Below the pieces are notes generated by a model that made no database searches, was not told the DNA's origin, and saw nothing but the letters and a program-made list of their open reading frames with translations. Position numbers and translations under genes: made by a program. From Gloeobacter morelensis MG652769 (GTDB taxonomy: Bacteria; Cyanobacteriota; Cyanobacteriia; Gloeobacterales; Gloeobacteraceae), in NCBI RefSeq assembly GCF_021018745.1, contig NZ_CP063846.1, positions 114,017-172,328 of the forward strand: a DNA stretch of 58,312 nt. The letters are read 5' to 3'. Of the stretch, positions 1 through 58,312 are shown in pieces. Numbering within the stretch: position 1 is the stretch's first letter; every line of letters begins with the position of its first letter.

Positions 1-62
1 GCCGTTCGATGCCGGCGGGACTTTCCTTGCATCGAACATAATAGCGTCGGGAGATAATTCGC

Positions 63-2804
63 ATGGGTCTTATCAAGCGCGAAGCACACAAACAAAGCAA
101 CCTCTGGGACATCGTACAGCTGCCGTCGGGGTCAGCAGCGCAAGTACTGAACAATGGCGGCAGGCCGCTCTTTCAGGTAGGTTTCGAGATATCGGGAGTG
201 CAACTGACCCAGTCGGACGCCGAATTGACGGGCATCTACCAGAATCTGGTAGCACTCATCAACGCTCTGCCCGCGGGTACCAGGATGCGTCTTGTGCACA
301 GGGTCGATTCAAACCTCAAAGAGACACTTGATCAATTCGACCAGGCGCTTGCAGTATGCCAGGAGAGACCCTACGCGAAGTTCTTTCTCCAGGAGAACAA
401 AACCCACCTGATGCAGCTGCTGGCCAGGCGACGGGTAATTCGAAGGCGGCTTGAGGTTTACTTTACTTTCAATCCCAATAGCCTTGCTGCTGGCGAGCGC
501 AACTTCATTACGAAAATTGCCCTGATGGGGGCGGATTTTTTTTACACCGCCCTGGGTGGTGCATCGGCGTTCGAGCAAGCAACGCGTGAAGAATTTGACA
601 GATCCCTGAAGGCCGTGGACGAATTTCGCGGGCTTTGCCTGAGGATGCTCAGAGGCAGCGGGATGCAGGCGGCAAGTCTGGGTGCCAGGGATCTATGGAC
701 GATAGGCTACCAGCGCAACCACCCGAATTCGAGCAAAACCAGAAAGGTTCCGGCTTTTCCGGAAGACTGGAAGAGCGACGACCGGCCCAAAGCCGAGAAG
801 AGGGATTTGCCGCTTTTCCCGACGCCGCGCGAGACTATCTTTTCCCAGGAGCCGCGATTCGCAACAGATCATGTTTGTATCGACGGCAAATACGTCGGAG
901 CGGTCACTCTGCGCAACAAGCCCAAAACCGGGACTTTCCCTTTGCTGATGGCGGAACTGGTGCAGTTTGCCTTCGAATGCGAGGTGGTGGTCGACATCGT
1001 AATGGGCAACCAGGGCACAGAGAAAGGCAAGCTGGCGTTGCTCGAAAACACGGCGACGGCGAATGTCAACACCTCAAAGACTGTGGCAAACGTCGAGGAG
1101 GTTGAGAAGCTCGCCGAAATCCAGGAAGCGCGGGTACGGGTAACGCGAGGCAAAGAGAGGGTGGTGCAGGTGGGAGTAGCGGTACTGCCCAGGGGAGACT
1201 CTGAGGCGGAGCTGGCCGAAAACTGCCAGGCCATCGAGAACGTGTTCACCAACATGAACGAGGCTGCGGGTCTGCGCGAGCGAAACCTTGCCTGGCAGTA
1301 CTATCTGCAGTCGGCGCCCGAATCGGCCGCAGCGATAAGCAGGACAAGCACCCACTCCAGTTCGCGCGCCGCGCTGATGCTGCCGCTCAATGCGCCAAAA
1401 AAAGGGGACAAAAGGCCGTTGCTGACTTTCGGTACACCATCTGGGGATCTGTATAAGTTCGATCCTTTCGACGGCAGCAACCCCAACTTCAACATGGGCA
1501 TCTTCGCCCAGTCGGGGCACGGCAAGAGCGTCATGGTCTTTATGCTGTTGGTGGGGGCGCTTATCGAAGAAGCGCTCGTCACAATCTTGGACGTAGGTGT
1601 GGTTGAAGGGGGTGGCACCTATAAACCCCTTTGTGATTTGGTGGGTGGCTCCTACGTGCAGTTCGGTTCGGGCGCTACCGCCATCAATCCGCTCGAACTG
1701 CCGATCGACTTGATTCTTGATGAATTTGATGAAACGGATTTCGGTGACCCATCCGACCAGTTCGCCCCACCGACGGCTGCCCAAATTTACACACGGGTAC
1801 GCGAATACAACAAAGCGCTTCTATACGTGATGATCACTGGAGCGAGGGACAGCGATCAAGAGCAAATCATTGTGGGCAAGCTCAACCAGGCGCTGTCGGA
1901 GTTTTACGCAGACCCGGTCATGCGGGATCGCATTCGGGCCGCCCACAAGGGCGGCATGGGCTCTGCGGCTTGGCGCCGCTACCCGACGTTGGATGATTTT
2001 GTCGGGTTCATCCCCCACCGGGGAGGCGATGACAAAGTGGCAGAGCTAATGACACTGGTATTGCGCGGCACTTACTGCTCGGGCCTAGAAGGTGCAATAT
2101 TCAACCGACCCAGCAACATTGATCAAAATTCCCAAGTACTGGTTTTCGATCTCAAAGACGTGCCTCAGTCGATGTTCGAGGCGGTGGTGGTGGCCACAAA
2201 CGGAGCGGCGGTGCGCCGTTCCTACCGCCGCGACGGCAAGCTCAAGTTCGTGGTGGCCGACGAAGCCGGGGTGCTCCTCAAACGCAAAGTCGTGGCGGAT
2301 CTTGTGGCGGAACTGTTCGCAACGGGACGCAAGTCGGGCATCTCGACCGCCTTTGTCGCTCAGGACTATGCCCAGGCAATGCGCTCCGAAGCCTGGTCGG
2401 ATCTCAAGGCAAACATGAACAACGTCTTTTTTGGGGCCTGCTATCCCCAGACCCTCGAAACGGTCGAACAGCAGATGCAGATGCCTCGCGAGATCGTCCA
2501 GGGGCTCGCAAGCCCCTCATTCAAACGCAACCGCATGGCAGGCTATTCGCCCTGGTTGCACGTCAAGGGTGGCAACGAATACGAGGTGGTCCACTGCGTA
2601 CCTTCGATACCACTTTTGTGGATGGCCGCCAATGATCCCAAGGAAACGGCCGTCAAAAAACGCTATCTCCAGTCGGTAGGGGACCCGTTTTTGGCGTTGA
2701 GGCTACTTGCGGCCGATTACCCGCAGCTGGCTGAAGGCGGCAAGCAAAACGAATACCTTGAAACGTATCTGAGCAAATACAAGGAGGCCATAGGTGTCGC
2801 ATAA
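63..2804 (+). CDS. virB4: VirB4/TraC-type conjugation ATPase
   Basis: This is the energising ATPase of the mating pair formation complex, expected at the cytoplasmic face of the inner membrane. The 913-residue length fits the VirB4/TraC family. A Walker A (FAQSGHGKSV) lies near residue 482 and a Walker B-like VVADEAG near residue 732, the usual spacing in the C-terminal RecA-like half. The N-terminal half shows no recognisable motif, as expected. The stop overlaps the next gene by 11 bases, so the genes are probably co-translated. The first 62 bases of the window hold only its upstream region. The family call is strong; whether it belongs to the cyanobacterial MPF class is inferred from the neighbours. 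Confidence 0.87.
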   Translation: MGLIKREAHKQSNLWDIVQLPSGSAAQVLNNGGRPLFQVGFEISGVQLTQSDAELTGIYQNLVALINALPAGTRMRLVHRVDSNLKETLDQFDQALAVCQERPYAKFFLQENKTHLMQLLARRRVIRRRLEVYFTFNPNSLAAGERNFITKIALMGADFFYTALGGASAFEQATREEFDRSLKAVDEFRGLCLRMLRGSGMQAASLGARDLWTIGYQRNHPNSSKTRKVPAFPEDWKSDDRPKAEKRDLPLFPTPRETIFSQEPRFATDHVCIDGKYVGAVTLRNKPKTGTFPLLMAELVQFAFECEVVVDIVMGNQGTEKGKLALLENTATANVNTSKTVANVEEVEKLAEIQEARVRVTRGKERVVQVGVAVLPRGDSEAELAENCQAIENVFTNMNEAAGLRERNLAWQYYLQSAPESAAAISRTSTHSSSRAALMLPLNAPKKGDKRPLLTFGTPSGDLYKFDPFDGSNPNFNMGIFAQSGHGKSVMVFMLLVGALIEEALVTILDVGVVEGGGTYKPLCDLVGGSYVQFGSGATAINPLELPIDLILDEFDETDFGDPSDQFAPPTAAQIYTRVREYNKALLYVMITGARDSDQEQIIVGKLNQALSEFYADPVMRDRIRAAHKGGMGSAAWRRYPTLDDFVGFIPHRGGDDKVAELMTLVLRGTYCSGLEGAIFNRPSNIDQNSQVLVFDLKDVPQSMFEAVVVATNGAAVRRSYRRDGKLKFVVADEAGVLLKRKVVADLVAELFATGRKSGISTAFVAQDYAQAMRSEAWSDLKANMNNVFFGACYPQTLETVEQQMQMPREIVQGLASPSFKRNRMAGYSPWLHVKGGNEYEVVHCVPSIPLLWMAANDPKETAVKKRYLQSVGDPFLALRLLAADYPQLAEGGKQNEYLETYLSKYKEAIGVA

Positions 2805-3927
2805 CCGTTCGTGGATCGCGGCCGCCGCTGCCGCCTTCGCGTTAAACGCATCTCCGGCGGCCGCCCAAACCGGTTACTGGCCGCTCGATCAGCTCATCAG
2901 TTCGATAGGAGGAGCGACGCTCGACGGTTTGGTGTCACGCAATTCTTCGAGTCTTAATGGCCTATTCAATAATGCGCTCTCGCAGCTGTTCACCCAGGCG
3001 GCAAACCAGCTCAACGGCGCCTACAACGAAGCGAGCGCCTACAACGGCTACAACCCGATCAAGATTCTTCAATCGGGAGTCTCGATAGATCAGACCACCC
3101 AGGCAGGCATGGTCATCCCGGACGAGGTGTACAACCAGATCATCGCCGATGTGGAAAGCCGTTTCGGCACCTATGTCTCTAGCGCATCCGTGGCACCGGC
3201 GATGATGCGAGATGCACAGCGGCGGGCGGAATCCGCCGGACTCTACAACGACACCACAGACGAGAACGGCGTGCTGCAGCCAGGATTTTTGACCGTGCGC
3301 GGAGCCCAAAAGCGCAACGACGCGTTGGTGCAGCTCAACGAATCGAGTCAAGGGTTGCAAGACGAAGTCAACAACTTCCAGCAAACGTCACTGCAGTCGG
3401 CATCCACCACCTACCAGGACGCGGTGACGGTGCTCGACGAAACCGCCGGCATGTACGATGCCATGCCCGAAGCGGCGGCGAACGGTCAAGCGCAGATCTC
3501 ATCGGCGGCCAAGACGGCACAGTCTCAACCCTCCACCCAGTTGGTACTCAAGCAGATGGCTACTGAACTAGAGGCGTTCGGCAAGCTCACCGCCGACATC
3601 GCCTCAGCTGAAGCGCGGGCAAAAGCCAAAGAGATGGCCGCGCGCTCCAAAGAGAACCTGGCAAGGCAAAACGAAGTGGCGGCGGCCCAGGTGGCCGCCG
3701 CGGTCCAGGTCTACAACGCCAAGCAGCTCACCGAGATTCTCAAAAACCAGACAGCCCAAATTGAAGAGGCCAAGCTTTTACGCCTCGCCCAAAATCGCGT
3801 CGGCCAGAGTATCGACGAGCAGAAAAAAATCGACGCCTTCAACGCCAGTTACCTGACCCAGGGAGCGATAGACAATGCCGACATGCTGGGACTCACCCTC
3901 AAGAACCAGGCTTTCGAGGAACCGTAA
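2794..3927 (+). CDS. VirB5/TrbJ-like secreted conjugation protein
   Basis: The protein starts at GTG inside the end of the VirB4 gene and opens with an Ala-rich signal peptide ending near SPAAAQ (about residue 25), so it is exported. The mature part is Gln/Ala/Asn-rich with long helical stretches, including a Lys/Glu/Ala coiled coil around residues 255-320. This matches VirB5/TrbJ proteins, which are minor pilus or adhesin components that sit beside virB4 and virB6. The next gene begins directly after its TAA. Sequence identity in this family is poor, so the call rests mainly on the signal peptide, composition and position. Confidence 0.55.
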   Translation: MSHNRSWIAAAAAAFALNASPAAAQTGYWPLDQLISSIGGATLDGLVSRNSSSLNGLFNNALSQLFTQAANQLNGAYNEASAYNGYNPIKILQSGVSIDQTTQAGMVIPDEVYNQIIADVESRFGTYVSSASVAPAMMRDAQRRAESAGLYNDTTDENGVLQPGFLTVRGAQKRNDALVQLNESSQGLQDEVNNFQQTSLQSASTTYQDAVTVLDETAGMYDAMPEAAANGQAQISSAAKTAQSQPSTQLVLKQMATELEAFGKLTADIASAEARAKAKEMAARSKENLARQNEVAAAQVAAAVQVYNAKQLTEILKNQTAQIEEAKLLRLAQNRVGQSIDEQKKIDAFNASYLTQGAIDNADMLGLTLKNQAFEEP

Positions 3928-6630
3928 ATGTATGACTTTTTGCCGTTGCTCGCCCAGATAGATCTCTCGGGCGGAGAAATCTCTTTGCCGGGGGCCATCG
4001 TCAAGCAGATTAACGCTCAGCTGGTGAGCCTGACGGCTGTCTTTGAGGGGAGCCTGCTACCGGTCACCCGCGGCATCGGAATTGGCTTCGCGGTCATCTT
4101 CCTTATATTGCATGCGGTGAAAAGTTTCTGGACCCTCGCCACGGGTGAATCTCAGAGCCTGGCGGTGCCGATATCGACGGCGGTGCTGCGCTTCATGGTG
4201 GTGATGGCGTTGCTCACCGGCGGGGCCAAACCGTCGACTGTGGGCCTGCCCCTCAACAACGCCGGCCAATACACAGCACAGGTGGCGCCGGTTGGCCCGG
4301 GCGAACTGGCACCGGGCGACAACTACACAGCAATTGCCTGGGGAATATCAGCGGTGTTCGAAGGGTTTCTCGAAGCAGCCGAACTGGGCACTTTATCGGG
4401 ATTGATGATGGCTAGGGCTGACTGGCCCGTGTGTGTGGTGAACGTGCCGGATTCGCTCACGATGCCGCCGTCGCAATCACAGGCGCAAGGGTCTGCAGCC
4501 GGGTCGAATCAGACCAACGCCAACCAAGTCACCACCAAGTGCTACGACACCAAAAAGCCCGCCGCTGAACAAAAACCGACACCCGAAACACAGAATTGGT
4601 TGCAGGCGGCGGGATCTTGGGTAAGTGGCGTGGGGCAAAAAGCTGCCGACGCCGCGATGGTGCTGTTCAATTCGGGGATGAGCTATCTGGCCGGTTCGCT
4701 CATCACCCTGGTACAGCTGATGGTCGGTCCGATCGTCCTGGTTGCGATGATCATCCACAAGCTAGTGCAGATTATGCTCTGGGTGATCGGACCTATCACC
4801 GTGGGGCTTTTTATCTGGGATCCCAAGTACTTCGGATCGTGGATCGAGCAGTACATCCAGGTGAGCTTGTGGCCCATCATCACCCAACTGATGGTAGCGA
4901 TGATCTCTTTTATGAAAGTCGGCACCACCGTCAACCCAGGCAACCCGGCCTCGGCCTGGCTATCGGCCGCTTTCTGCTTGGCCATCATGTTCGGGCTTTT
5001 GTGGGTGCCCAAGGTAGCAGCCTTCTCCCAAGGGTTGGTCGCCCAGGTAGGAACCGGGCTGATGGCCGCGACTGTGGGCTCAGGTGTAGCAGTGACGGCC
5101 AAGGGCGCAGCGGGAGCGACCAAGGGTGCCATGGACGCTGTCGATAGAAAAAAAGCTGAAAACTACGCCTCAGACCGGTACGCCAAAAACTACGACAGGA
5201 TGATGGGTGATTACAAAGCGGATCCCCAGGGTTCGGTCGGCAAAGCGTATATGGGTGCAGTCGACAAGGGTGGGTTCACCGGTACGCCCGAGCAGTGGAT
5301 ATCCAGGCAGGCGTCCCAAAATGCGATGCGCGACGTGCGCGACGCAAAATTTGTCGCCAAGATGACGGGCAACAGAAGGTACGACCCAGACTTCTCCGAA
5401 GGATCTGCTTCAAAGGGGAGGGGGAGCGGCACGAATGGCGACGGTGGATCTGCGGGATCTACAAAAGCGCCGTCGGATCCGAACGGTGGAGGCCCGAAAG
5501 GCGCGGGAGGGAAATCGAACGTCCCTGACAGCGGTTCGGGGGGAGGGGAGGTGAAAGCGGACAAGCAGGCTGGAAGCACCGAGAAATCGGACACCTCAGG
5601 CTCTTCGAAGAATATGGACGCAAAGAGCACTGACGTTGTCACCCCAGATGGCAGCGGCAAGGCAGGAGGCCAGAAGGCGTCAGGGCCGCTTAGCGGCCAA
5701 GCGCAAAAATCGGCTGCTCCCAGCACCAGCGACAGGGACAGTCGCGGCGGGGCAGATGGCAAAGCGGTGTCGCCAGCTGCAGGGGAGGCGACGCAGAACG
5801 GATCCGCGATCAGGAAAAAGGCGGAAAGCACCAGCCCAACCAGCCCAACCAGCCCAACCAGCCCAACCAGCCCAACCAGCCCGACCGGCAACCAGCAAGC
5901 AGAGCCACAAATCTTGGGACAAGCAAGATCAGAAGCGCCAGAGGAAATTAGGAATCGAGGTGCCGATGGCAGTGCGCAGGAACCAGCAGTCGAACAAGGT
6001 CAATCGCCAGACGACAGTTCGCCGGGGGTTGCCCAGAATGGTGAAGAAGCGGCAGTTCAAACTGAGGGTATGGGACCTGCAGAAGACCCGGTATCGAATC
6101 AAGGCAGCCAGAATGAACCGATGTCGCAATCAGCTGAAAATGATGCCAAGGAGACCTCTGGAGGTTCGAGCGAAACCTCTTCTGCCCCTGAACCGCAAAC
6201 ACAAGTAACGAAGCAGCAGGAGGGTGTGCAGCAGCAAGCGGCAGGCGGCATGGAGAAGCCCCATGACCCGCGAGCGGCGGACACCGAACGCTACAATTCG
6301 ATCGTCAAAGGAAGCAGTAGCAATACAAAGAGGAAGGACGCATTTAACGAAGAGTGGAAGGATAGAACCAATATGACCCTCGATGTCGAACTTCTGAGAG
6401 TCAGGCGCCAGACAAAGCTGGACCAGAGCAACAGGGGGGTTTTCTGGGGACTCAAAAACACAGACGGCTATTCTGTGTATTTAGACCCAGGTTTTAACCT
6501 GACGACTGAAGCGGCGGAGGCGATGTACGACAAGCGTGGCGACGGTGAATACATTACGGGTATGATCAGACCAGCGCAGGTCGATTCGGATGGCCGCTTG
6601 ATCAGCAAAGGCGAAGTCGAAGCGGATTAA
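3928..6630 (+). CDS. VirB6/TrbL-like polytopic membrane protein with long hydrophilic tail
   Basis: The first roughly 380 residues contain several hydrophobic segments (near residues 45-65, 85-100, 255-300 and 340-365), as in VirB6/TrbL proteins of the inner-membrane translocon. The remaining 500 residues are a Gly/Ser/Lys/Gln-rich, apparently disordered domain, which is long for the family. Within it six copies of a 9-bp unit encode a Pro-Thr-Ser repeat. The start codon abuts the stop of the preceding gene, which places it in the same operon. Extended C-terminal VirB6 domains are known in other systems and can reach the partner cell or periplasm; that role is inferred here. Confidence 0.72.
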   Translation: MYDFLPLLAQIDLSGGEISLPGAIVKQINAQLVSLTAVFEGSLLPVTRGIGIGFAVIFLILHAVKSFWTLATGESQSLAVPISTAVLRFMVVMALLTGGAKPSTVGLPLNNAGQYTAQVAPVGPGELAPGDNYTAIAWGISAVFEGFLEAAELGTLSGLMMARADWPVCVVNVPDSLTMPPSQSQAQGSAAGSNQTNANQVTTKCYDTKKPAAEQKPTPETQNWLQAAGSWVSGVGQKAADAAMVLFNSGMSYLAGSLITLVQLMVGPIVLVAMIIHKLVQIMLWVIGPITVGLFIWDPKYFGSWIEQYIQVSLWPIITQLMVAMISFMKVGTTVNPGNPASAWLSAAFCLAIMFGLLWVPKVAAFSQGLVAQVGTGLMAATVGSGVAVTAKGAAGATKGAMDAVDRKKAENYASDRYAKNYDRMMGDYKADPQGSVGKAYMGAVDKGGFTGTPEQWISRQASQNAMRDVRDAKFVAKMTGNRRYDPDFSEGSASKGRGSGTNGDGGSAGSTKAPSDPNGGGPKGAGGKSNVPDSGSGGGEVKADKQAGSTEKSDTSGSSKNMDAKSTDVVTPDGSGKAGGQKASGPLSGQAQKSAAPSTSDRDSRGGADGKAVSPAAGEATQNGSAIRKKAESTSPTSPTSPTSPTSPTSPTGNQQAEPQILGQARSEAPEEIRNRGADGSAQEPAVEQGQSPDDSSPGVAQNGEEAAVQTEGMGPAEDPVSNQGSQNEPMSQSAENDAKETSGGSSETSSAPEPQTQVTKQQEGVQQQAAGGMEKPHDPRAADTERYNSIVKGSSSNTKRKDAFNEEWKDRTNMTLDVELLRVRRQTKLDQSNRGVFWGLKNTDGYSVYLDPGFNLTTEAAEAMYDKRGDGEYITGMIRPAQVDSDGRLISKGEVEAD
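5831..5884 (+). repeat. 9-bp tandem repeat inside the VirB6-like gene
   Basis: The unit CCAGCCCAA occurs six times head to tail; the last copy has one A-to-G change. It encodes a Thr-Ser-Pro repeat. Because the unit is a multiple of three, changes in copy number would lengthen or shorten the tail without breaking the frame. Confidence 0.95.
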
Positions 6631-6676
6631 AAAGTGTACACCCGCGCACACGTCAATCGCCGAGAGGCAGGCCAAT

Positions 6677-7435
6677 ATGCGCGACCACTACCAGATCCTC
6701 GGACTTCACAAAACAGCGACAACCCAGCAGATCCGGCAACGGATCGAAGATCTGCTACGGGCTTACCCCGAATCGACTCCCCAGGGCCAGAAACTGCTTG
6801 AGATCCACGCAGTGCTCGTTAACCCATGGTCGCGGTGGGCTTATGACCGGTCGCTGGGGCAGAGGCCAAAGAAAAAGAATGCGGGGTGGATGGTACTGGA
6901 ACAATGTGCCGGTACGGTCAAAAAGTTCGTGGTGTATTCGATTGGGCGGATCCTTCTGGAGATCTGGCGCAACATAGTGCGGGTCTGGAAGGTGGCGAAG
7001 CTGAGATTGCTGTGGAATTATCTGTTGACGCTGATTACTTTTTCGATAATCAACTTTTGGGTGACTCTGGGTCACCCGCTTCCGATACCGCTGCCTATCC
7101 ACGTGATGATTTTGTGGATAGCCAAGGACTGGACGGTGTTTTTCAACTTGCAGGATATTCTTAACAAATACGAAGTGGCATCGATTGACTTATGGCCCGA
7201 CGAGGACGCGGAATTTTTTTCCAGCCTTTTTGCCATGGTCTTCTGCATCTGGTGGGCCTTCAAGTTCAACTTCTTCCTGGCTGCCGTAATGTCTGGGCCG
7301 CCGATGTGGTTGGTCTGGGTGTGGTTGATGGTTAGATTTGAAAGAAGGCAAGTCCGAAAATTCGAGAAGCTGGAGAACTTCACTTGGCAGAGCGACAAAG
7401 ACAGGACGAGAAGTGAGAACCAGCCGATGTCGTAA
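6677..7435 (+). CDS. J-domain-like membrane protein
   Basis: Residues 1-60 read like a DnaJ J-domain (start MRDHYQILGL, later WAYDRSL), but the HPD triad needed to stimulate Hsp70 is replaced by YPES near residue 34. Two or three hydrophobic segments follow (about 100-150 and 180-215), so it is a membrane protein. It lies inside the conjugation operon between the VirB6-like and VirB8-like genes. It may be a structural J-like adaptor and not a working co-chaperone. The fold call is moderate and the role is unknown. Confidence 0.6.
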   Translation: MRDHYQILGLHKTATTQQIRQRIEDLLRAYPESTPQGQKLLEIHAVLVNPWSRWAYDRSLGQRPKKKNAGWMVLEQCAGTVKKFVVYSIGRILLEIWRNIVRVWKVAKLRLLWNYLLTLITFSIINFWVTLGHPLPIPLPIHVMILWIAKDWTVFFNLQDILNKYEVASIDLWPDEDAEFFSSLFAMVFCIWWAFKFNFFLAAVMSGPPMWLVWVWLMVRFERRQVRKFEKLENFTWQSDKDRTRSENQPMS

Positions 7436-7538
7436 CCGGCCACAGGATTATGGAAGAATTTGTCAGAAAATTTTAACTGAGCGGGCTCTATCTCAGAAGA
7501 CTTTTGCCATATAAGAGTGTAAGTCTAGCTGAAAAAAA

Positions 7539-7558
7539 CTGGAGGCATTACCCTCCAG
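7539..7558 (+). terminator. Hairpin between transfer genes
   Basis: CTGGAGG and CCTCCAG form a 7-bp stem with a 6-base loop, preceded by an A-run and followed by TAAATTTG. It could attenuate transcription between the J-domain gene and the VirB8-like gene. The weak T-run makes terminator function uncertain. Confidence 0.4.
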
Positions 7559-7610
7559 TAAATTTGACTTCGAAAACATGCAAAGTACAGGGCAATTAGG
7601 GGTTACATGC

Positions 7611-8294
7611 ATGGTGGAAAAAAAGTTGGCGAATGGAGGTATAAAGCTCAACGCCCTCGATCAGATCAAAGGCGACAGCCTTTCGAAGAACCAGATATCA
7701 CTGGAAAGGTTAGCCATCTTGATCCTTGTCGGAATTGTCGGGGTCGAGACATTGCTATGGCAGAACGAAAAGAACAAACCCATACCGTCGTTCGTGGTCG
7801 ATTCGCAGGGCAAAGTAGAACTACTCAAGCCTGTGGCGGCGGATTACCGCACGCCCGAGGAGATCAAAGAGTTCGCCGAGAGAACTTACCGCGGAATATA
7901 TGGCTGGAACCACGACAGCAAAACCGAGGGTGGCGTGAAAACAGATGTGAAGTTGGCGATGTTTGGCCTGGATGGTGAACTTGCCCAATCAATCCTTGAT
8001 GTCTTCGATAAAGCCCAGATTTATCAAAAAGTTGATTCCGGGAAAATCAACACCCACATCAACTACAAGACCACAAAGATCATCCACGCGGAGAACCCCT
8101 ACACTGTAATTCTCGAAGGAAGCATGTATTCCTACGGGCTCAACGAAATCAAGCCTACGTACTTTCGTAAGAAGTTGACGATTGCGGTGAGCGAGCGGTC
8201 GAGCCCTTTCAACCTCAACGGCCTGACGATCACCGACATCGAAGATCTGTCCCCCGGCGAGAAAAACGCATCGAGCAAGGAGAAATCAAAGTGA
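7611..8294 (+). CDS. VirB8/TraE-like inner-membrane protein
   Basis: The protein has a short cytoplasmic N-terminus, one membrane segment (about residues 30-48, LAILILVGIVGVETLLW) and a periplasmic domain of about 170 residues. This is the topology of VirB8/TraE translocon scaffold proteins. I chose ATG 7611 over ATG 7578 because AGGGG lies about 9 bases upstream of it and nothing suitable precedes 7578. Its TGA overlaps the GTG start of the next gene, indicating translational coupling to the VirB10 homologue, the usual VirB8 neighbour. Confidence 0.68.
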   Translation: MVEKKLANGGIKLNALDQIKGDSLSKNQISLERLAILILVGIVGVETLLWQNEKNKPIPSFVVDSQGKVELLKPVAADYRTPEEIKEFAERTYRGIYGWNHDSKTEGGVKTDVKLAMFGLDGELAQSILDVFDKAQIYQKVDSGKINTHINYKTTKIIHAENPYTVILEGSMYSYGLNEIKPTYFRKKLTIAVSERSSPFNLNGLTITDIEDLSPGEKNASSKEKSK

Positions 8295-9691
8295 ACCATC
8301 AAGAAGATCCCTTGGCCGCGCTCAGGGAAGTAGTCGGAGACCCGCAGGAGCAACTACCGCCGCCCGAGGAAGAACCAAAGCCTACTGAACCGATGACGGC
8401 AGCCCAGCGTAAAGTCCGTGGCAAGAAAAAGGTGGCCGATCTAACATCGAAGCCTGTGGTAGCGCTTAGTCTATGGGGTGCGCTTATCGTCGGGGTATGC
8501 GCTGGGCTTTTTGCTATACGCTCGGTGGTCAACAGTTCCCAGGTGCGCGCGGCTAACGCCCAGAATAGCGAAGCAGCGGTCGATTGGAAGGTCAAGGCCG
8601 AAAAACTTCAGGCGCAACTGGACGAATCGGAGATCCAGAGATTAAAGGAGCAGGAAGAAAAAATTGCCCTGTCGCCTGAAATGTCTCGCCTCGACGGTGG
8701 GGTGCCGGCTCCCAAAAGTGCGCAAGGTTCAAGCGATATCCCGAGCCCGAGGCCGAGGCCGACAGGCCAGGATCAACCAATGCGGCAGAGGGGCGGTGGT
8801 GGCGGCGAAGCCAGAAGTGGCGGTGGCGGAAATCCGGTTTTCAGGGTCAAAGCCGCTCAGGATGGCCCCAAAGACGCGAGAGCAATGCTCTCAGGTAGCG
8901 TCACCAATACCGACATCGGGTACACCGAGGTGCAGGCCAAACAGATGATTGCCCAAGAAAAACCGACGAGCCTCTCGACATCGCTTTCCACCTCCGAACG
9001 GACAATACCCGCGACTCACCTTATCGAAGCGAGGCTGATTAGCCGGGTGCAGTTCGTGGGCAGTCAGGTGCTCGACACGCCGGTGATGGCTGAGGTCACT
9101 AAGGACGTGATGCGCACCAAGAAGCGCGGTCTCGAAGATTACGACGACGGGGCGCCAGAAAAAGTAATCGTGCTTCCGGTCGGCTCGATTCTAGTCGGCA
9201 AGATATCTAAGGTCGCGGGTAACGGCTTCGTGCTCATCGCCTTCAATTCAGCAAGGTTGCCGGGAGAAGATTCCGAACCTTTTGCCTTTCAAGGTATCGC
9301 GGTCGATAACGACGGCGGCGTGCTGGTGGCCAACGCGCCACGCAGGCCGGATCCGGCAGGGGCAGACGCGTTGGCCATTGCTTCGAGCGTGATGAAGGGC
9401 ATGGCCAGTGCCGGGTTGACCACTGTCGAAAACTACTCGGGTGGATTCGGTGGGTATGGGTCGATGGTGACGCAGAGCAATGCCAAAGACCCGCTCACCG
9501 AGGGAATCCGCCAGGGAAGCGACAGGTTGACGCAGACGCTCAGCCGAACGGCGAACGAAGCGCGACAGGCTTCGCGTTCCGGTGAACTGGATATGTTCTT
9601 AATGCCGGGGATGATCTTTAAGGTGATGACGACCGGCAAAATCGATGTGCCGCCGCCCGCACTGGCAGGGGGCGAGTACGAAAGGCCGTAG
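8291..9691 (+). CDS. virB10: VirB10/TraB/TrbI-type channel protein
   Basis: This is the energy-sensing core protein that spans both membranes in type IV secretion. The N-terminal cytoplasmic tail is acidic and Pro-rich. A single membrane helix lies near residues 50-75, followed by a charged coiled coil (about 95-130), a Pro/Gly-rich linker (about 150-195) and a C-terminal TrbI-like beta domain containing KVIVLPVGSILVGKIS and a VLIAFNSARLP segment. The 466-residue length is normal. GTG start overlaps the stop of the VirB8-like gene. Confidence 0.75.
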   Translation: MNHQEDPLAALREVVGDPQEQLPPPEEEPKPTEPMTAAQRKVRGKKKVADLTSKPVVALSLWGALIVGVCAGLFAIRSVVNSSQVRAANAQNSEAAVDWKVKAEKLQAQLDESEIQRLKEQEEKIALSPEMSRLDGGVPAPKSAQGSSDIPSPRPRPTGQDQPMRQRGGGGGEARSGGGGNPVFRVKAAQDGPKDARAMLSGSVTNTDIGYTEVQAKQMIAQEKPTSLSTSLSTSERTIPATHLIEARLISRVQFVGSQVLDTPVMAEVTKDVMRTKKRGLEDYDDGAPEKVIVLPVGSILVGKISKVAGNGFVLIAFNSARLPGEDSEPFAFQGIAVDNDGGVLVANAPRRPDPAGADALAIASSVMKGMASAGLTTVENYSGGFGGYGSMVTQSNAKDPLTEGIRQGSDRLTQTLSRTANEARQASRSGELDMFLMPGMIFKVMTTGKIDVPPPALAGGEYERP

Positions 9692-9717
9692 AACCCGATC
9701 CTACTGAAGGAGGAGCG

Positions 9718-10620
9718 ATGTCGAAATTTATGGGTCGGCTGGCAGTGGTGGCTGCGGCCGTGCTGTTGGGTACAGCGGTAGTTGACCATGGGCAGTCGGT
9801 TCAAGGAGCGGAAATACGGAAAATCAGCCTGCACAGCCTGCGCGGCAAAGTGTTCGCGGTACGGGTAGCTCCGGGCACAGAGCTTCAAATCGACGTCTCC
9901 GGCACCGGACAGGAGGTATCTCAGGCGACCTGGGGTGATCCGGCCGTCATCGGAGCGGAAATCATAAAAGTTAAAAAAAATGGAGATAAATCCGGGAAGG
10001 ATACGTGGGTGTCCAAGGGCGTGCGAATCGTGCCGCTCAAGGCAAAAGGGTCGACGAACATGACACTGTGGCTGGAAAAAGAGCGGCTCAACTTCTGGGT
10101 ATCGATAGGATATGGTAATCCGCACGTTGTCGCCTGGGAAATCACGGGCAGGAGCCAGGCAGATAGTGATATCCTGCCGTCGATCTTGCCCACGGCCAAA
10201 AGCAAGCGTGGCGAGCAGGAGATTGCCATTCGGCAGCTGCGCATGCAGATGGAACAGCTGGAAGACAAATTGAATGGTCTTCGAACGGCAGAAGATAATC
10301 TCAAGGACAAAAATGGGGAAATAAATCCAGATGGAACGCAGAAATCTTTGCCAGTTCAGGAAGCTCCAGATGCTGGTCTGCTACCGGCGCCGCAGCTAGT
10401 AAGCGATGAAGAGATTTCGATACCGATGCCAGACGGCTCGAAGCGTTCGGCGGGGGATCTCGATCGGCTGCAAAAGCGGATTGCGGGGGGTGGAGGCGAG
10501 CTAGGTGCCAAGCTCGGTGTACTGGTCAAAGAGCTTGGCCAAACCCGGGATCTCCAATCTGCGCTTGAGCGGGCGGGGATGGATCTGCCGCAGCTGCAAA
10601 AACTTCTCGCGTCGTCGTAG
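9718..10620 (+). CDS. VirB9/TraK-like secreted core protein
   Basis: An AAGGAGGAG ribosome site precedes ATG 9718. The N-terminus is a signal peptide (LAVVAAAVLLGTAVVDHG) and residues 40-145 read as beta-rich, as in the TraK/VirB9 secretins that cap the outer-membrane core. The C-terminal third carries a coiled coil (about 165-195) and a Gln/Asp-rich tail ending in QLQKLLASS. Identification rests on the signal peptide, the beta-rich domain and location directly after VirB10. Confidence 0.52.
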   Translation: MSKFMGRLAVVAAAVLLGTAVVDHGQSVQGAEIRKISLHSLRGKVFAVRVAPGTELQIDVSGTGQEVSQATWGDPAVIGAEIIKVKKNGDKSGKDTWVSKGVRIVPLKAKGSTNMTLWLEKERLNFWVSIGYGNPHVVAWEITGRSQADSDILPSILPTAKSKRGEQEIAIRQLRMQMEQLEDKLNGLRTAEDNLKDKNGEINPDGTQKSLPVQEAPDAGLLPAPQLVSDEEISIPMPDGSKRSAGDLDRLQKRIAGGGGELGAKLGVLVKELGQTRDLQSALERAGMDLPQLQKLLASS

Positions 10621-10622
10621 GT

Positions 10623-11669
10623 ATGCACACACTTTCCGCCATTGGCATGCTGGGTTTGCTCATTGTGGTTCATGAGCTGGGCCATTTTCTGATGGCACGT
10701 ATTCTAGGCATTAAAGTTTCCCGGTTTGCCATCGGCTTCGGGCCGATACTCTGGAAAGTGATGCTCGGAAAAACTGAATACAGCCTGAGGCTGCTGCCTT
10801 TCGGGGGATTTGTCGGTTTTCCCGAAGACGACCCTGATAGCGGTGTAGATAAAAACGACCCGGATTTGCTGGCAAATAGACCGGTCGTCGAACGCGCGAT
10901 GGTGGTGGCGGCCGGCCCGCTGGTGAATTTAATCGCACCTTTATTTATCTTAGCGACGCTTTTTGCCATAGGTGGGATGCCCCAGACATTGAATGAACCA
11001 GGCGTGGTCATCCTCAAAGTGGCAAAAGCTGGCGGTGCAGAGGTGGCGGGGTTGCGCAAAAAAGACGTGATCTTGCGGATGGCCGATGGGCCGGTGAGCA
11101 TGCCGCAAGAGTTCTCCATGCGCATGGGGTCGATCTCAGCGAACCAACCAGTTGAACTGCAGGTAAGTCGAGACGGCCGAATCTTGGTGCTGCAGGTCAC
11201 CCCCGACAACCAGGGGAAAATAGGTGTAGTTTTGGCGGCCAACGCCAAAACTATCTACCGGCAGGGGACGAATCCCGGAGAGCTGTTGATGGCCAGTGTG
11301 GAAGGATACGGGCGTATCGCGGCGATGACCTTCGAGAGCCTGGGGATGCTGGCGAGGGGAGAAGCGGGTATCGAAGATCTGGCCGGACCGGTCGGGATCG
11401 TGGCTGTAGCGGCGGAGGCAAGCGCGGCAAGATCTCTGGACTTGATCTTGATTGCAGCCCTGGTAAGCTTCAATCTCGGAATATTCAACCTGCTCCCGTT
11501 GCCGGCGCTCGACGGATTTCACCTGGGATGCTTTGCCTTGGAGGCGGTACGCGGCAAGCCTCTCAAAGAGAACGTACTCAAAGCGATCTCAAACGCGGGT
11601 TTGGTGGCCCTGATGGGCTTGCTGGTTGTGCTGGTGGCAATGGACACATTGAGGTTGCTCGAAGGGTAA
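10623..11669 (+). CDS. RseP-like site-2 protease (M50 metalloprotease)
   Basis: The zinc site HELGH is at residues 17-21 in the first membrane helix, and the third metal ligand motif NLLPLPALDG is near residue 292. A PDZ-like domain lies between about 120 and 200. These features define the RseP/S2P intramembrane protease family, which cleaves single-pass membrane proteins such as anti-sigma factors or remnant signal peptides. The gene starts 2 bases after the TraK-like stop and ends 3 bases before virD4, so it belongs to the transfer operon. A site-2 protease there is unusual; processing of a pilin or regulator is inference. Confidence 0.88.
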   Translation: MHTLSAIGMLGLLIVVHELGHFLMARILGIKVSRFAIGFGPILWKVMLGKTEYSLRLLPFGGFVGFPEDDPDSGVDKNDPDLLANRPVVERAMVVAAGPLVNLIAPLFILATLFAIGGMPQTLNEPGVVILKVAKAGGAEVAGLRKKDVILRMADGPVSMPQEFSMRMGSISANQPVELQVSRDGRILVLQVTPDNQGKIGVVLAANAKTIYRQGTNPGELLMASVEGYGRIAAMTFESLGMLARGEAGIEDLAGPVGIVAVAAEASAARSLDLILIAALVSFNLGIFNLLPLPALDGFHLGCFALEAVRGKPLKENVLKAISNAGLVALMGLLVVLVAMDTLRLLEG

Positions 11670-11672
11670 AAC

Positions 11673-13685
11673 ATGGTGGCCAACAAGCAAGGGGGATACT
11701 CCAGCGCGGCCTTCGCGGACGTCCGCTCCTTGCGAATGTATTACCCACTGCGGCACGCCAGCGAAGGGGGATTTCGCATCGGCGACCTCGAAATTGCTAA
11801 GGAAGACCGCACCCAACACATTTTGGTGATGGGTGGCACCGGGGCGGGCAAAGGCGTGACCTTGATGATCCCCAACTTAATCCGAGACATGATGGCCGGC
11901 ATATCGACGGTCTTTTGCGACAAAAAAGGGGAGATGTATGAATTTCTCAGCCGGGTGCACACCGGTCTCAAGAAGCGCAAACCCGGCTACAATCGCCTGC
12001 TGCTGGCTTTTTCTCCGTTCGATCCGACGAGCACCGTTTGCTGGAACCCGATCGACAGCGTGCGCACCGTCGGCGAAGCGAGGGATTGGGCCGAAATTAT
12101 CCTCAACAATTCAGAAGTTGAGGACATCACTGGTGTGTCGGGAGGGGCAGCCTTCTACCGTAACAACGAGCGGGCGCTGCTGCAGTCACTCATTCTCTGG
12201 GTCAACAACACTGAGTACCGTAAGGTGAAGCGTAACAACTTCGCGGCCATCATGAAGCTGTTGAATCTAAAGGCGGCCAAAAAAGCCGGGCAGACCCAGT
12301 TGCGCGACAGGCTGATCGACAAGAGATTTCTCATCGAAGTCGAATCGAGAGGAGGGGAGGCACGACCCGCTTGGGAGGTTATCAAAGATGACCTGCAAGA
12401 TTTTTTTGAACTCGACGACAAAGATACCATCGGCATCATCAAGGGTCTTAAAGATCGACTGTCGGTATTTAGAGATCCGCGGGTGGCGGCGGCGACGCAC
12501 AAAAGCGAATTGGATCTCAAGCGCCTGGGCAACGAAGCCATCACCTTGGTGCTCAATGTGCCGAGCGACGAGGGTGTCAAGTCCGAGCTGCTCGCGGCGA
12601 TGTTCCTAGAAGGACTGATCAAAAACCTCAGGCAGTGTGCAGTGGCCACTCCCGAGAAAAAATGCCCGGTGCCTGTCTCAATTTACGCGGACGAGGCGGG
12701 CAATCTCGGCAGTTTCCCATTGCCGGACTGGCTTACCCTGCTTAGAAGCTACAGCATCAGCTTGATCGCTGTGTTCCAAGATCTAGGCCAGATCCGTAAA
12801 AAATGGGGGCTCAACGGTGCCGACACCATTCTCACCAATGCCAATGTACAGGTGGTGCTCTACAACTGCGGAGTGGAAGCGGCCAAGTACTATTCCAAAA
12901 AAGTCGGAGACGCCGTTACAGAGAAGGAGGTGAAGGGCCGGTCGGTGGCCAGACGCGGGCTCGCGGGCAACACCGTCACCAAAAGTGAAAATCAAAAAGA
13001 AAATCTCTACCCGCTGATGCCTGCGCACGCCATCGACAAGATGGAGGTGGACGGAAAAATAGGCATCGAGTACAAGGCCGACTTTTTCGGCAGGCCGCTC
13101 GTCGATGACAAGGGCAGACACATTCTAAGCCGCGTGCGTGCCCTTGTGTTCACCTTCAAATGCCGACCGACGATCACATGGTTGTACCCGTTTTTTAGCG
13201 ACAAAGGCAAAGAGATCCTAGCATTAATGAAGGAGGGAGAATCAATGCCGCTGAGAAAACCGGAAGGGCCTCTCCCGGCGCTCGACTACGACGAGATATT
13301 GAGCTGGGATGTAAGCGAAGGCATCTCGCCAAGCGGCTCAAAAGCACCAGCGAATATGAGACGTCTAAAAGCACCGAGCGAAGAAGCGCTGAGGGGCAAA
13401 CCGCCAAAACGTAATGCTGCGGGGACACAGGCGGGCAAAGGCGAGAGGAACAAGAGCACACCTGTGTCCGCTGAGGTGGCCCAAGCGGCGGCGGCAGTGG
13501 AAGCAGCACTCTGCCCGTACCCGAAAACGGCGATTTGCCCAAGGTGCGGCGGCGAAGAGCATCTGCTTGCCCTTCGGGTCAATCCGATCAAGTCCGCACA
13601 CGAGTATTTTTGCAAAAATGATGGAACACATATTTTCGATGCAAAAATAATAAAATCTTTGGAAGCGGCGAGTAATATCGGTTGA
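11673..13685 (+). CDS. virD4: VirD4/TraD-type coupling ATPase with C-terminal zinc ribbon
   Basis: This coupling protein delivers the relaxase-DNA complex to the channel. Walker A GGTGAGKG is at residues 54-61 and the YADEAGNLG segment supplies the Walker B acidic pair near residue 337. No N-terminal membrane helix pair is evident, so it may be a short cytoplasmic type. After the ATPase there is a low-complexity linker and then, from about residue 617, CPRC followed by one further Cys around residue 645, resembling part of a zinc ribbon. Last gene of the compact transfer operon. Confidence 0.85.
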   Translation: MVANKQGGYSSAAFADVRSLRMYYPLRHASEGGFRIGDLEIAKEDRTQHILVMGGTGAGKGVTLMIPNLIRDMMAGISTVFCDKKGEMYEFLSRVHTGLKKRKPGYNRLLLAFSPFDPTSTVCWNPIDSVRTVGEARDWAEIILNNSEVEDITGVSGGAAFYRNNERALLQSLILWVNNTEYRKVKRNNFAAIMKLLNLKAAKKAGQTQLRDRLIDKRFLIEVESRGGEARPAWEVIKDDLQDFFELDDKDTIGIIKGLKDRLSVFRDPRVAAATHKSELDLKRLGNEAITLVLNVPSDEGVKSELLAAMFLEGLIKNLRQCAVATPEKKCPVPVSIYADEAGNLGSFPLPDWLTLLRSYSISLIAVFQDLGQIRKKWGLNGADTILTNANVQVVLYNCGVEAAKYYSKKVGDAVTEKEVKGRSVARRGLAGNTVTKSENQKENLYPLMPAHAIDKMEVDGKIGIEYKADFFGRPLVDDKGRHILSRVRALVFTFKCRPTITWLYPFFSDKGKEILALMKEGESMPLRKPEGPLPALDYDEILSWDVSEGISPSGSKAPANMRRLKAPSEEALRGKPPKRNAAGTQAGKGERNKSTPVSAEVAQAAAAVEAALCPYPKTAICPRCGGEEHLLALRVNPIKSAHEYFCKNDGTHIFDAKIIKSLEAASNIG

Positions 13686-13782
13686 TAAATTTGCCATTTA
13701 AATGCCGAAGATCTTAAGTCAATGTTCTTAGAAAATTGGGTTGCTTATAAATAGAAATATGGTATTATTCTTTTTAGAATCA

Positions 13783-13997
13783 ACTGTGCAGCAAAGCTTG
13801 GAGTTTCCAAGTTTGCACAGTCGGATGCCACTCCGAAACGGGCACTGGAAGAGTTTCCATTCTTCCCACGGCACATCTGGCCGTGAACACTTCATGGATA
13901 ACCGTGAAGGCCCTTTCGTTGTTTGTTCACCGCCCAAGCTTTGCAGGGGCTGTGAACAAACCTCTTGGTTTGTTGACTTCCCTGCGTTTCAACAAAC
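13783..13997 (+). ncRNA. Hairpin-dense leader, candidate structured RNA
   Basis: This gene-free stretch (13686-14012) contains consecutive perfect or near-perfect inverted repeats: ACTGTGCA/TGCACAGT (13783-13821, extended by CTTGG/CCAAG), GGAAGA/TCTTCC (13847-13866), CACGGC/GCCGTG (13867-13885), CTTCATGG/CCGTGAAG (13890-13909), GTTTGTTCAC/GTGAACAAAC (13921-13961) and GTTTGTTGA/TCAACAAAC (13968-13997). The last ends just before the AAGGAG site of the gene at 14013. The last two stems share sequence and could pair alternatively. The string GAGTTTCCA occurs twice, 50 bases apart. Function is unknown: cis-regulatory RNA, small RNA, or a nicking/replication site. Confidence 0.55.
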
Positions 13998-14012
13998 AAG
14001 GAGAGAAATAGT

Positions 14013-14459
14013 ATGGTCAGCACCACTAATGGAAAGCAACTCTCGGAAAAGCAAATTGCCTGGATGAGGAGAGACCTCTTTCAAAGAGAAGGGATTCTGA
14101 ACCTAATCGTCGAAGAATTCTCCTTGCTAAAAAACCAAGCTGTTCGTTTGCTCGATCGTCTTTCTCAAGACGATCGAGAGTTCGAATGCTTCGGATATGA
14201 GCAATGGAAAGGCTTCATCGAGAAGGCAAAATCCTTGCCGAATACCGAAGAAATTGAGGTAGAGGTAAAGGAATCAAAGTCCGCGATCGTCAAGCCAAGC
14301 AAAAAACTTCAGATGTTTCGACTCTCTGTCGAAGACACTGAATTGCTACGGAGTTGCCTTGTTACTGTTGATGCTGAGATGGGTGGTTACGCAACCACGC
14401 CTGAAGCTCGGGCCATTCTTGCTCAAACGCTGTTCCAAGCAGCGCTCATGAGGAAGTAA
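14013..14459 (+). CDS. Hypothetical protein
   Basis: This 148-residue protein is charged and mostly helical, with no signal peptide, membrane segment or motif I recognise. The start is well supported by AAGGAG 9 bases upstream. It directly follows the structured leader, so it is the most likely target of any regulation by that RNA. Its A+T content is higher than that of the transfer genes, which may mean separate origin. Confidence 0.6.
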   Translation: MVSTTNGKQLSEKQIAWMRRDLFQREGILNLIVEEFSLLKNQAVRLLDRLSQDDREFECFGYEQWKGFIEKAKSLPNTEEIEVEVKESKSAIVKPSKKLQMFRLSVEDTELLRSCLVTVDAEMGGYATTPEARAILAQTLFQAALMRK

Positions 14460-14532
14460 CGGTTATCCAGGGATGGATTGGGGTCATTCAAGACTTCAAT
14501 CCATCCCCCTTCAAAAAGGAAAGTTCGTATAA

Positions 14533-15072
14533 ATGTCACAATCAAGGGTCGAAAAGTTGATCGGTTCACTGGTCCAGAGGCAGGTCGCTTCAAAAGATCA
14601 GCTGCTCAGACTGGTGTACGTATCCCAAGGGTTGAACCAGGACACTTTCAACGGCGATTTCGAGTATTTGCAGCAAAAAGATTTGGTAACAGCAGTAGAT
14701 CTACTGGGAAGGGCATTTTACATGCCCACTGGTAAGGCGGGAATGGCGATCGGCAGATCGATTAACACCCCCAGGACACCTTACAAAATGGCTTTGCGGG
14801 CGTTCCTCTCGGAGCTGGCAGCACAGACGGCAGCTGCTGGGGGCGAATGGATCGAGCAGGCGCGAAAGCAGCTAAAGCTCAACTGTGGCAGAGAAGTCTC
14901 TGCATTTAGAAATGAAAACGGTCTGAGGTTGGTGGTGCCCGACCCCACGTTCGAGCGCGCCAGGGAATTGGCGAGGCTCGGGGGGCTGCTGATCCTCGCT
15001 CACCAGCGGCTGGATAGTCTGCGATGGGAACTGGAGAACACTGTAGTGATTCGAGCAACGGAGCTGCTTTGA
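14533..15072 (+). CDS. Hypothetical protein, possible winged-helix domain
   Basis: Residues 10-70 have the pattern of a winged helix (SKDQLLRLVYVSQGLN, then FEYLQQKDLVTAVD and a wing-like FYMPTG). The C-terminal half is helical with no motif. AAAGGAAAG lies upstream of the ATG. The stop is followed after one base by the start of the next gene, so they form an operon. DNA binding is an inference from the helix pattern only. Confidence 0.55.
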   Translation: MSQSRVEKLIGSLVQRQVASKDQLLRLVYVSQGLNQDTFNGDFEYLQQKDLVTAVDLLGRAFYMPTGKAGMAIGRSINTPRTPYKMALRAFLSELAAQTAAAGGEWIEQARKQLKLNCGREVSAFRNENGLRLVVPDPTFERARELARLGGLLILAHQRLDSLRWELENTVVIRATELL

Positions 15073-15073
15073 G

Positions 15074-15574
15074 ATGATGCAGGACCCTTTGGCTCTGCCA
15101 CTGGCTTTGTTGTTCGCCCTGATGGCGGCGGCGGTGGGAGGTTTTGTTTTTGCAGCGAGCTTCGTAATCAAAACCGCAGACTGGTTGAGCAATAAAAGCC
15201 GCTTCCCTGCGCTGCAGCTTGTACCCATGGGGATTTTTTGCTGGCTGACCTCGGCGGGTCGAGTGGCGGTACTGCTGGGATTGATTGCGGGCACACTCTA
15301 TCTGCTCGCAGAGAAAGTTGGTATCGCGAAGTATGCGCCGAAATTGGTTGGTTGGCTCAGTCTCGCATTCGGGGGGCTCGTGGCCACCGGCGGCACGTTG
15401 ATGTTCGCAAACAATCCATTGTGGTTGGTGGTGTTTTTGGGTTGGGGCTCCACGTCGGCTGCGGCAGGAGCGATTCTGCTTCTGGATGAACGCCGTGAAT
15501 TGAAAAATGCTCAAATTCAGCAAATTGACGTACAGAAAAATGTGGAGGAGGTCGCTTCCGGTGCAGACGCTTGA
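15074..15574 (+). CDS. Small polytopic membrane protein
   Basis: Three to four hydrophobic segments (about residues 5-30, 45-80, 92-112 and 115-140) precede a short hydrophilic tail. No family is recognised. It overlaps the following DUF192 gene by 14 bases, so the two are probably made together at the membrane. Confidence 0.6.
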   Translation: MMQDPLALPLALLFALMAAAVGGFVFAASFVIKTADWLSNKSRFPALQLVPMGIFCWLTSAGRVAVLLGLIAGTLYLLAEKVGIAKYAPKLVGWLSLAFGGLVATGGTLMFANNPLWLVVFLGWGSTSAAAGAILLLDERRELKNAQIQQIDVQKNVEEVASGADA

Positions 15575-16070
15575 GGGAAGACAAAATCGTAAAGCGATAT
15601 GGTTTTGGTCGGCCTTGGCCACTTCCGGATTATCGGCGATCCTCGCACTCACCTGGTTATGGTCGTCGAGGCAAAATGACATTGTGGCTCAGCAACTACC
15701 TATCAAAGCGACAGTGGAGATCGGCGGCCGAATGTTTTATCTCGAAGTGGCGCGTACAAAGCGAGAGCGGCAAATCGGTTTGATGGGCCGCTCTCAATTG
15801 GCCCCGCAGCGGGGGATGCTATTCATATTTGAAGGACCAGAAAAAGCTAAATTCTGGATGAAAGATACTAAGATCGCTCTCGACATGATCTTTGTAAGTC
15901 GCGGGCAGGTGGTTGATGTTGTTCAAATGGCGCCTCCGTGCAAGACGACCATCTGCCAAGTGTACGGAGGGGAAAAATTAGCAGACTCGGTTATCGAGGT
16001 GGCTGGGGGAACATGGCAAAAATTGGGGCTTAGTATAGGTCACCCAATACAGATTAAACGAAAGGAATGA
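15561..16070 (+). CDS. DUF192 family protein, membrane anchored
   Basis: The core (VARTKRERQIGLMGRSQL, then RGMLFIFEGPEKAKFWMKDT and LDMIFVS) is the DUF192 signature, a small secreted domain of unknown biochemical function. An N-terminal membrane anchor lies near residues 12-32. I chose GTG 15561 because GGAGGAGG is about 10 bases upstream; upstream in-frame starts at 15507 and 15540 lie deeper in the preceding gene. The neighbouring membrane gene and overlap suggest an envelope function. Confidence 0.75.
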   Translation: MQTLEGRQNRKAIWFWSALATSGLSAILALTWLWSSRQNDIVAQQLPIKATVEIGGRMFYLEVARTKRERQIGLMGRSQLAPQRGMLFIFEGPEKAKFWMKDTKIALDMIFVSRGQVVDVVQMAPPCKTTICQVYGGEKLADSVIEVAGGTWQKLGLSIGHPIQIKRKE

Positions 16071-16080
16071 GGTTTTAAAG

Positions 16081-16965
16081 ATGATGCGAATGGCAATCAA
16101 ACCACGCTCAGCGTTCAATGCGATCGTTTACCCGTTGAGGCGCTATCTTCTTGAGCGGCGACGTGTTGCAATTCACAAACAGGATAAGTCGCGATTGGGA
16201 ATAGTGGTCGACATAGAAGAGACAACCGTTACTTTAGTGACGCCCTATTTCGAAAAAGGAGAATTAAAATATCATCGAAGCGGACACTTTATTCAGGATT
16301 TGACACTATCGAATAAAGGGGTAGACAGTAGGGCTATCGAATTGCTCACAATACTCTCGCAGGAAATTCTGCTTAGAGAGCAAATTATTGCAGAGCGCGA
16401 TGAGATTACGGAAAATGTGAGCAAGGCAAAGCAGCTAAAAGAAGTACTCCTCAAAACAAAAATCTTCAAAGCGGATCCGAGCGATTGTCAATTAAAAATT
16501 GAGCAAAATATAAAAAGATACGATGTCCTAACTACCACTGTTGCAGACATCGATTCATACGTAGGCTACGTCATACTGGGAAGTGGCATTCAAGAACTTG
16601 CCGACAAAATTGGAGTTACATTGCCACAAGCAGAGATCGTCACAGATGCGAAGCGGCGAATACAGGAGAAGTTGCTCGAATTGAAACATGCGAAGGACGG
16701 CAGACCGGGCTTAAAAGAAAACCTGTCCATAGAGGGCATGGCACCATCGCCGCTGTTTGATATTGAGCAACTGGCTTTACTCAACGACGCACAAGAATCG
16801 CTTTCTTCATTGCCCGATTCAAGTGAGGAACGCTCGGAGAGTTTGGCCAATCAGTTGAACTCAGTACAAGAAGAAAGCGTGACTCAGACAAACGGAGCGG
16901 GAAAAACAACACAGAACCAGAAAACTTTGAATGCAAAGGAAGGAGGTAAATACCAAAAAGGATGA
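16081..16965 (+). CDS. Hypothetical protein with coiled coil
   Basis: Residues 25-75 read as a small beta domain (RLGIVVDIEETTVTLVTPYF) and residues 90-150 as a coiled coil rich in Glu, Lys and Leu. The C-terminus is low complexity (Ser/Glu/Gln). No family recognised. It is A+T-richer than its neighbours. Last gene of the 14.0-17.0 kb set. Confidence 0.55.
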   Translation: MMRMAIKPRSAFNAIVYPLRRYLLERRRVAIHKQDKSRLGIVVDIEETTVTLVTPYFEKGELKYHRSGHFIQDLTLSNKGVDSRAIELLTILSQEILLREQIIAERDEITENVSKAKQLKEVLLKTKIFKADPSDCQLKIEQNIKRYDVLTTTVADIDSYVGYVILGSGIQELADKIGVTLPQAEIVTDAKRRIQEKLLELKHAKDGRPGLKENLSIEGMAPSPLFDIEQLALLNDAQESLSSLPDSSEERSESLANQLNSVQEESVTQTNGAGKTTQNQKTLNAKEGGKYQKG

Positions 16966-17097
16966 AACGCAGAAGCCGGATCATCCTTCATTGATCAAAT
17001 CCGAAAACCTCACGATTGATAGACAGACAATGAATTATTAAACCGGGGCCTCTCCACCACAGATCAACCCCGGCTACCCCAAGATAGGAGTACAACA

Positions 17098-19353
17098 ATG
17101 ATACCCATTTCATGGGCCTGGATCCGTCAGGCCCGTTTGACGCTGGTTGGGCCTCTTCAATACTCGTTCTTCGCGGCCCTGCTTTTTGCCTTGGCACCGG
17201 TGACACCCGGCCATGCCCAGTCCGTGTTATTTCGGGCCGACTCGGGCTCGACTGTAACGTACAGCGGCACCAACGGCGATTGGGCCGCCGACGCGCAGTT
17301 CAGCGGTGGCAATGCGGAGGATTTCGGCAATTTGTCGATCGCCAACACCGACAACGATCCTCTGTATGATACCGAACGGTGGGGGGCTTTTAGTTACAAC
17401 GTGCCTGTCGGAGACGGCTCAGTTCGACTGAAGCTGTATTTCTCGGAGAATTACCACAACGGCGCCGGGCAGCGCAAGTTCGCTGTCCGGGCCGAGGGCA
17501 AAACCCTCCTCGAAGAATTCGACGTATACGCCGCCGCTGGGGGCAAATACAAGGCGATCGGCCGTGAGTTCGACGTGCAGGTTACAGACGGAACGCTCAA
17601 CGTCGAATTTGTGGTGGGCTCCAAGTCCAACCCCTTTGTCAATGCCTTAGAAGTGGCCTCGAATTCCTCTTCTTCGGCAGTATCCGTGAGCCTCAAGGGA
17701 CTGCCGGGCGCTATCTCCGCCGGTGTGCCCATCAACGTCGAGGCCGTCGTCACGACGGCCTCGGCTTCCGCGGCCAAGGTCGTCTTCAAGCTGGACGGCA
17801 AAGAGGTCAAAACCGAAAACCAACCCGCCTACTGTCTAGGAGGGGGCAACGGCCCGTGCCTGGACTACTCCACTAAGGGCCTGTCGTCGGGCAGCCATAC
17901 CCTGGTGGCCACCGCAACGGTAGATGGCAAAACCTACAGTTCGCCCACTGCGAGCTTTACGATCGCCTCTTCCTCGGGTTCGACCGCGAAGTACCCGATT
18001 TCCTTTAGCGATAAGTACGTCGGTCCCAAGCGGGGAACCTCGGCGAGCGTAGATGCAGTACTCGATGCTATTGGCGCGCCGGGCAGACCAGGTAACGATG
18101 GGGCGACCTGGAGTACCGAAGTCTGGTCGACTAGCCAGGCAGGTGACGAATTCTCGCGCGAGATTATCGGGTTCTACCTGGCCAACGGAATCGAACCGAC
18201 AATCTCCTCCTCCAAGACGGTCAAGGTCCAGACCTATTCTGGGGTGACTTACGGCCCGAGTCTGAGCCCGCGCGACGGCATCGACAAAGACGCGGCCGAC
18301 AACAAACCGCTGCCGGACGAAGAAGACTGGCCACACCTGCGGGTGCCGACCGACTACTTCAAAGACGGCAACCCGATGCCTGAACCGTTTCTGCCCTACG
18401 TGGGCGAGGGGCAGGGCGGCTACTGGTACCACGTTGGCGACGAATCGCAGCCCCTGCGCGAAGTGTGGGACTCGCCTTTGTGCTACGGCGACGATAATGT
18501 CAAATTCAGCACGGTCAATGATGCCGACTCCTCAGTGAGCGGCACCCAGCCGATTCTGCAGATCAAATTCACCATCCCGCCAGACTACCAGCCGGTATTT
18601 CGCAACGACGGCGACAACCCGGCGATTATTGCCGGGCGCCAGGCGGACGGGCGCGGCGCCATGACGGAGATCTATCACGCTTCCGAGGGCACGGGCTCCT
18701 ACGCAGGCGATCTCGGCAGCTGCTACGACAACGGGACCAATACCTACCCCTACCCGCTGGAGGGGGCCAGCAACGCCGCTTCCAAGGAAAAATACGCGGC
18801 TAAGCTGATCACTCCGTCGGACGCCTCGCGGGTAGCCAAGGGTGAGATCAAGCACTTCGATCACCCGATCGGATTCGCTTCTTATAAGCACCTGCAGGCG
18901 GTCGTGCCCCCCAGCCAGAGCCGCGACAAAGGCATGGATTTCAAGAAAGGCGGCGACTGGGGCTGGTTGATGTACGGCTCCCGGGTGCGCCTGATGCTGA
19001 GCGATTCTGATATCGACGCCCTTACCTCCAATTTGATGGTGCGGGCCATGCTCAAAACCTATAACCGCCACGCCGGCGTGAAGATGGATGGCTCTGGCTT
19101 CGTGGGTCATCAGGTGCAGATGCGCGCTTCGCTTACCGAAGCGGATCTGGCACCCTTCGGTGGAGCCGCGGGGGTCAACGAAGAACTCGACAGAGTCTTC
19201 AAGGACAGCCGGGTCAAAGAAAACTGGGCGCTGGTAATCCCACCGATGTGGCCAACGCGCCTCGACGATCCGGCCAGTGATTCGGTCGCACTGCCGGACA
19301 AGGTGACCGACCTGCAAGAGTTCAAAGCGCGCAAACTCAAACGCGCTTCTTGA
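17098..19353 (+). CDS. Secreted malectin-like carbohydrate-binding protein
   Basis: A signal peptide (hydrophobic stretch at about 20-35, cleavage near PGHAQS) is followed by a malectin-like domain at about residues 42-190: early FRADSGS, then DPLYDTERWG and a VNALEV end, the order seen in malectins, which bind di- and oligosaccharides. An Ig-like domain (about 198-295) follows, then a region of about 450 residues I do not recognise that contains FDHPIGFASYKHLQ. It was probably made as cargo acting at the cell surface or outside. The 3' end is partly duplicated downstream (19403-19471). Confidence 0.72.
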   Translation: MIPISWAWIRQARLTLVGPLQYSFFAALLFALAPVTPGHAQSVLFRADSGSTVTYSGTNGDWAADAQFSGGNAEDFGNLSIANTDNDPLYDTERWGAFSYNVPVGDGSVRLKLYFSENYHNGAGQRKFAVRAEGKTLLEEFDVYAAAGGKYKAIGREFDVQVTDGTLNVEFVVGSKSNPFVNALEVASNSSSSAVSVSLKGLPGAISAGVPINVEAVVTTASASAAKVVFKLDGKEVKTENQPAYCLGGGNGPCLDYSTKGLSSGSHTLVATATVDGKTYSSPTASFTIASSSGSTAKYPISFSDKYVGPKRGTSASVDAVLDAIGAPGRPGNDGATWSTEVWSTSQAGDEFSREIIGFYLANGIEPTISSSKTVKVQTYSGVTYGPSLSPRDGIDKDAADNKPLPDEEDWPHLRVPTDYFKDGNPMPEPFLPYVGEGQGGYWYHVGDESQPLREVWDSPLCYGDDNVKFSTVNDADSSVSGTQPILQIKFTIPPDYQPVFRNDGDNPAIIAGRQADGRGAMTEIYHASEGTGSYAGDLGSCYDNGTNTYPYPLEGASNAASKEKYAAKLITPSDASRVAKGEIKHFDHPIGFASYKHLQAVVPPSQSRDKGMDFKKGGDWGWLMYGSRVRLMLSDSDIDALTSNLMVRAMLKTYNRHAGVKMDGSGFVGHQVQMRASLTEADLAPFGGAAGVNEELDRVFKDSRVKENWALVIPPMWPTRLDDPASDSVALPDKVTDLQEFKARKLKRAS

Positions 19354-19355
19354 GC

Positions 19356-19397
19356 CACAAGCCGAAGGCGACTGTCGGTTGTCGCCTTCGGCTTGTG
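19356..19397 (+). terminator. 17-bp perfect hairpin after the malectin gene
   Basis: Positions 19356-19372 and 19381-19397 are perfectly complementary (CACAAGCCGAAGGCGAC and its reverse complement) around an 8-base loop, starting 3 bases after the stop codon. There is no T-run, so it may act as an mRNA-stabilising or bidirectional structure. Confidence 0.6.
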
Positions 19398-19402
19398 CGA
19401 AA

Positions 19403-19471
19403 GGTCAACGAAGAACTCGACAGAGTCTTCAAAGACAGCCGGGTCAGGGAAAACTGAGCGCTAGTGATCCC
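19403..19471 (+). pseudogene. Duplicated fragment of the malectin gene 3' region
   Basis: About 69 bases here repeat 19173-19241 with a few substitutions, 230 bases apart, and read into a stop where the parent has Trp. It is a remnant of a partial tandem duplication or of a lost second copy. Confidence 0.8.
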
Positions 19472-19604
19472 GCCGCCACCAACACCCTGGCAGTTCCAAG
19501 ATAAATGTCTTCAATTTCTCCGTAATAAACCTGGCATGGGGAGCCCGGATTAGCCACCAAGCTCGGACTTGATCTTGGTGCGTACTTTAAGGAGGTCTAT
19601 TCAG

Positions 19605-20957
19605 ATGCGAAGGAGTTTGATTTGTGGTGTACTGCTTGTTGGGTCACTGACAGGCAATCCCACACTATACGCGCAAAGTGGGGTGTGTACTGGCGTGGGT
19701 AGCTCCCCAGGCGATCAGCAGGCCCGGGGTGTCGCTGCCGATAGTCAGGGCAATATCTATGTTGCTGGTAGTTTTACCGGGGCCGATTCAAATCTATTCG
19801 GCAAGCCAATCGAATCGAACGGTGGAGCGGACGCTTTTTTGGCGCGCTTCGCTGCAGGCTCGTGCACTCCCGACTGGCTAGTCACTTTTGGCGGCCGGGG
19901 GACCGACTACGGCCTGGACGTGGACGTTGATTCACGTACGGGCGAACCGGTGTTCGTGGGCACCGTGGCTGAAGGGGCAAAGCTGGGTACGTTCGAGGCG
20001 CCCAAAGGAGGAACGTTCGCCACACGCCTGGAGGCGCAGAGCGGCGAAACGGTATGGGTATGGTTCAGCGAGGGCGGCGGCGGCAACGAAGTCGCCCTCG
20101 ACAGTTCCGGCAACACCCACGTTGCACTCAACACCTCCGAGAATATCGAAATCGGTGGGGTGCGCTATACCTCCCAGGGCCGCGACGCCTACCTGGTCAA
20201 ACTCAGCCCAACCGGTGCGGTGCTCTGGTCGCGGCAGGTAGGAGGCCCCGGTGAAGAGCAGGGCCGCGGGATCGAAATTGCCCCAGACGGTGGGGCGCTG
20301 CTGGCTGGTTTTTTTGAACAGTCGCTCACCAATGGTCCATCCTTGACATCCAAAGGTGGCCAGGACGTCTTTTTAATCAAATACAGCCCTAGCGGGTCGA
20401 TTGCTTTCTCCCGCTCCTGGGGAAGCGACCAAGACGATACCGCCCGGGGAGTGGCAGCCGATAGCCAAGGAATCTACCTGGCTGGGACGTTTTTCGGTCG
20501 GCTCGATTTTGGCACCAGCCTGACTATCGAATCGGAAGGCGCCCAGGACGTGTTCGTCGGTGCGCTGGATCTTGCTGGCAATCCCAGATGGCTAAAGCGC
20601 ATTGGCGGAACATCGGCTGACGAAGGTGGCGAGGTGGAAGTAAGCGGCGGCGCCCTCTATGTTGCCGGGCAATATTCCGGGGGGCGCGCCGAATTTGCGC
20701 AGTTGGAATTACCCAAGGCGGAAGGTTCCTACGACTTGTTTACCGGAGCCTTAAATCCTGGCGACGGCGAAGCGCTCTGGGTGTATCAAAATTCCGCTTC
20801 GCGCGGCAACGAAATCAACTATGGCATCGCCCACGACCTGCCGGCTGACCGGGTGATCACCGTTGGTCATTACACCAAAAGTGGCGAGATAGGCGGCGTG
20901 GCGGTGGAAAACGCAGGCGGCCTCGACGCTTACCTGAGCGTCGTAAGCACTCCCTGA
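19605..20957 (+). CDS. Secreted SBBP-repeat beta-propeller-like protein
   Basis: The start ATG 19605 is preceded by AAGGAGG and opens a clear signal peptide (SLICGVLLVGSLTGN, ending near LYAQS); the in-frame TTG upstream lacks a ribosome site. The mature part has repeated units of the form GVAADSQGNIYVAGSF about every 50-60 residues, the pattern of SBBP (beta-propeller) repeats found in secreted bacterial proteins. No catalytic motif is visible. It lies between two malectin-domain genes. Confidence 0.75.
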   Translation: MRRSLICGVLLVGSLTGNPTLYAQSGVCTGVGSSPGDQQARGVAADSQGNIYVAGSFTGADSNLFGKPIESNGGADAFLARFAAGSCTPDWLVTFGGRGTDYGLDVDVDSRTGEPVFVGTVAEGAKLGTFEAPKGGTFATRLEAQSGETVWVWFSEGGGGNEVALDSSGNTHVALNTSENIEIGGVRYTSQGRDAYLVKLSPTGAVLWSRQVGGPGEEQGRGIEIAPDGGALLAGFFEQSLTNGPSLTSKGGQDVFLIKYSPSGSIAFSRSWGSDQDDTARGVAADSQGIYLAGTFFGRLDFGTSLTIESEGAQDVFVGALDLAGNPRWLKRIGGTSADEGGEVEVSGGALYVAGQYSGGRAEFAQLELPKAEGSYDLFTGALNPGDGEALWVYQNSASRGNEINYGIAHDLPADRVITVGHYTKSGEIGGVAVENAGGLDAYLSVVSTP

Positions 20958-20975
20958 CACACTGAGGAGAAATCT

Positions 20976-23021
20976 ATGCGATTCGCTTTGAGTTTAACAT
21001 TGAGCCTGCTGGGCCTGACATTGCCCGCCAGCGCCCAGGTCCTGCGCTACAACGTGGGTGGGGGGGTATACACCGACACCTCCGGCAACCGCTGGGAGGC
21101 TGACACGGTTTGCGGTGGGGCGGTTGGTACCTTTGCCAATCCCGCTATCAAGGATACAGAAAACGACCCCCTCTACTGGGACGAGAAGTGGGGCGATTAC
21201 ACCTGCTCGGTCCCGGCGAGCGGCCAAACCGAGGCGTGCATATCGCGCTCGGAGAACTATCTCAATAGCACTGGTCGCAAGCAAGATGTCTATTTCGAGG
21301 GCCAGAAGGTCGAAAGCGCCCTGGACGTGTTTGCACTGGTGGGCAAGAATACCGCCCTCACCAGGTGCTACACCGCGAACGTGACGGACGGCGCAGCAAC
21401 CGTCGAGATCCGAGGGGTAGGAGACACCTCGAAGAACGCCAGCTTCGGCAATGGCATCCTCAACGCCCTCAAAATCGAAGTCAAGGGCGGCTCCACCAGT
21501 AATGTGTCAGTGAGCCTGCAGGGCATAACCGACGGCCAGCAGTTCAAATCGACCGATAAACCGAAAATCGAAGCAAAAATTCTTGGCCAGCCTAAAGGGG
21601 CGGCGGTATCAGTGACTTTTGAGGGTGACGGCAAATTTATCAAAACTGAGAACTATTCGCCGTACTGTGCTGCCGGAGATAACAGCGGCCCGGAGGGTGG
21701 CTGTGCCGGGTACGATCTGTCCAAGCTGAGTACAGGTAGTCACACCATTCAGGCAAAGGCGACCGTGGATGGGAAGAGCTACTCTTCGGCGGTGATCGAT
21801 TTTTCAATTAGCTCTTCTACTTCTAGCGGCGGCATCTCGTCTTCGCTCTTTGAGTGGAGCTTTATCGATGCGGATCTGCCGACCGGTTCGAATGGCCGGT
21901 GGGGGTACGGGCAAACTGCCCAGGGTCTGTACGATATCGACAAAGACGGAGATCTGGACCTGTTTAGCGGCCGGGCCGCTTACACCGGTGGGGCGCTCTA
22001 CTGGTTCGAGTACCAGGGACCGGATACCTGGGTACGCCGGTCGATCGGTACCAACGGGGATGCCGGGGTTGGGGCGGCCGCCCACGACGTGGACGGTGAC
22101 GGGTGGGTGGATTTGATCACCGCCAAAAAGTGGTACAGAAATCCCCAGAGCCCCCGTTCCAGTTCCTCCTGGCCCACCTATACCTACGACGAGTCGGGAT
22201 TGGAAGACCACGATATCGTCGTGGCGGACGTCGATGGCGACGGCAAGAAGGACGTGGTCAGTGGCTACGCCAACAGCAAAGAGGATAACCAGAACCTGCG
22301 CTGGTACAAGATCCCTTCCGATCCCAAAGGGCCGTGGAGCAGCAAAACCGTGGGACGCATGTACCACGCCGCTTTTGCACCTAAAGGGGTAGCAGATCTC
22401 GACGGCGACGGTGACCTGGATATCGCCCGGGTGGACGGCTTCTACCGCAATAACGGTGGCGCCTCTTCCTGGACTTTTGTAGGCGGACTGGATTTTGGCC
22501 AGGACGGCTGCAAGTACGCATGGGGAGCCCGGGCGTGGATAGCCGATCTCGACAAAGACGGCAAGAACGATCTGATCCAGTCGGACGCCGAGTGCCACGG
22601 AGACACTGCAGGCAGCAACGGTGTGGCCGTCTTCTGGGGTTCGGGCGGGGGTAATTTTACCAAGCAGGTGCTCCCGCAGACAGACGGCGCAACCCGTGGA
22701 GCATTCCACAGCCTCGCGCTCGCGGATTTTGACGGCGACGGGGATCTCGATATTTTCTCTGGCGAGATGGAGGGCGCTGACGGCGAAGAGTTTGTCCTGG
22801 GTGAGAAGTTTGCCCGCTGGTGGATCTGGGAGAAAACGGGCACACGCAGTTTCGTCGAAAGGCAGATCCTCGACGCCAAACTGGGCGCTCATGAAACCGT
22901 CGTAGGCGATGTCGATGGCGACGGCGATCCGGACATTGTCAGCAAAGTCTGGAACGCACAAGAAGGTAATGCTGCCGGTGGCAACGGCCACGCGGTGCTG
23001 CTGAGAAATCAACGCAACTAA
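20976..23021 (+). CDS. Secreted malectin plus FG-GAP/VCBS repeat protein
   Basis: A signal peptide (LSLTLSLLGLTLPASAQV) is followed by a malectin-like domain similar in layout to the protein at 17098 (about residues 22-175), an Ig-like domain (about 178-280) and from about 300 a set of Ca-binding-type repeats such as DIDKDGDLDLF, DVDGDGKKDVV, DLDGDGDLDIA and DFDGDGDLDIF. These are FG-GAP/VCBS propeller blades. The shared malectin-Ig front with its neighbour indicates a common ancestor with different C-terminal modules. Probably a surface adhesin or glycan-binding protein. Confidence 0.78.
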   Translation: MRFALSLTLSLLGLTLPASAQVLRYNVGGGVYTDTSGNRWEADTVCGGAVGTFANPAIKDTENDPLYWDEKWGDYTCSVPASGQTEACISRSENYLNSTGRKQDVYFEGQKVESALDVFALVGKNTALTRCYTANVTDGAATVEIRGVGDTSKNASFGNGILNALKIEVKGGSTSNVSVSLQGITDGQQFKSTDKPKIEAKILGQPKGAAVSVTFEGDGKFIKTENYSPYCAAGDNSGPEGGCAGYDLSKLSTGSHTIQAKATVDGKSYSSAVIDFSISSSTSSGGISSSLFEWSFIDADLPTGSNGRWGYGQTAQGLYDIDKDGDLDLFSGRAAYTGGALYWFEYQGPDTWVRRSIGTNGDAGVGAAAHDVDGDGWVDLITAKKWYRNPQSPRSSSSWPTYTYDESGLEDHDIVVADVDGDGKKDVVSGYANSKEDNQNLRWYKIPSDPKGPWSSKTVGRMYHAAFAPKGVADLDGDGDLDIARVDGFYRNNGGASSWTFVGGLDFGQDGCKYAWGARAWIADLDKDGKNDLIQSDAECHGDTAGSNGVAVFWGSGGGNFTKQVLPQTDGATRGAFHSLALADFDGDGDLDIFSGEMEGADGEEFVLGEKFARWWIWEKTGTRSFVERQILDAKLGAHETVVGDVDGDGDPDIVSKVWNAQEGNAAGGNGHAVLLRNQRN

Positions 23022-23039
23022 TCAAAGGAGTAGAAAAAG

Positions 23040-23396
23040 ATGCAAAAATCACGTCGGCGTACAATTTTAGGTGCGAGTGCACTCGCAGTCGCTGGAGCTT
23101 CGCTTATAAACGGCAAAAGTGCACAGGCCATACCACCTGGGGCCATTCCCCGTGCAGGGTGGAGTATTGATCAAACCGGAACCCGTCACTGGGTCAGCGA
23201 GCAGTATTACGCTTCGCCTTGCATGAACGTTTTCTACGACGCTTCGATGTCGGTTTTGCAAGATACAATGTGTCTCGATGTAAACCAGATATACGTAGGT
23301 ACGTATTACATTGGCGACTTTATGTTCAACGACGTAACGTTCACCCTGACGGGTGACATGTCGTTCGTTGGTACCGGTACCGGAATTCTCAACTGA
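23040..23396 (+). CDS. Small exported protein with twin-arginine-like signal
   Basis: The N-terminus (SRRRTILGASALAVAGASL) resembles a twin-arginine export signal; the mature part is about 88 residues with two Cys and many Tyr/Thr, suggesting a small beta protein. No family recognised. An AAAGGAG site precedes the ATG. It is paired with the gene at 23409; a similarly organised pair lies at 32383-33456. Confidence 0.6.
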   Translation: MQKSRRRTILGASALAVAGASLINGKSAQAIPPGAIPRAGWSIDQTGTRHWVSEQYYASPCMNVFYDASMSVLQDTMCLDVNQIYVGTYYIGDFMFNDVTFTLTGDMSFVGTGTGILN

Positions 23397-23408
23397 CAGG
23401 AGCTTACA

Positions 23409-24011
23409 ATGTCGCACATGATCAAGAAAATTGCAGGATTGCTGGCAGTAGCTCTATCGATCTCGTCGGGAACGAGCCAGGCGCAATCAGATAGGCCGGG
23501 TATTGAAGTCGATTTGTTCGATGCCCGGCAGAGATACACAGGCACCGGCTATGTGAAGAAGGAATCTGACGGAGTTTTGTTGCTTGTGGATAGCACGGAG
23601 GTGGTGCTGGATACATTGATTTCTCTAGGAAAGACGGGAAATTTGTATCAAGGCACTCACTATTCTGGAGTGGTTCGCCTGTCGGACAGCTCTGCTCAAA
23701 CCCGTCCAGGCGGTAGTCTGTACGCTCAGTTTGTTCCAACCACCGAAGCTGAGCGCCTGGAGGTGCTCGGCAACGGCGCCTACCTGCGTGGAGCGTATTT
23801 CGAAGCGCTCGGATTCTACAGTAGTGCCCTGGAACTCGACACAGATAACCCCTGGTTGTTGAGTCGTCGCTCTTACGTGCTGGAAGCTCTGGGCAAGCAT
23901 GAAGAGGCAAAGGTGGATGCTCGTTCCAGTCTCTCCCAGTTCGCTCAACTGGGAGAACGAAGTGCAATCCTCAGAAGCCGGGCTCGATTGGAATCGCTCA
24001 AGCACCGCTAG
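23409..24011 (+). CDS. Exported protein with TPR-like C-terminus
   Basis: Signal peptide ending near SQAQS; the first mature 70 residues resemble the start of the protein at 32767 (shared pattern LLVDS, then a G-x-H-[YF]-[SA]-G motif). The C-terminal half reads as two TPR-like helical pairs (YFEALGFYSSALELD, KHEEAKVDARSSL). AGGAG lies upstream of the ATG. It probably acts with the small exported partner encoded just before it. Function unknown. Confidence 0.6.
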   Translation: MSHMIKKIAGLLAVALSISSGTSQAQSDRPGIEVDLFDARQRYTGTGYVKKESDGVLLLVDSTEVVLDTLISLGKTGNLYQGTHYSGVVRLSDSSAQTRPGGSLYAQFVPTTEAERLEVLGNGAYLRGAYFEALGFYSSALELDTDNPWLLSRRSYVLEALGKHEEAKVDARSSLSQFAQLGERSAILRSRARLESLKHR

Positions 24012-24020
24012 CTCTGGATC

Positions 24021-24049
24021 GACCCAGCAAACGTCTGGGTCCATTTTTT
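24021..24049 (+). terminator. Rho-independent terminator
   Basis: GACCCAG and CTGGGTC form a 7-bp stem with a 7-base loop, followed by CA and six T. It ends the secreted-cargo transcript 10 bases after the last stop codon. Confidence 0.85.
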
Positions 24050-24155
24050 ACGGATAATCCCTCCCGGAAGCCCCGGCATTAATGCCTAGGGAGGAAGGGA
24101 GGGTCCACAGATTTTGCATTTCGGATTCCATTTGTGAGTGAGTTATACTTAAGCT

Positions 24156-24611
24156 ATGACCCTGGTGCCGCGCAATTGGGAAGGCTTTGAGATGGAAGAC
24201 TCGCTGAATTTGCCCCGTGCCTTGCGCGAGGCGATTCTGCAAACAGCTCGGCGTTATGGGGTGGTTAAAATGGGAGGTACCCAGGAACCCTATCACCCCG
24301 ATTTGCGCGCTCACCGCTTGGGATTTCGCTCGATGATCGAGATGCACAATATTCCCCGCAACGAGTGCGATCACGGTCCTTCGATTCGGGTGGGTCCTGA
24401 TGGACAGCTTTGCGAAGTGTATCACGAAGTGGACGGGCAAAGAGGTGTGGTAACTGAACGTGCCCCAGCTTCGCAGCCCTCCGGCACACCGGATTGGGTA
24501 GTCGACTATTGCCACGTGCACAACTGGAAAGAGCCCAGGTGGAGCGGCGGAGCGTGGGTGGCCTGGCCGCCCCAGGGCTTCGGAGAGGTGCCCATACCCC
24601 GTCGTTTGTAA
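24156..24611 (+). CDS. Hypothetical protein
   Basis: This 151-residue protein has no recognisable motif; it is rich in Trp, Pro and His (VVDYCHVHNWKEPRW). A TATACT -10-like box at 24144-24149 lies only 6 bases before the ATG, so the message would be almost leaderless. Soluble and probably cytoplasmic. It converges on the S74 gene. Confidence 0.5.
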   Translation: MTLVPRNWEGFEMEDSLNLPRALREAILQTARRYGVVKMGGTQEPYHPDLRAHRLGFRSMIEMHNIPRNECDHGPSIRVGPDGQLCEVYHEVDGQRGVVTERAPASQPSGTPDWVVDYCHVHNWKEPRWSGGAWVAWPPQGFGEVPIPRRL

Positions 24612-24655
24612 ACGGGTGCGCGTCGCGATGGGCCTGAGGATAGCAAGCGAGCCAA

Positions 24656-25720
24656 TCACCGGGTGCGGGCAGGGGCGGGAGCGGAGCGCCGCGTGCGCCG
24701 AAGGGCTGCACCCAAATCGGCCAACACCACCGCCTGGCCAGCCAATTTCTTCTGCAGTTCGGCCACCAGGTTGCGCAACTGCGCGAGGCCCCGCTCTTTT
24801 TGCAGTACTTCGGCGTGCAAGCCCTTGATGGCGGCGAGCGCCACGCCCTGAGCGTCGGCGGTGTTGATGGTGCGCTCGTTGCCGCCGACTTTGAAGGCGG
24901 CGTGGAAATCCTGGGCGGTGGGGCCGATGTGGGGGGTTCGCTGTTTGTCGCCTTTCATCGTCCAGCCAGAGATTTCGACGATGCTCAATTTTTCGAGGAT
25001 GGTTCTGGGATTAATGGGGTGAAAGTTTTCTTTCTGGTTGCGATCGGAAGTGCAACTCCATCCGGCGCCACCCGAGTAGGTGCAGGAGCCGCCGCCCTCG
25101 GCTCCGCCGGTGAAGACGGCGGCGGAGCCGGAATCGCTGCTGCCGGCTACGCCTATAAACCCCGAACCCAGTACACCGGTGCCACCCTCTGCGTTATCCA
25201 CGAAAGTTGCTGTGCCGATCACACCGTTAAAATCACCTGTGGCTTCCACCCCGACGAACCCGCCGCTGGCGTTAACCCCGATCCGGTCGCCGCTGGCATC
25301 CACCCCGGTGAACCCGCCACGGGCGACGACCCCTGTGGCATCTTGCGAAGTGCCGTAGCCCGCGAGACCGTACCTTCCCCCTTGCCCCTCGACACCGATA
25401 CCGGCTGAGGACGAACCGTCGGAAGGCCCGAGGTTGACGCCCAGGACCGCAGGGGTGGAGTCGCGGACCGGTTGGAGGTTGTCGATCTGGAAACTCGCCG
25501 CTGCAGCCTGGCCCTTCTGGGTGGTCGTGAAAAGCGCGCGGTTGTCGGTCGCGCCAGAGAGGGTGGCAGGCGGAGCGAGTACCGTGCCGCGCGAGGGGCT
25601 TCGGGTTTCTAGTCCAGCGGCTTCAGGGACGGCCGTTTGGGCAAGCGCCTGGGAGGCGCAGCCAAGTAGGGCGGCCACACCCAACGACGAAATGGCAGAA
25701 ACGGTGCGTTTGGCATGCAT
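24656..25720 (-). CDS. Exported protein with Peptidase S74 (tail-fibre chaperone) domain
   Basis: A signal peptide (ISSLGVAALLGCASQALAQ) is followed by a repeat-rich middle (VGVEATGDFNGVIGTA-type units, about residues 95-205) like trimeric beta-helices. From about residue 228, SDRNQKENFHPI, IGPTAQDFHAAF and a C-terminal coiled coil match the S74 intramolecular chaperone, which trimerises and usually cleaves itself off phage tail spikes. A signal-bearing version is more likely a surface protein than a phage tail. No phage structural genes are nearby. Confidence 0.75.
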   Translation of the reverse strand: MHAKRTVSAISSLGVAALLGCASQALAQTAVPEAAGLETRSPSRGTVLAPPATLSGATDNRALFTTTQKGQAAAASFQIDNLQPVRDSTPAVLGVNLGPSDGSSSAGIGVEGQGGRYGLAGYGTSQDATGVVARGGFTGVDASGDRIGVNASGGFVGVEATGDFNGVIGTATFVDNAEGGTGVLGSGFIGVAGSSDSGSAAVFTGGAEGGGSCTYSGGAGWSCTSDRNQKENFHPINPRTILEKLSIVEISGWTMKGDKQRTPHIGPTAQDFHAAFKVGGNERTINTADAQGVALAAIKGLHAEVLQKERGLAQLRNLVAELQKKLAGQAVVLADLGAALRRTRRSAPAPARTR

Positions 25721-25900
25721 AATCTTTGCGCTCCTCGCAGTGGAAGTTTCTGCAAGAAAAATATTGCACCGGCCAGGCGAACGCTTGTAGCCCCGGGCAC
25801 ATTTTGCAAAGTGCAGCGGATTGCGATCCGGGCGTATCGGTGTTTTTGCGAAGCGCCTGCGCCTCCGCTGAGGACACAGGGGGTGTTTACCGGTGGATGC

Positions 25901-26118
25901 AGGATAGTCGAGGTGTACAGGGCAGATCGTTCGAGCCGCCCGGCGCCCGCTTCGGCCGAATTCCCGAGACCGGCGTAAGAGGCCCGCTTTGACGTCTAGC
26001 TGGGCTCAGTGAACATGTCGTGGCCCATCCCGCCGCAACTTTCTACATCAAGGGCAGCGGGAACTCGATGCTCGGGCTCGGGTGGATACCCGGGCGATTT
26101 GTGGTCGACGGCGAGAGG
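25901..26118 (+). pseudogene. umuD-like remnant
   Basis: Translating in pieces gives RIVEVYRADRSSRP, then after stops and a frame change LSEHVVAHPAATFYIKGSGN, which match the start and middle of UmuD proteins. The reading frame is broken at least twice. It sits in the 407-base stretch between the S74 gene and the regulator gene at 26128, where I see no intact gene. Confidence 0.6.
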
Positions 26119-26127
26119 CATTTCTAC

Positions 26128-26490
26128 TTAAAGTTGCAGGAGATCTTCTCGCTGAAGGCGCTCAAGCCGCACAACTTCGACTTGCCAACGCAGAACCAGA
26201 TTTCCCTCCAGGGCGCTCACCAGGTCCACTAAGGTCTGAAAAGTCGGGTTGCCCTGGGCATGCAGCACGCGCTGGACGTTCTTGCGCTGATTGTTGGGGT
26301 TGGCTGCTAGATCGCCTTTTTGATTACGCACAGCACAATAGCGCCGCACGAGTTCGGCCTCGTCGATATCCAGTTCCACCATCCGGGCCTTGAAACTTTG
26401 AGCAAGTTGTACGGGTTGCACAGACGCTAGCTTGAATTCCTGGTTGTCAACGATACAGCAGCAAAAACGTATTTGGAAGCCCCTGAACAA
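26128..26490 (-). CDS. XRE-like helix-turn-helix regulator
   Basis: The C-terminal two thirds (AELVRRYCAVRN, NQRKNVQRVLHAQGNPTFQT, LVDLVSALEGNLVLRW) have the helix order of XRE/Cro repressors, with an insertion between the scanning helices. The gene is divergent from the CRISPR effector, with only 134 bases between their likely starts, so it is placed to control that promoter and its own. An antitoxin-type regulator is an alternative. The true start may be a later Met. Confidence 0.55.
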   Translation of the reverse strand: MFRGFQIRFCCCIVDNQEFKLASVQPVQLAQSFKARMVELDIDEAELVRRYCAVRNQKGDLAANPNNQRKNVQRVLHAQGNPTFQTLVDLVSALEGNLVLRWQVEVVRLERLQREDLLQL

Positions 26491-26540
26491 TAATTTTATC
26501 GTCCTAGCGGGGCTTTTAAAGCCTTCCAGGAGAAAGGGTG

Positions 26541-26549
26541 TGATATAAT
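26541..26549 (+). promoter_or_regulatory. Extended -10 promoter of the CRISPR effector
   Basis: TGATATAAT is a perfect extended -10 element (TG, one base, TATAAT). No clear -35 is needed or seen. Transcription would begin near 26556, giving either a leaderless message from ATG 26556 or a leader of about 70 bases before ATG 26625. Confidence 0.65.
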
Positions 26550-26624
26550 TTGGCCATGCTGGAAGAAGTTGCTTGGCCCGATGCTTTAAGCGTTGCTCTG
26601 CCTAGTGCTGGCAGGCGTGCAGGC

Positions 26625-28295
26625 ATGCGGACTCTGGAATTCAAGCTCTATTTGAAGGCCGAGCAGCAGAAGCTCGTCGATAGCTGGCTTACCGATTTGC
26701 GGGGGGTGTGGAACGCTGCCCTTGATCTGCTGTTGGAGCACGCAGCTTTCCGTGCCTGGGATCGCTTAGAGAAAAGCTGGGTGCCGTGCTGCCCGCTGCC
26801 GTGGAAGTTCAGGTACCGGCCCAATCCCGAGGGCGAGGGCTATATTGCAGTGGCCTATTCGCAAGCGGCACGCGTGCGCCCCTGGGCTCAGTTTTGTCCT
26901 TTGCCCCAGGATTATCGTGTGCCGCGTCTTGAGAGTCCGGGTGAGTTTACGCTGGCGGCGGAATTTGCCCACAAGCGCCGCCCATGGCTCGCCCATATTC
27001 CTGCTAACCTGATACGCGGGGTGATCGCTTCACTGGTGGCTGCCTGGGAGCGCCATAAAAAAGATCCGAAAAATTGTGGAGAGCCGAAATTCAAGCGGCC
27101 TGGGCGAGGTGATCTCGATACTTTAATCCACGGTGATCCCAAAGGCGCAAAAATTCAGCCGGGTGTACTGCCGAAGCGTCATCCTGAGATTGCTGATGCG
27201 CGCTTGCGTAAGCGCAAGATTGCCTTTCCAGGTTTAGGGGTACTGCACGCGCGCGGGCTTGAGCACTGGCCTGCCGAGGTACCGGTGTGCATGGTCAAAA
27301 TTACCCGTCGCCCATCCGGTTACTATCTGCAACTGACCGGTGAGCTGCCCGACTCCTGGCAACCCAAGGATGCAAGGCCCAAAGAGCGCGCGACGGCGAT
27401 TGCTTTTGACCCGCCCAAGCAGCACCATGCAGACGATACTGGTCGAGTGGTCTCGGCGCCGGCTTTTTTGCAACCCAAGCTCGACCGATTGGCCAAGCTG
27501 CAGCGTAAGGCAGACCGTCAGCAACCCGGTTCCAATCGCCAGAAACGCACCTACCACCGAATTGGCAAGCTCCACGAACAAATTCGTCTGGCCCGGCGCA
27601 ACTATAATCAAAAATTATCAACTTTTGCGGTACGCAAAGCGGGTGCGCTTGCAGTTGCTCAGATCCAGCCGGCTCTGAAAGTAAAAACCCGCAGACCCAA
27701 GCCTGTACCGAGCAAAAAGGGGCTGGGCACCTTTGATCCCAATGGTGCACAGCAAAAATCAGCTTTTAATCTGCGTCTGATCGATATCGCCCTGGGTCAG
27801 TTTGTGGCCCTGCTCGAAGCAAAGGCGAAATCGCGCGGGCGCGAGTTTCAGCGGGCGGTCAACGCTCCCGCTGCCAGTATTCGGGAAAAGGGGCTGGTCT
27901 CCTGGTCCCGGGTCTATCCGGGGTGGGCCGGAAGTACGGACGCAGAGGGGGGCGAAAGTTCTCCGGCGAAGCGTCAAGGAGAGCAATCTCCCCCTGGCGG
28001 GGTTCCCGCCACAGTTACCTCAACCTCCTCTACGAAGCAAAATTCAAGCTCCTCCGGTCCGAGCGGAACTACGGGCGCCAACAAAGGCCAAAAGCCAGAC
28101 AGTAAGCGCACCCTGCAGTCACGCAAGGCCAAACAGGTGCTTGAAAATGCCGAAAGCCAGGTGCAGAACGCTTCCAGTGCAGTCGATCCTCCTCAGGAAC
28201 AATATCAAATCGATCCCCAAAGCCCAAGGGCAAGGAGATCCACGAAAAAATCGGCAGAAGATGGGTCTGGCAGCGATTTTCGAGCACCGCCGTGA
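26625..28295 (+). CDS. TnpB-derived type V-U-like CRISPR effector, RuvC apparently inactive
   Basis: The N-terminus (MRTLEFKLYL, then GVWNAAL) matches the OrfB/TnpB and small Cas12 start, which is why I prefer ATG 26625 over TTG 26550 or ATG 26556. The middle carries TnpB-like segments: IAFDPP with RuvC-I Asp262, an Arg/Lys helical stretch (KLDRLAKLQRKADRQQ), and QKLSTFAVRKAGALAVAQI, where the RuvC-II Glu is replaced by Gln346. The segment VNAPAASI (about 412-419) corresponds to the VxPAxTSxxC element, but the zinc-ribbon cysteines and RuvC-III Asp are absent. A Ser/Pro/Gly-rich tail of about 130 residues replaces them. A CRISPR array starts at the base after the stop. It is not Cas12k by sequence; the closest group I can suggest is cyanobacterial V-U2 (c2c8). 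An RNA-guided DNA binder without cleavage is the inference. Confidence 0.8.
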   Translation: MRTLEFKLYLKAEQQKLVDSWLTDLRGVWNAALDLLLEHAAFRAWDRLEKSWVPCCPLPWKFRYRPNPEGEGYIAVAYSQAARVRPWAQFCPLPQDYRVPRLESPGEFTLAAEFAHKRRPWLAHIPANLIRGVIASLVAAWERHKKDPKNCGEPKFKRPGRGDLDTLIHGDPKGAKIQPGVLPKRHPEIADARLRKRKIAFPGLGVLHARGLEHWPAEVPVCMVKITRRPSGYYLQLTGELPDSWQPKDARPKERATAIAFDPPKQHHADDTGRVVSAPAFLQPKLDRLAKLQRKADRQQPGSNRQKRTYHRIGKLHEQIRLARRNYNQKLSTFAVRKAGALAVAQIQPALKVKTRRPKPVPSKKGLGTFDPNGAQQKSAFNLRLIDIALGQFVALLEAKAKSRGREFQRAVNAPAASIREKGLVSWSRVYPGWAGSTDAEGGESSPAKRQGEQSPPGGVPATVTSTSSTKQNSSSSGPSGTTGANKGQKPDSKRTLQSRKAKQVLENAESQVQNASSAVDPPQEQYQIDPQSPRARRSTKKSAEDGSGSDFRAPP

Positions 28296-28838
28296 GTGAT
28301 CTCGGCTCTCTGGAGGCAAAGGTGGCTGCACTAGGGGTGTGGGCTTTATTCTGAGCCGGGCGGTGAAGCCGTGAGCGTGATCTCGGCTCTCTGGAGGCAA
28401 AGGTGGCTGCACTTGTTGCCACCATACCAAGTGTCAGCCCCAAGGAAGTGATCTCGGGTCTCTGGAGGCAAAGGTGGCTGCACTTGTTGCCACCATACCA
28501 AGTGTCAGCCCCAAGGAAGTGATCTCGGGTCTCTGGAGGCAAAGGTGGCTGCACGTCACTGCGAAAAAGTGCATCGAAAGAGAAGGGCTGCGAGTGATCT
28601 CGGGTCTCTGGAGGCAAAGGTGGCTGCACAGGCGACCAGGTTACCCAAAATCCCGACAGAAAAACCGTGATCTCGGCTCTCTGGAGGCAAAGGTGACTGC
28701 ACGCTGGCTCTTGAATTTGGAAGCAATCTTTTACTCTGGTGATCTCGGGTCTCTGGAGGCAAAGATGACTGCACCTATTAAAGACATACAAAGTACGAAT
28801 TTCTCAAGGGTAATCTCGGCTCTCTGGAGGCAAAGGTG
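28296..28838 (+). CRISPR. CRISPR array, seven 36-nt repeats plus a degenerate eighth
   Basis: Repeats start at 28296, 28377, 28448, 28519, 28594, 28667 and 28739, each 36 nt, beginning GTGATCTCGG and ending GACTGCAC or GGCTGCAC; the eighth (28810 to about 28838) starts GTAATCTCGG and loses its 3' end. Spacers are 45, 35, 35, 39, 37, 36 and 35 nt. Spacers 2 and 3 are identical. Repeats come in two forms, CTCGGC or CTCGGG at positions 7-12. All contain TCTGGAGGCAAAG. There is no leader between effector and array and no cas1 or cas2 in the window. It is probably transcribed with the effector. Confidence 0.95.
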
Positions 28839-29195
28839 AACGAGCCGCCAATGGAGCGTAAGCCCGGGGCGAAGCAAGGCAACCCCAACCTGGACCAGAT
28901 GCGGGTCAATATTCCGGCCGTCAAGCCCGGCAAGCGGACCGTGATCATCTCCGTGCGCGTCACAGAAGACGAAGCGGACTTCCTTGATTCGCTCCCAAGC
29001 GGCCTATCAAAGAACGTTAGAGAAGCATTATCCCAGTACCTTAAGGAAGCCGGATGCCGGGGATCTGATGAGGCCGACCACATGGGCGAGGACGAGGACG
29101 ACACCTATGACTGGGGAGGTGTCGATCCCTTAACGATCGGTAAGCCGGTGTACCACGATCTCGACTTGGGTCTTCTCTTCATAGAAGAAGAGTAA
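28836..29195 (+). CDS. Ribbon-helix-helix protein starting inside the last CRISPR repeat
   Basis: GTG 28836 lies in the terminal repeat, whose TGGAGG supplies a ribosome site 7 bases upstream. After a basic Pro-rich N-terminus, residues 30-70 (TVIISVRVTEDEADFLDSL, then SKNVREALSQYLKEAG) match an RHH/Arc-type fold: one beta strand and two helices, usually a dimeric DNA-binding repressor or antitoxin. The C-terminus is very acidic. Its position makes it the third gene of the effector-array transcript. It may regulate the locus or work with the effector. Alternative start: ATG 28851. Confidence 0.65.
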   Translation: MNEPPMERKPGAKQGNPNLDQMRVNIPAVKPGKRTVIISVRVTEDEADFLDSLPSGLSKNVREALSQYLKEAGCRGSDEADHMGEDEDDTYDWGGVDPLTIGKPVYHDLDLGLLFIEEE

Positions 29196-29199
29196 ACGA

Positions 29200-29232
29200 C
29201 CCGACCCTAAGCGCAAAGCGCTATAGGGCGGG
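29200..29232. other. 14-bp hairpin at the TnpB 3' end
   Basis: CCCG, CCCTA and AGCGC pair with GCGCT, TAGGG and CGGG around an AAA loop, with two single-base bulges. It overlaps the TnpB stop and sits 5 bases after the RHH gene stop. It could be a bidirectional terminator, or the stem of the guide (omega) RNA and right end of the IS200/IS605-type element. Confidence 0.6.
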
Positions 29233-30379
29233 CTTTGGACCTGGGCCACTCGCACGCATAGGCGCACGGGTGGGCCGATCCTTCGGGCTGGTTTACAAGC
29301 AGCCCCAAACAGCGAATATTCCTCGCCCCATTCAAGTCGGTATCACCGTGCCAACCACAGCCATCCACGCACCGGAAGCTCTTACCCTGCCGCTCACCCA
29401 TCTGGTGGCAGCAGTGGCAAGTCTTGGAAGTCCAGGCCGGGTGGACCAGCACCACAGATACCCCGGCCGTCAGCGCTTTGTATTCCAGAAACTGCCTCAA
29501 TTGGTAGAAGCTCCAGCTATTGGCCAGGCGGCGCTCCGTCTTGCTCCTGGGCTGCTGGTTGGTGCGTTCCCGGATACCCGTCAGGGCTTCGAGGGCGATC
29601 GTCCAACTGTGCTCCCTGGCCTGGTTGACCAGATGCTTACTGATGCAGTGGTTGGTATGACGACCGAAGCGTCTCTCCCGACCGGACAACCGTTTCAAGA
29701 GTCTACGGCAACTGCGCCGACTCACTCTTGTGCCTTTCGCGGCCTTCGATTGGAGAGCCTGTCTCAATTTGTGGTGGCGCTCGCGCACCACCTGAATGGT
29801 CTTGCCGCTGAAGGTTTCTCCTTTGGTGGTGTGGACAATATCCGTGCGACCAAAATCCACGCCAAGCACGTCGGCGCAGGGCGGTGGCGTGGGGGCAGCG
29901 CGTTCAAGGACGATCTGAACGTAGTAGGTGCCATCCTGCCGCTTGCTCAGCACGGCCGCCCTGGGGGACTCGCCTGCCAGCAACCTGCGTTGGTAGTTGC
30001 CAAGGGCCAGACTGAACCGCTCTCGACCGTCGAGCATCGTCAGGCTCACAGTCCAGTCACGCTCGCGAAAGGTAAATATTCGAGCATCATAGCGGATGCT
30101 GGTCGGCCGAAACTGGTAAGCGCGGTTGGCTTTACGGGCATCGGCGACCCGGCGAATCGCCTGAATGGCCAGATTGGCAGACAACCCGAACAGCACCCGC
30201 ACCTGGTGGTAAACCAGTGCCTGCATCTTCAACTGATTGCGCAGCGTGAGTGGCACCTGGGCATGGATCCAGTTGCAAGCATCCGCAAACGCCCCGAGCA
30301 AGGCATCCATTTTCGAGGCTTGCTCGGGGGATACTTTCAACTTGCATGATACAGTCGTGATGCTGTTCATGTGTACCAT
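29207..30379 (-). CDS. tnpB: TnpB (IS200/IS605-family RNA-guided nuclease)
   Basis: All three RuvC acidic residues are present: Asp175 in GVDFG, Glu264 in IALEALTG and Asp349 in DTDLNGARNI. A zinc ribbon is formed by Cys322, Cys325, Cys338 and Cys342. The 390-residue length is normal. No TnpA transposase is nearby, so this is a stand-alone TnpB. It converges on the CRISPR locus and its start is close to the truncated umuD, so the element may have removed the umuD 5' end. Known TnpB proteins cut DNA using an RNA from the element's right end. Confidence 0.93.
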   Translation of the reverse strand: MVHMNSITTVSCKLKVSPEQASKMDALLGAFADACNWIHAQVPLTLRNQLKMQALVYHQVRVLFGLSANLAIQAIRRVADARKANRAYQFRPTSIRYDARIFTFRERDWTVSLTMLDGRERFSLALGNYQRRLLAGESPRAAVLSKRQDGTYYVQIVLERAAPTPPPCADVLGVDFGRTDIVHTTKGETFSGKTIQVVRERHHKLRQALQSKAAKGTRVSRRSCRRLLKRLSGRERRFGRHTNHCISKHLVNQAREHSWTIALEALTGIRERTNQQPRSKTERRLANSWSFYQLRQFLEYKALTAGVSVVLVHPAWTSKTCHCCHQMGERQGKSFRCVDGCGWHGDTDLNGARNIRCLGLLVNQPEGSAHPCAYACEWPRSKARPIALCA

Positions 30380-30413
30380 TGTACACCAAATATCCAGGTA
30401 TTAGTGAGCCTAC

Positions 30414-30734
30414 GTGGAAGGCCCCCTGGACCTCAACACCCATCTGGTCCGGCACCCCGCCGCCACCTTTTATCTGCGTGTGGCCGGCGATTCGATGAGC
30501 CCGGCCGTCCAACCCGGCGCGCTCCTGGTGGTCGATCACGCCCTTGAACCGGCCGACGGGTCGATCGTCGTCGCAGTGGTGGACGCCGAATTGACGCTGA
30601 AGCGTCTGCGGCTGTCCGGCGGCCGGGTGCTGCTGGCGGCCGACAACGGCGGCTATCCCCCGATCCGGATCGCGGGTGATGCCCGGCTGGAGATCTGGGG
30701 CGTTGTCGTCGCCGCGATCAACATCTTTGTCTGA
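30414..30734 (+). pseudogene. umuD: UmuD-like protein lacking its N-terminus
   Basis: DLNTHLVRHPAATFYLRVAG, then DSMSPA and a later LKRLRLSGG match the catalytic domain of UmuD (S24 peptidase: Ser in GDSM, Lys in the following KRL). About 40 residues normally found before this, including the self-cleavage site, are missing; the tnpB start is only 34 bases upstream. An in-frame GTG could still yield a 106-residue catalytic domain. It sits 12 bases before umuC, the usual order for the error-prone polymerase V operon. Confidence 0.7.
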
Positions 30735-30746
30735 GGGCGCCGCGCG

Positions 30747-32110
30747 GTGTCGGAGATTTTGCCGTGGGGTCTGGAGAGCCGAACGGCTTTCGTTCTGGTC
30801 GACTGCAATTCCTTCTACGCCTCTTGTGAGGCGCTCTTCGAGCCCCGGCTCTGGCGGCAGCCGCTGGCGGTGCTCTACAACAACGACGGCACGGTGGTCG
30901 CCCTCAACGCGGCGGCGAAGGCAATAGGGGTAAGCAAGTTCCAGCCCTTCTTCGAGATCCGGCACCTGATGGAGTCGGCCGGTCTGCGGGTGCGTTCCTC
31001 GAATTTCGAGCTCCACGGCGACGTGTCGCGCCGCATTTGTGAGGTGCTCGAAATGTTCGGCGATTGCGAGCGCTACTCGATCGACGAGTGCTTCCTCGAA
31101 CTTCCTGAGATCGGGGCCGGGAATCTACTGATCCACCTGGAGACGATCAAGCTGGCGGTCGCCCGGTGGGTGGGTGTGCCGGTGTCCCTGGGGGAGGGCA
31201 GGACAAAGACGCTGGCCAAAGCGGCGACTTGGGTGGCGAAGAAAGAATTGCCGTCATTGGGCATCTTCGCGCTGCAGACCCTTGAGCAGGAGGAGGCGAT
31301 CCTCGGGCGCCTGCCGGTGGGTGAGGTCTGGGGGCTCGGCCCGCGCTGGGCGAAGCGGCTGACGGAGCGGGGCTTCGACACGGCCCTAGCCCTGCGGGAG
31401 CTGCCCGACGGGGTGGCGAAGAAGCTGACGAGCGTCGTGGGCGTGCGCACGGTGCTGGAGAGCTGCGGGGGATAAGTTGCCTGCCGCTGGAGCTGGCACC
31501 GCCCGCCCGAAAGTCGATCTGCGTCTCGCGCTCGTTCGGCCGCCCGGTCACCGGTGTCGACGAGCTGGCCGAGGCGGTCGCCACTTTTACGGCGAAGGCG
31601 GCGCACAAGCTAAGGCGCGAGGGGTTGACCGCGGGCGTGATCACGGTCTTCGCCCACTCTAGCCGGTTCAATGAGGACTACCACTCGGCCTCGGCGAGCT
31701 GGCGGCTGGGGGTGGCAAGCAGTTTCACCCCGGCGCTGCAACGGTCGGCATTGGAGCTGGCCCGCAAACTGTGGCGGGAGGGCGTCGAGTTCGCCAAAGC
31801 GGGTGTGCTACTGGGCGAGATCGGTTCCGAAGACGCAGTTCAGTTGAGCTTGTTCAGCACCTTCGAGATCGATGACGAGGAGCCAAGACGGTTGATGGCG
31901 TCGCTCGATGCACTCAACGGCGAGTAGGGGCAGGGTACGGTGCGCTTCGCGGGCGAAGGCATCGGCCAGCGGTGGCAGACACGGGCTCAGCACCGTTCGC
32001 CCCGCTGGACCACCAGGTGGGCGGAGCTTCCTGTGGCGACGACGACCCGCGTGATCTTGTCTTGCACCGATGCGGTCGCGGGAGGGGGCCATCATGCCCG
32101 GGAGCGGTAG
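30747..32110 (+). pseudogene. umuC: umuC, DNA polymerase V catalytic subunit, disrupted
   Basis: The N-terminal part has the Y-family hallmarks VDCNSFYASCEALF and YSIDECFLEL. The frame ends at TAA 31473-31475 just after a run of five G (31467-31471); adding one G restores ISCLPLELAPP and the frame continues to 31924. A TAG at 31925-31927 interrupts again, after which TVRFAGEGIGQRW and WTTRWAELPV, the normal UmuC C-terminus, follow to a stop at 32110. So the gene has one frameshift and one nonsense change and would not make a full polymerase. Confidence 0.85.
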
Positions 32111-32270
32111 GAAGATCATCCACGTCGACATGGATGCCTTCTTCGCCAGTGTCGAGCAGCGGGACGACCCGCGGTACAGTGGCAAGCCGCTGGCGGTGCG
32201 CGGCATGCCCGCCCAGAGGGGGATCGGGTTGCCGCGAAGGCAATCGGCGGTGTCGTTCCGCATTTTTTAA
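32094..32270 (+). pseudogene. dinB: dinB (DNA polymerase IV) N-terminal fragment
   Basis: The 58-residue frame contains [20 protein letters not shown] and GKPLAV, the start of DinB including the catalytic Asp of the Y-family palm. It is cut off after about 45 family residues; a frame change then gives VAAKAIGG, a further scrap. It overlaps the end of umuC. Confidence 0.75.
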
Positions 32271-32382
32271 CCCCACGCGCGCAATCCCAAGTTGGAATTC
32301 TCGAATGGGCATTTTTCTGGAGCGTTTATGCCATTTATCTGTGAGGGCTCAACAGACAGTAACAACATTTCGGAGATCATAC

Positions 32383-32742
32383 ATGGACACTGCGACAATC
32401 AGCAGAAGGGCGCTTGTGGGCGGTGCGGTAGTTGCCATGCCGATCGCCGGTACTTTGCTGGCCCCAGGGCAGGTTTTGGCCGTGCCGGGTCCGGGATTTT
32501 ATTGCACCGCGCGTTATGGGGGGTCGTATGTAGGCGAGGTTTGGGTTTCGTCCAACCTCGAAGGCTTCAACATCAGCGAATCTTCCAGCAGCACGGCGGT
32601 CTGGGATATAGCTATCAGTTACGGCAGTGGAGGGTATTATGAGGGCCTTTACGGCCAATTTTTTGGCTGGGATCTAGGTTCGGTCGCCGATTGCCAGATC
32701 TACGTGACGGATCTAGGTTTGAGCAATTTTGGGTACTGCTAA
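32383..32742 (+). CDS. Small exported protein with RR signal (second copy of the pair)
   Basis: The N-terminus (TISRRALVGGAVVAMPIAG) looks like a twin-arginine signal. The mature 80 residues are Gly/Ser/Tyr-rich with three Cys, suggesting a small disulphide-bearing beta protein. CGGAG precedes the ATG. It is paired with the TPR-like gene at 32767 exactly as the gene at 23040 is paired with 23409; sequence similarity between the two small proteins is weak by eye. Confidence 0.6.
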   Translation: MDTATISRRALVGGAVVAMPIAGTLLAPGQVLAVPGPGFYCTARYGGSYVGEVWVSSNLEGFNISESSSSTAVWDIAISYGSGGYYEGLYGQFFGWDLGSVADCQIYVTDLGLSNFGYC

Positions 32743-32766
32743 TCTGCATATATGGAGACAACTACT

Positions 32767-33456
32767 ATGAAACGCTCGCAAATGGTTGGCCTAGCGGTAG
32801 GGGCAGTGGCCGGGCTGCTGTTCGGGGGAAGCGCCGAAGCGCAGCAGCCTTTCAAAGTCGCTGTGTTTTCGGCGGGGGCCAAAGGGGTGGAGGAGATGAC
32901 GCTGCAAGAGGAGGAAGGGGTGTACGTGTTGGTCGATTCGTCCGGTGAGCGGATCGAGACGCTTGAAAGGGTAGCTCTCTCCGACGCGGCCAAACGGGGA
33001 CGGTTGCAGCTGCGCGGCCAGCACTTCGCCGGTTGGATAATTCGGGGAGGAGGGGAGAACGGATTTCCAGCGGGAGTGGCCGGGGTTCTCAAGCAGACGG
33101 CAATGACCGATGTGGCCAAAAAGCAGGCTTTAGCGATGCGGCTGGCTAATACCGACCCTGCGGCGGCGATCGAACAAATGGACGAATTGATGAGTGCTGA
33201 ACCCGCGAATTCCCGGATGTGGGCGGCTCGCGCCCTGGTGGCCTTTAACTCCGGGCAGTTGGATGCGGCCCGGGTGAGCGCGACGCACGGCCTGTTGCTC
33301 GCCCAGGCCCAAGCGGATCGGTTTGCTTGCGAAGGGAACCGCGCGATCCTGGCGTTGATCGCCCAGAGGGAAGTGGAAGGACAGCCGCCTACCGTCCCTT
33401 CTGTGGTCGAGGGGAGCAAGCCAAACCCCGAGAGCTATCAGTGCGTTTTTCAATAG
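32767..33456 (+). CDS. Exported protein with TPR-like C-terminus (second copy of the pair)
   Basis: I chose ATG 32767 (GGAG 9 bases upstream) over ATG 32752. A signal peptide ends near GSAEAQQ. The first mature domain shares the VYVLVDS and LRGQHFAGW patterns with the protein at 23409, and the C-terminus again reads as TPR-like helices (AAAIEQMDELMSAEP, LDAARVSATHGLLL). Function unknown; both copies lie directly after a small RR-signal protein, suggesting a working pair. Confidence 0.62.
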   Translation: MKRSQMVGLAVGAVAGLLFGGSAEAQQPFKVAVFSAGAKGVEEMTLQEEEGVYVLVDSSGERIETLERVALSDAAKRGRLQLRGQHFAGWIIRGGGENGFPAGVAGVLKQTAMTDVAKKQALAMRLANTDPAAAIEQMDELMSAEPANSRMWAARALVAFNSGQLDAARVSATHGLLLAQAQADRFACEGNRAILALIAQREVEGQPPTVPSVVEGSKPNPESYQCVFQ

Positions 33457-33468
33457 CAAAGTAAACAG

Positions 33469-33494
33469 GAACTGCCGCCTGCAGGCGGCAGTTC
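33469..33494. other. 26-nt perfect palindrome upstream of the CbbX-like gene
   Basis: The two 13-base halves, beginning GAACTGCCGCC, are exact reverse complements with no loop. It begins 12 bases after a stop codon and ends 15 bases before the next ATG. Candidate operator or mRNA hairpin; no T-run follows. Confidence 0.7.
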
Positions 33495-33509
33495 TCTTGG
33501 AGGTTCCTG

Positions 33510-34418
33510 ATGGTTTTCGAGGCGATCGTAACCGAAGCGCCCCCGGTCGCCCCACTCGCAACCGGCTCCGGGGAGATCGACTTGCGCGCCGAGTACGCCC
33601 AATCGGAGGTGCAGGCCATCCTCGATGAACTGGAGCGCGATCTCGTCGGCATGCAGCCAGTAAAAACTGCCATTCGCGAAATTGCGGCCTTTTTGCTTAT
33701 CGACCGCACCCGCCGAAAACTGGGTATGACCTCTGAAGCCCCCGGCCTGCACATGTCCTTTACCGGCAAGCCCGGTACCGGCAAGACGACGGTTGCTCTG
33801 CGCATGGCTGGTATTCTCCACCGCCTTGGGTACATTCAAAAGGGCCACATGATCGCCGCCAGCCGCACCGATCTGACTGGCGGGCGCACCGGTCAGGTGA
33901 TCGATAAGGCGGTGGGTGGGGTGCTGTTTATCGACGAGGCGTACTATCTACAGCAGGGTGCGGGTGAGCGCGATCAAACCAGCGAGGTGATCGAGACGCT
34001 CCTGCAGGCGATGGAGAATCGCCGCGGCGAATTTGTAGTAATCGTCGCGGGCTATAAAGACCGGATGGCGCGCTTTTTTGACGCTAACCCGGGTCTTGCC
34101 TCGCGAATCGACAACCACATCGCCTTTCCCGACTACACCGACGAGGAGCTATTCGCCATCGGCCAGCTGATGCTCACCCGCCAGCAGTACCGGCTGAGTG
34201 CCAAAGCGGAGGAAGCGTTCGTCCGCTACATCGAACGGTGCACGCGGTTGACTTACTTTGCCAACGCCCGCAGCGTGCGCAATGCTATCGACGAATTTCG
34301 TAAGCGCCAGGCCAACCGCCTCTTCGCCAAAATGGGCGAGCCATTAGACGCTGACGACTTGATGACCATCGAGGCGGAGGACATCCTGGCCAGCCGCATC
34401 TTCAAGGCGTATCTGTAG
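33510..34418 (+). CDS. CbbX/CfxQ-like AAA+ ATPase
   Basis: Walker A GKPGTGKT lies at residues 86-93 and Walker B LFIDEAYYL around 139-147. The segments HMSFTGKPGTGKT, VIVAGYKDRM and NPGLASRI follow the CbbX/SpoVK pattern; CbbX is the red-type Rubisco activase. Cyanobacteria have green-type Rubisco, so this plasmid copy probably remodels some other complex. CTTGGAGG precedes the ATG. It follows the RR/TPR pair closely and a strong terminator lies 100 bases after its stop. Confidence 0.78.
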   Translation: MVFEAIVTEAPPVAPLATGSGEIDLRAEYAQSEVQAILDELERDLVGMQPVKTAIREIAAFLLIDRTRRKLGMTSEAPGLHMSFTGKPGTGKTTVALRMAGILHRLGYIQKGHMIAASRTDLTGGRTGQVIDKAVGGVLFIDEAYYLQQGAGERDQTSEVIETLLQAMENRRGEFVVIVAGYKDRMARFFDANPGLASRIDNHIAFPDYTDEELFAIGQLMLTRQQYRLSAKAEEAFVRYIERCTRLTYFANARSVRNAIDEFRKRQANRLFAKMGEPLDADDLMTIEAEDILASRIFKAYL

Positions 34419-34516
34419 TTCAGGTATGATGCGAAATTCGCACGGAATATAAGTTGACTTTGGTTGCGTGAGCAAATCCCAAAGATGAGATACAGTGGTG
34501 ATTAAAGAGAAGGACG

Positions 34517-34548
34517 AGCCCCGGCAAAACGCACGGGGCTTTTGTTTT
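34517..34548 (+). terminator. Rho-independent terminator
   Basis: AGCCCCG and CGGGGCT (34517-34523 and 34534-34540) form a 7-bp stem followed by TTTGTTTT. It ends the 32.4-34.4 kb transcript. Confidence 0.85.
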
Positions 34549-34744
34549 GTCGCAACCGGGGCTCGATGCGTTCTATGGTCTCGGATGAGGAGTGTAGCTA
34601 CTGCATCGGGTGTATCGGTGTTGTCGCCGAGTTTAGATCGCGCCTGCACCGGCTGGTGGCCGCGGGCACAGACGATGCCTACGACTTTGCGACGGTTTTC
34701 TATGTGAGGGGTCGGCGCTTGTTCCGCTTCACACGCCGGGCAGG
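34549..34744. other. Gene-free stretch with a possible zinc-ribbon remnant
   Basis: Of the 326 bases between 34418 and 34745 only the terminator is clear. On the - strand, in the frame after the stop of the gene at 34745, CPACEAEQAP and later VCARGHQPVQ suggest a zinc-ribbon scrap, but it has no start codon and no sensible stop. It may be a lost C-terminal domain of the upstream gene. Confidence 0.3.
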
Positions 34745-35347
34745 CTAATTCGTCTTGCCGGTGTCTGCGGGGTGCTTGAACGCTTGCTCGGCTTGACGGT
34801 CGGCAGCGAGTCCCATTCTGTAGCCATTGCGGAACATCTTGGTCTCTTGGCCGCTGCCTCGGCGGTAGCGATCGAGCGCGTCGCGGTAAGGGGTGAGGTG
34901 CCGGGCAAAAACTGGCAGACCGTAGCCCGCGAGACAACCCGCGACATACATCACGAATTGGGCGGGATCGCTTTGGTCAGCGTGTTCGCGCTGGTAAGCC
35001 AAGCGGGCCGCCTTGAGTGTGTCCCTGTAGGTGCGGTAGGCCGTCTTTTCGAGATGGTCCTCGAAACAGTATTCCTCTTTGTACTCCTGACTCTGCGCCA
35101 GGTACTTCTCGCGCGCACCAGCAAAGGAATGGCGAGAGGCTCTCAGACACGCCGCTAGCAGCCCGAGCAGGGTGTCGGGATCGAGGTGGCCTCCGGGGCT
35201 CGCAGCCATGCCTTCAAGCAAATTCCACCCTACCGTGAAAGCCTCTTCGTCGGCCGGGATGTGCTGCAGATCGTTGAACAACGTGTACACGTTGAGTTCT
35301 GGGTTTTCGTCTTTGATGATGATTTGCATGTGCGGCTCCTGTATCAA
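34745..35347 (-). CDS. Hypothetical protein
   Basis: 200 residues, mainly helical, charged, with no signal or membrane segment. Segments such as YLAQSQEYKEEYCFEDHLEK and FRNGYRMGLAADRQAEQAF suggest an alpha-helical cytoplasmic protein. AGGAGC lies just before the ATG. No family recognised; a frameshift at its end would append a zinc-ribbon-like segment. Confidence 0.55.
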   Translation of the reverse strand: MIQEPHMQIIIKDENPELNVYTLFNDLQHIPADEEAFTVGWNLLEGMAASPGGHLDPDTLLGLLAACLRASRHSFAGAREKYLAQSQEYKEEYCFEDHLEKTAYRTYRDTLKAARLAYQREHADQSDPAQFVMYVAGCLAGYGLPVFARHLTPYRDALDRYRRGSGQETKMFRNGYRMGLAADRQAEQAFKHPADTGKTN

Positions 35348-35377
35348 AACACGACGGGGTGACGGAAAGCGGGCATT

Positions 35378-35400
35378 AAAAAAGAGGCCATGAAGCCTCT
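35378..35400 (-). terminator. Terminator-like hairpin reading leftward
   Basis: On the - strand AGAGGC and GCCTCT (6-base loop) are followed by six T. No - strand gene is seen directly upstream of it (35401-36744), so it may protect the gene at 34745 from transcription entering from the right. Confidence 0.6.
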
Positions 35401-35624
35401 GGGAGGGGTTGGGGTAGGAATAAAATTCTGGAGGCGGGGGAAAGCGCGAATGCCCTTTGTAATGTAGAATAGCACATGAATGCGGCGAGCCTCAACGGCC
35501 AGGCCGCACCGGGTGCGACTCCGAGAAAGAGCGGCGGGACCGGCGGTCCCTGGGGCGAGAGTTTGCCTCAAAGCCACTGCACCTTGATAAGTTTCGCCAT
35601 TCCCGCGATTGACGACGCATCGAC

Positions 35625-35671
35625 CGCGCACGCGCAAGCCTTGTCTTGTTCACAGGGCTTGCGCGTGCGCG
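35625..35671. repeat. 16-bp perfect inverted repeat
   Basis: The arms 35625-35640 and 35656-35671, containing CGCGCACGCGCAAGCC and its complement, flank a 15-base loop. It lies 66 bases before the start at 35737. Stem-forming RNA, protein-binding site or nick/attachment site are all possible. Confidence 0.8.
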
Positions 35672-35736
35672 TGTCGGACTCCAAGTCTTGGCATTCGTGC
35701 GTACCACGTCGGGTGCCATGCACCGGGAGTATCATT

Positions 35737-36108
35737 ATGCGTATCTACTCGCGTGAAGTTGTCTATGGGATGGAAGGCTATCTTCCGGTGTCTACCATAG
35801 AAGAGAGGGCCATGCGACTGGCGGTCGAGGAAGTGGGTGTGAACCCGCATTCCGCCTACCACCTGGGCGAAGGCACCTGGATCCTGCTCTTGCGTAGGTT
35901 CAGGATGACTCTAAAGGTAGGCCACAACTCCGTTGCGGCCTACACGGTCCCCCGGTACCTCGACATTGAGGAGTTGATCGATCCCGATCCCATCGGATTG
36001 CTAAACGGAAGCAATGAATGGCTCCGTGCTTCACAAAGAGGCAATCCCCTCTATTACAGAGGAGATAGTGGAACGTTCCGCTCGCCGTTGCTGCAGGCGG
36101 ACTTGTAG
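35737..36108 (+). CDS. Hypothetical protein
   Basis: I use ATG 35737, preceded by CGGGAG, because the frame upstream of it runs through a hairpin and looks non-coding. The 123-residue product has no known motif; EERAMRLAVEEVGVNPHSAY suggests a small helical domain, followed by a beta-like part. A terminator follows at once, so it is a single-gene unit. Confidence 0.5.
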   Translation: MRIYSREVVYGMEGYLPVSTIEERAMRLAVEEVGVNPHSAYHLGEGTWILLLRRFRMTLKVGHNSVAAYTVPRYLDIEELIDPDPIGLLNGSNEWLRASQRGNPLYYRGDSGTFRSPLLQADL

Positions 36109-36117
36109 TGTAGCGGT

Positions 36118-36152
36118 TCACCGGGAAGACTAAATGTCTTCCCGGTGATTTT
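36118..36152 (+). terminator. Rho-independent terminator
   Basis: A 13-bp perfect stem (TCACCGGGAAGAC with its complement) with a TAAAT loop is followed by TTTTA. It begins 9 bases after the stop at 36108. Confidence 0.9.
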
Positions 36153-36194
36153 ACGTCGTAGAGTAGAATTCACCATCGTCACGAAAAGATCAAG

Positions 36195-36629
36195 ATGCAG
36201 ACATTGCAGAACAGACAAAGCGGGGCGCTCGACTGGGTTGTCCGCCAAGCGCAACGGTATGGCCTGCTCGCGCAGTGGCCGCAGGCTGCCGATGTCGAGC
36301 GGCTGGTGGGAATGCACCTGCCCGAGCGCCTGAAGCGCTTCGGTTCTTTGATGAAAGACCAGGCCGAGCTGACCGGCGAAGGCGACGGGCTGATTGCAGT
36401 GGTTGTCGTCGGCAAAGCGAGTCCCTGGCAGCACCGCAGCATCGAGTCGCCAGGCATGGGAGCAGTGCGCGAGTCGCTGGGGATCAGCGCCAATCTGCCG
36501 GCGGTGCTGGACGCACGCTATCTTCCCAAGCCACACGAATTGTTCGGTGCCTTGGCCGAGACTGTCTCGGGTGGCGAGAGGTTTGAGGTTGTGGATTTTT
36601 CCGTGCGCACGGCGGCCAGAGGAGCGTAG
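36195..36629 (+). CDS. Hypothetical protein
   Basis: 144 residues, no signal or membrane helix. The segments HLPERLKRFGSLMKDQ and LIAVVVVGKASPW suggest an alpha/beta domain; no motif recognised. AAAAGATCAAG before the ATG is a weak ribosome site. It stands alone between a terminator and a convergent membrane-protein gene. Confidence 0.5.
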   Translation: MQTLQNRQSGALDWVVRQAQRYGLLAQWPQAADVERLVGMHLPERLKRFGSLMKDQAELTGEGDGLIAVVVVGKASPWQHRSIESPGMGAVRESLGISANLPAVLDARYLPKPHELFGALAETVSGGERFEVVDFSVRTAARGA

Positions 36630-36744
36630 TTCCGTCCCGGACTGAGCAGACCTATGTGTGCACTTGCTCTTCTACGCTACTGGATCGCGCAGGTAGGCCA
36701 GCCGACGCAGATACTGCGGCGTCTTGACCTCTGGCCGATCCTAT

Positions 36745-37263
36745 CTATCCGGGCAACTGAGGAAGATTCAGCCGCCGCCGGAGAGCCGCGATCTTGGCCT
36801 GAGTTTTCTCTTTGAAAGCCTCGTAGCGACCCAGGCGAGTCGCAAGCAGCCAAAGATCACTGAGCTTCACAGTTGAGCCAATTGTACCAGCGAGGGCCAA
36901 CAGCAACAGGAAGCAGTTAACTACAGTGTCGGGGGTAAGCGGCTGGGTATTCGCTTGCTTTAGAATTACGACCTCAGCCGACAAGAAAGCAAAACAAAAA
37001 ACAGCAATCAATACATCGCCCACCAACCGATACCAAAAATCCGGCCGGCCGTAGTAGTACTCAGCCTCTTTGAGTCCGGCCTCCATTACTTCTAGTTCCC
37101 GCCGCGCTTGAGCGTCTGTGTCCGAAGGTCTGCGCCAGAATGGAAGTACTCGTTCTTTAACCCATGCATTGAGACCAGTAACCAGAAAGTACATACCTAC
37201 CCATCCGCCAATATTGTCCAACTGCAGAAAGCGCAAAAACCAAGACAAAAAACTGTCTTCCAC
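36745..37263 (-). CDS. Membrane protein of unknown function
   Basis: Three hydrophobic segments are visible: residues 17-33, 80-100 and 113-133. A charged linker (residues 40-68) and a basic helical C-terminus (YEAFKEKTQAKIAALRRRL) face one side. No family recognised. The 302 bases to the right (37264-37565) contain no gene that I can support. Confidence 0.6.
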   Translation of the reverse strand: MEDSFLSWFLRFLQLDNIGGWVGMYFLVTGLNAWVKERVLPFWRRPSDTDAQARRELEVMEAGLKEAEYYYGRPDFWYRLVGDVLIAVFCFAFLSAEVVILKQANTQPLTPDTVVNCFLLLLALAGTIGSTVKLSDLWLLATRLGRYEAFKEKTQAKIAALRRRLNLPQLPG

Positions 37264-37565
37264 GAGTACTTAAGCCTCCAAGCTCAAATCTACGTAAAAT
37301 CTATCAATGTTGCTCTAAAAGGGCGAGGCTCTAACCTCAGAAACCCTGGGTAGTTCTGCCGCGGGCCGGGTGTTTGACCGGCCAAAGTGCTTCTGGGCTT
37401 AGTACTCCTCTTGTTGTTGCGAAAACTTCAGGCCAATTTAGACGTTTCGCAATGCACTTGCTTCGTCGAGTAATGGCTTGTCTTGGTGTAGGGGTGAGGG
37501 TGAGCAGCGTCGAGAAATTCTCAACTATTTTCTGCCATGTATATAGAGAATTAGTTTGAAGTGCG

Positions 37566-38198
37566 ATGAGAGCCGGGCAAATCATCAGAGAACTTGCCTG
37601 GAGCCGCCGCAAGGCTTCGGCTGGGTATTTTGCTGGGGCGATGCTCCTGTATGCGGTTTGCTGGATGGCCTGGCAAGAGCTAGATCCGGCGTGTGCCCTT
37701 ATGGTGAGCCTGCCGCTAGGACTGGGCGCCCTGTACCCGATGGCCATGGCGAACCGCCACTGGCAAGGTGCCGAGAATGCGGCACGTGGAGCGAGAGCCG
37801 AAGAATCGGTAGGCCGGATACTTGCTCACCTGCCGGAAGGATGGTGGGTGGAGTACGGTCTGGTGGTTGCAGGTTTTGGCGGGGATCTCGATGTCATTGC
37901 AGTGTCACCTTCAGGCAAGGCTTTCGTCGTCGATGTCAAGAGCCACCGGGGCGAGGTCAGCTTCGAGTCCGGACAGCTCCTGCGTCGCCGCGGCAGACAC
38001 CGGGAAGCTTTCGAGAGAGACTTTCTGTCCGCGCTGCTGCGGCAGGCCCGTGCTCTTGAGATGGCCCAACACCTACACACGGTCGCTCCTGTGCTGTGTT
38101 TTACAGACGCCTCGCTGCGTTTGCCGAAGGCGAAGGTGCGGGGCGTGTGGGTAGTGCGATCGAGAGATCTGCTCGATTTTCTGCGCTCCCACGGTTGA
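37566..38198 (+). CDS. Membrane-anchored NERD-domain protein
   Basis: Two hydrophobic segments (about 21-37 and 45-62) are followed by a NERD domain: ARAEESVGRILAHLPEGWWV, then GGDLDVIAVSPSGKAFVVDVKS. The order G-D-x-D ... V-D-V-K-S is the PD-(D/E)XK-like nuclease core of the NERD family. Proteins of this type occur in plasmids and defence regions. Substrate unknown; DNA processing at the membrane is inference. Confidence 0.75.
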   Translation: MRAGQIIRELAWSRRKASAGYFAGAMLLYAVCWMAWQELDPACALMVSLPLGLGALYPMAMANRHWQGAENAARGARAEESVGRILAHLPEGWWVEYGLVVAGFGGDLDVIAVSPSGKAFVVDVKSHRGEVSFESGQLLRRRGRHREAFERDFLSALLRQARALEMAQHLHTVAPVLCFTDASLRLPKAKVRGVWVVRSRDLLDFLRSHG

Positions 38199-38230
38199 GC
38201 TGCCTAACACCCGGCGGGCAGGAAGCGCTT

Positions 38231-38575
38231 TTAGAGAGAGCCGCAATGCTCCCTGCGCAGGCAGACGGGCAGGTCCACGGTTCGGCCCGCCGCGAGCTGC
38301 GCCACGAGCCTGCAGGCCGCCGCGGAGATATGCGGACCGGTGAGAAAGGTTCGCTCAAAGTCTCTGTCTCCGTTGATCACCACCAACCCGTGGCGGTCCG
38401 GTTGCCCGACGGTGACCAGGCAGCGGCAGGTGCCACCGGCAATCCCGAGCAAGACCCAGAACGATCCGGGCCGTTCGCACGGCTCGATGGCGAGCAGGTG
38501 CACCGCGAGCGGTTGCTCCCTGCCGGGTGTGTCGGCGCCGTCATGCTTGTCCACGTGTCCGGCCCCCTCAATCAT
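38231..38575 (-). CDS. Hypothetical protein, fourth gene of the MoxR-VWA operon
   Basis: I chose ATG 38575, which overlaps the end of the upstream gene by 8 bases. The 114 residues have no known motif; a beta-rich middle (GSFWVLLGIAGGTCRCLVTV) and several Cys are visible. Coupling to the MoxR-VWA genes suggests a shared role. Confidence 0.5.
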   Translation of the reverse strand: MIEGAGHVDKHDGADTPGREQPLAVHLLAIEPCERPGSFWVLLGIAGGTCRCLVTVGQPDRHGLVVINGDRDFERTFLTGPHISAAACRLVAQLAAGRTVDLPVCLRREHCGSL

Positions 38576-39020
38576 CGGCTCGATCGTACAGGGCATTCAG
38601 GTCTTCAGGGTCGTCGTCGAAGTGCGCTTCCCTGTGGCAGCTCCACGCCCGGCGGTGGATATCGGTGATCGCTCCGAAGCAAATAGACTCAGCGAACTGG
38701 CAAGCGCGCTCGAAGTCCCATGTGCCTGGCAAAGGAACGCGCCGGTCCTGCACCAGAAAATTCATAACGCCCCGATCGGTGTCTGCCTGGGCGGTGAAGC
38801 CATCTCCCGCGAGGGCGAGGGTGACGGCGTGCTCACGCACAGAGGGTCCGCCGTAGCCTCCCGAGACGCCTGTAACCAGCGACTGGACGGCATTGCCGAA
38901 GGCTGCCTGGCGGTAAGTTCCCGCCTCCGGGTGATGCTCTTGTGCCCAGGCGAGGGCCTGAGCTAGTACCCGTGAGGATCTCTCAAGTCTTTGCTCGAAG
39001 TCTTCTTCTTCGCTTTGCAT
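38568..39020 (-). CDS. Hypothetical helical protein, third gene of the MoxR-VWA operon
   Basis: 150 residues, acidic N-terminus and C-terminus (AHFDDDPEDLNALYD), helical throughout; no motif recognised. It starts 11 bases after the VWA gene stop and overlaps the next gene. Probably a partner or substrate of the MoxR-VWA pair. Confidence 0.55.
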   Translation of the reverse strand: MQSEEEDFEQRLERSSRVLAQALAWAQEHHPEAGTYRQAAFGNAVQSLVTGVSGGYGGPSVREHAVTLALAGDGFTAQADTDRGVMNFLVQDRRVPLPGTWDFERACQFAESICFGAITDIHRRAWSCHREAHFDDDPEDLNALYDRADD

Positions 39021-39031
39021 TTACTTCTACC

Positions 39032-40669
39032 TTATTTGATTTGATTAGCGAACGCCTTTGCGTCGCCACAAGCGTCGCGGTAGACAAGCTTGTGGCGTAG
39101 GGATCGAGTGGAGTAGCCCTGTAGCGCAAGTTGGGCAAGGGCGTGGGTGGTGCGGTTGCGGGGGGGCTTCTTGCGACAGTAGGCGTTATCAAGCCAAATT
39201 AATCGCTCGACCCGGGGATGGGCCACGAGTTGGCAGTAAACCGCGACCGCGTCCCAGTCGCCCAGGGCGATGACGACCGTGATGGAGTGGCGCTCCAGCA
39301 GTTGGAGATACCAGGAGCGATTATCCGCCCCCCATTGCCCGTCGGCTTCCCCGTAGCGATCGATCGGTATGGGGCGGCCCGCCAGTTCGAGTTCGCTAGG
39401 ACAGCCATTGCTGTGGGCGAGGACCAGCACCTCAGCCCCCGGTACACCGAATGCTCCGCAGGCGCGCGCCACGGCCAGGGCAGGTTGCGAAAAGGAAGCG
39501 CAGGAGCCGGACACGTCGGCCAATACGAGGATCACCGGGCGACCGGCTTCCTCCCGCCGGGCGGGGGCGGGATTGCGGTGGGTAAGAAGCCGTGTGCAGA
39601 ATGCGGGCCAATCCCGTCGCGGTCCGGCCTCCTGCGAAGATTCGCCCACCAGGGCCGCAAGGCGTTCGCGCACCCTGCGCACGAGGGTGGGATCGAGCCT
39701 CGCTTCATTGAGGGAGGCGGTGATCCCGCCGTGTGTGGTTTTGCCGCTGGCCGAAAGTTGCCCAGAGCCGGCAGCTTTGAAGGGGGCGCCCCACTTTTTG
39801 CGCTGTGTGGGGCGGTCAGCGCCAGGGGTTTCGGCAGTCGCCTCAGGGGCGTCCTTGCCGTCCTGGGGTTGCTCGTCCTCGTCGGTGGTGTCGTGGTCGC
39901 CCACGGCATCCGACGAGGGAGTTTGTCGAGCAATCCCTTCGGCAGACCTGGTCTGCGACTCCTGAGCGTCGCGGGGCTCAGGGGCCAAAAAAAAGCTCGG
40001 TGTATGCGCAGTGGCGGCAGCGAAGGAGCTATCCGCGCTCACTTCCGCTCCTGGTTGCGCAGGGCGCTGCTCGCAGTGAGCTTGGTCGGGGCTGGTTGCC
40101 GCCGCATCCCCGGACGTGGGATTGCTCCCCGTCTCCGGGCTATGGGCGTTGGCCTGGGACTCCCCCAAACTGGCGTGGCCCACGCCGGTACCAGTCGGAG
40201 AACCAGAAGGCAGGCCCTCGGACTGCGAGTCGTGATAAGTGGCTGAAGGACTGTTGAACGAACCCTCGGGCACTTCGCCCGACGAGCTATTGCCCCCATG
40301 CGCCTCGGACTCCTCCAAGGGCGAATCGGATTGGGGGGCAACTTTGTCGGTGCCCTTGGGCCGAGACTCACCGCCCGCCTGGGTTTCAGCCATCTCAGGT
40401 GCTGAGTGCGGAGCGGTAAGGAGGGGGTAGTCAGCCCCTTTCAGCGCAGCCAACCTGTCGAGGCAGGCTGCAATATCCCGTTCGTTGCTCGCTGTCCCGA
40501 GCCCTAGAGCCCGGTAGAGCAAACTTGCCAGGGGGTAGTAAATGTCTCCATCTACTCTTTTGGCACCGTTGCCCCGGGCGATCAGCCGCTGGGCCTGCTG
40601 CACAGTGAGCGGCAGGGTGATTAAGGGAACGCGGCGGCCTCGTCCACCACGGTGACGGTGACTGTTCAC
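39032..40669 (-). CDS. VWA-domain protein (CobT-like partner of MoxR ATPase)
   Basis: The last 170 residues form a von Willebrand A domain: the MIDAS motif DVSGS is near residue 385 and GDWDA provides a later acidic pair. The first 90 residues are a folded helical domain and residues 100-290 are a disordered Ser/Glu/Gln/Pro-rich linker. The start overlaps the ATPase stop by 4 bases (ATGA). MoxR and VWA proteins work as chaperone pairs that insert metals or remodel complexes; some pairs have been linked to conflict systems. Which applies here is not visible. Confidence 0.78.
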   Translation of the reverse strand: MNSHRHRGGRGRRVPLITLPLTVQQAQRLIARGNGAKRVDGDIYYPLASLLYRALGLGTASNERDIAACLDRLAALKGADYPLLTAPHSAPEMAETQAGGESRPKGTDKVAPQSDSPLEESEAHGGNSSSGEVPEGSFNSPSATYHDSQSEGLPSGSPTGTGVGHASLGESQANAHSPETGSNPTSGDAAATSPDQAHCEQRPAQPGAEVSADSSFAAATAHTPSFFLAPEPRDAQESQTRSAEGIARQTPSSDAVGDHDTTDEDEQPQDGKDAPEATAETPGADRPTQRKKWGAPFKAAGSGQLSASGKTTHGGITASLNEARLDPTLVRRVRERLAALVGESSQEAGPRRDWPAFCTRLLTHRNPAPARREEAGRPVILVLADVSGSCASFSQPALAVARACGAFGVPGAEVLVLAHSNGCPSELELAGRPIPIDRYGEADGQWGADNRSWYLQLLERHSITVVIALGDWDAVAVYCQLVAHPRVERLIWLDNAYCRKKPPRNRTTHALAQLALQGYSTRSLRHKLVYRDACGDAKAFANQIK

Positions 40670-41493
40670 TTGGATGCCCGTCGGTATTCACCCCAGAGGA
40701 TCGCCTCTGGGGTGTCGCCCATGGCAGCGGTTAAAGCCTGCCAGTCTTCTGGCTCTTTGCAGAGCCAGCCTTCGATTAGCCGCCGTACATCGGCTGCGTC
40801 GTGGGCGATCGCCAGGTCGCCCATCAGGTTACGGATTTCCTGAAGGGAGGGAGCCGTTGCTCCCCCTTTCCGGATAACCCCCGCCATCCGCACAGCACAG
40901 CGGATCGCTCCCATGGGTGCACCAGTTGCCTGGCGCACAATATCTGCCTCGGTGGCAGGCGGCAAGAAGGTCATTTTGACCCGCAAGCCTCGGCGGAGAG
41001 TGGCCTCCATCAGAGGTCTCACTCCATTGGTGGTGAGCACCACCGTGAGGTTTGAGCATTTCGCCTGCCATACCTCACCGGTAGGACCAAAAACCCTACC
41101 GTGCTGGAGGAAATCCAGCAGCAAGGCTTCAGCCCGCTGCGGGGCTTTGTCGATTTCGTCCAGGCAGATCACGACTGGCCCTGCCTGAGAAGCCACGGCA
41201 GCCCGGGCCAGTATTCCGAGCTGATATGCCTCTTCGGGGTGCTCCACGCCGGCTGCCACCCGGCCGACGTGAACGCCGACGAAAAGTTCTTCGTCGCTTA
41301 GCCAGTTGTGGCTGAGTAGGTAGAGGTACTGCGCCCCCCATCGTTCAGCCAAAAACTGGCTGAAAGCCGTTTTTCCCGTGCCCGGGGGACCCTCAAGAAT
41401 GAGGGTTTTTTGTCCAACACGCGCTTCGAGCGCCCGCAGGGCCAAGCCCTCTTCAGCACGCAGATAATATTTCGTGGGGGCCAGAGAAGGCAT
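40666..41493 (-). CDS. MoxR-type AAA+ ATPase
   Basis: I use ATG 41493 (MPSLAPTKYYLRAEEG); the open frame upstream looks non-coding. Walker A GPPGTGKT is at residues 35-42, Walker B VICLDEIDKA around 108-117, followed by VVLTTNG (sensor 1). These, and the length of 275, fit the MoxR/CobS group. It is the first gene of a four-gene - strand operon with the VWA gene. Twin palindromes lie about 190 bases upstream. Confidence 0.85.
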   Translation of the reverse strand: MPSLAPTKYYLRAEEGLALRALEARVGQKTLILEGPPGTGKTAFSQFLAERWGAQYLYLLSHNWLSDEELFVGVHVGRVAAGVEHPEEAYQLGILARAAVASQAGPVVICLDEIDKAPQRAEALLLDFLQHGRVFGPTGEVWQAKCSNLTVVLTTNGVRPLMEATLRRGLRVKMTFLPPATEADIVRQATGAPMGAIRCAVRMAGVIRKGGATAPSLQEIRNLMGDLAIAHDAADVRRLIEGWLCKEPEDWQALTAAMGDTPEAILWGEYRRASK

Positions 41494-41680
41494 GGCGGTG
41501 TTCCTTATAATTTGAAGTCTAAAAAAGGTTTGCTGCACTGCATTCGACACGGCCATGCGGTGCCAGATATTGAGTTGCCAGTCGCGCCCGCCCCTACAGG
41601 CGTGGGTGTTGCCCTGGGTGCTATTGGGCTTGGTCGTCACTATTATTGGGTGTGCTCATTCTGTTCGAGCCCTGCCTTGT

Positions 41681-41737
41681 GTACAATAGCTATAGTACAG
41701 AAAAAACAAATTCTGTGCAATAGCTATTGTACAGAAT
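41681..41737. promoter_or_regulatory. Twin palindromic operator
   Basis: Two palindromes centred on AGCT (41688-41691 and 41722-41725), each containing CAATAGCTAT and flanked by GTAC, lie 34 bases apart (about three helical turns) in the intergenic region between the divergent MoxR gene and the gene at 41780. Likely a repressor site for one or both units. Confidence 0.6.
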
Positions 41738-41779
41738 TAAGTGCAATGGGCACACAAATCGAAATGAAGGGGGTAGGCT

Positions 41780-42043
41780 TTGGCTTTGCCGCCGGAGGTA
41801 TTGGAAGTGCTGGCCGCCCTGGCGCGTGGGGAATCGCCCGTGCTGGGGGCGGGCTGGGTCGCCAAGGGTGGCTATTGGGTGCACACGCCCACCTGGCACG
41901 TTGTAGTTCCTTCGTCGGGCGAGGTCCGTAAGGTTTCGCTCAGCGAGGACGTCCGCTTGGGACCGAAAGGCGAGCACACCTATCTCTACGTCGTGTTCAG
42001 CCTCGCGGGCAAAACCCGTAAGCTTTATCTGGGGCGCAAGTAG
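41780..42043 (+). CDS. Small hypothetical protein
   Basis: The 87-residue frame starts at TTG with GGGGG a few bases upstream. It reads as a beta-rich domain (GYWVHTPTWHVVVPSSGEVR, then YLYVVFSLAGKTRKLYLGRK). No family recognised. It is divergent from the MoxR operon and shares the twin palindrome region. Confidence 0.55.
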   Translation: MALPPEVLEVLAALARGESPVLGAGWVAKGGYWVHTPTWHVVVPSSGEVRKVSLSEDVRLGPKGEHTYLYVVFSLAGKTRKLYLGRK

Positions 42044-42083
42044 GTTGCTCCGCCACCGGTCGGGCTGGCCGACAATCCAATCA

Positions 42084-42755
42084 CTACAGCGGTTTGGCTT
42101 TGCCCCTGGTGGCGTGTTCCCAGCGCGCCAGGATGAGCCGGCAGCGCTCGGGGTCGATTTCGGTGGCGTAGCAAGTTTTGCCCAGTTTTTCGCAGGCGAT
42201 GAGCACCGTGCCTGAGCCTGCGAACGGGTCGGCGACGGTACGGGCGTGGCAGCAGGCGAGCAGATCCAAAGCCCATCCCAGAGGTTTGGCATGCTCGCCA
42301 CCGCCAGCCGATTTGTAGGGGCCTATCACCGAGGGGAAGTAGTTTCCGGATCTGAACCTGCCCGTAGCGAGGGAGCGATCGAATAGGTGTTCGCCGCCGG
42401 TGGTGAGGAACGCATTGCCCCAGTGCAGTGAGTGTGGCCCGGCCCAGCCTTCAAGCGAATGGGGTGCGTTTCTGAGGCAAACGACCTCCCACCAAAATCG
42501 CACCCCACTCAGGCAGACCAGTTTTGCATACTGCGGACCGCACCCGGCGACGATCCAGGCGTTGGCCGCCCGCTTGCAGGCGGCGATCTGCTCGCGCGCA
42601 GGCATCTCGAAGGGTGGATCGGTGAGTACCAGGTCCACCCCTTCGGCCGGGTAGTGATTGGTCTTTAGGGCGTCGCCCACCAGCAGCCGATGGCGGCCAA
42701 GTTCCCAGATTTGCCCCGGCTCAACCCGGTGCCCAGCCTCTGAGAAATTCAGCAT
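42084..42755 (-). CDS. DNA methyltransferase (beta-class N6/N4)
   Basis: The catalytic motif DPPF is at residues 46-49 and the S-adenosylmethionine motif DPFAGSG at 176-182, the order of beta-class adenine-N6 or cytosine-N4 methyltransferases. LTDPPFEMP and the closing EIDPERCRLI support this. At 223 residues it is short, so the target recognition region is small. Its first 35 bases overlap the 3' end of the helicase gene, so the two are translated together. A modification role in a restriction-like or anti-restriction system is the simplest reading. Confidence 0.85.
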   Translation of the reverse strand: MLNFSEAGHRVEPGQIWELGRHRLLVGDALKTNHYPAEGVDLVLTDPPFEMPAREQIAACKRAANAWIVAGCGPQYAKLVCLSGVRFWWEVVCLRNAPHSLEGWAGPHSLHWGNAFLTTGGEHLFDRSLATGRFRSGNYFPSVIGPYKSAGGGEHAKPLGWALDLLACCHARTVADPFAGSGTVLIACEKLGKTCYATEIDPERCRLILARWEHATRGKAKPL

Positions 42756-44829
42756 CTTCCTCTATCTCCGCCTCGGGGACTTTACGTGCACCGTTGGATC
42801 CGAACACGCGGCGCAGTTCCGCTGCCTGCCAGCCGGGGTGAAAATGGGCATCAAGAGCCAGGGCATCCTGTTCCAGGGCCACACAGAATCCAGGTTCTTC
42901 GTGGAAATACTTGTAGCAGAGCGGGTACAGCTTGAAAAAAGCCGACAGATTCAACCGGCTGCGCAGTTCCGACTGGCGGCCCTCCAGCACAAAGGCCACC
43001 ATGGGTTTTGGTCTGAGCGCCCTCGACAGCTCTGCGGTGTAATCCCCGCCGTCGCAATTGGGATACCAGATCTCCAATCCCCGAAGCACAGTGAGTTTGC
43101 CCACCAGCGACTCGATCTGTTCGCTTTGCAGGTAGAGCCACCATTTCGCGCGCTTTTCGCGGTAAGCGATCAATTCCAGGTGCAACAGCGCCTGCTTCGC
43201 TGCAGAAGGCGCGTTTTTAGATGGTGGTGCGATGGGCCGCACCAGCATGTTGCTCAAAATCCCCGGCAGATCGTACATATCGATGCTGCCTTTAGAGGGA
43301 GTGTACAGCGCGCACTGCAACGAGCCGGTACTGCGAAAAGAAGTAGCCTCCTTCACAATCGGGCTTGAGCCTTTGGCTCCCAGTTCACGCCACTCAGTGC
43401 CCCAGGCCCGTACCTGGTTGTTGATCTCGGCAATTGGCTGCCGGTAAACAGCCTCGCAGCGATCCAGGTAGTCGGCGTGCTCCGCGTCGAGCGCTCCTGC
43501 CAATTCGGGGTGGCGTAGTTGCCGGCCAATGGCGAGGGCCTGCAGCGGCCCCCAGCGGTCGAAGTACCCGGCGAAATCGTTGGGTTGCCGGTGGCAGATG
43601 CGCAGCAACCGGGCAAATGCGGGCCGCTCGACGGATTGCCCCTCGCGCACGTACAGTCCGATGCGCTCGATCACATACTGAGGCAGGAGGACGACCGCTT
43701 CGTAGTGCTCGAAACCGGGATGGCGTCCGAGTCGGCCGAGGCGCTGGATGGCGGTGGCACCGTCGGGGCTGTCGAAGATCAAGAAGTTGATCTTAAAATC
43801 GATGCCGACATCGAGGGTGCTGGTGCCGATCACCAGATCCGCGTCCAGGCCGTCTTTGATCAGGCGGGTATTCTGGGCCACCGTGAGGCCGAGTGGGGCC
43901 AACGCCTTTTTGAGCAACGGGAACAGGCGATGGACGGCAATCAGGCTGGTGAGGATCACCGCCCCCTTGCTACCCGGGTGGGCGCGGAACCAGTCGGTGA
44001 TCGAGTCGAGGTTCTCGCGCAGCCAGTCTTCTGCCCGCTCGCAGTTCACCAGGCGCAAAGTGCTCGGCTGCAGAATTTGTCGCCAGCCAAGTCCGGGAGT
44101 AGCTCCGCTTTTGTAGCCGCCCTGGGCCGCCGGGTCGATCACCCGGCAGCGGAAACCCGCCCGCTGCAGGTGGCCCAAAAAGCGTGGCTCGGGGGTAGCC
44201 GAGAGCAAAATAATTTTGCGCCCTGCTGCGGGACAGGCGGCCTGGAGTAGGAGCAGGGTGTTAAGGATACCCAATTGCTGAGGCACTCCCAGCACATGAA
44301 ACTCGTCGAGCACCAGGGCACGCTCGAAAGCCCGATCGACTTGCGCCCACAGCAGCGTCGGATCGTAGCCGCCCAGGCCCCGGATCTGGCGCCGCCTGAG
44401 GTACTCCACCAGGTAGTTGCCCTGGTGGAGGTAATAGAACAAATCGGGATTGGTGAGCAGGAATCCGCCCTGCGCCACATCCAGGAGCACCTCGCCGCGG
44501 CTGGCCTTTTCACGCCTGGCCCAACGCTCCAGCTCCGGGCCGGTGAGTCGATTAACTTCCACCTGCGGGCCGTAGGATTGCATCTGGCGCTGTTGATCGG
44601 CGACCAGGCTGTTGGTGGGGTAGAGGCCCACCACCCCGCCGGTGGCCAGATACGGCCGGTAGGCGGCCAGGGATTTGCCGTCGCCGGTGAAGGCGGTGTT
44701 GATCACCACATCCACTTCGGGATCTGCCAGCGCTTCCCAGGTGGCTTCCTGGTGCCAGGAAAATCCGAAGGTGGCTGCCGGGTCGGAGAGTCGCGAATGG
44801 AGAGGCGGAAGATGGATATGCACGTTCAT
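42721..44829 (-). CDS. Cas3'-like superfamily 2 helicase (type I-D style), orphan
   Basis: Motif I TGDGKS lies at 48-53, the DExH box DEFH at 175-178, SATP at 210-213, motif V TSTLDVGID at 336-344 and motif VI QRLGRLGR at 362-369. NTAFTGDGKSLAAY and GLYPTNSLVADQQRQ closely resemble the separate helicase Cas3' of cyanobacterial type I-D CRISPR systems. There is no HD nuclease and no cas10d, cas7, cas5, cas6, cas1 or cas2 in the window. About 330 C-terminal residues have no motif I know. It is coupled at both ends: 4-base overlap with the gene upstream and 35 with the methyltransferase. Confidence 0.78.
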   Translation of the reverse strand: MNVHIHLPPLHSRLSDPAATFGFSWHQEATWEALADPEVDVVINTAFTGDGKSLAAYRPYLATGGVVGLYPTNSLVADQQRQMQSYGPQVEVNRLTGPELERWARREKASRGEVLLDVAQGGFLLTNPDLFYYLHQGNYLVEYLRRRQIRGLGGYDPTLLWAQVDRAFERALVLDEFHVLGVPQQLGILNTLLLLQAACPAAGRKIILLSATPEPRFLGHLQRAGFRCRVIDPAAQGGYKSGATPGLGWRQILQPSTLRLVNCERAEDWLRENLDSITDWFRAHPGSKGAVILTSLIAVHRLFPLLKKALAPLGLTVAQNTRLIKDGLDADLVIGTSTLDVGIDFKINFLIFDSPDGATAIQRLGRLGRHPGFEHYEAVVLLPQYVIERIGLYVREGQSVERPAFARLLRICHRQPNDFAGYFDRWGPLQALAIGRQLRHPELAGALDAEHADYLDRCEAVYRQPIAEINNQVRAWGTEWRELGAKGSSPIVKEATSFRSTGSLQCALYTPSKGSIDMYDLPGILSNMLVRPIAPPSKNAPSAAKQALLHLELIAYREKRAKWWLYLQSEQIESLVGKLTVLRGLEIWYPNCDGGDYTAELSRALRPKPMVAFVLEGRQSELRSRLNLSAFFKLYPLCYKYFHEEPGFCVALEQDALALDAHFHPGWQAAELRRVFGSNGARKVPEAEIEEDAEFLRGWAPG

Positions 44830-45407
44830 ATTCCAAGGTGTGCCAGTTCAGTGCGATCCATCAGGCGCCGACCGCCCTGATTTTGCGCTAGACAAAGGTA
44901 AACCGGGTACTTCTGAAGTACTGCCGGACTATCGACCTCACGCAATCCTGGGCGGATGGCGGCCACCCACCAGCAAACCCCCTGCACCTCAAAGATTTTG
45001 CCTAGCGGGGCAGTATCGGCCTCGAACCACTCTGCAACCATGCAGGTAATAGCCGAGCGGATCTGTTCGATGGATTGTCCGTATCCCACAAACCAATCGG
45101 CCATACCCGTGGGCCGGTAGCAAATCGCTGCCTGCCTGTGGGCGGGCGGTAAACTGGCAACCTGCAGTTGCCTCGCCGCGGGTAGTTGCGACTTTTGAAT
45201 CTCTCCCCAGGACAACAAGAGTACTCGTGGCTTCTCGCTGGTGGCGGCAATGGCGAAATCCAGCGCGCCTCGGACGGCTGCAGCCCTCTCTTGCTTAGGA
45301 TGACTTGATATCCAGGCGCGCTGCTCGGGTGTCAGCCGCAAATTATACTGCGAGCCGATCGCCGGGCGCCCCCGCCTTGATAGGCGCTGCGTGCTTTTCA
45401 AATCCAC
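44826..45407 (-). CDS. Hypothetical protein with RHH-like N-terminus
   Basis: RLSRRGRPAIGSQYNLRLTP followed by EQRAWISSHP and RAAAVRGALDFAI resembles a ribbon-helix-helix DNA-binding start. The remaining 130 residues have an unknown alpha/beta pattern. Its end overlaps the helicase start by 4 bases, so it is part of the methyltransferase-helicase operon and may be its DNA-binding adaptor or regulator. Confidence 0.55.
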   Translation of the reverse strand: MDLKSTQRLSRRGRPAIGSQYNLRLTPEQRAWISSHPKQERAAAVRGALDFAIAATSEKPRVLLLSWGEIQKSQLPAARQLQVASLPPAHRQAAICYRPTGMADWFVGYGQSIEQIRSAITCMVAEWFEADTAPLGKIFEVQGVCWWVAAIRPGLREVDSPAVLQKYPVYLCLAQNQGGRRLMDRTELAHLGI

Positions 45408-45446
45408 TAGATACCTTCTTATGGCTTAGCCCAAAATCGCGTTTAA

Positions 45447-45998
45447 TCACCCCGCCCATGAATTTCCTCCAGCGTTATGGAAAAATATATACTCAATGTC
45501 CATGTGCCCCGGATCGGCCGACGCGACGGGCACACAGTTTGATTGGGTGTGAAGCGCGCGTACCCGGTAGTGCTTGATATCCGGGCCGTAGAATCGGGCG
45601 ACTTCCAGATCTGGTGTGCCGAAAAGAATCAGGTGCTGACTGTCCGGGAAATCGTCGCGCACTCCCCGAAACAAATCGACCTCACAGCCCCAGTGGCGCA
45701 CAGCCCAGCGTAGCGCCGCCAGAGCCAGGCGGTGATTCTCGTCGCGGATCTGATGCTGCGACATTCCCCAACACCCGAGACTCTGCACTAGCCCGACGGC
45801 ATTGCGCACGGTCGTGTACTCCACCTGCGGCCCCTCGGGCACCGCCGAGAGCCTATCCACATGGTGAATAGGCCCCCCGGGCTCCTCTGTGTAAAACCAA
45901 TGAGCGAAGTTCAGGGCGTACCAGATCGGAGCCCCTTCCCACGGAGGAGTCAATCCGGCCAGGGATCCACAAGGAACAATTTCGATCGATGGAATCAC
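45447..45998 (-). CDS. Hypothetical protein, first gene of the helicase-methyltransferase cluster
   Basis: 183 residues, Trp- and His-rich, soluble, with no recognised motif (YALNFAHWFYTEEPGGPIHH; DLFRGVRDDFPDSQHLILFG). The start is set by the CTCCTGCTCCTG arm of the palindrome, which on this strand is a strong AGGAG ribosome site 8 bases upstream. It is transcribed from the symmetric promoter at 46006-46071 toward the helicase genes. Confidence 0.55.
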   Translation of the reverse strand: MIPSIEIVPCGSLAGLTPPWEGAPIWYALNFAHWFYTEEPGGPIHHVDRLSAVPEGPQVEYTTVRNAVGLVQSLGCWGMSQHQIRDENHRLALAALRWAVRHWGCEVDLFRGVRDDFPDSQHLILFGTPDLEVARFYGPDIKHYRVRALHTQSNCVPVASADPGHMDIEYIFFHNAGGNSWAG

Positions 45999-46005
45999 TT
46001 TGCTT

Positions 46006-46071
46006 CTCCTGCTCCTGAATATATTATAGCGATTAATCTAAAAAGCGCTATAATATATTCAGGAGCAGGAG
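46006..46071. promoter_or_regulatory. Symmetric divergent promoter: 26-bp perfect inverted repeat
   Basis: Arms 46006-46031 and 46046-46071 are exact complements around 14 bases. Each arm carries, in order outward, TATAAT (46049-46054 on +; ATTATA at 46023-46028 for -) and CAGGAGCAGGAG, a -10 box and a ribosome site. It therefore appears to drive the - gene ending at 45998 and the + gene from 46076 equally. Confidence 0.8.
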
Positions 46072-46075
46072 GGAT

Positions 46076-46732
46076 GTGGTGGATTTGAGCGAGGCCAATT
46101 TCGAATCGTTGAGGCAGGTGGCGCCGCGTTTGCGCCAGGCGGAGGTGCGCAAATGCGCCGATTTGCTTTTGCCTCACTACCGTCTGGCCCTCGAGATCCT
46201 GGCCATCTGCGAGGAGCGACCGCAGGAAGCAGGGGAGATTGCCCGCCGGGCCGGGATCCACTCTGGCCTTGCCCTTCGCGTGCTAAAAACTCTCGCTGAA
46301 GGAAATTATGCTTTTCGTGCCGTAGGCAGCACCTGGCAGAGTGCCAGAACCGAGTGGTGGCAGGGACCGCGCCACGAACTGGAACTGCACACAAAGCCCC
46401 GTACCCGGCAGGAGCTGTGCGAATACACCCCGTCGCAGCTCTCGGAATTGGCCGGCCACCTCGGCTGCCAGGTGCGACCGCCGGGGCGCAAGGCCCAACT
46501 GATCGCAGCATTGTTGCAGTTTTATCATCATCGCCTATCCCTGTACAGGGATAGAATCTGGTCGGGCGCAAAGGCGCGGTGGAGGTTGCCTCAGCCAGGT
46601 TTGTCGTCGCCGTCACCTAAGGCCACGGGGATAGGGGGCAGCCAGCGCAGTTCAAACTCTCGCTCCCCGTCCTTCGGGCCGGACCAAAACCCGTGCCAGT
46701 GCGCCCGCCGGACATGCCCCCTGGGCGTTTGA
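46076..46732 (+). CDS. Winged-helix regulator with SAP-like segment
   Basis: GTG start after GGAGGG. Residues 35-85 (LALEILAICEERPQEAGEIA, then ALRVLKTLAEGNYAFR) read as a winged helix; residues 118-148 (YTPSQLSELAGHLGCQVRP, then KAQLIAALLQF) resemble a SAP-type DNA-binding motif. Beyond about residue 155 the frame crosses a 20-bp palindrome and overlaps the opposite AcrVA2-like gene, so the true C-terminus may be shorter or the gene frameshifted. Divergent from the helicase cluster, so it probably regulates it. Confidence 0.6.
   Translation: MVDLSEANFESLRQVAPRLRQAEVRKCADLLLPHYRLALEILAICEERPQEAGEIARRAGIHSGLALRVLKTLAEGNYAFRAVGSTWQSARTEWWQGPRHELELHTKPRTRQELCEYTPSQLSELAGHLGCQVRPPGRKAQLIAALLQFYHHRLSLYRDRIWSGAKARWRLPQPGLSSPSPKATGIGGSQRSSNSRSPSFGPDQNPCQCARRTCPLGV
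46535..46554. other. 20-bp perfect palindrome
   Basis: CTATCCCTGTACAGGGATAG reads identically on both strands. It lies near the end of the regulator's conserved part and just downstream of the opposite AcrVA2-like gene. Candidate operator or intrinsic terminator stem. Confidence 0.7.
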
Positions 46733-47150
46733 CGGCCCGTCGCCCGAGCTTGCGCTGCCCTTGTCTCGGCGGCCCTGCGCATTGCTCTGCCAATGTGTTC
46801 GCCCACCGGCCAGATAGTGGGCCTGGGTGGTGGGAAAAGCCTCCACCCATCTTTGGTCCGTTTCGGTTCTGGGCGAGCGGAAGAAGGTTGGTTCCCTGGC
46901 CAGACATCCGACGAACACAGGTAGAGGGCGAGGCTAAGAATTGGCTGTACCGTATTTGCTGTCAGTCCCTCGATTTGCTCGGCGATGGTGGGGTCGAGGC
47001 CCTGGTTGCGCAAGCGACTGGCGCCTTTGGGAGCGACCGTTGGTGAGGTGGATTTTCAAGGCAAGCGCACCTGGGTGCGGCTTGTAACCGGTGGCATCGC
47101 GATTGTCGATCCCCAGGACATCGAACACCGGGACTGACCTGCCGGGTTTG
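46591..47150 (-). pseudogene. AcrVA2-like protein, C-terminal part, frame broken
   Basis: From 47013 leftward the frame reads LRNQGLDPTIAEQIEGL, QPILSLALYLCS, WRLFPPPRPTIWPVGEHIGR and RRAHWHGFWSGP followed by RWLPPIPV. AcrVA2 of Moraxella bovoculi (anti-Cas12a) has the same order: PYLLWLCV, IYQIGERLG, RRGHWHGYWQG, RWQPAVFVN. Upstream, in another frame, VFDVLGIDNRDATGYKPHPG looks like the preceding part, with a frame break near 47014-47045 and no clear start. A short product of 140 residues from 47013 is possible. Confidence 0.55.
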
Positions 47151-47304
47151 CGGGAAGGTGCTCGCCCCGCAAGCCCGGGCTCCCTACTGCCGAGATCACC
47201 GCGAGCACAATCCCCAACGCAAGAAGCGTCCCCCGGCGAAATATCGAAAACCAAAAGCTTGAGCTTGAGACTTCGACGGTGAAAACGGCGACCTATATTC
47301 GGAT

Positions 47305-47352
47305 GGTACGTATTGCACCGGCACTTTGTTGATCGCCAGTGCAATACGTACC
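47305..47352. repeat. 14-bp perfect inverted repeat
   Basis: GGTACGTATTGCAC (47305-47318) and its complement (47339-47352) flank 20 bases. It surrounds the nominal start of the small + strand gene at 47313, so it is a likely operator or RNA stem. Confidence 0.75.
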
Positions 47353-47609
47353 TCGATGATGTATCGGAGCGCTTGCTGCGTCGGGTCTGGCGGGCCTATT
47401 GTCTAGTTTGCGAGTCGCCCCGCACCGCCTTGCAGTTGGCGGCTTTGCTTGAGGTGCAGGAGGATTACGGTCGGGCGGTGTATCGCGCACCAGTCCCGCC
47501 TCCCGAAACGCGCGATACACCGGCGACGGGGGCGTACCGGCCCGCAAAGACGGGTCGTCGGCCGCGGTTGGCATCGGCGCACTCGAGGCCACCGGTAGGT
47601 CGCCAGTGA
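47313..47609 (+). CDS. Small winged-helix-like protein
   Basis: Residues 18-57 (LLRRVWRAYCLVCESPRTA, then AALLEVQEDYGRAVYRA) have a helix-turn-helix spacing similar to the regulator at 46076. The start is uncertain because the first residues run through an inverted repeat; TTG 47373 after GGAG is an alternative. The C-terminal 40 residues cross a second inverted repeat and may not be translated in this frame. Confidence 0.35.
   Translation: MHRHFVDRQCNTYLDDVSERLLRRVWRAYCLVCESPRTALQLAALLEVQEDYGRAVYRAPVPPPETRDTPATGAYRPAKTGRRPRLASAHSRPPVGRQ
47476..47522. repeat. 13-bp perfect inverted repeat
   Basis: CGGTGTATCGCGC (47476-47488) and its complement (47510-47522) flank 21 bases. The spacing resembles that of the repeat at 47305, but the sequence differs. 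Confidence 0.75.
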
Positions 47610-47615
47610 GTCAAC

Positions 47616-48689
47616 TCAACGGCGCACCGTTCCCACATCGGGATTGACGAGTACCGGGTCGATAAGCACGCGCTTGACGGGTCTGGGATTGGCGTCTAAT
47701 GGCCCGTAGGGAACCCTGCGCCAGTGCCCGCGCCTCCAGTGGGACCGGGGTCTTGCGTGGGTGCCGCCGCCGCTGCCATGCACCGGATGGTTGGGTGAGC
47801 TTGACGGTTCACCGCCGTCGGCAGCTGCCGATTCTTGCACCGTGCAATACGCTTTGCCGAGCCAGTTGGGCTCCCAGATTTCCTCGGTGGCCTCGCGCTG
47901 CTTTTTGCCGAATCCCCGCGAGGCACTCACGATTTTGGGAGCATCACTTACCTCGACGAAGCGTTTAGGTTGTCCCAAAGCGAGCATCAGGTGAATCGAC
48001 AAAAAGCGCAGCAAAGCGGCGAAGCGCTGCTCTGCCTGAGTGTCGGTCCGGTTGCGGTAGTTCGGATCCAATGGCGAATGGACATGGAAACCGCCTTCGA
48101 TGACATCGGGCATCTGATCGAGGGTGGCGAACTGGCTTTTGTGCACCACCCCGGCGTAGTCGGACATTTGGTGCGCTCCGTCCGTGCCCTCGGCGATGCT
48201 GGTGGAAAAGCCGAAAAAATCGTCTCCCTCGGCACCAACCAGGTTTAAGCCGGGCAGGCCGCGGCCGTAGGTGGCGACAGCCAGGTGCTCCACGGGCCAG
48301 CTATTTGGGTTGCGTATCGGCCCACGCGGGAGCAAAAAAACCGCCCCCGGCATCGCCCAGCGCACCTCGTGGGTGGGAATGGTGGGCAGATCGGTGTGCA
48401 GCAACGCCTCAAGGAAATCCTCTGCAACGTGGTAGAGGGGCACTCCGAGCCCCAGTAGACGATGGGCGACGGCGGAGGAGCGCATGGCGTTGCCGCCGTC
48501 GCCAGCGCTGTGCATGATTTGAAGAGTTTTGGCGTCGTACCAGCCGCTGGCCAGGGCAATGGCCACCTGCAAGGAACTACAGTAGCCTTTCGGGGTGCGA
48601 TATTTGCGCGGGTGGTAGCGTTCAAGGGCACCGGGTTTGTGACGATTGAGCAGTTCGGCCAATTCTTGCCAGGGGCGGTGCATCCACAC
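47616..48689 (-). CDS. AcrVA2-like superfamily protein, full length
   Basis: The 357 residues compare well with AcrVA2 (about 320). The C-terminus SHWRRGHWRRVPYGP then KRVLIDPVLVNPD matches the AcrVA2 ending RRGHWHGYWQG ... RWQPAVFVN, and an N-terminal LGVPLYHVAEDFLEALLHTD then VRWAMPGAVFLLP matches its central region in order. AcrVA2 lowers Cas12a production in Moraxella; whether this relative acts on any type V effector is unknown. It lies 10 bases from the gene upstream in a - strand series. Confidence 0.5.
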   Translation of the reverse strand: MWMHRPWQELAELLNRHKPGALERYHPRKYRTPKGYCSSLQVAIALASGWYDAKTLQIMHSAGDGGNAMRSSAVAHRLLGLGVPLYHVAEDFLEALLHTDLPTIPTHEVRWAMPGAVFLLPRGPIRNPNSWPVEHLAVATYGRGLPGLNLVGAEGDDFFGFSTSIAEGTDGAHQMSDYAGVVHKSQFATLDQMPDVIEGGFHVHSPLDPNYRNRTDTQAEQRFAALLRFLSIHLMLALGQPKRFVEVSDAPKIVSASRGFGKKQREATEEIWEPNWLGKAYCTVQESAAADGGEPSSSPNHPVHGSGGGTHARPRSHWRRGHWRRVPYGPLDANPRPVKRVLIDPVLVNPDVGTVRR

Positions 48690-48698
48690 TTCTCCTTT

Positions 48699-49238
48699 TC
48701 AGCCCGCACCCTGTGCCGACTGTTCGATGATGGTCACGGCCAGGGACTGTTCGACGCTGGCTAGCCAGGAAAGCGGCATCGCTTCGGGGTTGGGCAGGAC
48801 GAACGTCGCCAGCCAGGGCAGTTGCTCGGGCATGGCCGGTGCGCGCATTGCCCCGAGCACCCCGAACTCGCCAGACATCTTGAGGTACAGTCGCTCAAAA
48901 ATTTCCCAACACTCGGCGGCCCCGTCCTCCGTCCAAGCCAGGGCGTTGGTGGTCAAGATCAAATCGCGCGCGCCGTAAATGTCGAACACCGCAGCCTCGT
49001 CGATCGCGGTAAGCTTGACTTTGTAGGAATCCAGAGGCTCGGGCAATGGGCAGACTGCCGCTCCTTCTCTCAGGGCGCGCCGGGCGATTGGAACGAGCGG
49101 CTTGAGCGAATCCGGCGGGTAGAATTTGGAGCGCAAATCCATAATGTGCGCGGTGTTGAGGGTGTAGTGCCACAACCGGTGCCCTGTCCCCTCTGGAGGC
49201 TTGCCGAAGCCCTTAAACTTAGACTCAGCCAATAGCAA
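48699..49238 (-). CDS. Hypothetical protein
   Basis: 179 residues, no signal or membrane helix, alpha/beta pattern (AVFDIYGARDLILTTNAL). The start overlaps the end of the gene at 49225 by 14 bases and the stop is 10 bases before the AcrVA2-like gene, so it belongs to that transcript. Confidence 0.55.
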   Translation of the reverse strand: MLLAESKFKGFGKPPEGTGHRLWHYTLNTAHIMDLRSKFYPPDSLKPLVPIARRALREGAAVCPLPEPLDSYKVKLTAIDEAAVFDIYGARDLILTTNALAWTEDGAAECWEIFERLYLKMSGEFGVLGAMRAPAMPEQLPWLATFVLPNPEAMPLSWLASVEQSLAVTIIEQSAQGAG

Positions 49239-49608
49239 CCTCCTGCGAAGCTGTTATAGGGTTTGCGTTCAAGCTTTCTTCAAAAGCCATCTCGGTGGTG
49301 GCACCACCGGCGATTCCCAACTCAACACTGGCCATAAAATCGAGCGCCTGCGCTGGTGTATCGAAATCGACATACAGTGTCCTGCTTATTCCTGGGATGG
49401 CGCTTTGGGAGCAGACGCGGAAGCCGCACCGCTCGTGATCTATCCAGCAGTTCGGAGTCGAAATTTGATACGGGTACTCGAAAGTGATCCCGCCGCCGTA
49501 TTCTGCGTCGATAGGTTTGATCAGGTTTTGCAACAGCCATTCCTTGGTGCGGGAGCGGCTCAGGATCACCCCTCCCTCTCGCCACTGCTGCAGGTACAAT
49601 CCGCTCAT
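49225..49608 (-). CDS. Hypothetical protein
   Basis: I chose ATG 49608 because it overlaps the stop of the upstream gene by 4 bases (ATGA). The 127-residue product (RSRTKEWLLQNLIKPIDAEY; CWIDHERCGFRV) has no recognised family. Part of the coupled small-gene series. Confidence 0.55.
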   Translation of the reverse strand: MSGLYLQQWREGGVILSRSRTKEWLLQNLIKPIDAEYGGGITFEYPYQISTPNCWIDHERCGFRVCSQSAIPGISRTLYVDFDTPAQALDFMASVELGIAGGATTEMAFEESLNANPITASQEVAIG

Positions 49609-49868
49609 GTGTCTGGCTCCTTTCCTTGAATTTTGTCGATTGCTTTTTGTGCGGCCCGTGCGAGGCGCATGCGCTGCGCCTCGTGCGCCCGCCACTCGAC
49701 TCCGCGCCGCTCGCAGGCGACGCAGTACCCGAGCTGACGCAGCCGCACAGACCTGATGATCCGTCCGCACTGGCAACGGGGCAGGGTACCGCCAAGGCGC
49801 CGCCGCAGTTCGTGGGCGGCGCGGTACTCGCGCTGTTTGTCGTCGCTCGGGTAGCGCGGGCGGCTCAT
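49605..49868 (-). CDS. Small zinc-ribbon-like protein
   Basis: 87 residues from ATG 49868, which overlaps the preceding stop by one base (TAATG). The segment RCQCGRIIRSVRLRQLGYCVAC has four Cys spaced CxC and CxxC like a zinc ribbon; the rest is basic and helical. Probably nucleic-acid binding. Confidence 0.6.
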   Translation of the reverse strand: MSRPRYPSDDKQREYRAAHELRRRLGGTLPRCQCGRIIRSVRLRQLGYCVACERRGVEWRAHEAQRMRLARAAQKAIDKIQGKEPDT

Positions 49869-50059
49869 TACCTGCCGTCCTTGAGCAGGTGGGCGGTGAG
49901 TCCTTTGTCGAGATCGGTCCATTCGCCACGGCTTGCGGCTTTGAACTGCCGGATTGCGGCTCCGGCGTCCGGGGCTTCGACGAAGCCCAGTTCGTGAAAG
50001 CGTGGACCGGGTGCGGGGTAGGCGGACTGCACTCTATTCGAAATTCGGTATCGGGGCAT
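49868..50059 (-). CDS. Small hypothetical protein
   Basis: 63 residues ending in TAATG overlap with the next gene. It resembles a compact alpha/beta domain (FHELGFVEAPDAGAAIRQFK). No family recognised. Confidence 0.5.
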   Translation of the reverse strand: MPRYRISNRVQSAYPAPGPRFHELGFVEAPDAGAAIRQFKAASRGEWTDLDKGLTAHLLKDGR

Positions 50060-50068
50060 TTTGTGCTC

Positions 50069-50440
50069 CTAAAAATCGGAATTCATCGCTGCGGACATGC
50101 TGATCAACCCGGCTTTTTGAAGCTGGTAGATAGCTTCGTCCCCAATGTTTTCACCCCGCCGGTAGCGGTTGTAAAGCTTAGACAGTTCGCTTTCGGTGGT
50201 GGGCTCTATTTCGATTGCGGGAAGGTTGCGCTCCAGGCAAACTTTCACCGAGTCCTTCAAAACGTGTTTCACGCAGACGCCCTCGTCTTTGAGATCGACG
50301 TAGCCGAGTTCGACCCACCCCTTTTTCTTCAGTTCGCTGACGTAGACGCGGACGTTTGGACCGGCGGTCCAGATGCGTGCGCCGTAGTCGCTTGCGCGCA
50401 GGGTTGCTTGAATGATCGTTGCGGCCTCGTTGCGATCCAT
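50069..50440 (-). CDS. Hypothetical protein
   Basis: I use ATG 50440; the upstream frame looks non-coding. The 123 residues form an alpha/beta pattern (ARIWTAGPNVRVYVSELKKK) with a helical C-terminus. It heads the subgroup 48699-50440 of tightly packed genes. The 283 bases to its right hold no clear gene besides the start of the fragment at 50724. Confidence 0.5.
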   Translation of the reverse strand: MDRNEAATIIQATLRASDYGARIWTAGPNVRVYVSELKKKGWVELGYVDLKDEGVCVKHVLKDSVKVCLERNLPAIEIEPTTESELSKLYNRYRRGENIGDEAIYQLQKAGLISMSAAMNSDF

Positions 50441-50723
50441 TTGCCCGGCTCCGTTTCCTACTCTTTGATTGTACTCAACTCCTGCAATATTTGTCAACTG
50501 CCATCCGCGCGCAGGGTATCGATTTCGGCGCTCTGTGCTTCTGTAGCGCGTAGCAGGGCGTTGCCGAGGTTTTGGACTTCGGCCGCCAGCGTCCCGAGCA
50601 CCTCTGATAAGTTTTTCGGATCGAGCTTCTCTCGCCGCAGCCGGTGGACTGCTTTTCGAGCCTGCGGCCGAGCAGGCGATTGTCGAACTGCTCAAAAGCA
50701 GACGGGATTGTGAGATAGGGCCG

Positions 50724-50912
50724 TTGCTGAGAACGGTCGAGGGGGCGCTCGCCAAAGAAAACCGCCATTTGGCCGTCCCCCTGACTTGGTACTTGTTGAA
50801 GCGGATGGGGTTGGACGGTACTTTGGTAAGCCGTTCGAACGGTGACGCTCACGACAAGGTGTATTACTACAGCCTGGGCCTGAGCCGGAAGCTGCTGTTC
50901 GGTGGCAAGTAA
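50724..50912 (+). pseudogene. C-terminal fragment of an unknown gene
   Basis: Reading the + strand from about 50640 gives AEQAIVELLKSRRDCEIGPL then RTVEGALAKENRHLAVPLTW and YYYSLGLSRKLLFGGK, which looks like real coding sequence in one frame through to TAA 50912. The only in-frame start I see is TTG 50724, in the middle of it. The 5' part is probably lost. Confidence 0.4.
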
Positions 50913-50929
50913 ACGACCCAGCGCCGATT

Positions 50930-51274
50930 TTACTCGCCATAGGGACCGTAGGGCTCGTAGTCGCCCGTGGTGTCCGGTGGGTATTTTGCGCTGAACAGGT
51001 CAAAATTTTTTGACCCTTGCCATTTTTTGTAGTGGATATCGTTTGCTCTTAAGCGGACGCCCTCCATGATTTGGTAAGCGTTTCTTTCCTCCTCGTCCTC
51101 GCCATCAAGGGGGTTGCCCACGGCAAATCGATCGATTTCGGAAACCTCCGCGATTGGGTAGAGCGCGCACTGTGGCCCCTTGCGTCTGTGGGTCGGCCCC
51201 CAGGTAAAAACCAACGTCTCGGGGGGCAGTTTTTGAAGCTGCGCAATCAGCTCGGCGGCAGTCAATGCGGGCAT
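50930..51274 (-). CDS. Hypothetical protein
   Basis: 114 residues (AAELIAQLQKLPPETLVFTW; IAEVSEIDRFAVG) resembling small phage/plasmid proteins of unknown role. AAGGAG lies upstream of ATG 51274, which overlaps the end of the upstream gene by 13 bases. Confidence 0.55.
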   Translation of the reverse strand: MPALTAAELIAQLQKLPPETLVFTWGPTHRRKGPQCALYPIAEVSEIDRFAVGNPLDGEDEEERNAYQIMEGVRLRANDIHYKKWQGSKNFDLFSAKYPPDTTGDYEPYGPYGE

Positions 51275-51612
51275 AGTCGTTTCTCCTTGTTGTACCTGTT
51301 GCGCCAGGCTTGTTGTTCTCTCTTATTGCCGATGACGTTGGCAAGTCTGAGGTTGCCATCGCTGTCGCTGAGCACACAGACTCGCCCCCACCGGCAATAG
51401 CTGCGTTCGTAATGATCCATCTCGACATGGATCTGGTTTTCTTCGGGGCGGGAGAGAACCCGCCAAGCTGCCGAGAGCGGCTTGCCTGCTTCGTCTTGCC
51501 TTTGTCCTGCCGGTTGGTATCTCGCTACGGACCTGCCGTTGATCAAAGTCTGTCCGTCTGGAGCGAGGGGCCGGCTCCAAGCGAGGATAGGGGAGGTTTT
51601 GGCTTCAGGCAT
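51262..51612 (-). CDS. Hypothetical protein
   Basis: 116 residues, basic; HVEMDHYERSYCRWGRVCVL and ANVIGNKREQQAWRNRYNKE suggest a small nucleic-acid-associated protein, but no family is recognised. The start overlaps the gene at 51605 by 8 bases. Confidence 0.5.
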   Translation of the reverse strand: MPEAKTSPILAWSRPLAPDGQTLINGRSVARYQPAGQRQDEAGKPLSAAWRVLSRPEENQIHVEMDHYERSYCRWGRVCVLSDSDGNLRLANVIGNKREQQAWRNRYNKEKRLCPH

Positions 51613-52321
51613 TGCCGTTGTCCTCCGGTACTGTGGCTGTTTGTCGTCCGTGTCCGCGGCGTTGATTGGGTGCGAGGTGCGCCTGCAAATCAGGCACCTT
51701 GATCGCGCCGCATTCGAGTGCGGCGCTGTTCTGATCTTCGTGGTACCTGGCTAGATCAGCGAGGTACTGTTCCAGCGGCCTTTCTCGGTAATAGCCCCCG
51801 GCTGGGCTTCCCGGTTCTTCGTAGAGCGAGGAGGCGGTGACCACGCAATTGTCGTGATCAAAACTCCAGTACCCCACGCCCGACATGCCTCCCAGAAGGG
51901 AGGCATGTTTGCCTTCCCAGGTGGCGGCTCCAACCACACGGCAGGAGGTAGCTTCTTCCCAAGAGGCTGCCTCGATATATCCCTGATCTTCTGTAAGCCG
52001 CAGTGGTACGACCTGCAACAGCTGATTATCCCAAAAGCCCTCGGTGAGGCTCAAAGCGCCCCCCGGCGGGAAGATATCCAGCCTCTCCAGGCGGCCACCG
52101 GCTGCCAGAACGGCCCGGTAGATAATCAGGAATTGCTCGGCAGGATCGCAGTGGTTGCCACGACCAATAACTACCTGAAGCGTTTGCCAGCGACTAGTCC
52201 TCTGGTCGTACTCCGAATAGCAACTATTCGGAATTAAAAAGTATGCGGTCGCGTCAGAATTATTGCAATAGCCCGTATCGGGGCAGAAACTGAATTCAGC
52301 ACGAGAGATCTTCGCTTCCAT
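51605..52321 (-). CDS. Hypothetical protein
   Basis: 238 residues, many Tyr, Trp and Cys, no signal peptide or membrane segment (FSFCPDTGYCNNSDATAYFL; MSGVGYWSFDHDNCVVTASS). No family recognised. Coupled to the gene at 51262. Confidence 0.55.
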   Translation of the reverse strand: MEAKISRAEFSFCPDTGYCNNSDATAYFLIPNSCYSEYDQRTSRWQTLQVVIGRGNHCDPAEQFLIIYRAVLAAGGRLERLDIFPPGGALSLTEGFWDNQLLQVVPLRLTEDQGYIEAASWEEATSCRVVGAATWEGKHASLLGGMSGVGYWSFDHDNCVVTASSLYEEPGSPAGGYYRERPLEQYLADLARYHEDQNSAALECGAIKVPDLQAHLAPNQRRGHGRQTATVPEDNGNA

Positions 52322-52394
52322 AATAATCCTGCCTCATCAGCGCCGGGGGGACACTCCGGCGGACGGCCGGGTGGCCGTTTCGGCTTCGAAATTC

Positions 52395-52784
52395 TCAGGG
52401 TTCAGGAGCAAGCTGCTCCTCAGCTGCTTCCAGTGCTTCCTGTTCGGCTTCCCACTGAGCTTGCAGAGCGGGGATATCCTCTGGTAGTGCGAGATCCGCT
52501 TGTTCGTACCATTCTCCGAAGGCGGAGTTGTCGAGCCTGCCCAGGCAGTAGTACCAGACGGGATCGTCGCGCAGGTACTCCTGGCCGGTGGTGTTCCGCT
52601 TCGCGCTGCAGTACTCCAGTTTGATGCCGCTGATGCGCAGGGTAGGCCAGCTATTGGGTTGGTCGGTTGTCCGCAGTCGGACCAGCTGCAGGAAGGTGAA
52701 TTTGGGTGGTGCGATGCCCGGCCCCACGAGGTCGTAATCGAGCGGGGACTGGAATGGTGCGATTGTGATGGCAGTGGTGTCCAT
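52395..52784 (-). CDS. Hypothetical protein
   Basis: 129 residues: a beta-rich first part (ITIAPFQSPLDYDLVGPG; FLQLVRLRTTD) and an acidic helical tail (ALQAQWEAEQEALEAAEEQL). Unknown function. No ribosome site stands out. Confidence 0.55.
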   Translation of the reverse strand: MDTTAITIAPFQSPLDYDLVGPGIAPPKFTFLQLVRLRTTDQPNSWPTLRISGIKLEYCSAKRNTTGQEYLRDDPVWYYCLGRLDNSAFGEWYEQADLALPEDIPALQAQWEAEQEALEAAEEQLAPEP

Positions 52785-52808
52785 GGGCCGATTCTCCGTT
52801 TTGGGTAA

Positions 52809-52952
52809 TTAGAAGGGGCAAACGAGAGGCCAGTGGCAGTAGGGACCGTCGGCGACGCCATCGGTGTGAATCCACTCGTCACGCTCCAGGTACCAGCGGA
52901 TGACTGCTGCGAAGGTGCCGGGCAAGTGTTTGGGTGCGGTGTAACTCGCCAT
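52809..52952 (-). CDS. Small hypothetical protein (47 aa)
   Basis: ATG 52952 overlaps the TAA of the gene upstream by one base (TAATG), with AAGGAG 9 bases before it. The product is Trp/His-rich (FAAVIRWYLERDEWIHTDG). The tight coupling argues that it is translated. Confidence 0.5.
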   Translation of the reverse strand: MASYTAPKHLPGTFAAVIRWYLERDEWIHTDGVADGPYCHWPLVCPF

Positions 52953-53086
52953 TATTTGTTCTCCTTCAATGCCTGCACCAGCCGCTTGTTGCGTTTGTCT
53001 ATCTGTTTTTTTCTGGCGGTGCCGCCCTTGCCTTTGGTGTTGCGGACCGGGCCGCTTCTGGGCGATTCGTGGGATTTGAGTCGCAT
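52952..53086 (-). CDS. Small basic protein (44 aa)
   Basis: ATG 53086 to TAA 52952-52954. The product is Lys/Arg-rich (KGKGGTARKKQIDKRNKRLV), so it may bind nucleic acid. Its stop overlaps the next start, indicating coupled translation. Confidence 0.5.
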   Translation of the reverse strand: MRLKSHESPRSGPVRNTKGKGGTARKKQIDKRNKRLVQALKENK

Positions 53087-53134
53087 GGGCGGTGCTCCGT
53101 TCGGCGGACCCGGCGGCGGATCGCGGTGCCGGGT

Positions 53135-53329
53135 TTAGAGGGCTTGTGCGGCGCGCAGCAGGGCGCGGTTGACCTCCCCCAGGGAGGGGCAAGGCCCGAT
53201 CTGGAGGCGGCCGAGTTCGCCGCCGAGTTCGACGGCGACGGTGAAGCCTCGGCGGCCACCACGGCTACCAGAGCCGCCCTCCCCGGCGGGTACGGCGGCG
53301 AGCTTTTCGCGCAGTTCCTGCAGGTCCAT
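53135..53329 (-). CDS. Small hypothetical protein (64 aa)
   Basis: The sequence (MDLQELREKLAAVPAG, then RGFTVAVELGGELG) suggests an alpha-beta unit with a Gly-rich loop. No family recognised. Position in the - strand small-gene series supports it. Confidence 0.45.
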   Translation of the reverse strand: MDLQELREKLAAVPAGEGGSGSRGGRRGFTVAVELGGELGRLQIGPCPSLGEVNRALLRAAQAL

Positions 53330-53397
53330 GTTCGTCGGTCCTTGCCTTGCGTGTGGTTTTCAAACCCGCTCCCGGGCGTTGCACCCGGGGCGTCGGC

Positions 53398-53634
53398 TTA
53401 GAACCGAACGGGCAGTTTGGAGCGGTGAACTTCGCTCCAGGCGCTGACGGCCAGATCATCCCAGGCATTGGGGATGTCGGTGCCGTGGGCGCGGGAGCGC
53501 AGTCGGTTGGGCAACTTGTACCCGGCCTCGATAAGCAGGTCTGCCGCGCGGATTTCAGCGCGGCGGGTGCTTTCGGTGGCGATGTCGCGGGCGTTGGGGT
53601 TGGCCCCAACCAGATTGCGAATAGTACGAGCCAT
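53398..53634 (-). CDS. Small hypothetical protein (78 aa)
   Basis: First gene of the - strand series; the promoter should lie in 53635-53800. The product (RNLVGANPNARDIATESTRR; LLIEAGYKLPNRL) is helical and basic. Unknown function. Confidence 0.5.
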   Translation of the reverse strand: MARTIRNLVGANPNARDIATESTRRAEIRAADLLIEAGYKLPNRLRSRAHGTDIPNAWDDLAVSAWSEVHRSKLPVRF

Positions 53635-53947
53635 GTTCGAGCCTCAGACGGTACTCAGCAGTCCATGGCGTTTTCCTCCAAATTGGTGGCGTGAGGAGTC
53701 AAAGTAATTTCCCCACCGGTACGCACTGGGCTTATGCCCCGGCGACCCCTGCGGGTCTGGGTGGCGGCTCTTTGGTGGCGACCGCGTCTCCTCTTTTGTT
53801 TTGCTTGTCTCGTTGTCTTCTCTTCTCTTCTTTTGTACCAAGACTATCACAGGTTTTGGAACTATGTCAACAGGTTTAGGTAAAAAATATCCAAAACTTG
53901 CTATAGTCGTTGGCATCACGGGCGAAGAAGAAGGAGGGAGGGCGCGA
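53635..53947. other. Divergent intergenic region
   Basis: 313 bases without a supported gene. The right part is A+T-rich and contains GGTTTTGGA (53852) and a matching CCAAAAC (53892-53898) that could form a stem, plus TTGCTATAG. It probably holds promoters for the - series (53634) and the + gene at 53948. Confidence 0.4.
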
Positions 53948-54214
53948 ATGGTGGACGAGCAGGAGCAGCAGCATGTGCGCAACACAACTGGTCTGGCGTT
54001 GGGCCGGGGCAAGCGACCAAAGCTGGGCCACAAGCGCCTTACCGTGAGTTTGAGCCCGCAACAGATCGCCAGACTGGAGAGTCTGGCTGCGGCCTACGGT
54101 TGTGAGTACGTGGGCAAACCGTGGGTGGCCGGTTTGCTTCAGAAGATCGGCGACAACGAACTGCTGGTGGTGCCCGCACCGCCCGCGGTTCGTGCGCCTG
54201 AAGGCTCGTCGTAG
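53948..54214 (+). CDS. Small DNA-binding-like protein
   Basis: I use ATG 53948, which has AAGGAGGGAGG upstream; ATG 53864 in frame would add 28 residues. KRLTVSLSPQQIARLESLAA then VGKPWVAGLLQKIGD has the strand-helix-helix order of ribbon-helix-helix proteins. Possible copy-number or transfer regulator. Confidence 0.5.
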   Translation: MVDEQEQQHVRNTTGLALGRGKRPKLGHKRLTVSLSPQQIARLESLAAAYGCEYVGKPWVAGLLQKIGDNELLVVPAPPAVRAPEGSS

Positions 54215-54458
54215 CCACCGCCGCCCGTTCACCGCCTGGTGCCACTGATGCTGCTGGCGTTGCGGGTGCTCTGCCCGTGCCGGTGCTGCTCGCCTGCCGA
54301 TGCTGGCTGCTGGTGTTGTCTGCGATGTCGTTGGCCGCTGGCGCTGTTGCTGGTGGTGCCGGTGCCTCTGCAGTCGGGTGCGTTGCCGCGTCCGGTGTTT
54401 TGTCGAACTTTCGGGGCCGAATCACTATTACCTATAGAAGCGATCGGAGGGAACGGCG

Positions 54459-54743
54459 ATGTCGAGGCGAGTGCGGGGGCTTTTCAAATTGCTTGGCGGT
54501 GCGCAATCGGCGGACACCGGCGGCGAAGGGGTGGAGTTTAAGCCGGGCGATCGGGTGATCTGGCACCGCTCGCTCGCGCCGATGCCGTGGGTGGAGCGTG
54601 TCCGTGCCGAGGTGGTGCGGGTGACGGATTGCCGGGTGCGCATCCGCTTCACGGTCGAGGGGACCGAAACGGAGGCGGACGGACGGGTGTTGGAGCGCTC
54701 GGTTCGGCCTTGCCACCTGGAGAAGGCCGTTGGCGACGGATGA
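54459..54743 (+). CDS. Hypothetical protein
   Basis: 94 residues after a GGAGGGAA site. The middle (FKPGDRVIWHRSL, then AEVVRVTDCRVRIRFTVEG) reads as an SH3-like beta barrel. It precedes the partition genes. The 244 bases to its left are G+C-rich with no gene seen. Confidence 0.5.
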   Translation: MSRRVRGLFKLLGGAQSADTGGEGVEFKPGDRVIWHRSLAPMPWVERVRAEVVRVTDCRVRIRFTVEGTETEADGRVLERSVRPCHLEKAVGDG

Positions 54744-54880
54744 GGTCGGTGGTGGCCGCCGCCGATCGCCGTCGACGCCGTTGCTGCTCGCCTGCCGCTG
54801 CCGCGCGTTGCCTCTGTCGCTGTGGTGTCGCTGTTTCGGGATGGGTTTCCCCCTGCGCCCCGGTACCGCCCCCTCCCCCT

Positions 54881-54937
54881 ATGTATACACGTCTACATGT
54901 GTACAATTTGACTTTAGAATATGTTCACATGTAGTAT
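54881..54937 (+). promoter_or_regulatory. parA promoter with operator-like palindromes
   Basis: TTGACT (54908-54913) and TAGTAT (54932-54937) are spaced 18 bases. Around them lie GTATACAC, CTACATGTGTAC and TTCACATGTAG, short palindrome variants sharing ACATGT. Similar motifs recur at 55608-55730, as expected for binding sites of a small partition protein. Confidence 0.6.
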
Positions 54938-54944
54938 CTATTGC

Positions 54945-55592
54945 ATGAAGACGATTGCGATCATTTCCCAAAAAGGCGGTGCGGGGAAGACGACGCTGGC
55001 GGTGCACCTGGCGGTGGCGGCCGAGAGGGCGGGTCACCCCGCGGCCGTGGTGGATCTCGACGCGCAGGCATCGGCAACCGGTTGGGGAGACAGCCGTAAA
55101 GCGGACGCGCCGGCGGTGGTCAGTGCGCAGGCTTCGCGATTGGAGAAGGTTCTTGTTGCAGCCCAATCGGCGGGTGCGTCTGTGGCGATCATCGACACGG
55201 CGCCGCACTCAGAAAGCTCGGCGCTCTCGGCGGCTCGGGCCTCGGAGTTGATCCTCATCCCGTGTCGTCCGGCGATATTGGATTTGCGGGCGATATCTCA
55301 GAGCGTGGACTTGGCGAAGTTGGCCGGGGTGAGTGCAGCGGTGGTGATAAACGCGGTGCCGCCGCGCAGCCATCTGGGCCGGGAAGCGGCGGCGGCGGTG
55401 TCGGCCTACGGCCTGCCGGTGTCGCCAGTGCAGTTGTGCTCACGGGCAGCGTACATGCACGCTTTGGTGGACGGTTTGACGGCTGGGGAGTACGAGCCGG
55501 GTGGCAAGGCAGCCGAAGAGGTAGAGCGTTTGTGGCAATGGCTGAGTGCCCAAATGGGTCTAGCGGCCGGTCTCCGGGGTGTGGCGGTGTAG
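54945..55592 (+). CDS. parA: ParA-type partition ATPase
   Basis: I use ATG 54945. The deviant Walker A KGGAGKTT is at residues 10-17, VVDLDAQAS follows near 35 and AIIDTAPH near 78. At 215 residues without an N-terminal HTH it fits the small type Ib ParA group, in which a ribbon-helix-helix partner binds the centromere and represses the operon. ParA forms ATP-dependent gradients on the nucleoid to segregate plasmids. Confidence 0.9.
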   Translation: MKTIAIISQKGGAGKTTLAVHLAVAAERAGHPAAVVDLDAQASATGWGDSRKADAPAVVSAQASRLEKVLVAAQSAGASVAIIDTAPHSESSALSAARASELILIPCRPAILDLRAISQSVDLAKLAGVSAAVVINAVPPRSHLGREAAAAVSAYGLPVSPVQLCSRAAYMHALVDGLTAGEYEPGGKAAEEVERLWQWLSAQMGLAAGLRGVAV

Positions 55593-55599
55593 CCATGTC

Positions 55600-55732
55600 C
55601 TCATGTATACATGCATGAATGTAAAAGTGTGGACGGGCACTCCCGTCGGCCGGCACTCGGCATTTGGCCCGTGCCACTGGCAACAAGTTGGCATGCCATA
55701 ATGTGCACATGTAGACATGGAGTGCTGTTGAC
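55600..55732 (+). promoter_or_regulatory. Intergenic partition-site candidate
   Basis: Between parA and its partner lie GTATACATGCATG (55613-55625) and TGTGCACATGTAGACATGG (about 55700-55720), related to the parA operator motifs. TTGACATG occurs just before the next start. Candidate parS or second operator. Confidence 0.45.
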
Positions 55733-56023
55733 ATGCCAGTAAAGCGGTCGAGTTTGTCTGCGGCGCTGCACGAGGCGAGCGGTCGGTCTATCGAGCCCGC
55801 TCCGTCCCCTGCCGCCAATCGGCCTGCCGAATCCTCGCCAACAGCGTCTGCACCTGTGCCGCCGAGCCGGGTGGGCAAGAAAGCGATTACCGGGCATTTC
55901 GATCCGGCGGTCTCTCGGCAGTTGAAGCAGCTGGCTTTGGATCGGCAGACTTCGGTGCAGGCGTTGATGGCCGAAGCGCTCAACGATCTGTTCGAGAAGC
56001 ACGGGCGCAGCCCCCTGGCCTGA
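55733..56023 (+). CDS. Ribbon-helix-helix partition partner (ParG/omega-like)
   Basis: A disordered Pro/Ala/Ser-rich N-terminus of about 50 residues is followed by AITGHFDPAVSRQLKQLALD then SVQALMAEALNDLF, the strand-helix-helix of RHH proteins. Small size and position after a type Ib parA suggest the centromere-binding protein. An antitoxin-type repressor is the alternative. Confidence 0.65.
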   Translation: MPVKRSSLSAALHEASGRSIEPAPSPAANRPAESSPTASAPVPPSRVGKKAITGHFDPAVSRQLKQLALDRQTSVQALMAEALNDLFEKHGRSPLA

Positions 56024-56105
56024 GCCGGCGGAGGGGTCCGGCGCGGACCCGGGGGCCGCGGCCCCCCGTCGCACCGGCGGGTCTCCCCTCCCTGGGCGGC
56101 CCGCT

Positions 56106-56120
56106 CTTTTGTTCTAGCTA
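56106..56120 (+). repeat. 15-bp direct repeat, left copy
   Basis: CTTTTGTTCTAGCTA occurs here, followed by GTGAC, and again at 57387-57401, followed by CTGAC. The two copies flank the gene at 56114 in the same orientation, 1281 bases apart. Possible attachment or target duplication of an inserted cassette. Confidence 0.8.
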
Positions 56121-57379
56121 GTGACCAGACTGTCTACTATCCCCTGTGCCTGCAGGAGGGCCGCCCGGGCGGTGCTCAGGCGGGTGGCCAAGCGCCTGAG
56201 CCGGTTTCTGCGCTCGATGCCGCGCCTGGCCTCCAGATTTCTGGGGTCGTCGTCCTTGCTCAGGTGGATCACCTTCACCGGGTGCGGTTCCTGGGCTGGG
56301 GCGAAGATGGGCTGTCGGCTGGTGAGCTTGTTGTACCAGAAGGTGCGAACGATGGCGTTGCCCTGTCCGTCCCTGCCCGGCCTTTTGACGTTGTAGCGGT
56401 GGGCCTCGCAGGCCGGCGGGGCGACGTACACCCCCGGTGGGGCGAACCGTTCGAGTGCGAGCGCGAGGTCCCGGGCTGTGGCCTGCACCCGGTCGAGTCG
56501 CCGGTCGAGTCGTGCGGTCGCCGCCCGCTGGTGGCCGCCCCTGGTCATCAGCACCGACTCGCCGCCGTCGCCTGGGTCGACGAGGACGAGGACCTGGTCC
56601 TCGTCCTCGTCGTCATCGCTGGCATCGTCACCACCGCCCGGGTGGGTGCGGGCCAGGTCATAGCCATTGCGGAACGGCCTGCCATCGCCCCCAGCGATGA
56701 GTGTCCCGTCTCCCACGTCATCGCCCACCTGATCACAGAGGGCCCGGTCGAGTGGAGCACCCATGAGTGTGGCTGCATTCTGAAGGGCCGTCCAGGCAGC
56801 CGTAGCGAGCCTGTGTGCGTCGTCGAGCCGGTTGCGCCGCTCGATGCCCGCCCGTGCCACGCGGGTCCGTTCGTCCTGCTCATCGCCCAGGTGGATGACC
56901 CGCACCCGGCCGCTGCCCCTGGCCCCGAGGAAGGGCCGTCCGGTGGCCACCAGCCGTAGCCGGGTCCGCCCGCCCCGCCGCTCGCTCACCACCACCGCAC
57001 CCCTCGGTGCGATGTAGCCTTGCACCTGTGCGAGGGCCTGGTGCAGGGTGGCCACTGCCTGCCCCAGGTCATCGAGCAGCGCGGGCAAGCCGAAGTCTTC
57101 GAGTGTCTGAGGAGCGCCGCGCTGGAGGAGCATCGCCACCGCCGCCCCGGTCCGGTCGATGCGCCAGGGAGTGCGATGGCCATCGGCCCCGATCCGCTGC
57201 AGGTCGAAGGACGCCCCCATCGGGTAATCGAGAGCCGCCCCACACGCCTGATAGTTCTCGCAGTCCCCCGGTAGAAGCCCCGGTTGCTGCATCATCAGTG
57301 CGCAGGAGAATCCCAGGCCGCAGCGGGCCTTCGGTTTGTGCTCCGGGCCGTCCGGGTGCGCGTCGTCGGGTGGGGTCAC
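56114..57379 (-). CDS. Hypothetical protein with internal duplication
   Basis: The 421-residue protein repeats a segment: VRVIHLGDEQDERTRVARAG then IERRNRL near residues 185-210, and VKVIHLSKDDDPRNLEARRG then IERRNRL near 370-395, each followed by a helical stretch. The middle has an acidic tract of Asp/Glu. Several Cys occur near the N-terminus. GTG start. It could be a plasmid replication or maintenance protein, but no known motif supports that. Confidence 0.6.
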   Translation of the reverse strand: MTPPDDAHPDGPEHKPKARCGLGFSCALMMQQPGLLPGDCENYQACGAALDYPMGASFDLQRIGADGHRTPWRIDRTGAAVAMLLQRGAPQTLEDFGLPALLDDLGQAVATLHQALAQVQGYIAPRGAVVVSERRGGRTRLRLVATGRPFLGARGSGRVRVIHLGDEQDERTRVARAGIERRNRLDDAHRLATAAWTALQNAATLMGAPLDRALCDQVGDDVGDGTLIAGGDGRPFRNGYDLARTHPGGGDDASDDDEDEDQVLVLVDPGDGGESVLMTRGGHQRAATARLDRRLDRVQATARDLALALERFAPPGVYVAPPACEAHRYNVKRPGRDGQGNAIVRTFWYNKLTSRQPIFAPAQEPHPVKVIHLSKDDDPRNLEARRGIERRNRLRRLATRLSTARAALLQAQGIVDSLVTS

Positions 57380-57386
57380 GGGTGCG

Positions 57387-57401
57387 CTTTTGTTCTAGCT
57401 A
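57387..57401 (+). repeat. 15-bp direct repeat, right copy
   Basis: Identical to 56106-56120 and just upstream (on the - strand) of the 421-aa gene start. Confidence 0.8.
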
Positions 57402-57510
57402 CTGACAGCATTATTTTACACCCCCAGCCGTGGCGCGGCGGTCGCGGCCCGGTGCTTCCACCGGCCGGCCGTCCTTGCGCGACTCGCCCGGTGTCGAGTA
57501 ACGCAATAGA

Positions 57511-57669
57511 TGTCACCGGTAACAGATTATTTGTCGCATCCGTTCAAAGCTAAAACGCTTGCGTGGCAATGATTTGAGCGTCTACGGGCTTTGTAGTATG
57601 AGGTTTTGAGGTTTAACAGAATCGGTGTCGCAAATTTTGGTGTTGAAATTAACACAATAAATGTCACCG
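57511..57669 (+). mobile_element. Tn7-like (CAST-related) transposon end
   Basis: TGTCACCGGTAACAGATTAT with the following TTGTCGC resembles the left end of cyanobacterial CAST elements, which carry repeats of the GTGACAGATTAATGTC and TGACAAATTATCTGTCG kind. Further copies of the motif appear at about 57625 (TGTCGCAAATT) and 57651 (ACAATAAATGTCACCG). These would be TnsB-binding sites. A TnsB-like reading frame begins 40 bases further in, in the expected orientation. The surrounding 57402-57708 has no gene. Confidence 0.6.
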
Positions 57670-57708
57670 AGGATGTAGTTTGAGGGGAAGCGCTCGGGCG
57701 GGAGACCC

Positions 57709-58026
57709 TTGGTGTTGGAGCAGGAGCCCTCGCAAGCAGAAAAAGCCTTGTCCGGCGACGGTCCGGTACCTGGTGCTGCTCAGAGCATTGCCAGCAGCGC
57801 GGATGTGCTGTTGGGTGCCGAGGCCGACTCGGCTCAACCGCAGCCCATCGTGTCACGGGAGTTGAGCGCGGAGGAGCGCGCGCGGCTGGAAGTGGTGCAA
57901 CAGCTGCTCATAGAAGAGGAAGGCACGACGATGCGGCAGCGGCAGCAGTTGGCGGCTGTGCGGCTGGGCATCGGCGTGCGCAGCGTGCAGCGTCTGGTGG
58001 CTCGGTGGTGTGAAATTCGGAAATGA
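57709..58026 (+). pseudogene. tnsB: TnsB transposase, N-terminal fragment
   Basis: LSAEERARLEVVQQLL then LAAVRLGIGVRSVQRLVARW aligns with the N-terminal DNA-binding part of TnsB from cyanobacterial CAST (which reads LSEEAQVKLEVIQSLL ... LNVSLRTVQRLVKKW). A stop follows after 105 residues where TnsB should continue for hundreds more, and I cannot find the continuation in any + frame, so the gene appears cut by another insertion near 58020. Confidence 0.65.
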
Positions 58027-58212
58027 TGGCCGTTCCGTTCCGGAAACTCTGGCCGCTTTCACCATCGCCTGGGCATCCAGCCGTGTCAAGACAAATGCCC
58101 TCCCAGTTTCCTTGCGATACCTTGCAATTGGGCCGCGCTTCGCCGCAGCGGAACCACCCGGATAGCAGCCCGCCTGCCCAGTGGCGCCGCTTGCGGCTGC
58201 ACGCGGCACGCT

Positions 58213-58311
58213 TCAAGCGTTCTGCCCGTTCTTGCCCGCCTCCTCGCTCGCCAAGGGTGCATCGAGATCCACCTTGCGCCCTTTGAGGCGGTAGGACGCC
58301 CCGCACAGTTT
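58213..58311 (-). CDS. C-terminal end of an unknown gene, cut by the window edge
   Basis: Reading in from the right edge on the - strand gives LCGASYRLKGRKVDLDAPL and then a Glu/Ala/Gly stretch to TGA at 58213-58215. The composition looks coding, but only 32 residues are visible. It may belong to whatever interrupted tnsB. Confidence 0.35.
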   Translation of the reverse strand, partial: KLCGASYRLKGRKVDLDAPLASEEAGKNGQNA

Positions 58312-58312
58312 G

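Follow-up and report, generated by a model that had tools for sequence, protein, structure and literature searches.

The operon at positions 45998-42084 of the window (the whole stretch of DNA analysed, 58,312 nucleotides) is tentatively interpreted as an establishment, or counter-restriction, module of a mobile element, comprising a split methylase-helicase pair whose helicase derives from type I-D CRISPR systems; we put the probability of this reading at about 0.45. The broader reading, a methylase-helicase module of mobile elements, seems to us quite probable. The argument is based on the gene order and its recurrence in a second locus, the homologies of the helicase and the methyltransferase, and the settings in which their relatives and those of U183 are found.

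Organization of the operon and its flanks

Four genes lie head to tail on the minus strand, and an inverted repeat and a divergent gene lie upstream:

45447..45998 (-), U183, predicted mono-ADP-ribosyltransferase with a GTG start; R111, T128 and D167-x-E169 are likely catalytic
44826..45407 (-), U193, small protein without known family; shares 4 bases with the start of the helicase gene
42721..44829 (-), Cas3'-like SF2 helicase of 702 aa; motifs I, II, III, V and VI are kept, and an HD nuclease domain was not recognised
42084..42755 (-), short beta-class DNA methyltransferase, 223 aa; DPPF near the N-terminus, DPFAGSGT near the C-terminus
46006..46071, inverted repeat between U183 and the divergent gene; 29-nt arms, 97% complementary, 8-nt gap
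46076..46732 (+), divergent gene, 218 aa; weak IclR-type HTH and, by eye, a SAP-like stretch

The distances between consecutive genes are 39 bases (U183-U193), -4 bases (U193-helicase) and -35 bases (helicase-methyltransferase). The initial annotation gave the coordinates, strand, frames and 35-base overlap correctly, but spoke of a methyltransferase "fused by overlap" to the helicase, whereas these are overlapping genes (44829-42721 and 42755-42084) for two separate proteins. The four genes likely form one transcription unit. The single promoter proposed for them agrees with the short or negative gaps and with the TATAAT in the upstream repeat, but a consensus scan revealed no promoter ahead of the operon. 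No nuclease domain was recognised in any of the four genes (Pfam, NCBIfam, PADLOC, PHROG).

Each arm of the inverted repeat contains TATAAT and AGGAG; the repeat is a probable shared promoter/operator of the U183 side and the divergent gene. As single-stranded DNA it folds at -28.2 kcal/mol (z -9.9). No second copy was found in the window (up to 3 mismatches) or the contig (up to 4, shorter pattern), and at the settings used no such repeat precedes the counterparts in L006, L062, L122 or L007. A Frpo-type single-strand promoter, an idea taken from PMC11541004, was rejected: the hairpin is strong, but no fitting -35/-10 was seen in the stem by eye. The divergent gene, a candidate regulator, matches PF09339 below the cut-off (E 0.0018) and has no tblastn match in L006. 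The contig bears conjugation genes (TraC, TrbL and TraG/TraD families) and ParA.

Three of the four genes recur in L006, a contig of a Desmonostoc MAG, including the helicase-methyltransferase overlap and an upstream U183 homolog; the identities to the window proteins are 42-46% for the helicase, 50% for the methyltransferase and 41% for U183. Given this recurrence of the pair together with the U183 homolog, the arrangement exceeds chance. A phage head gene adjoins the set in L006 (phrog_240, 2.2e-33). The third locus, L007, has the helicase and a small gene, without the methyltransferase and U183. Hence the conservation of neighbours, proposed earlier as a check, holds in L006 and only partly in L007, and the full recurring set is known from two loci only (the window and L006).

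Origin of the helicase

Judged by sequence similarity, the helicase clearly descends from the type I-D Cas3', as initially annotated: the NCBIfam model TIGR03158 ("type I-D CRISPR-associated helicase Cas3'") matched it with 225 bits (E 1.2e-66, cut-off 69), and the PADLOC Cas3d model covered residues 14-661, i.e. the full length (E 1.2e-125). In the helicase tree the three "orphan" Cas3' (window, L006, L007) formed a single clade (100/99), apart from the I-D Cas3'. The tree contained 39 rows, these three and 36 Cas3' rows from retrieved loci, which were drawn from at most 30 best matches per search. More distant matches, L085-L087, L100 onwards, duplicates, L005/L040 and the rows whose match did not fall within one open frame (L086, L089) were left out, and the L007 helicase was cut at its frameshift. 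Long branches, the window among them, were flagged by the tree program, and hence the tree does not fix which lineage is sister to the orphans.

The region behind the helicase core is more diverged in the orphans than among I-D proteins. The C-terminal part of the orphans matches that of I-D proteins at 28-36%, whereas L002 matches other I-D proteins at 50-61%; the orphans differ from each other here as much as from I-D (33% between the window and L006). A nine-residue stretch after motif VI, present in all nine I-D proteins compared, is missing in the window helicase. Intact motifs combined with a diverged post-core part would fit a protein that retained the ATPase and lost the contacts with Cascade.

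The helicase had no match among 50,697 phage records, and viral scans with it alone or as an alignment gave no relative; a sequence search of PDB returned nothing useful. Only 15 of 72,556 plasmid records matched, at 36% identity or less. Six of these plasmid regions were retrieved: Cas10d is annotated in five (L091, L092, L093, L095, L096), and the sixth, unannotated one (L094) has a Cas10d match by tblastn. Synechocystis PCC 6803 has an I-D locus on pSYSA. Partial matches at 44-45% in G597 and G458 both reach to within about 350 bases of the end of their contig, with a WYL gene alongside as in I-D loci, thus favouring neither orphan nor I-D status; short pieces matched at 49-53% in G129, G514 and G496. 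In G005, of the same genus, locus L040 comprises a WYL gene and a Cas3' that, by eye, is damaged in its DExH motif and its C-terminal part, and the 20 kb covered gave no Cas10d match. L040, which was kept out of the tree, is a remnant of an I-D locus, unlike the window helicase.

The I-D partners, missing according to the initial annotation, were indeed not detected. A Stanieria Cas10d query, which hit G286 at 72%, had no match in the helicase's own genome. Csc1 was not found in the genome either, with a weak control: of the 14 control genomes, just one gave a hit for this family, and that under the cut-off. Local tblastn over the whole 172-kb contig, window included, gave no match for Cas10d, Csc1, Csc2 or Cas6; the search scope was the contig for Csc2 and the genome for Cas10d and Csc1. 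Given the failure to detect Cas10d and Csc1 in the genome and the separate clade of the helicase, we reject the idea that the helicase is an outlying piece of an I-D locus, the case that had been named as a refutation of the initial annotation.

If the Cas3' look-alike instead served as a decoy, it would compete with the host I-D Cas3' for Cascade/Cas10d, the methyltransferase guarding against restriction. The similarity to Cas3' is indeed full-length, C-terminal part included, and I-D effector genes are also present in two of the three orphan-bearing genomes (L050 in G286, L089 in G395) and in a genus-mate (L037); the I-D Cas3' match in G395 carries two internal stop codons. However, two of three does not clearly exceed the share of sampled genomes that have any match, which is 18-33% when distant ones are counted (70/386 and 127/388). 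Besides, the own genome has no detected Cas10d or Csc1, all ATPase and helicase motifs are retained, and it is the C-terminal part that is least conserved. We consider a decoy improbable, at roughly one chance in nine.

The presence of a CRISPR array on the plasmid raises the possibility of a CRISPR-related role. The array (28296-28845; eight 36-nt repeats, the last one degenerate) adjoins a TnpB/Cas12-like gene and no I-D genes, and the Cas3' helicase might serve this array together with the adjoining protein, as both are encoded on the operon's contig. On the other hand, about 13 kb separate the array from the operon, the strands are opposite, and a crude scan found no array on the L006 contig or in L007 (elsewhere on the L007 contig it picked up a repeat in three copies), so that this explanation appears very unlikely.

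The methyltransferase and viral helicase-methyltransferase pairs

The assignment of the methyltransferase to the beta class stands: it scores 39.6 bits with PF01555, above the cut-off, and motif IV (DPPF) precedes motif I (FxGxG), the order expected for beta-class N6/N4 enzymes. Of ten viral contigs retrieved with the methyltransferase pattern, eight have a helicase of another family directly upstream. These pairs (L052-L054, L056-L060), of which about six are distinct (L052/L058 and L053/L056 are near-copies), combine a ResIII/phrog_16-type helicase with a short DPPFEM methyltransferase.

In the methyltransferase tree, the ten helicase-partnered proteins (window, L006 and the eight viral ones) are split from six others by a branch supported at 96/94. 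L061 was omitted (44-residue match), L057 was trimmed to the first 215 residues and the ParB-fused proteins to the last 225-260, and the starts of L053 and L059 were shifted downstream. None of the five named phage relatives inspected has an annotated helicase within 3 kb. In the profile test, on the other hand, the window protein scored higher with the other-type profile (93 bits in two pieces) than with the helicase-partnered one (63 bits in one piece).

Wherever the sequence reaches, the helicase in the viral pairs is preceded by a small ORF of 152-222 aa. These genes are related to each other in six of seven viral loci, and not detectably to U193 or to the small ORFs at the same position in L006 (164 aa) and L007 (184 aa), which themselves have no detectable kinship to U193. 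The viral-pair helicases have no BLAST match better than E 0.2, and tblastn found no U183 homolog in these pairs. As the methyltransferase clade follows another helicase family in viral contigs, the order small gene, helicase, methyltransferase seems to be that of a phage or plasmid module whose helicase gave way to one of CRISPR origin; for the small genes, this comparison is one of position.

The helicases of the viral pairs are a common phage family and may simply be replicative. The operon could be a replication or transfer accessory, where the helicase aids the processing of plasmid or phage DNA, the methyltransferase sets its timing, and neither takes part in conflict. Such a role would agree with the classification of phrog_16, the family of the viral-pair helicases tested, under DNA metabolism, and with one relative methyltransferase (L127) being near a replication initiation gene. 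A rare and patchy distribution, cargo-like positions and an ADP-ribosyltransferase as companion would hardly be expected from it, however, and we give it about one chance in eight.

The two upstream genes

Both genes preceding the helicase were initially described as having no known family. This holds for U193, for which Pfam, NCBIfam, PADLOC and PHROG gave only one chance-level match at E<=1, and plasmid records and the viral scan no relative. By eye, its N-terminus contains a ribbon-helix-helix-like segment.

U183, on the contrary, is probably an ADP-ribosyltransferase, as predicted from the fold of a homolog and the R/T/DxE residues. It had no match at E<=1 in Pfam, NCBIfam, PADLOC or PHROG and none in annotated plasmid and phage records, and a PDB sequence search gave nothing useful, but homologs at 40-46% identity were found in L006, in a viral contig (L062) and in a prophage (L122). 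The structure model of the window protein was poor and was not used. The AlphaFold model of the L062 homolog, the one confident model of five (pLDDT 81.8, pTM 0.80), resembles ADP-ribosyltransferases among known structures (best Z 8.0, rmsd 3.4, 117 residues); the best Foldseek E was 0.12. The 50 listed structure matches comprise 10 Tpt1/KptA proteins and 40 that are titled, or that we take to be, mono-ADP-ribosyltransferases. The catalytic motif of these enzymes consists of R, S/T and ExE. In the four U183 homologs, R, T (S in L122) and D-x-E align, the first acidic residue being D.

The L062 homolog is near endolysin genes, and that in L122 is situated amid minor head/DNA-pilot, neck, protease and major head genes; neither has a relative of the window helicase or methyltransferase nearby. 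These settings bear on a further alternative, a defence system of plasmids and prophages, in which the methyltransferase would mark self, the Cas3' would sense or process unmarked DNA, and the ADP-ribosyltransferase would be the toxic effector that halts the infected cell. A potentially toxic enzyme, a self-marking enzyme and a helicase do share one operon, and plasmids and prophages also carry defence genes, with which such carriage is compatible. The adjoining AAA gene (41640-40666) has a MadB-like match, far below the cut-off; it and the VWA gene (40669-39032) were dropped as operon members because neither has a match in L006. Their absence from L006 also speaks against defence, as does the lack of a recognised nuclease; a PADLOC scan of 10 window proteins (37.6-48.7 kb) likewise showed no complete system. 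U183 homologs apart from the other genes, one of them inside a phage head operon, suit a phage effector better than a defence effector. Defence is rather unlikely in our view, while it is the strongest of the alternatives.

Proposed function

For the establishment module, we infer methylation, motor activity, complex formation, ADP-ribosylation, their timing and a protective role as follows. U193, the helicase and the methyltransferase would be produced together, with translational coupling of the latter two. Once loaded onto incoming or replicating DNA of the element, the Cas3' motor would carry the methyltransferase along it, and this DNA would be marked, probably at N6-adenine, ahead of host restriction. 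During this early phase the ADP-ribosyltransferase would modify a protein of the host, in the manner of T4 Alt. Protection of the element's DNA in a new host is the most likely role, at slightly less than even odds. Of the functions suggested initially, restriction is the weaker half, as no nuclease was recognised, and plasmid protection is closer to the evidence.

It is conceivable, if doubtful, that mobile elements captured a CRISPR effector helicase as a DNA-marking motor that moves a methyltransferase along their DNA, in the slot of the phage helicase and with an injected-type ADP-ribosyltransferase as a third arm. Parts of the host's immunity would in this way pass to the parasite, and I-D interference might be weakened by the motor as well. 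A CRISPR interference motor would then have left CRISPR and joined the equipment of the opposing side, and the helicase of methylase-helicase modules would be swappable between unrelated families, with gene order and overlap persisting. The question would then be what the motor contributes to the methyltransferase.

Comparison with known systems

DISARM, BREX and type III restriction-modification likewise combine a methyltransferase with a helicase, but their other proteins are missing among those scanned and no nuclease was recognised. Among the PADLOC hits listed for the 10 window proteins (for the methyltransferase, the best 25 of 41), there was no Drm model (DrmA, DrmB, DrmC) and no BrxC, PglX or PglZ, only a BrxH match of the helicase at E 0.039; Pfam, NCBIfam and PADLOC recognised no nuclease family, such as the type III Res nuclease domain, in the helicase. 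The operon thus fits neither DISARM nor BREX, as had been stated initially.

With the type I-D Cas3' (TIGR03158) the helicase shares homology across nearly the whole protein and the same motifs, differing in its own clade, the methyltransferase partner and the lack of detected Cas10d and Csc1 in the genome. U183 may share its predicted fold and R-S/T-ExE type residues with the phage and toxin mono-ADP-ribosyltransferases T4 Alt/ModA, ExoS, C3 and Tre1, but it is very short, its first acidic residue is D, and no sequence similarity is detectable. The viral pairs share the methyltransferase clade, the overlap or abutment with the helicase and the small ORF before it; their helicase belongs to another SF2 family, their small genes are not detectably related to U193, and a U183 homolog was not found.

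PMC5512222 describes methylase-helicase dyads in phages and conjugative elements, with the DarB antirestriction protein as the archetype: an EcoKI/TaqI-like methyltransferase and a SWI2/SNF2 motor in a single polypeptide. Of the protein-modifying domains in proteins of this kind, ADP-ribosyltransferases occur most often (PMC5512222). As a precedent DarB is disputed: the effects of plasmid-borne darB on EcoKI were, according to PMC11109961, independent of the protein. Like the DarB dyad of phage P1, the window operon joins a methyltransferase and an SF2 motor as a unit on mobile elements, in the company of an ADP-ribosyltransferase. Unlike it, there are two overlapping genes in one operon, in the order helicase then methyltransferase, the methyltransferase is PF01555 beta-class rather than EcoKI/TaqI-like, and the motor is Cas3'-type rather than SWI2/SNF2. 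The operon resembles a DarB-type dyad without belonging to it. The combination, for which the initial annotation named no match, has none in DISARM or BREX, but it has parallels in eight of the ten viral contigs and in the published dyads of phages and conjugative elements (PMC5512222).

Operon layout and the plasmid

The four genes are arranged in tandem as follows.

45998-45447, minus strand: U183, predicted ADP-ribosyltransferase, first gene
45407-44826, minus strand: U193, small protein, second gene
44829-42721, minus strand: Cas3'-like helicase, third gene
42755-42084, minus strand: methyltransferase, fourth gene

The intergenic spacings, in the operon order, are 39, -4 and -35 bases. The methyltransferase (METHYLTRANSFERASE) is a short beta-class enzyme (PF01555). 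The contig, C2 (172,328 bases, the window being its final 58,312; one of three contigs of the 5.1-Mb genome), carries TraC-, TrbL- and TraG/TraD-family conjugation genes and a ParA gene, and hence is most likely a conjugative plasmid.

Several other features were noted in the window. A near-perfect 29-nt inverted repeat (46006-46071), with TATAAT and AGGAG within both arms, separates divergent genes and could be either a mirror-image divergent promoter or, in the single-stranded DNA of a conjugative plasmid, a strong hairpin. Downstream of the operon, on the same strand, is an AAA and VWA gene pair (39032-41640; best plasmid match Thermovibrio, 34%); the former is MoxR-like with a MadB match under the cut-off, the latter is CoxE-like, also under the cut-off, with a long low-complexity stretch. 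A NERD-domain (nuclease-related) gene lies near the module (37566-38198, plus strand), and an M50-family peptidase gene (10623-11669) within the conjugation cluster adjoins the gene of a TraG-type coupling protein.

The helicase and its relatives

The helicase scored 225 bits against the type I-D Cas3' family and 1.2e-125 against the full-length Cas3d profile, with motifs I, II, III, V and VI all intact, and is the sole match of its kind in its own genome. In that genome we found neither Cas10d, for which the same query gave 72% identity in the Desmonostoc genome (G286), nor Csc1, a family with a weak control; on C2, none of Cas10d, Csc1, Csc2 and Cas6 was found. According to one study (PMC7648086), the HD nuclease is absent from type I-D Cas3' and located in Cas10d, and activity requires both proteins. 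Thus, no protein that would cut DNA together with the orphan helicase is known here.

Helicase matches (E<=0.001) were observed in 70 of 386 cyanobacterial genomes in one search and in 127 of 388 in another, the samples overlapping and both counts including the own genome. Two relatives are outstanding: one on the contig of the Desmonostoc locus L006 (G286:C98, 46%), the other at the coordinates of the Acaryochloris locus L007 (G532:C140, 49% over residues 5-538). Other full-length matches reached 44%, and partial ones 46% in the genus-mate G005, in a damaged I-D remnant, and 45% in G458, where the contig end truncates the match.

In a 39-row tree the three orphans (window, L006 and L007) form one clade (support 100/99), whose sister group is unsettled due to long branches. 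A nine-residue stretch behind motif VI is present in all nine I-D proteins compared and absent from the orphans. Between the orphans and the I-D proteins, identity is 44-51% in the core and 28-36% at the C-terminal end, the latter for the window and L006 only, as L007 has 12 residues there, not counted; the protein of L002, a type I-D locus, shares 58-65% and 50-61%, respectively, with other I-D proteins. The C-terminal ends of the window and L006 helicases are 33% identical.

As a side observation, the G005 locus L040 (9006-12144) contains a damaged Cas3' and a WYL gene, with no Cas10d match in 20 kb, and is a decayed I-D locus; in another genus-mate's locus, L037, I-D effector genes occur along with a run of array-like repeats.

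Counterparts of the operon

L006 (a 22-kb contig of a Desmonostoc MAG) comprises a U183 homolog (41%), a 164-aa small gene with no similarity to U193, a 763-aa helicase and a 188-aa methyltransferase 50% identical to that of the window, the last two overlapping by 20 bases. A phage head protein is encoded near this set; a neck match is weak. L007 consists of a 184-aa gene and a frameshifted helicase adjoining divergent WYL and Cas1-like genes (named from blast similarity), and its 28.5-kb contig gave no match to the methyltransferase, U183 or Cas10d. I-D effector genes are also present in both the Acaryochloris (L089) and Desmonostoc (L050) genomes.

The predicted ADP-ribosyltransferase

U183 profile searches gave two of 386 and two of 388 genomes, overall the own genome, G286 and G473. 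Homologs were observed in L006, in the viral contig L062 (46%) near endolysin genes, and in the G473 prophage L122 (40%); the L062 record contains no relative of the window helicase. In L122 the gene (9434-9931) sits among minor head/DNA-pilot, neck, maturation protease and major head genes, with an I-D locus ~35 kb off. This position in a head-morphogenesis operon suggests a virion-carried effector like T4 Alt.

AlphaFold with a four-sequence alignment yielded one confident model of the L062 protein (pLDDT 81.8, pTM 0.80; the other four, 49-54). Among the 50 structural neighbours listed, 10 are Tpt1/KptA and the remaining 40 are, by title or otherwise, known mono-ADP-ribosyltransferases; the best Z is 8.0, and values under 8 can reflect a common arrangement. 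Foldseek gave nothing under E 0.1, and in a viral structure library ADP-ribosyltransferases ranked second and fourth, without significance. The assignment of the family rests on the uniform neighbour list and on the R..T..DxE residues, noted ahead of the confident model, though after a poor one.

Viral helicase-methyltransferase pairs

Scanning viral contigs with a pattern from a two-row methyltransferase alignment produced ten loci. The pattern contained TDPPFEM, hence these relatives are not a random draw, and there was no selection for helicases. In eight of them (L052, L053, L054, L056, L057, L058, L059 and L060, the frame being split in L058; about six distinct lineages) a helicase ORF ends from 1 base before to ~90 bases behind the methyltransferase start; the exceptions are L055 (a longer protein, ParB-fused in appearance) and L061 (a weak match). 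The partner helicases match ResIII and Helicase_C (6/6 tested in Pfam) and phrog_16 (5/5 tested in PHROGs); none matched the Cas3' helicases by BLAST better than E 0.2. As a control, no annotated helicase was seen within 3 kb in the five inspected of 89 matching named-phage records (25.9-28.1% identity).

All seven loci long enough to show it have an ORF of 152-222 aa in front of the helicase (in L058, one of 163 aa, with a gap). In six of these loci, all except L060, blastp connects the small proteins with one another (E 1.7e-6 or lower), and it connects none with U193 or the small proteins of L006 and L007. In a methyltransferase tree (n = 16) the ten helicase-partnered enzymes form one side of a 96/94 branch. 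Profile scores gave a less clear picture: the L006 enzyme scored higher with the helicase-partnered profile (88 bits) than with the other (73), and the window enzyme lower (63 and 93 bits, the latter in two pieces skipping the middle).

The viral cargo in L052-L060 is a related small protein, a ResIII/phrog_16-type helicase and a short DPPFEM methyltransferase, followed in three of eight loci by a 65-69 aa gene, ribbon-helix-helix-like by eye. L052 encodes a transposition protein (phrog_296), hence its carrier is probably a transposable phage. Among 50,697 phage records, nothing matched the two methyltransferases of this cargo that were searched.

CRISPR array on the same plasmid

C2 also carries a CRISPR array at 28296-28845, in which 36-nt repeats (eight, the last of them degenerate) alternate with seven spacers, each 35-45 nt long; two of the spacers have the same sequence. 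The array immediately follows a 581-aa gene (26550-28845 together) that matches OrfB_IS605 and, weakly, TnpB and Cas12 structures. On visual inspection, the C-terminal part of the encoded protein shows no clear RuvC catalytic residues. A search of the window for complementary anti-repeats of at least 12 nt gave none. The TnpB/Cas12-like gene and the array look like a compact type V-like system. The array is ~13 kb away from the operon, and no link between them was seen; its presence allows for a CRISPR-related role, which we hold to be very improbable.

Comparison with published dyads

We read the module as a small gene, an SF2 helicase and a short methyltransferase, abutting or overlapping, on plasmids and phages, where the helicase family is exchangeable and the cyanobacterial version is a captured Cas3'. 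Among the open-licence PMC papers listed in our searches, none describes the set by title or abstract start. A survey (PMC5512222) describes a DNA methylase-helicase dyad of conjugative elements and phages, with DarB as the antirestriction archetype and ADP-ribosyltransferases as the commonest protein-modifying domain in proteins of this kind, and proposes that the motor travels along incoming DNA, permitting its methylation. Most likely, by analogy, this working idea applies to the window operon: its helicase would move along incoming DNA and let it be methylated. As the effect of DarB is disputed in one experimental paper (PMC11109961), we hold this role at lower confidence than the anatomy. 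The operon is not itself a DarB-type dyad, since the defining features differ: it has another methyltransferase class and another helicase family, encoded as separate proteins.
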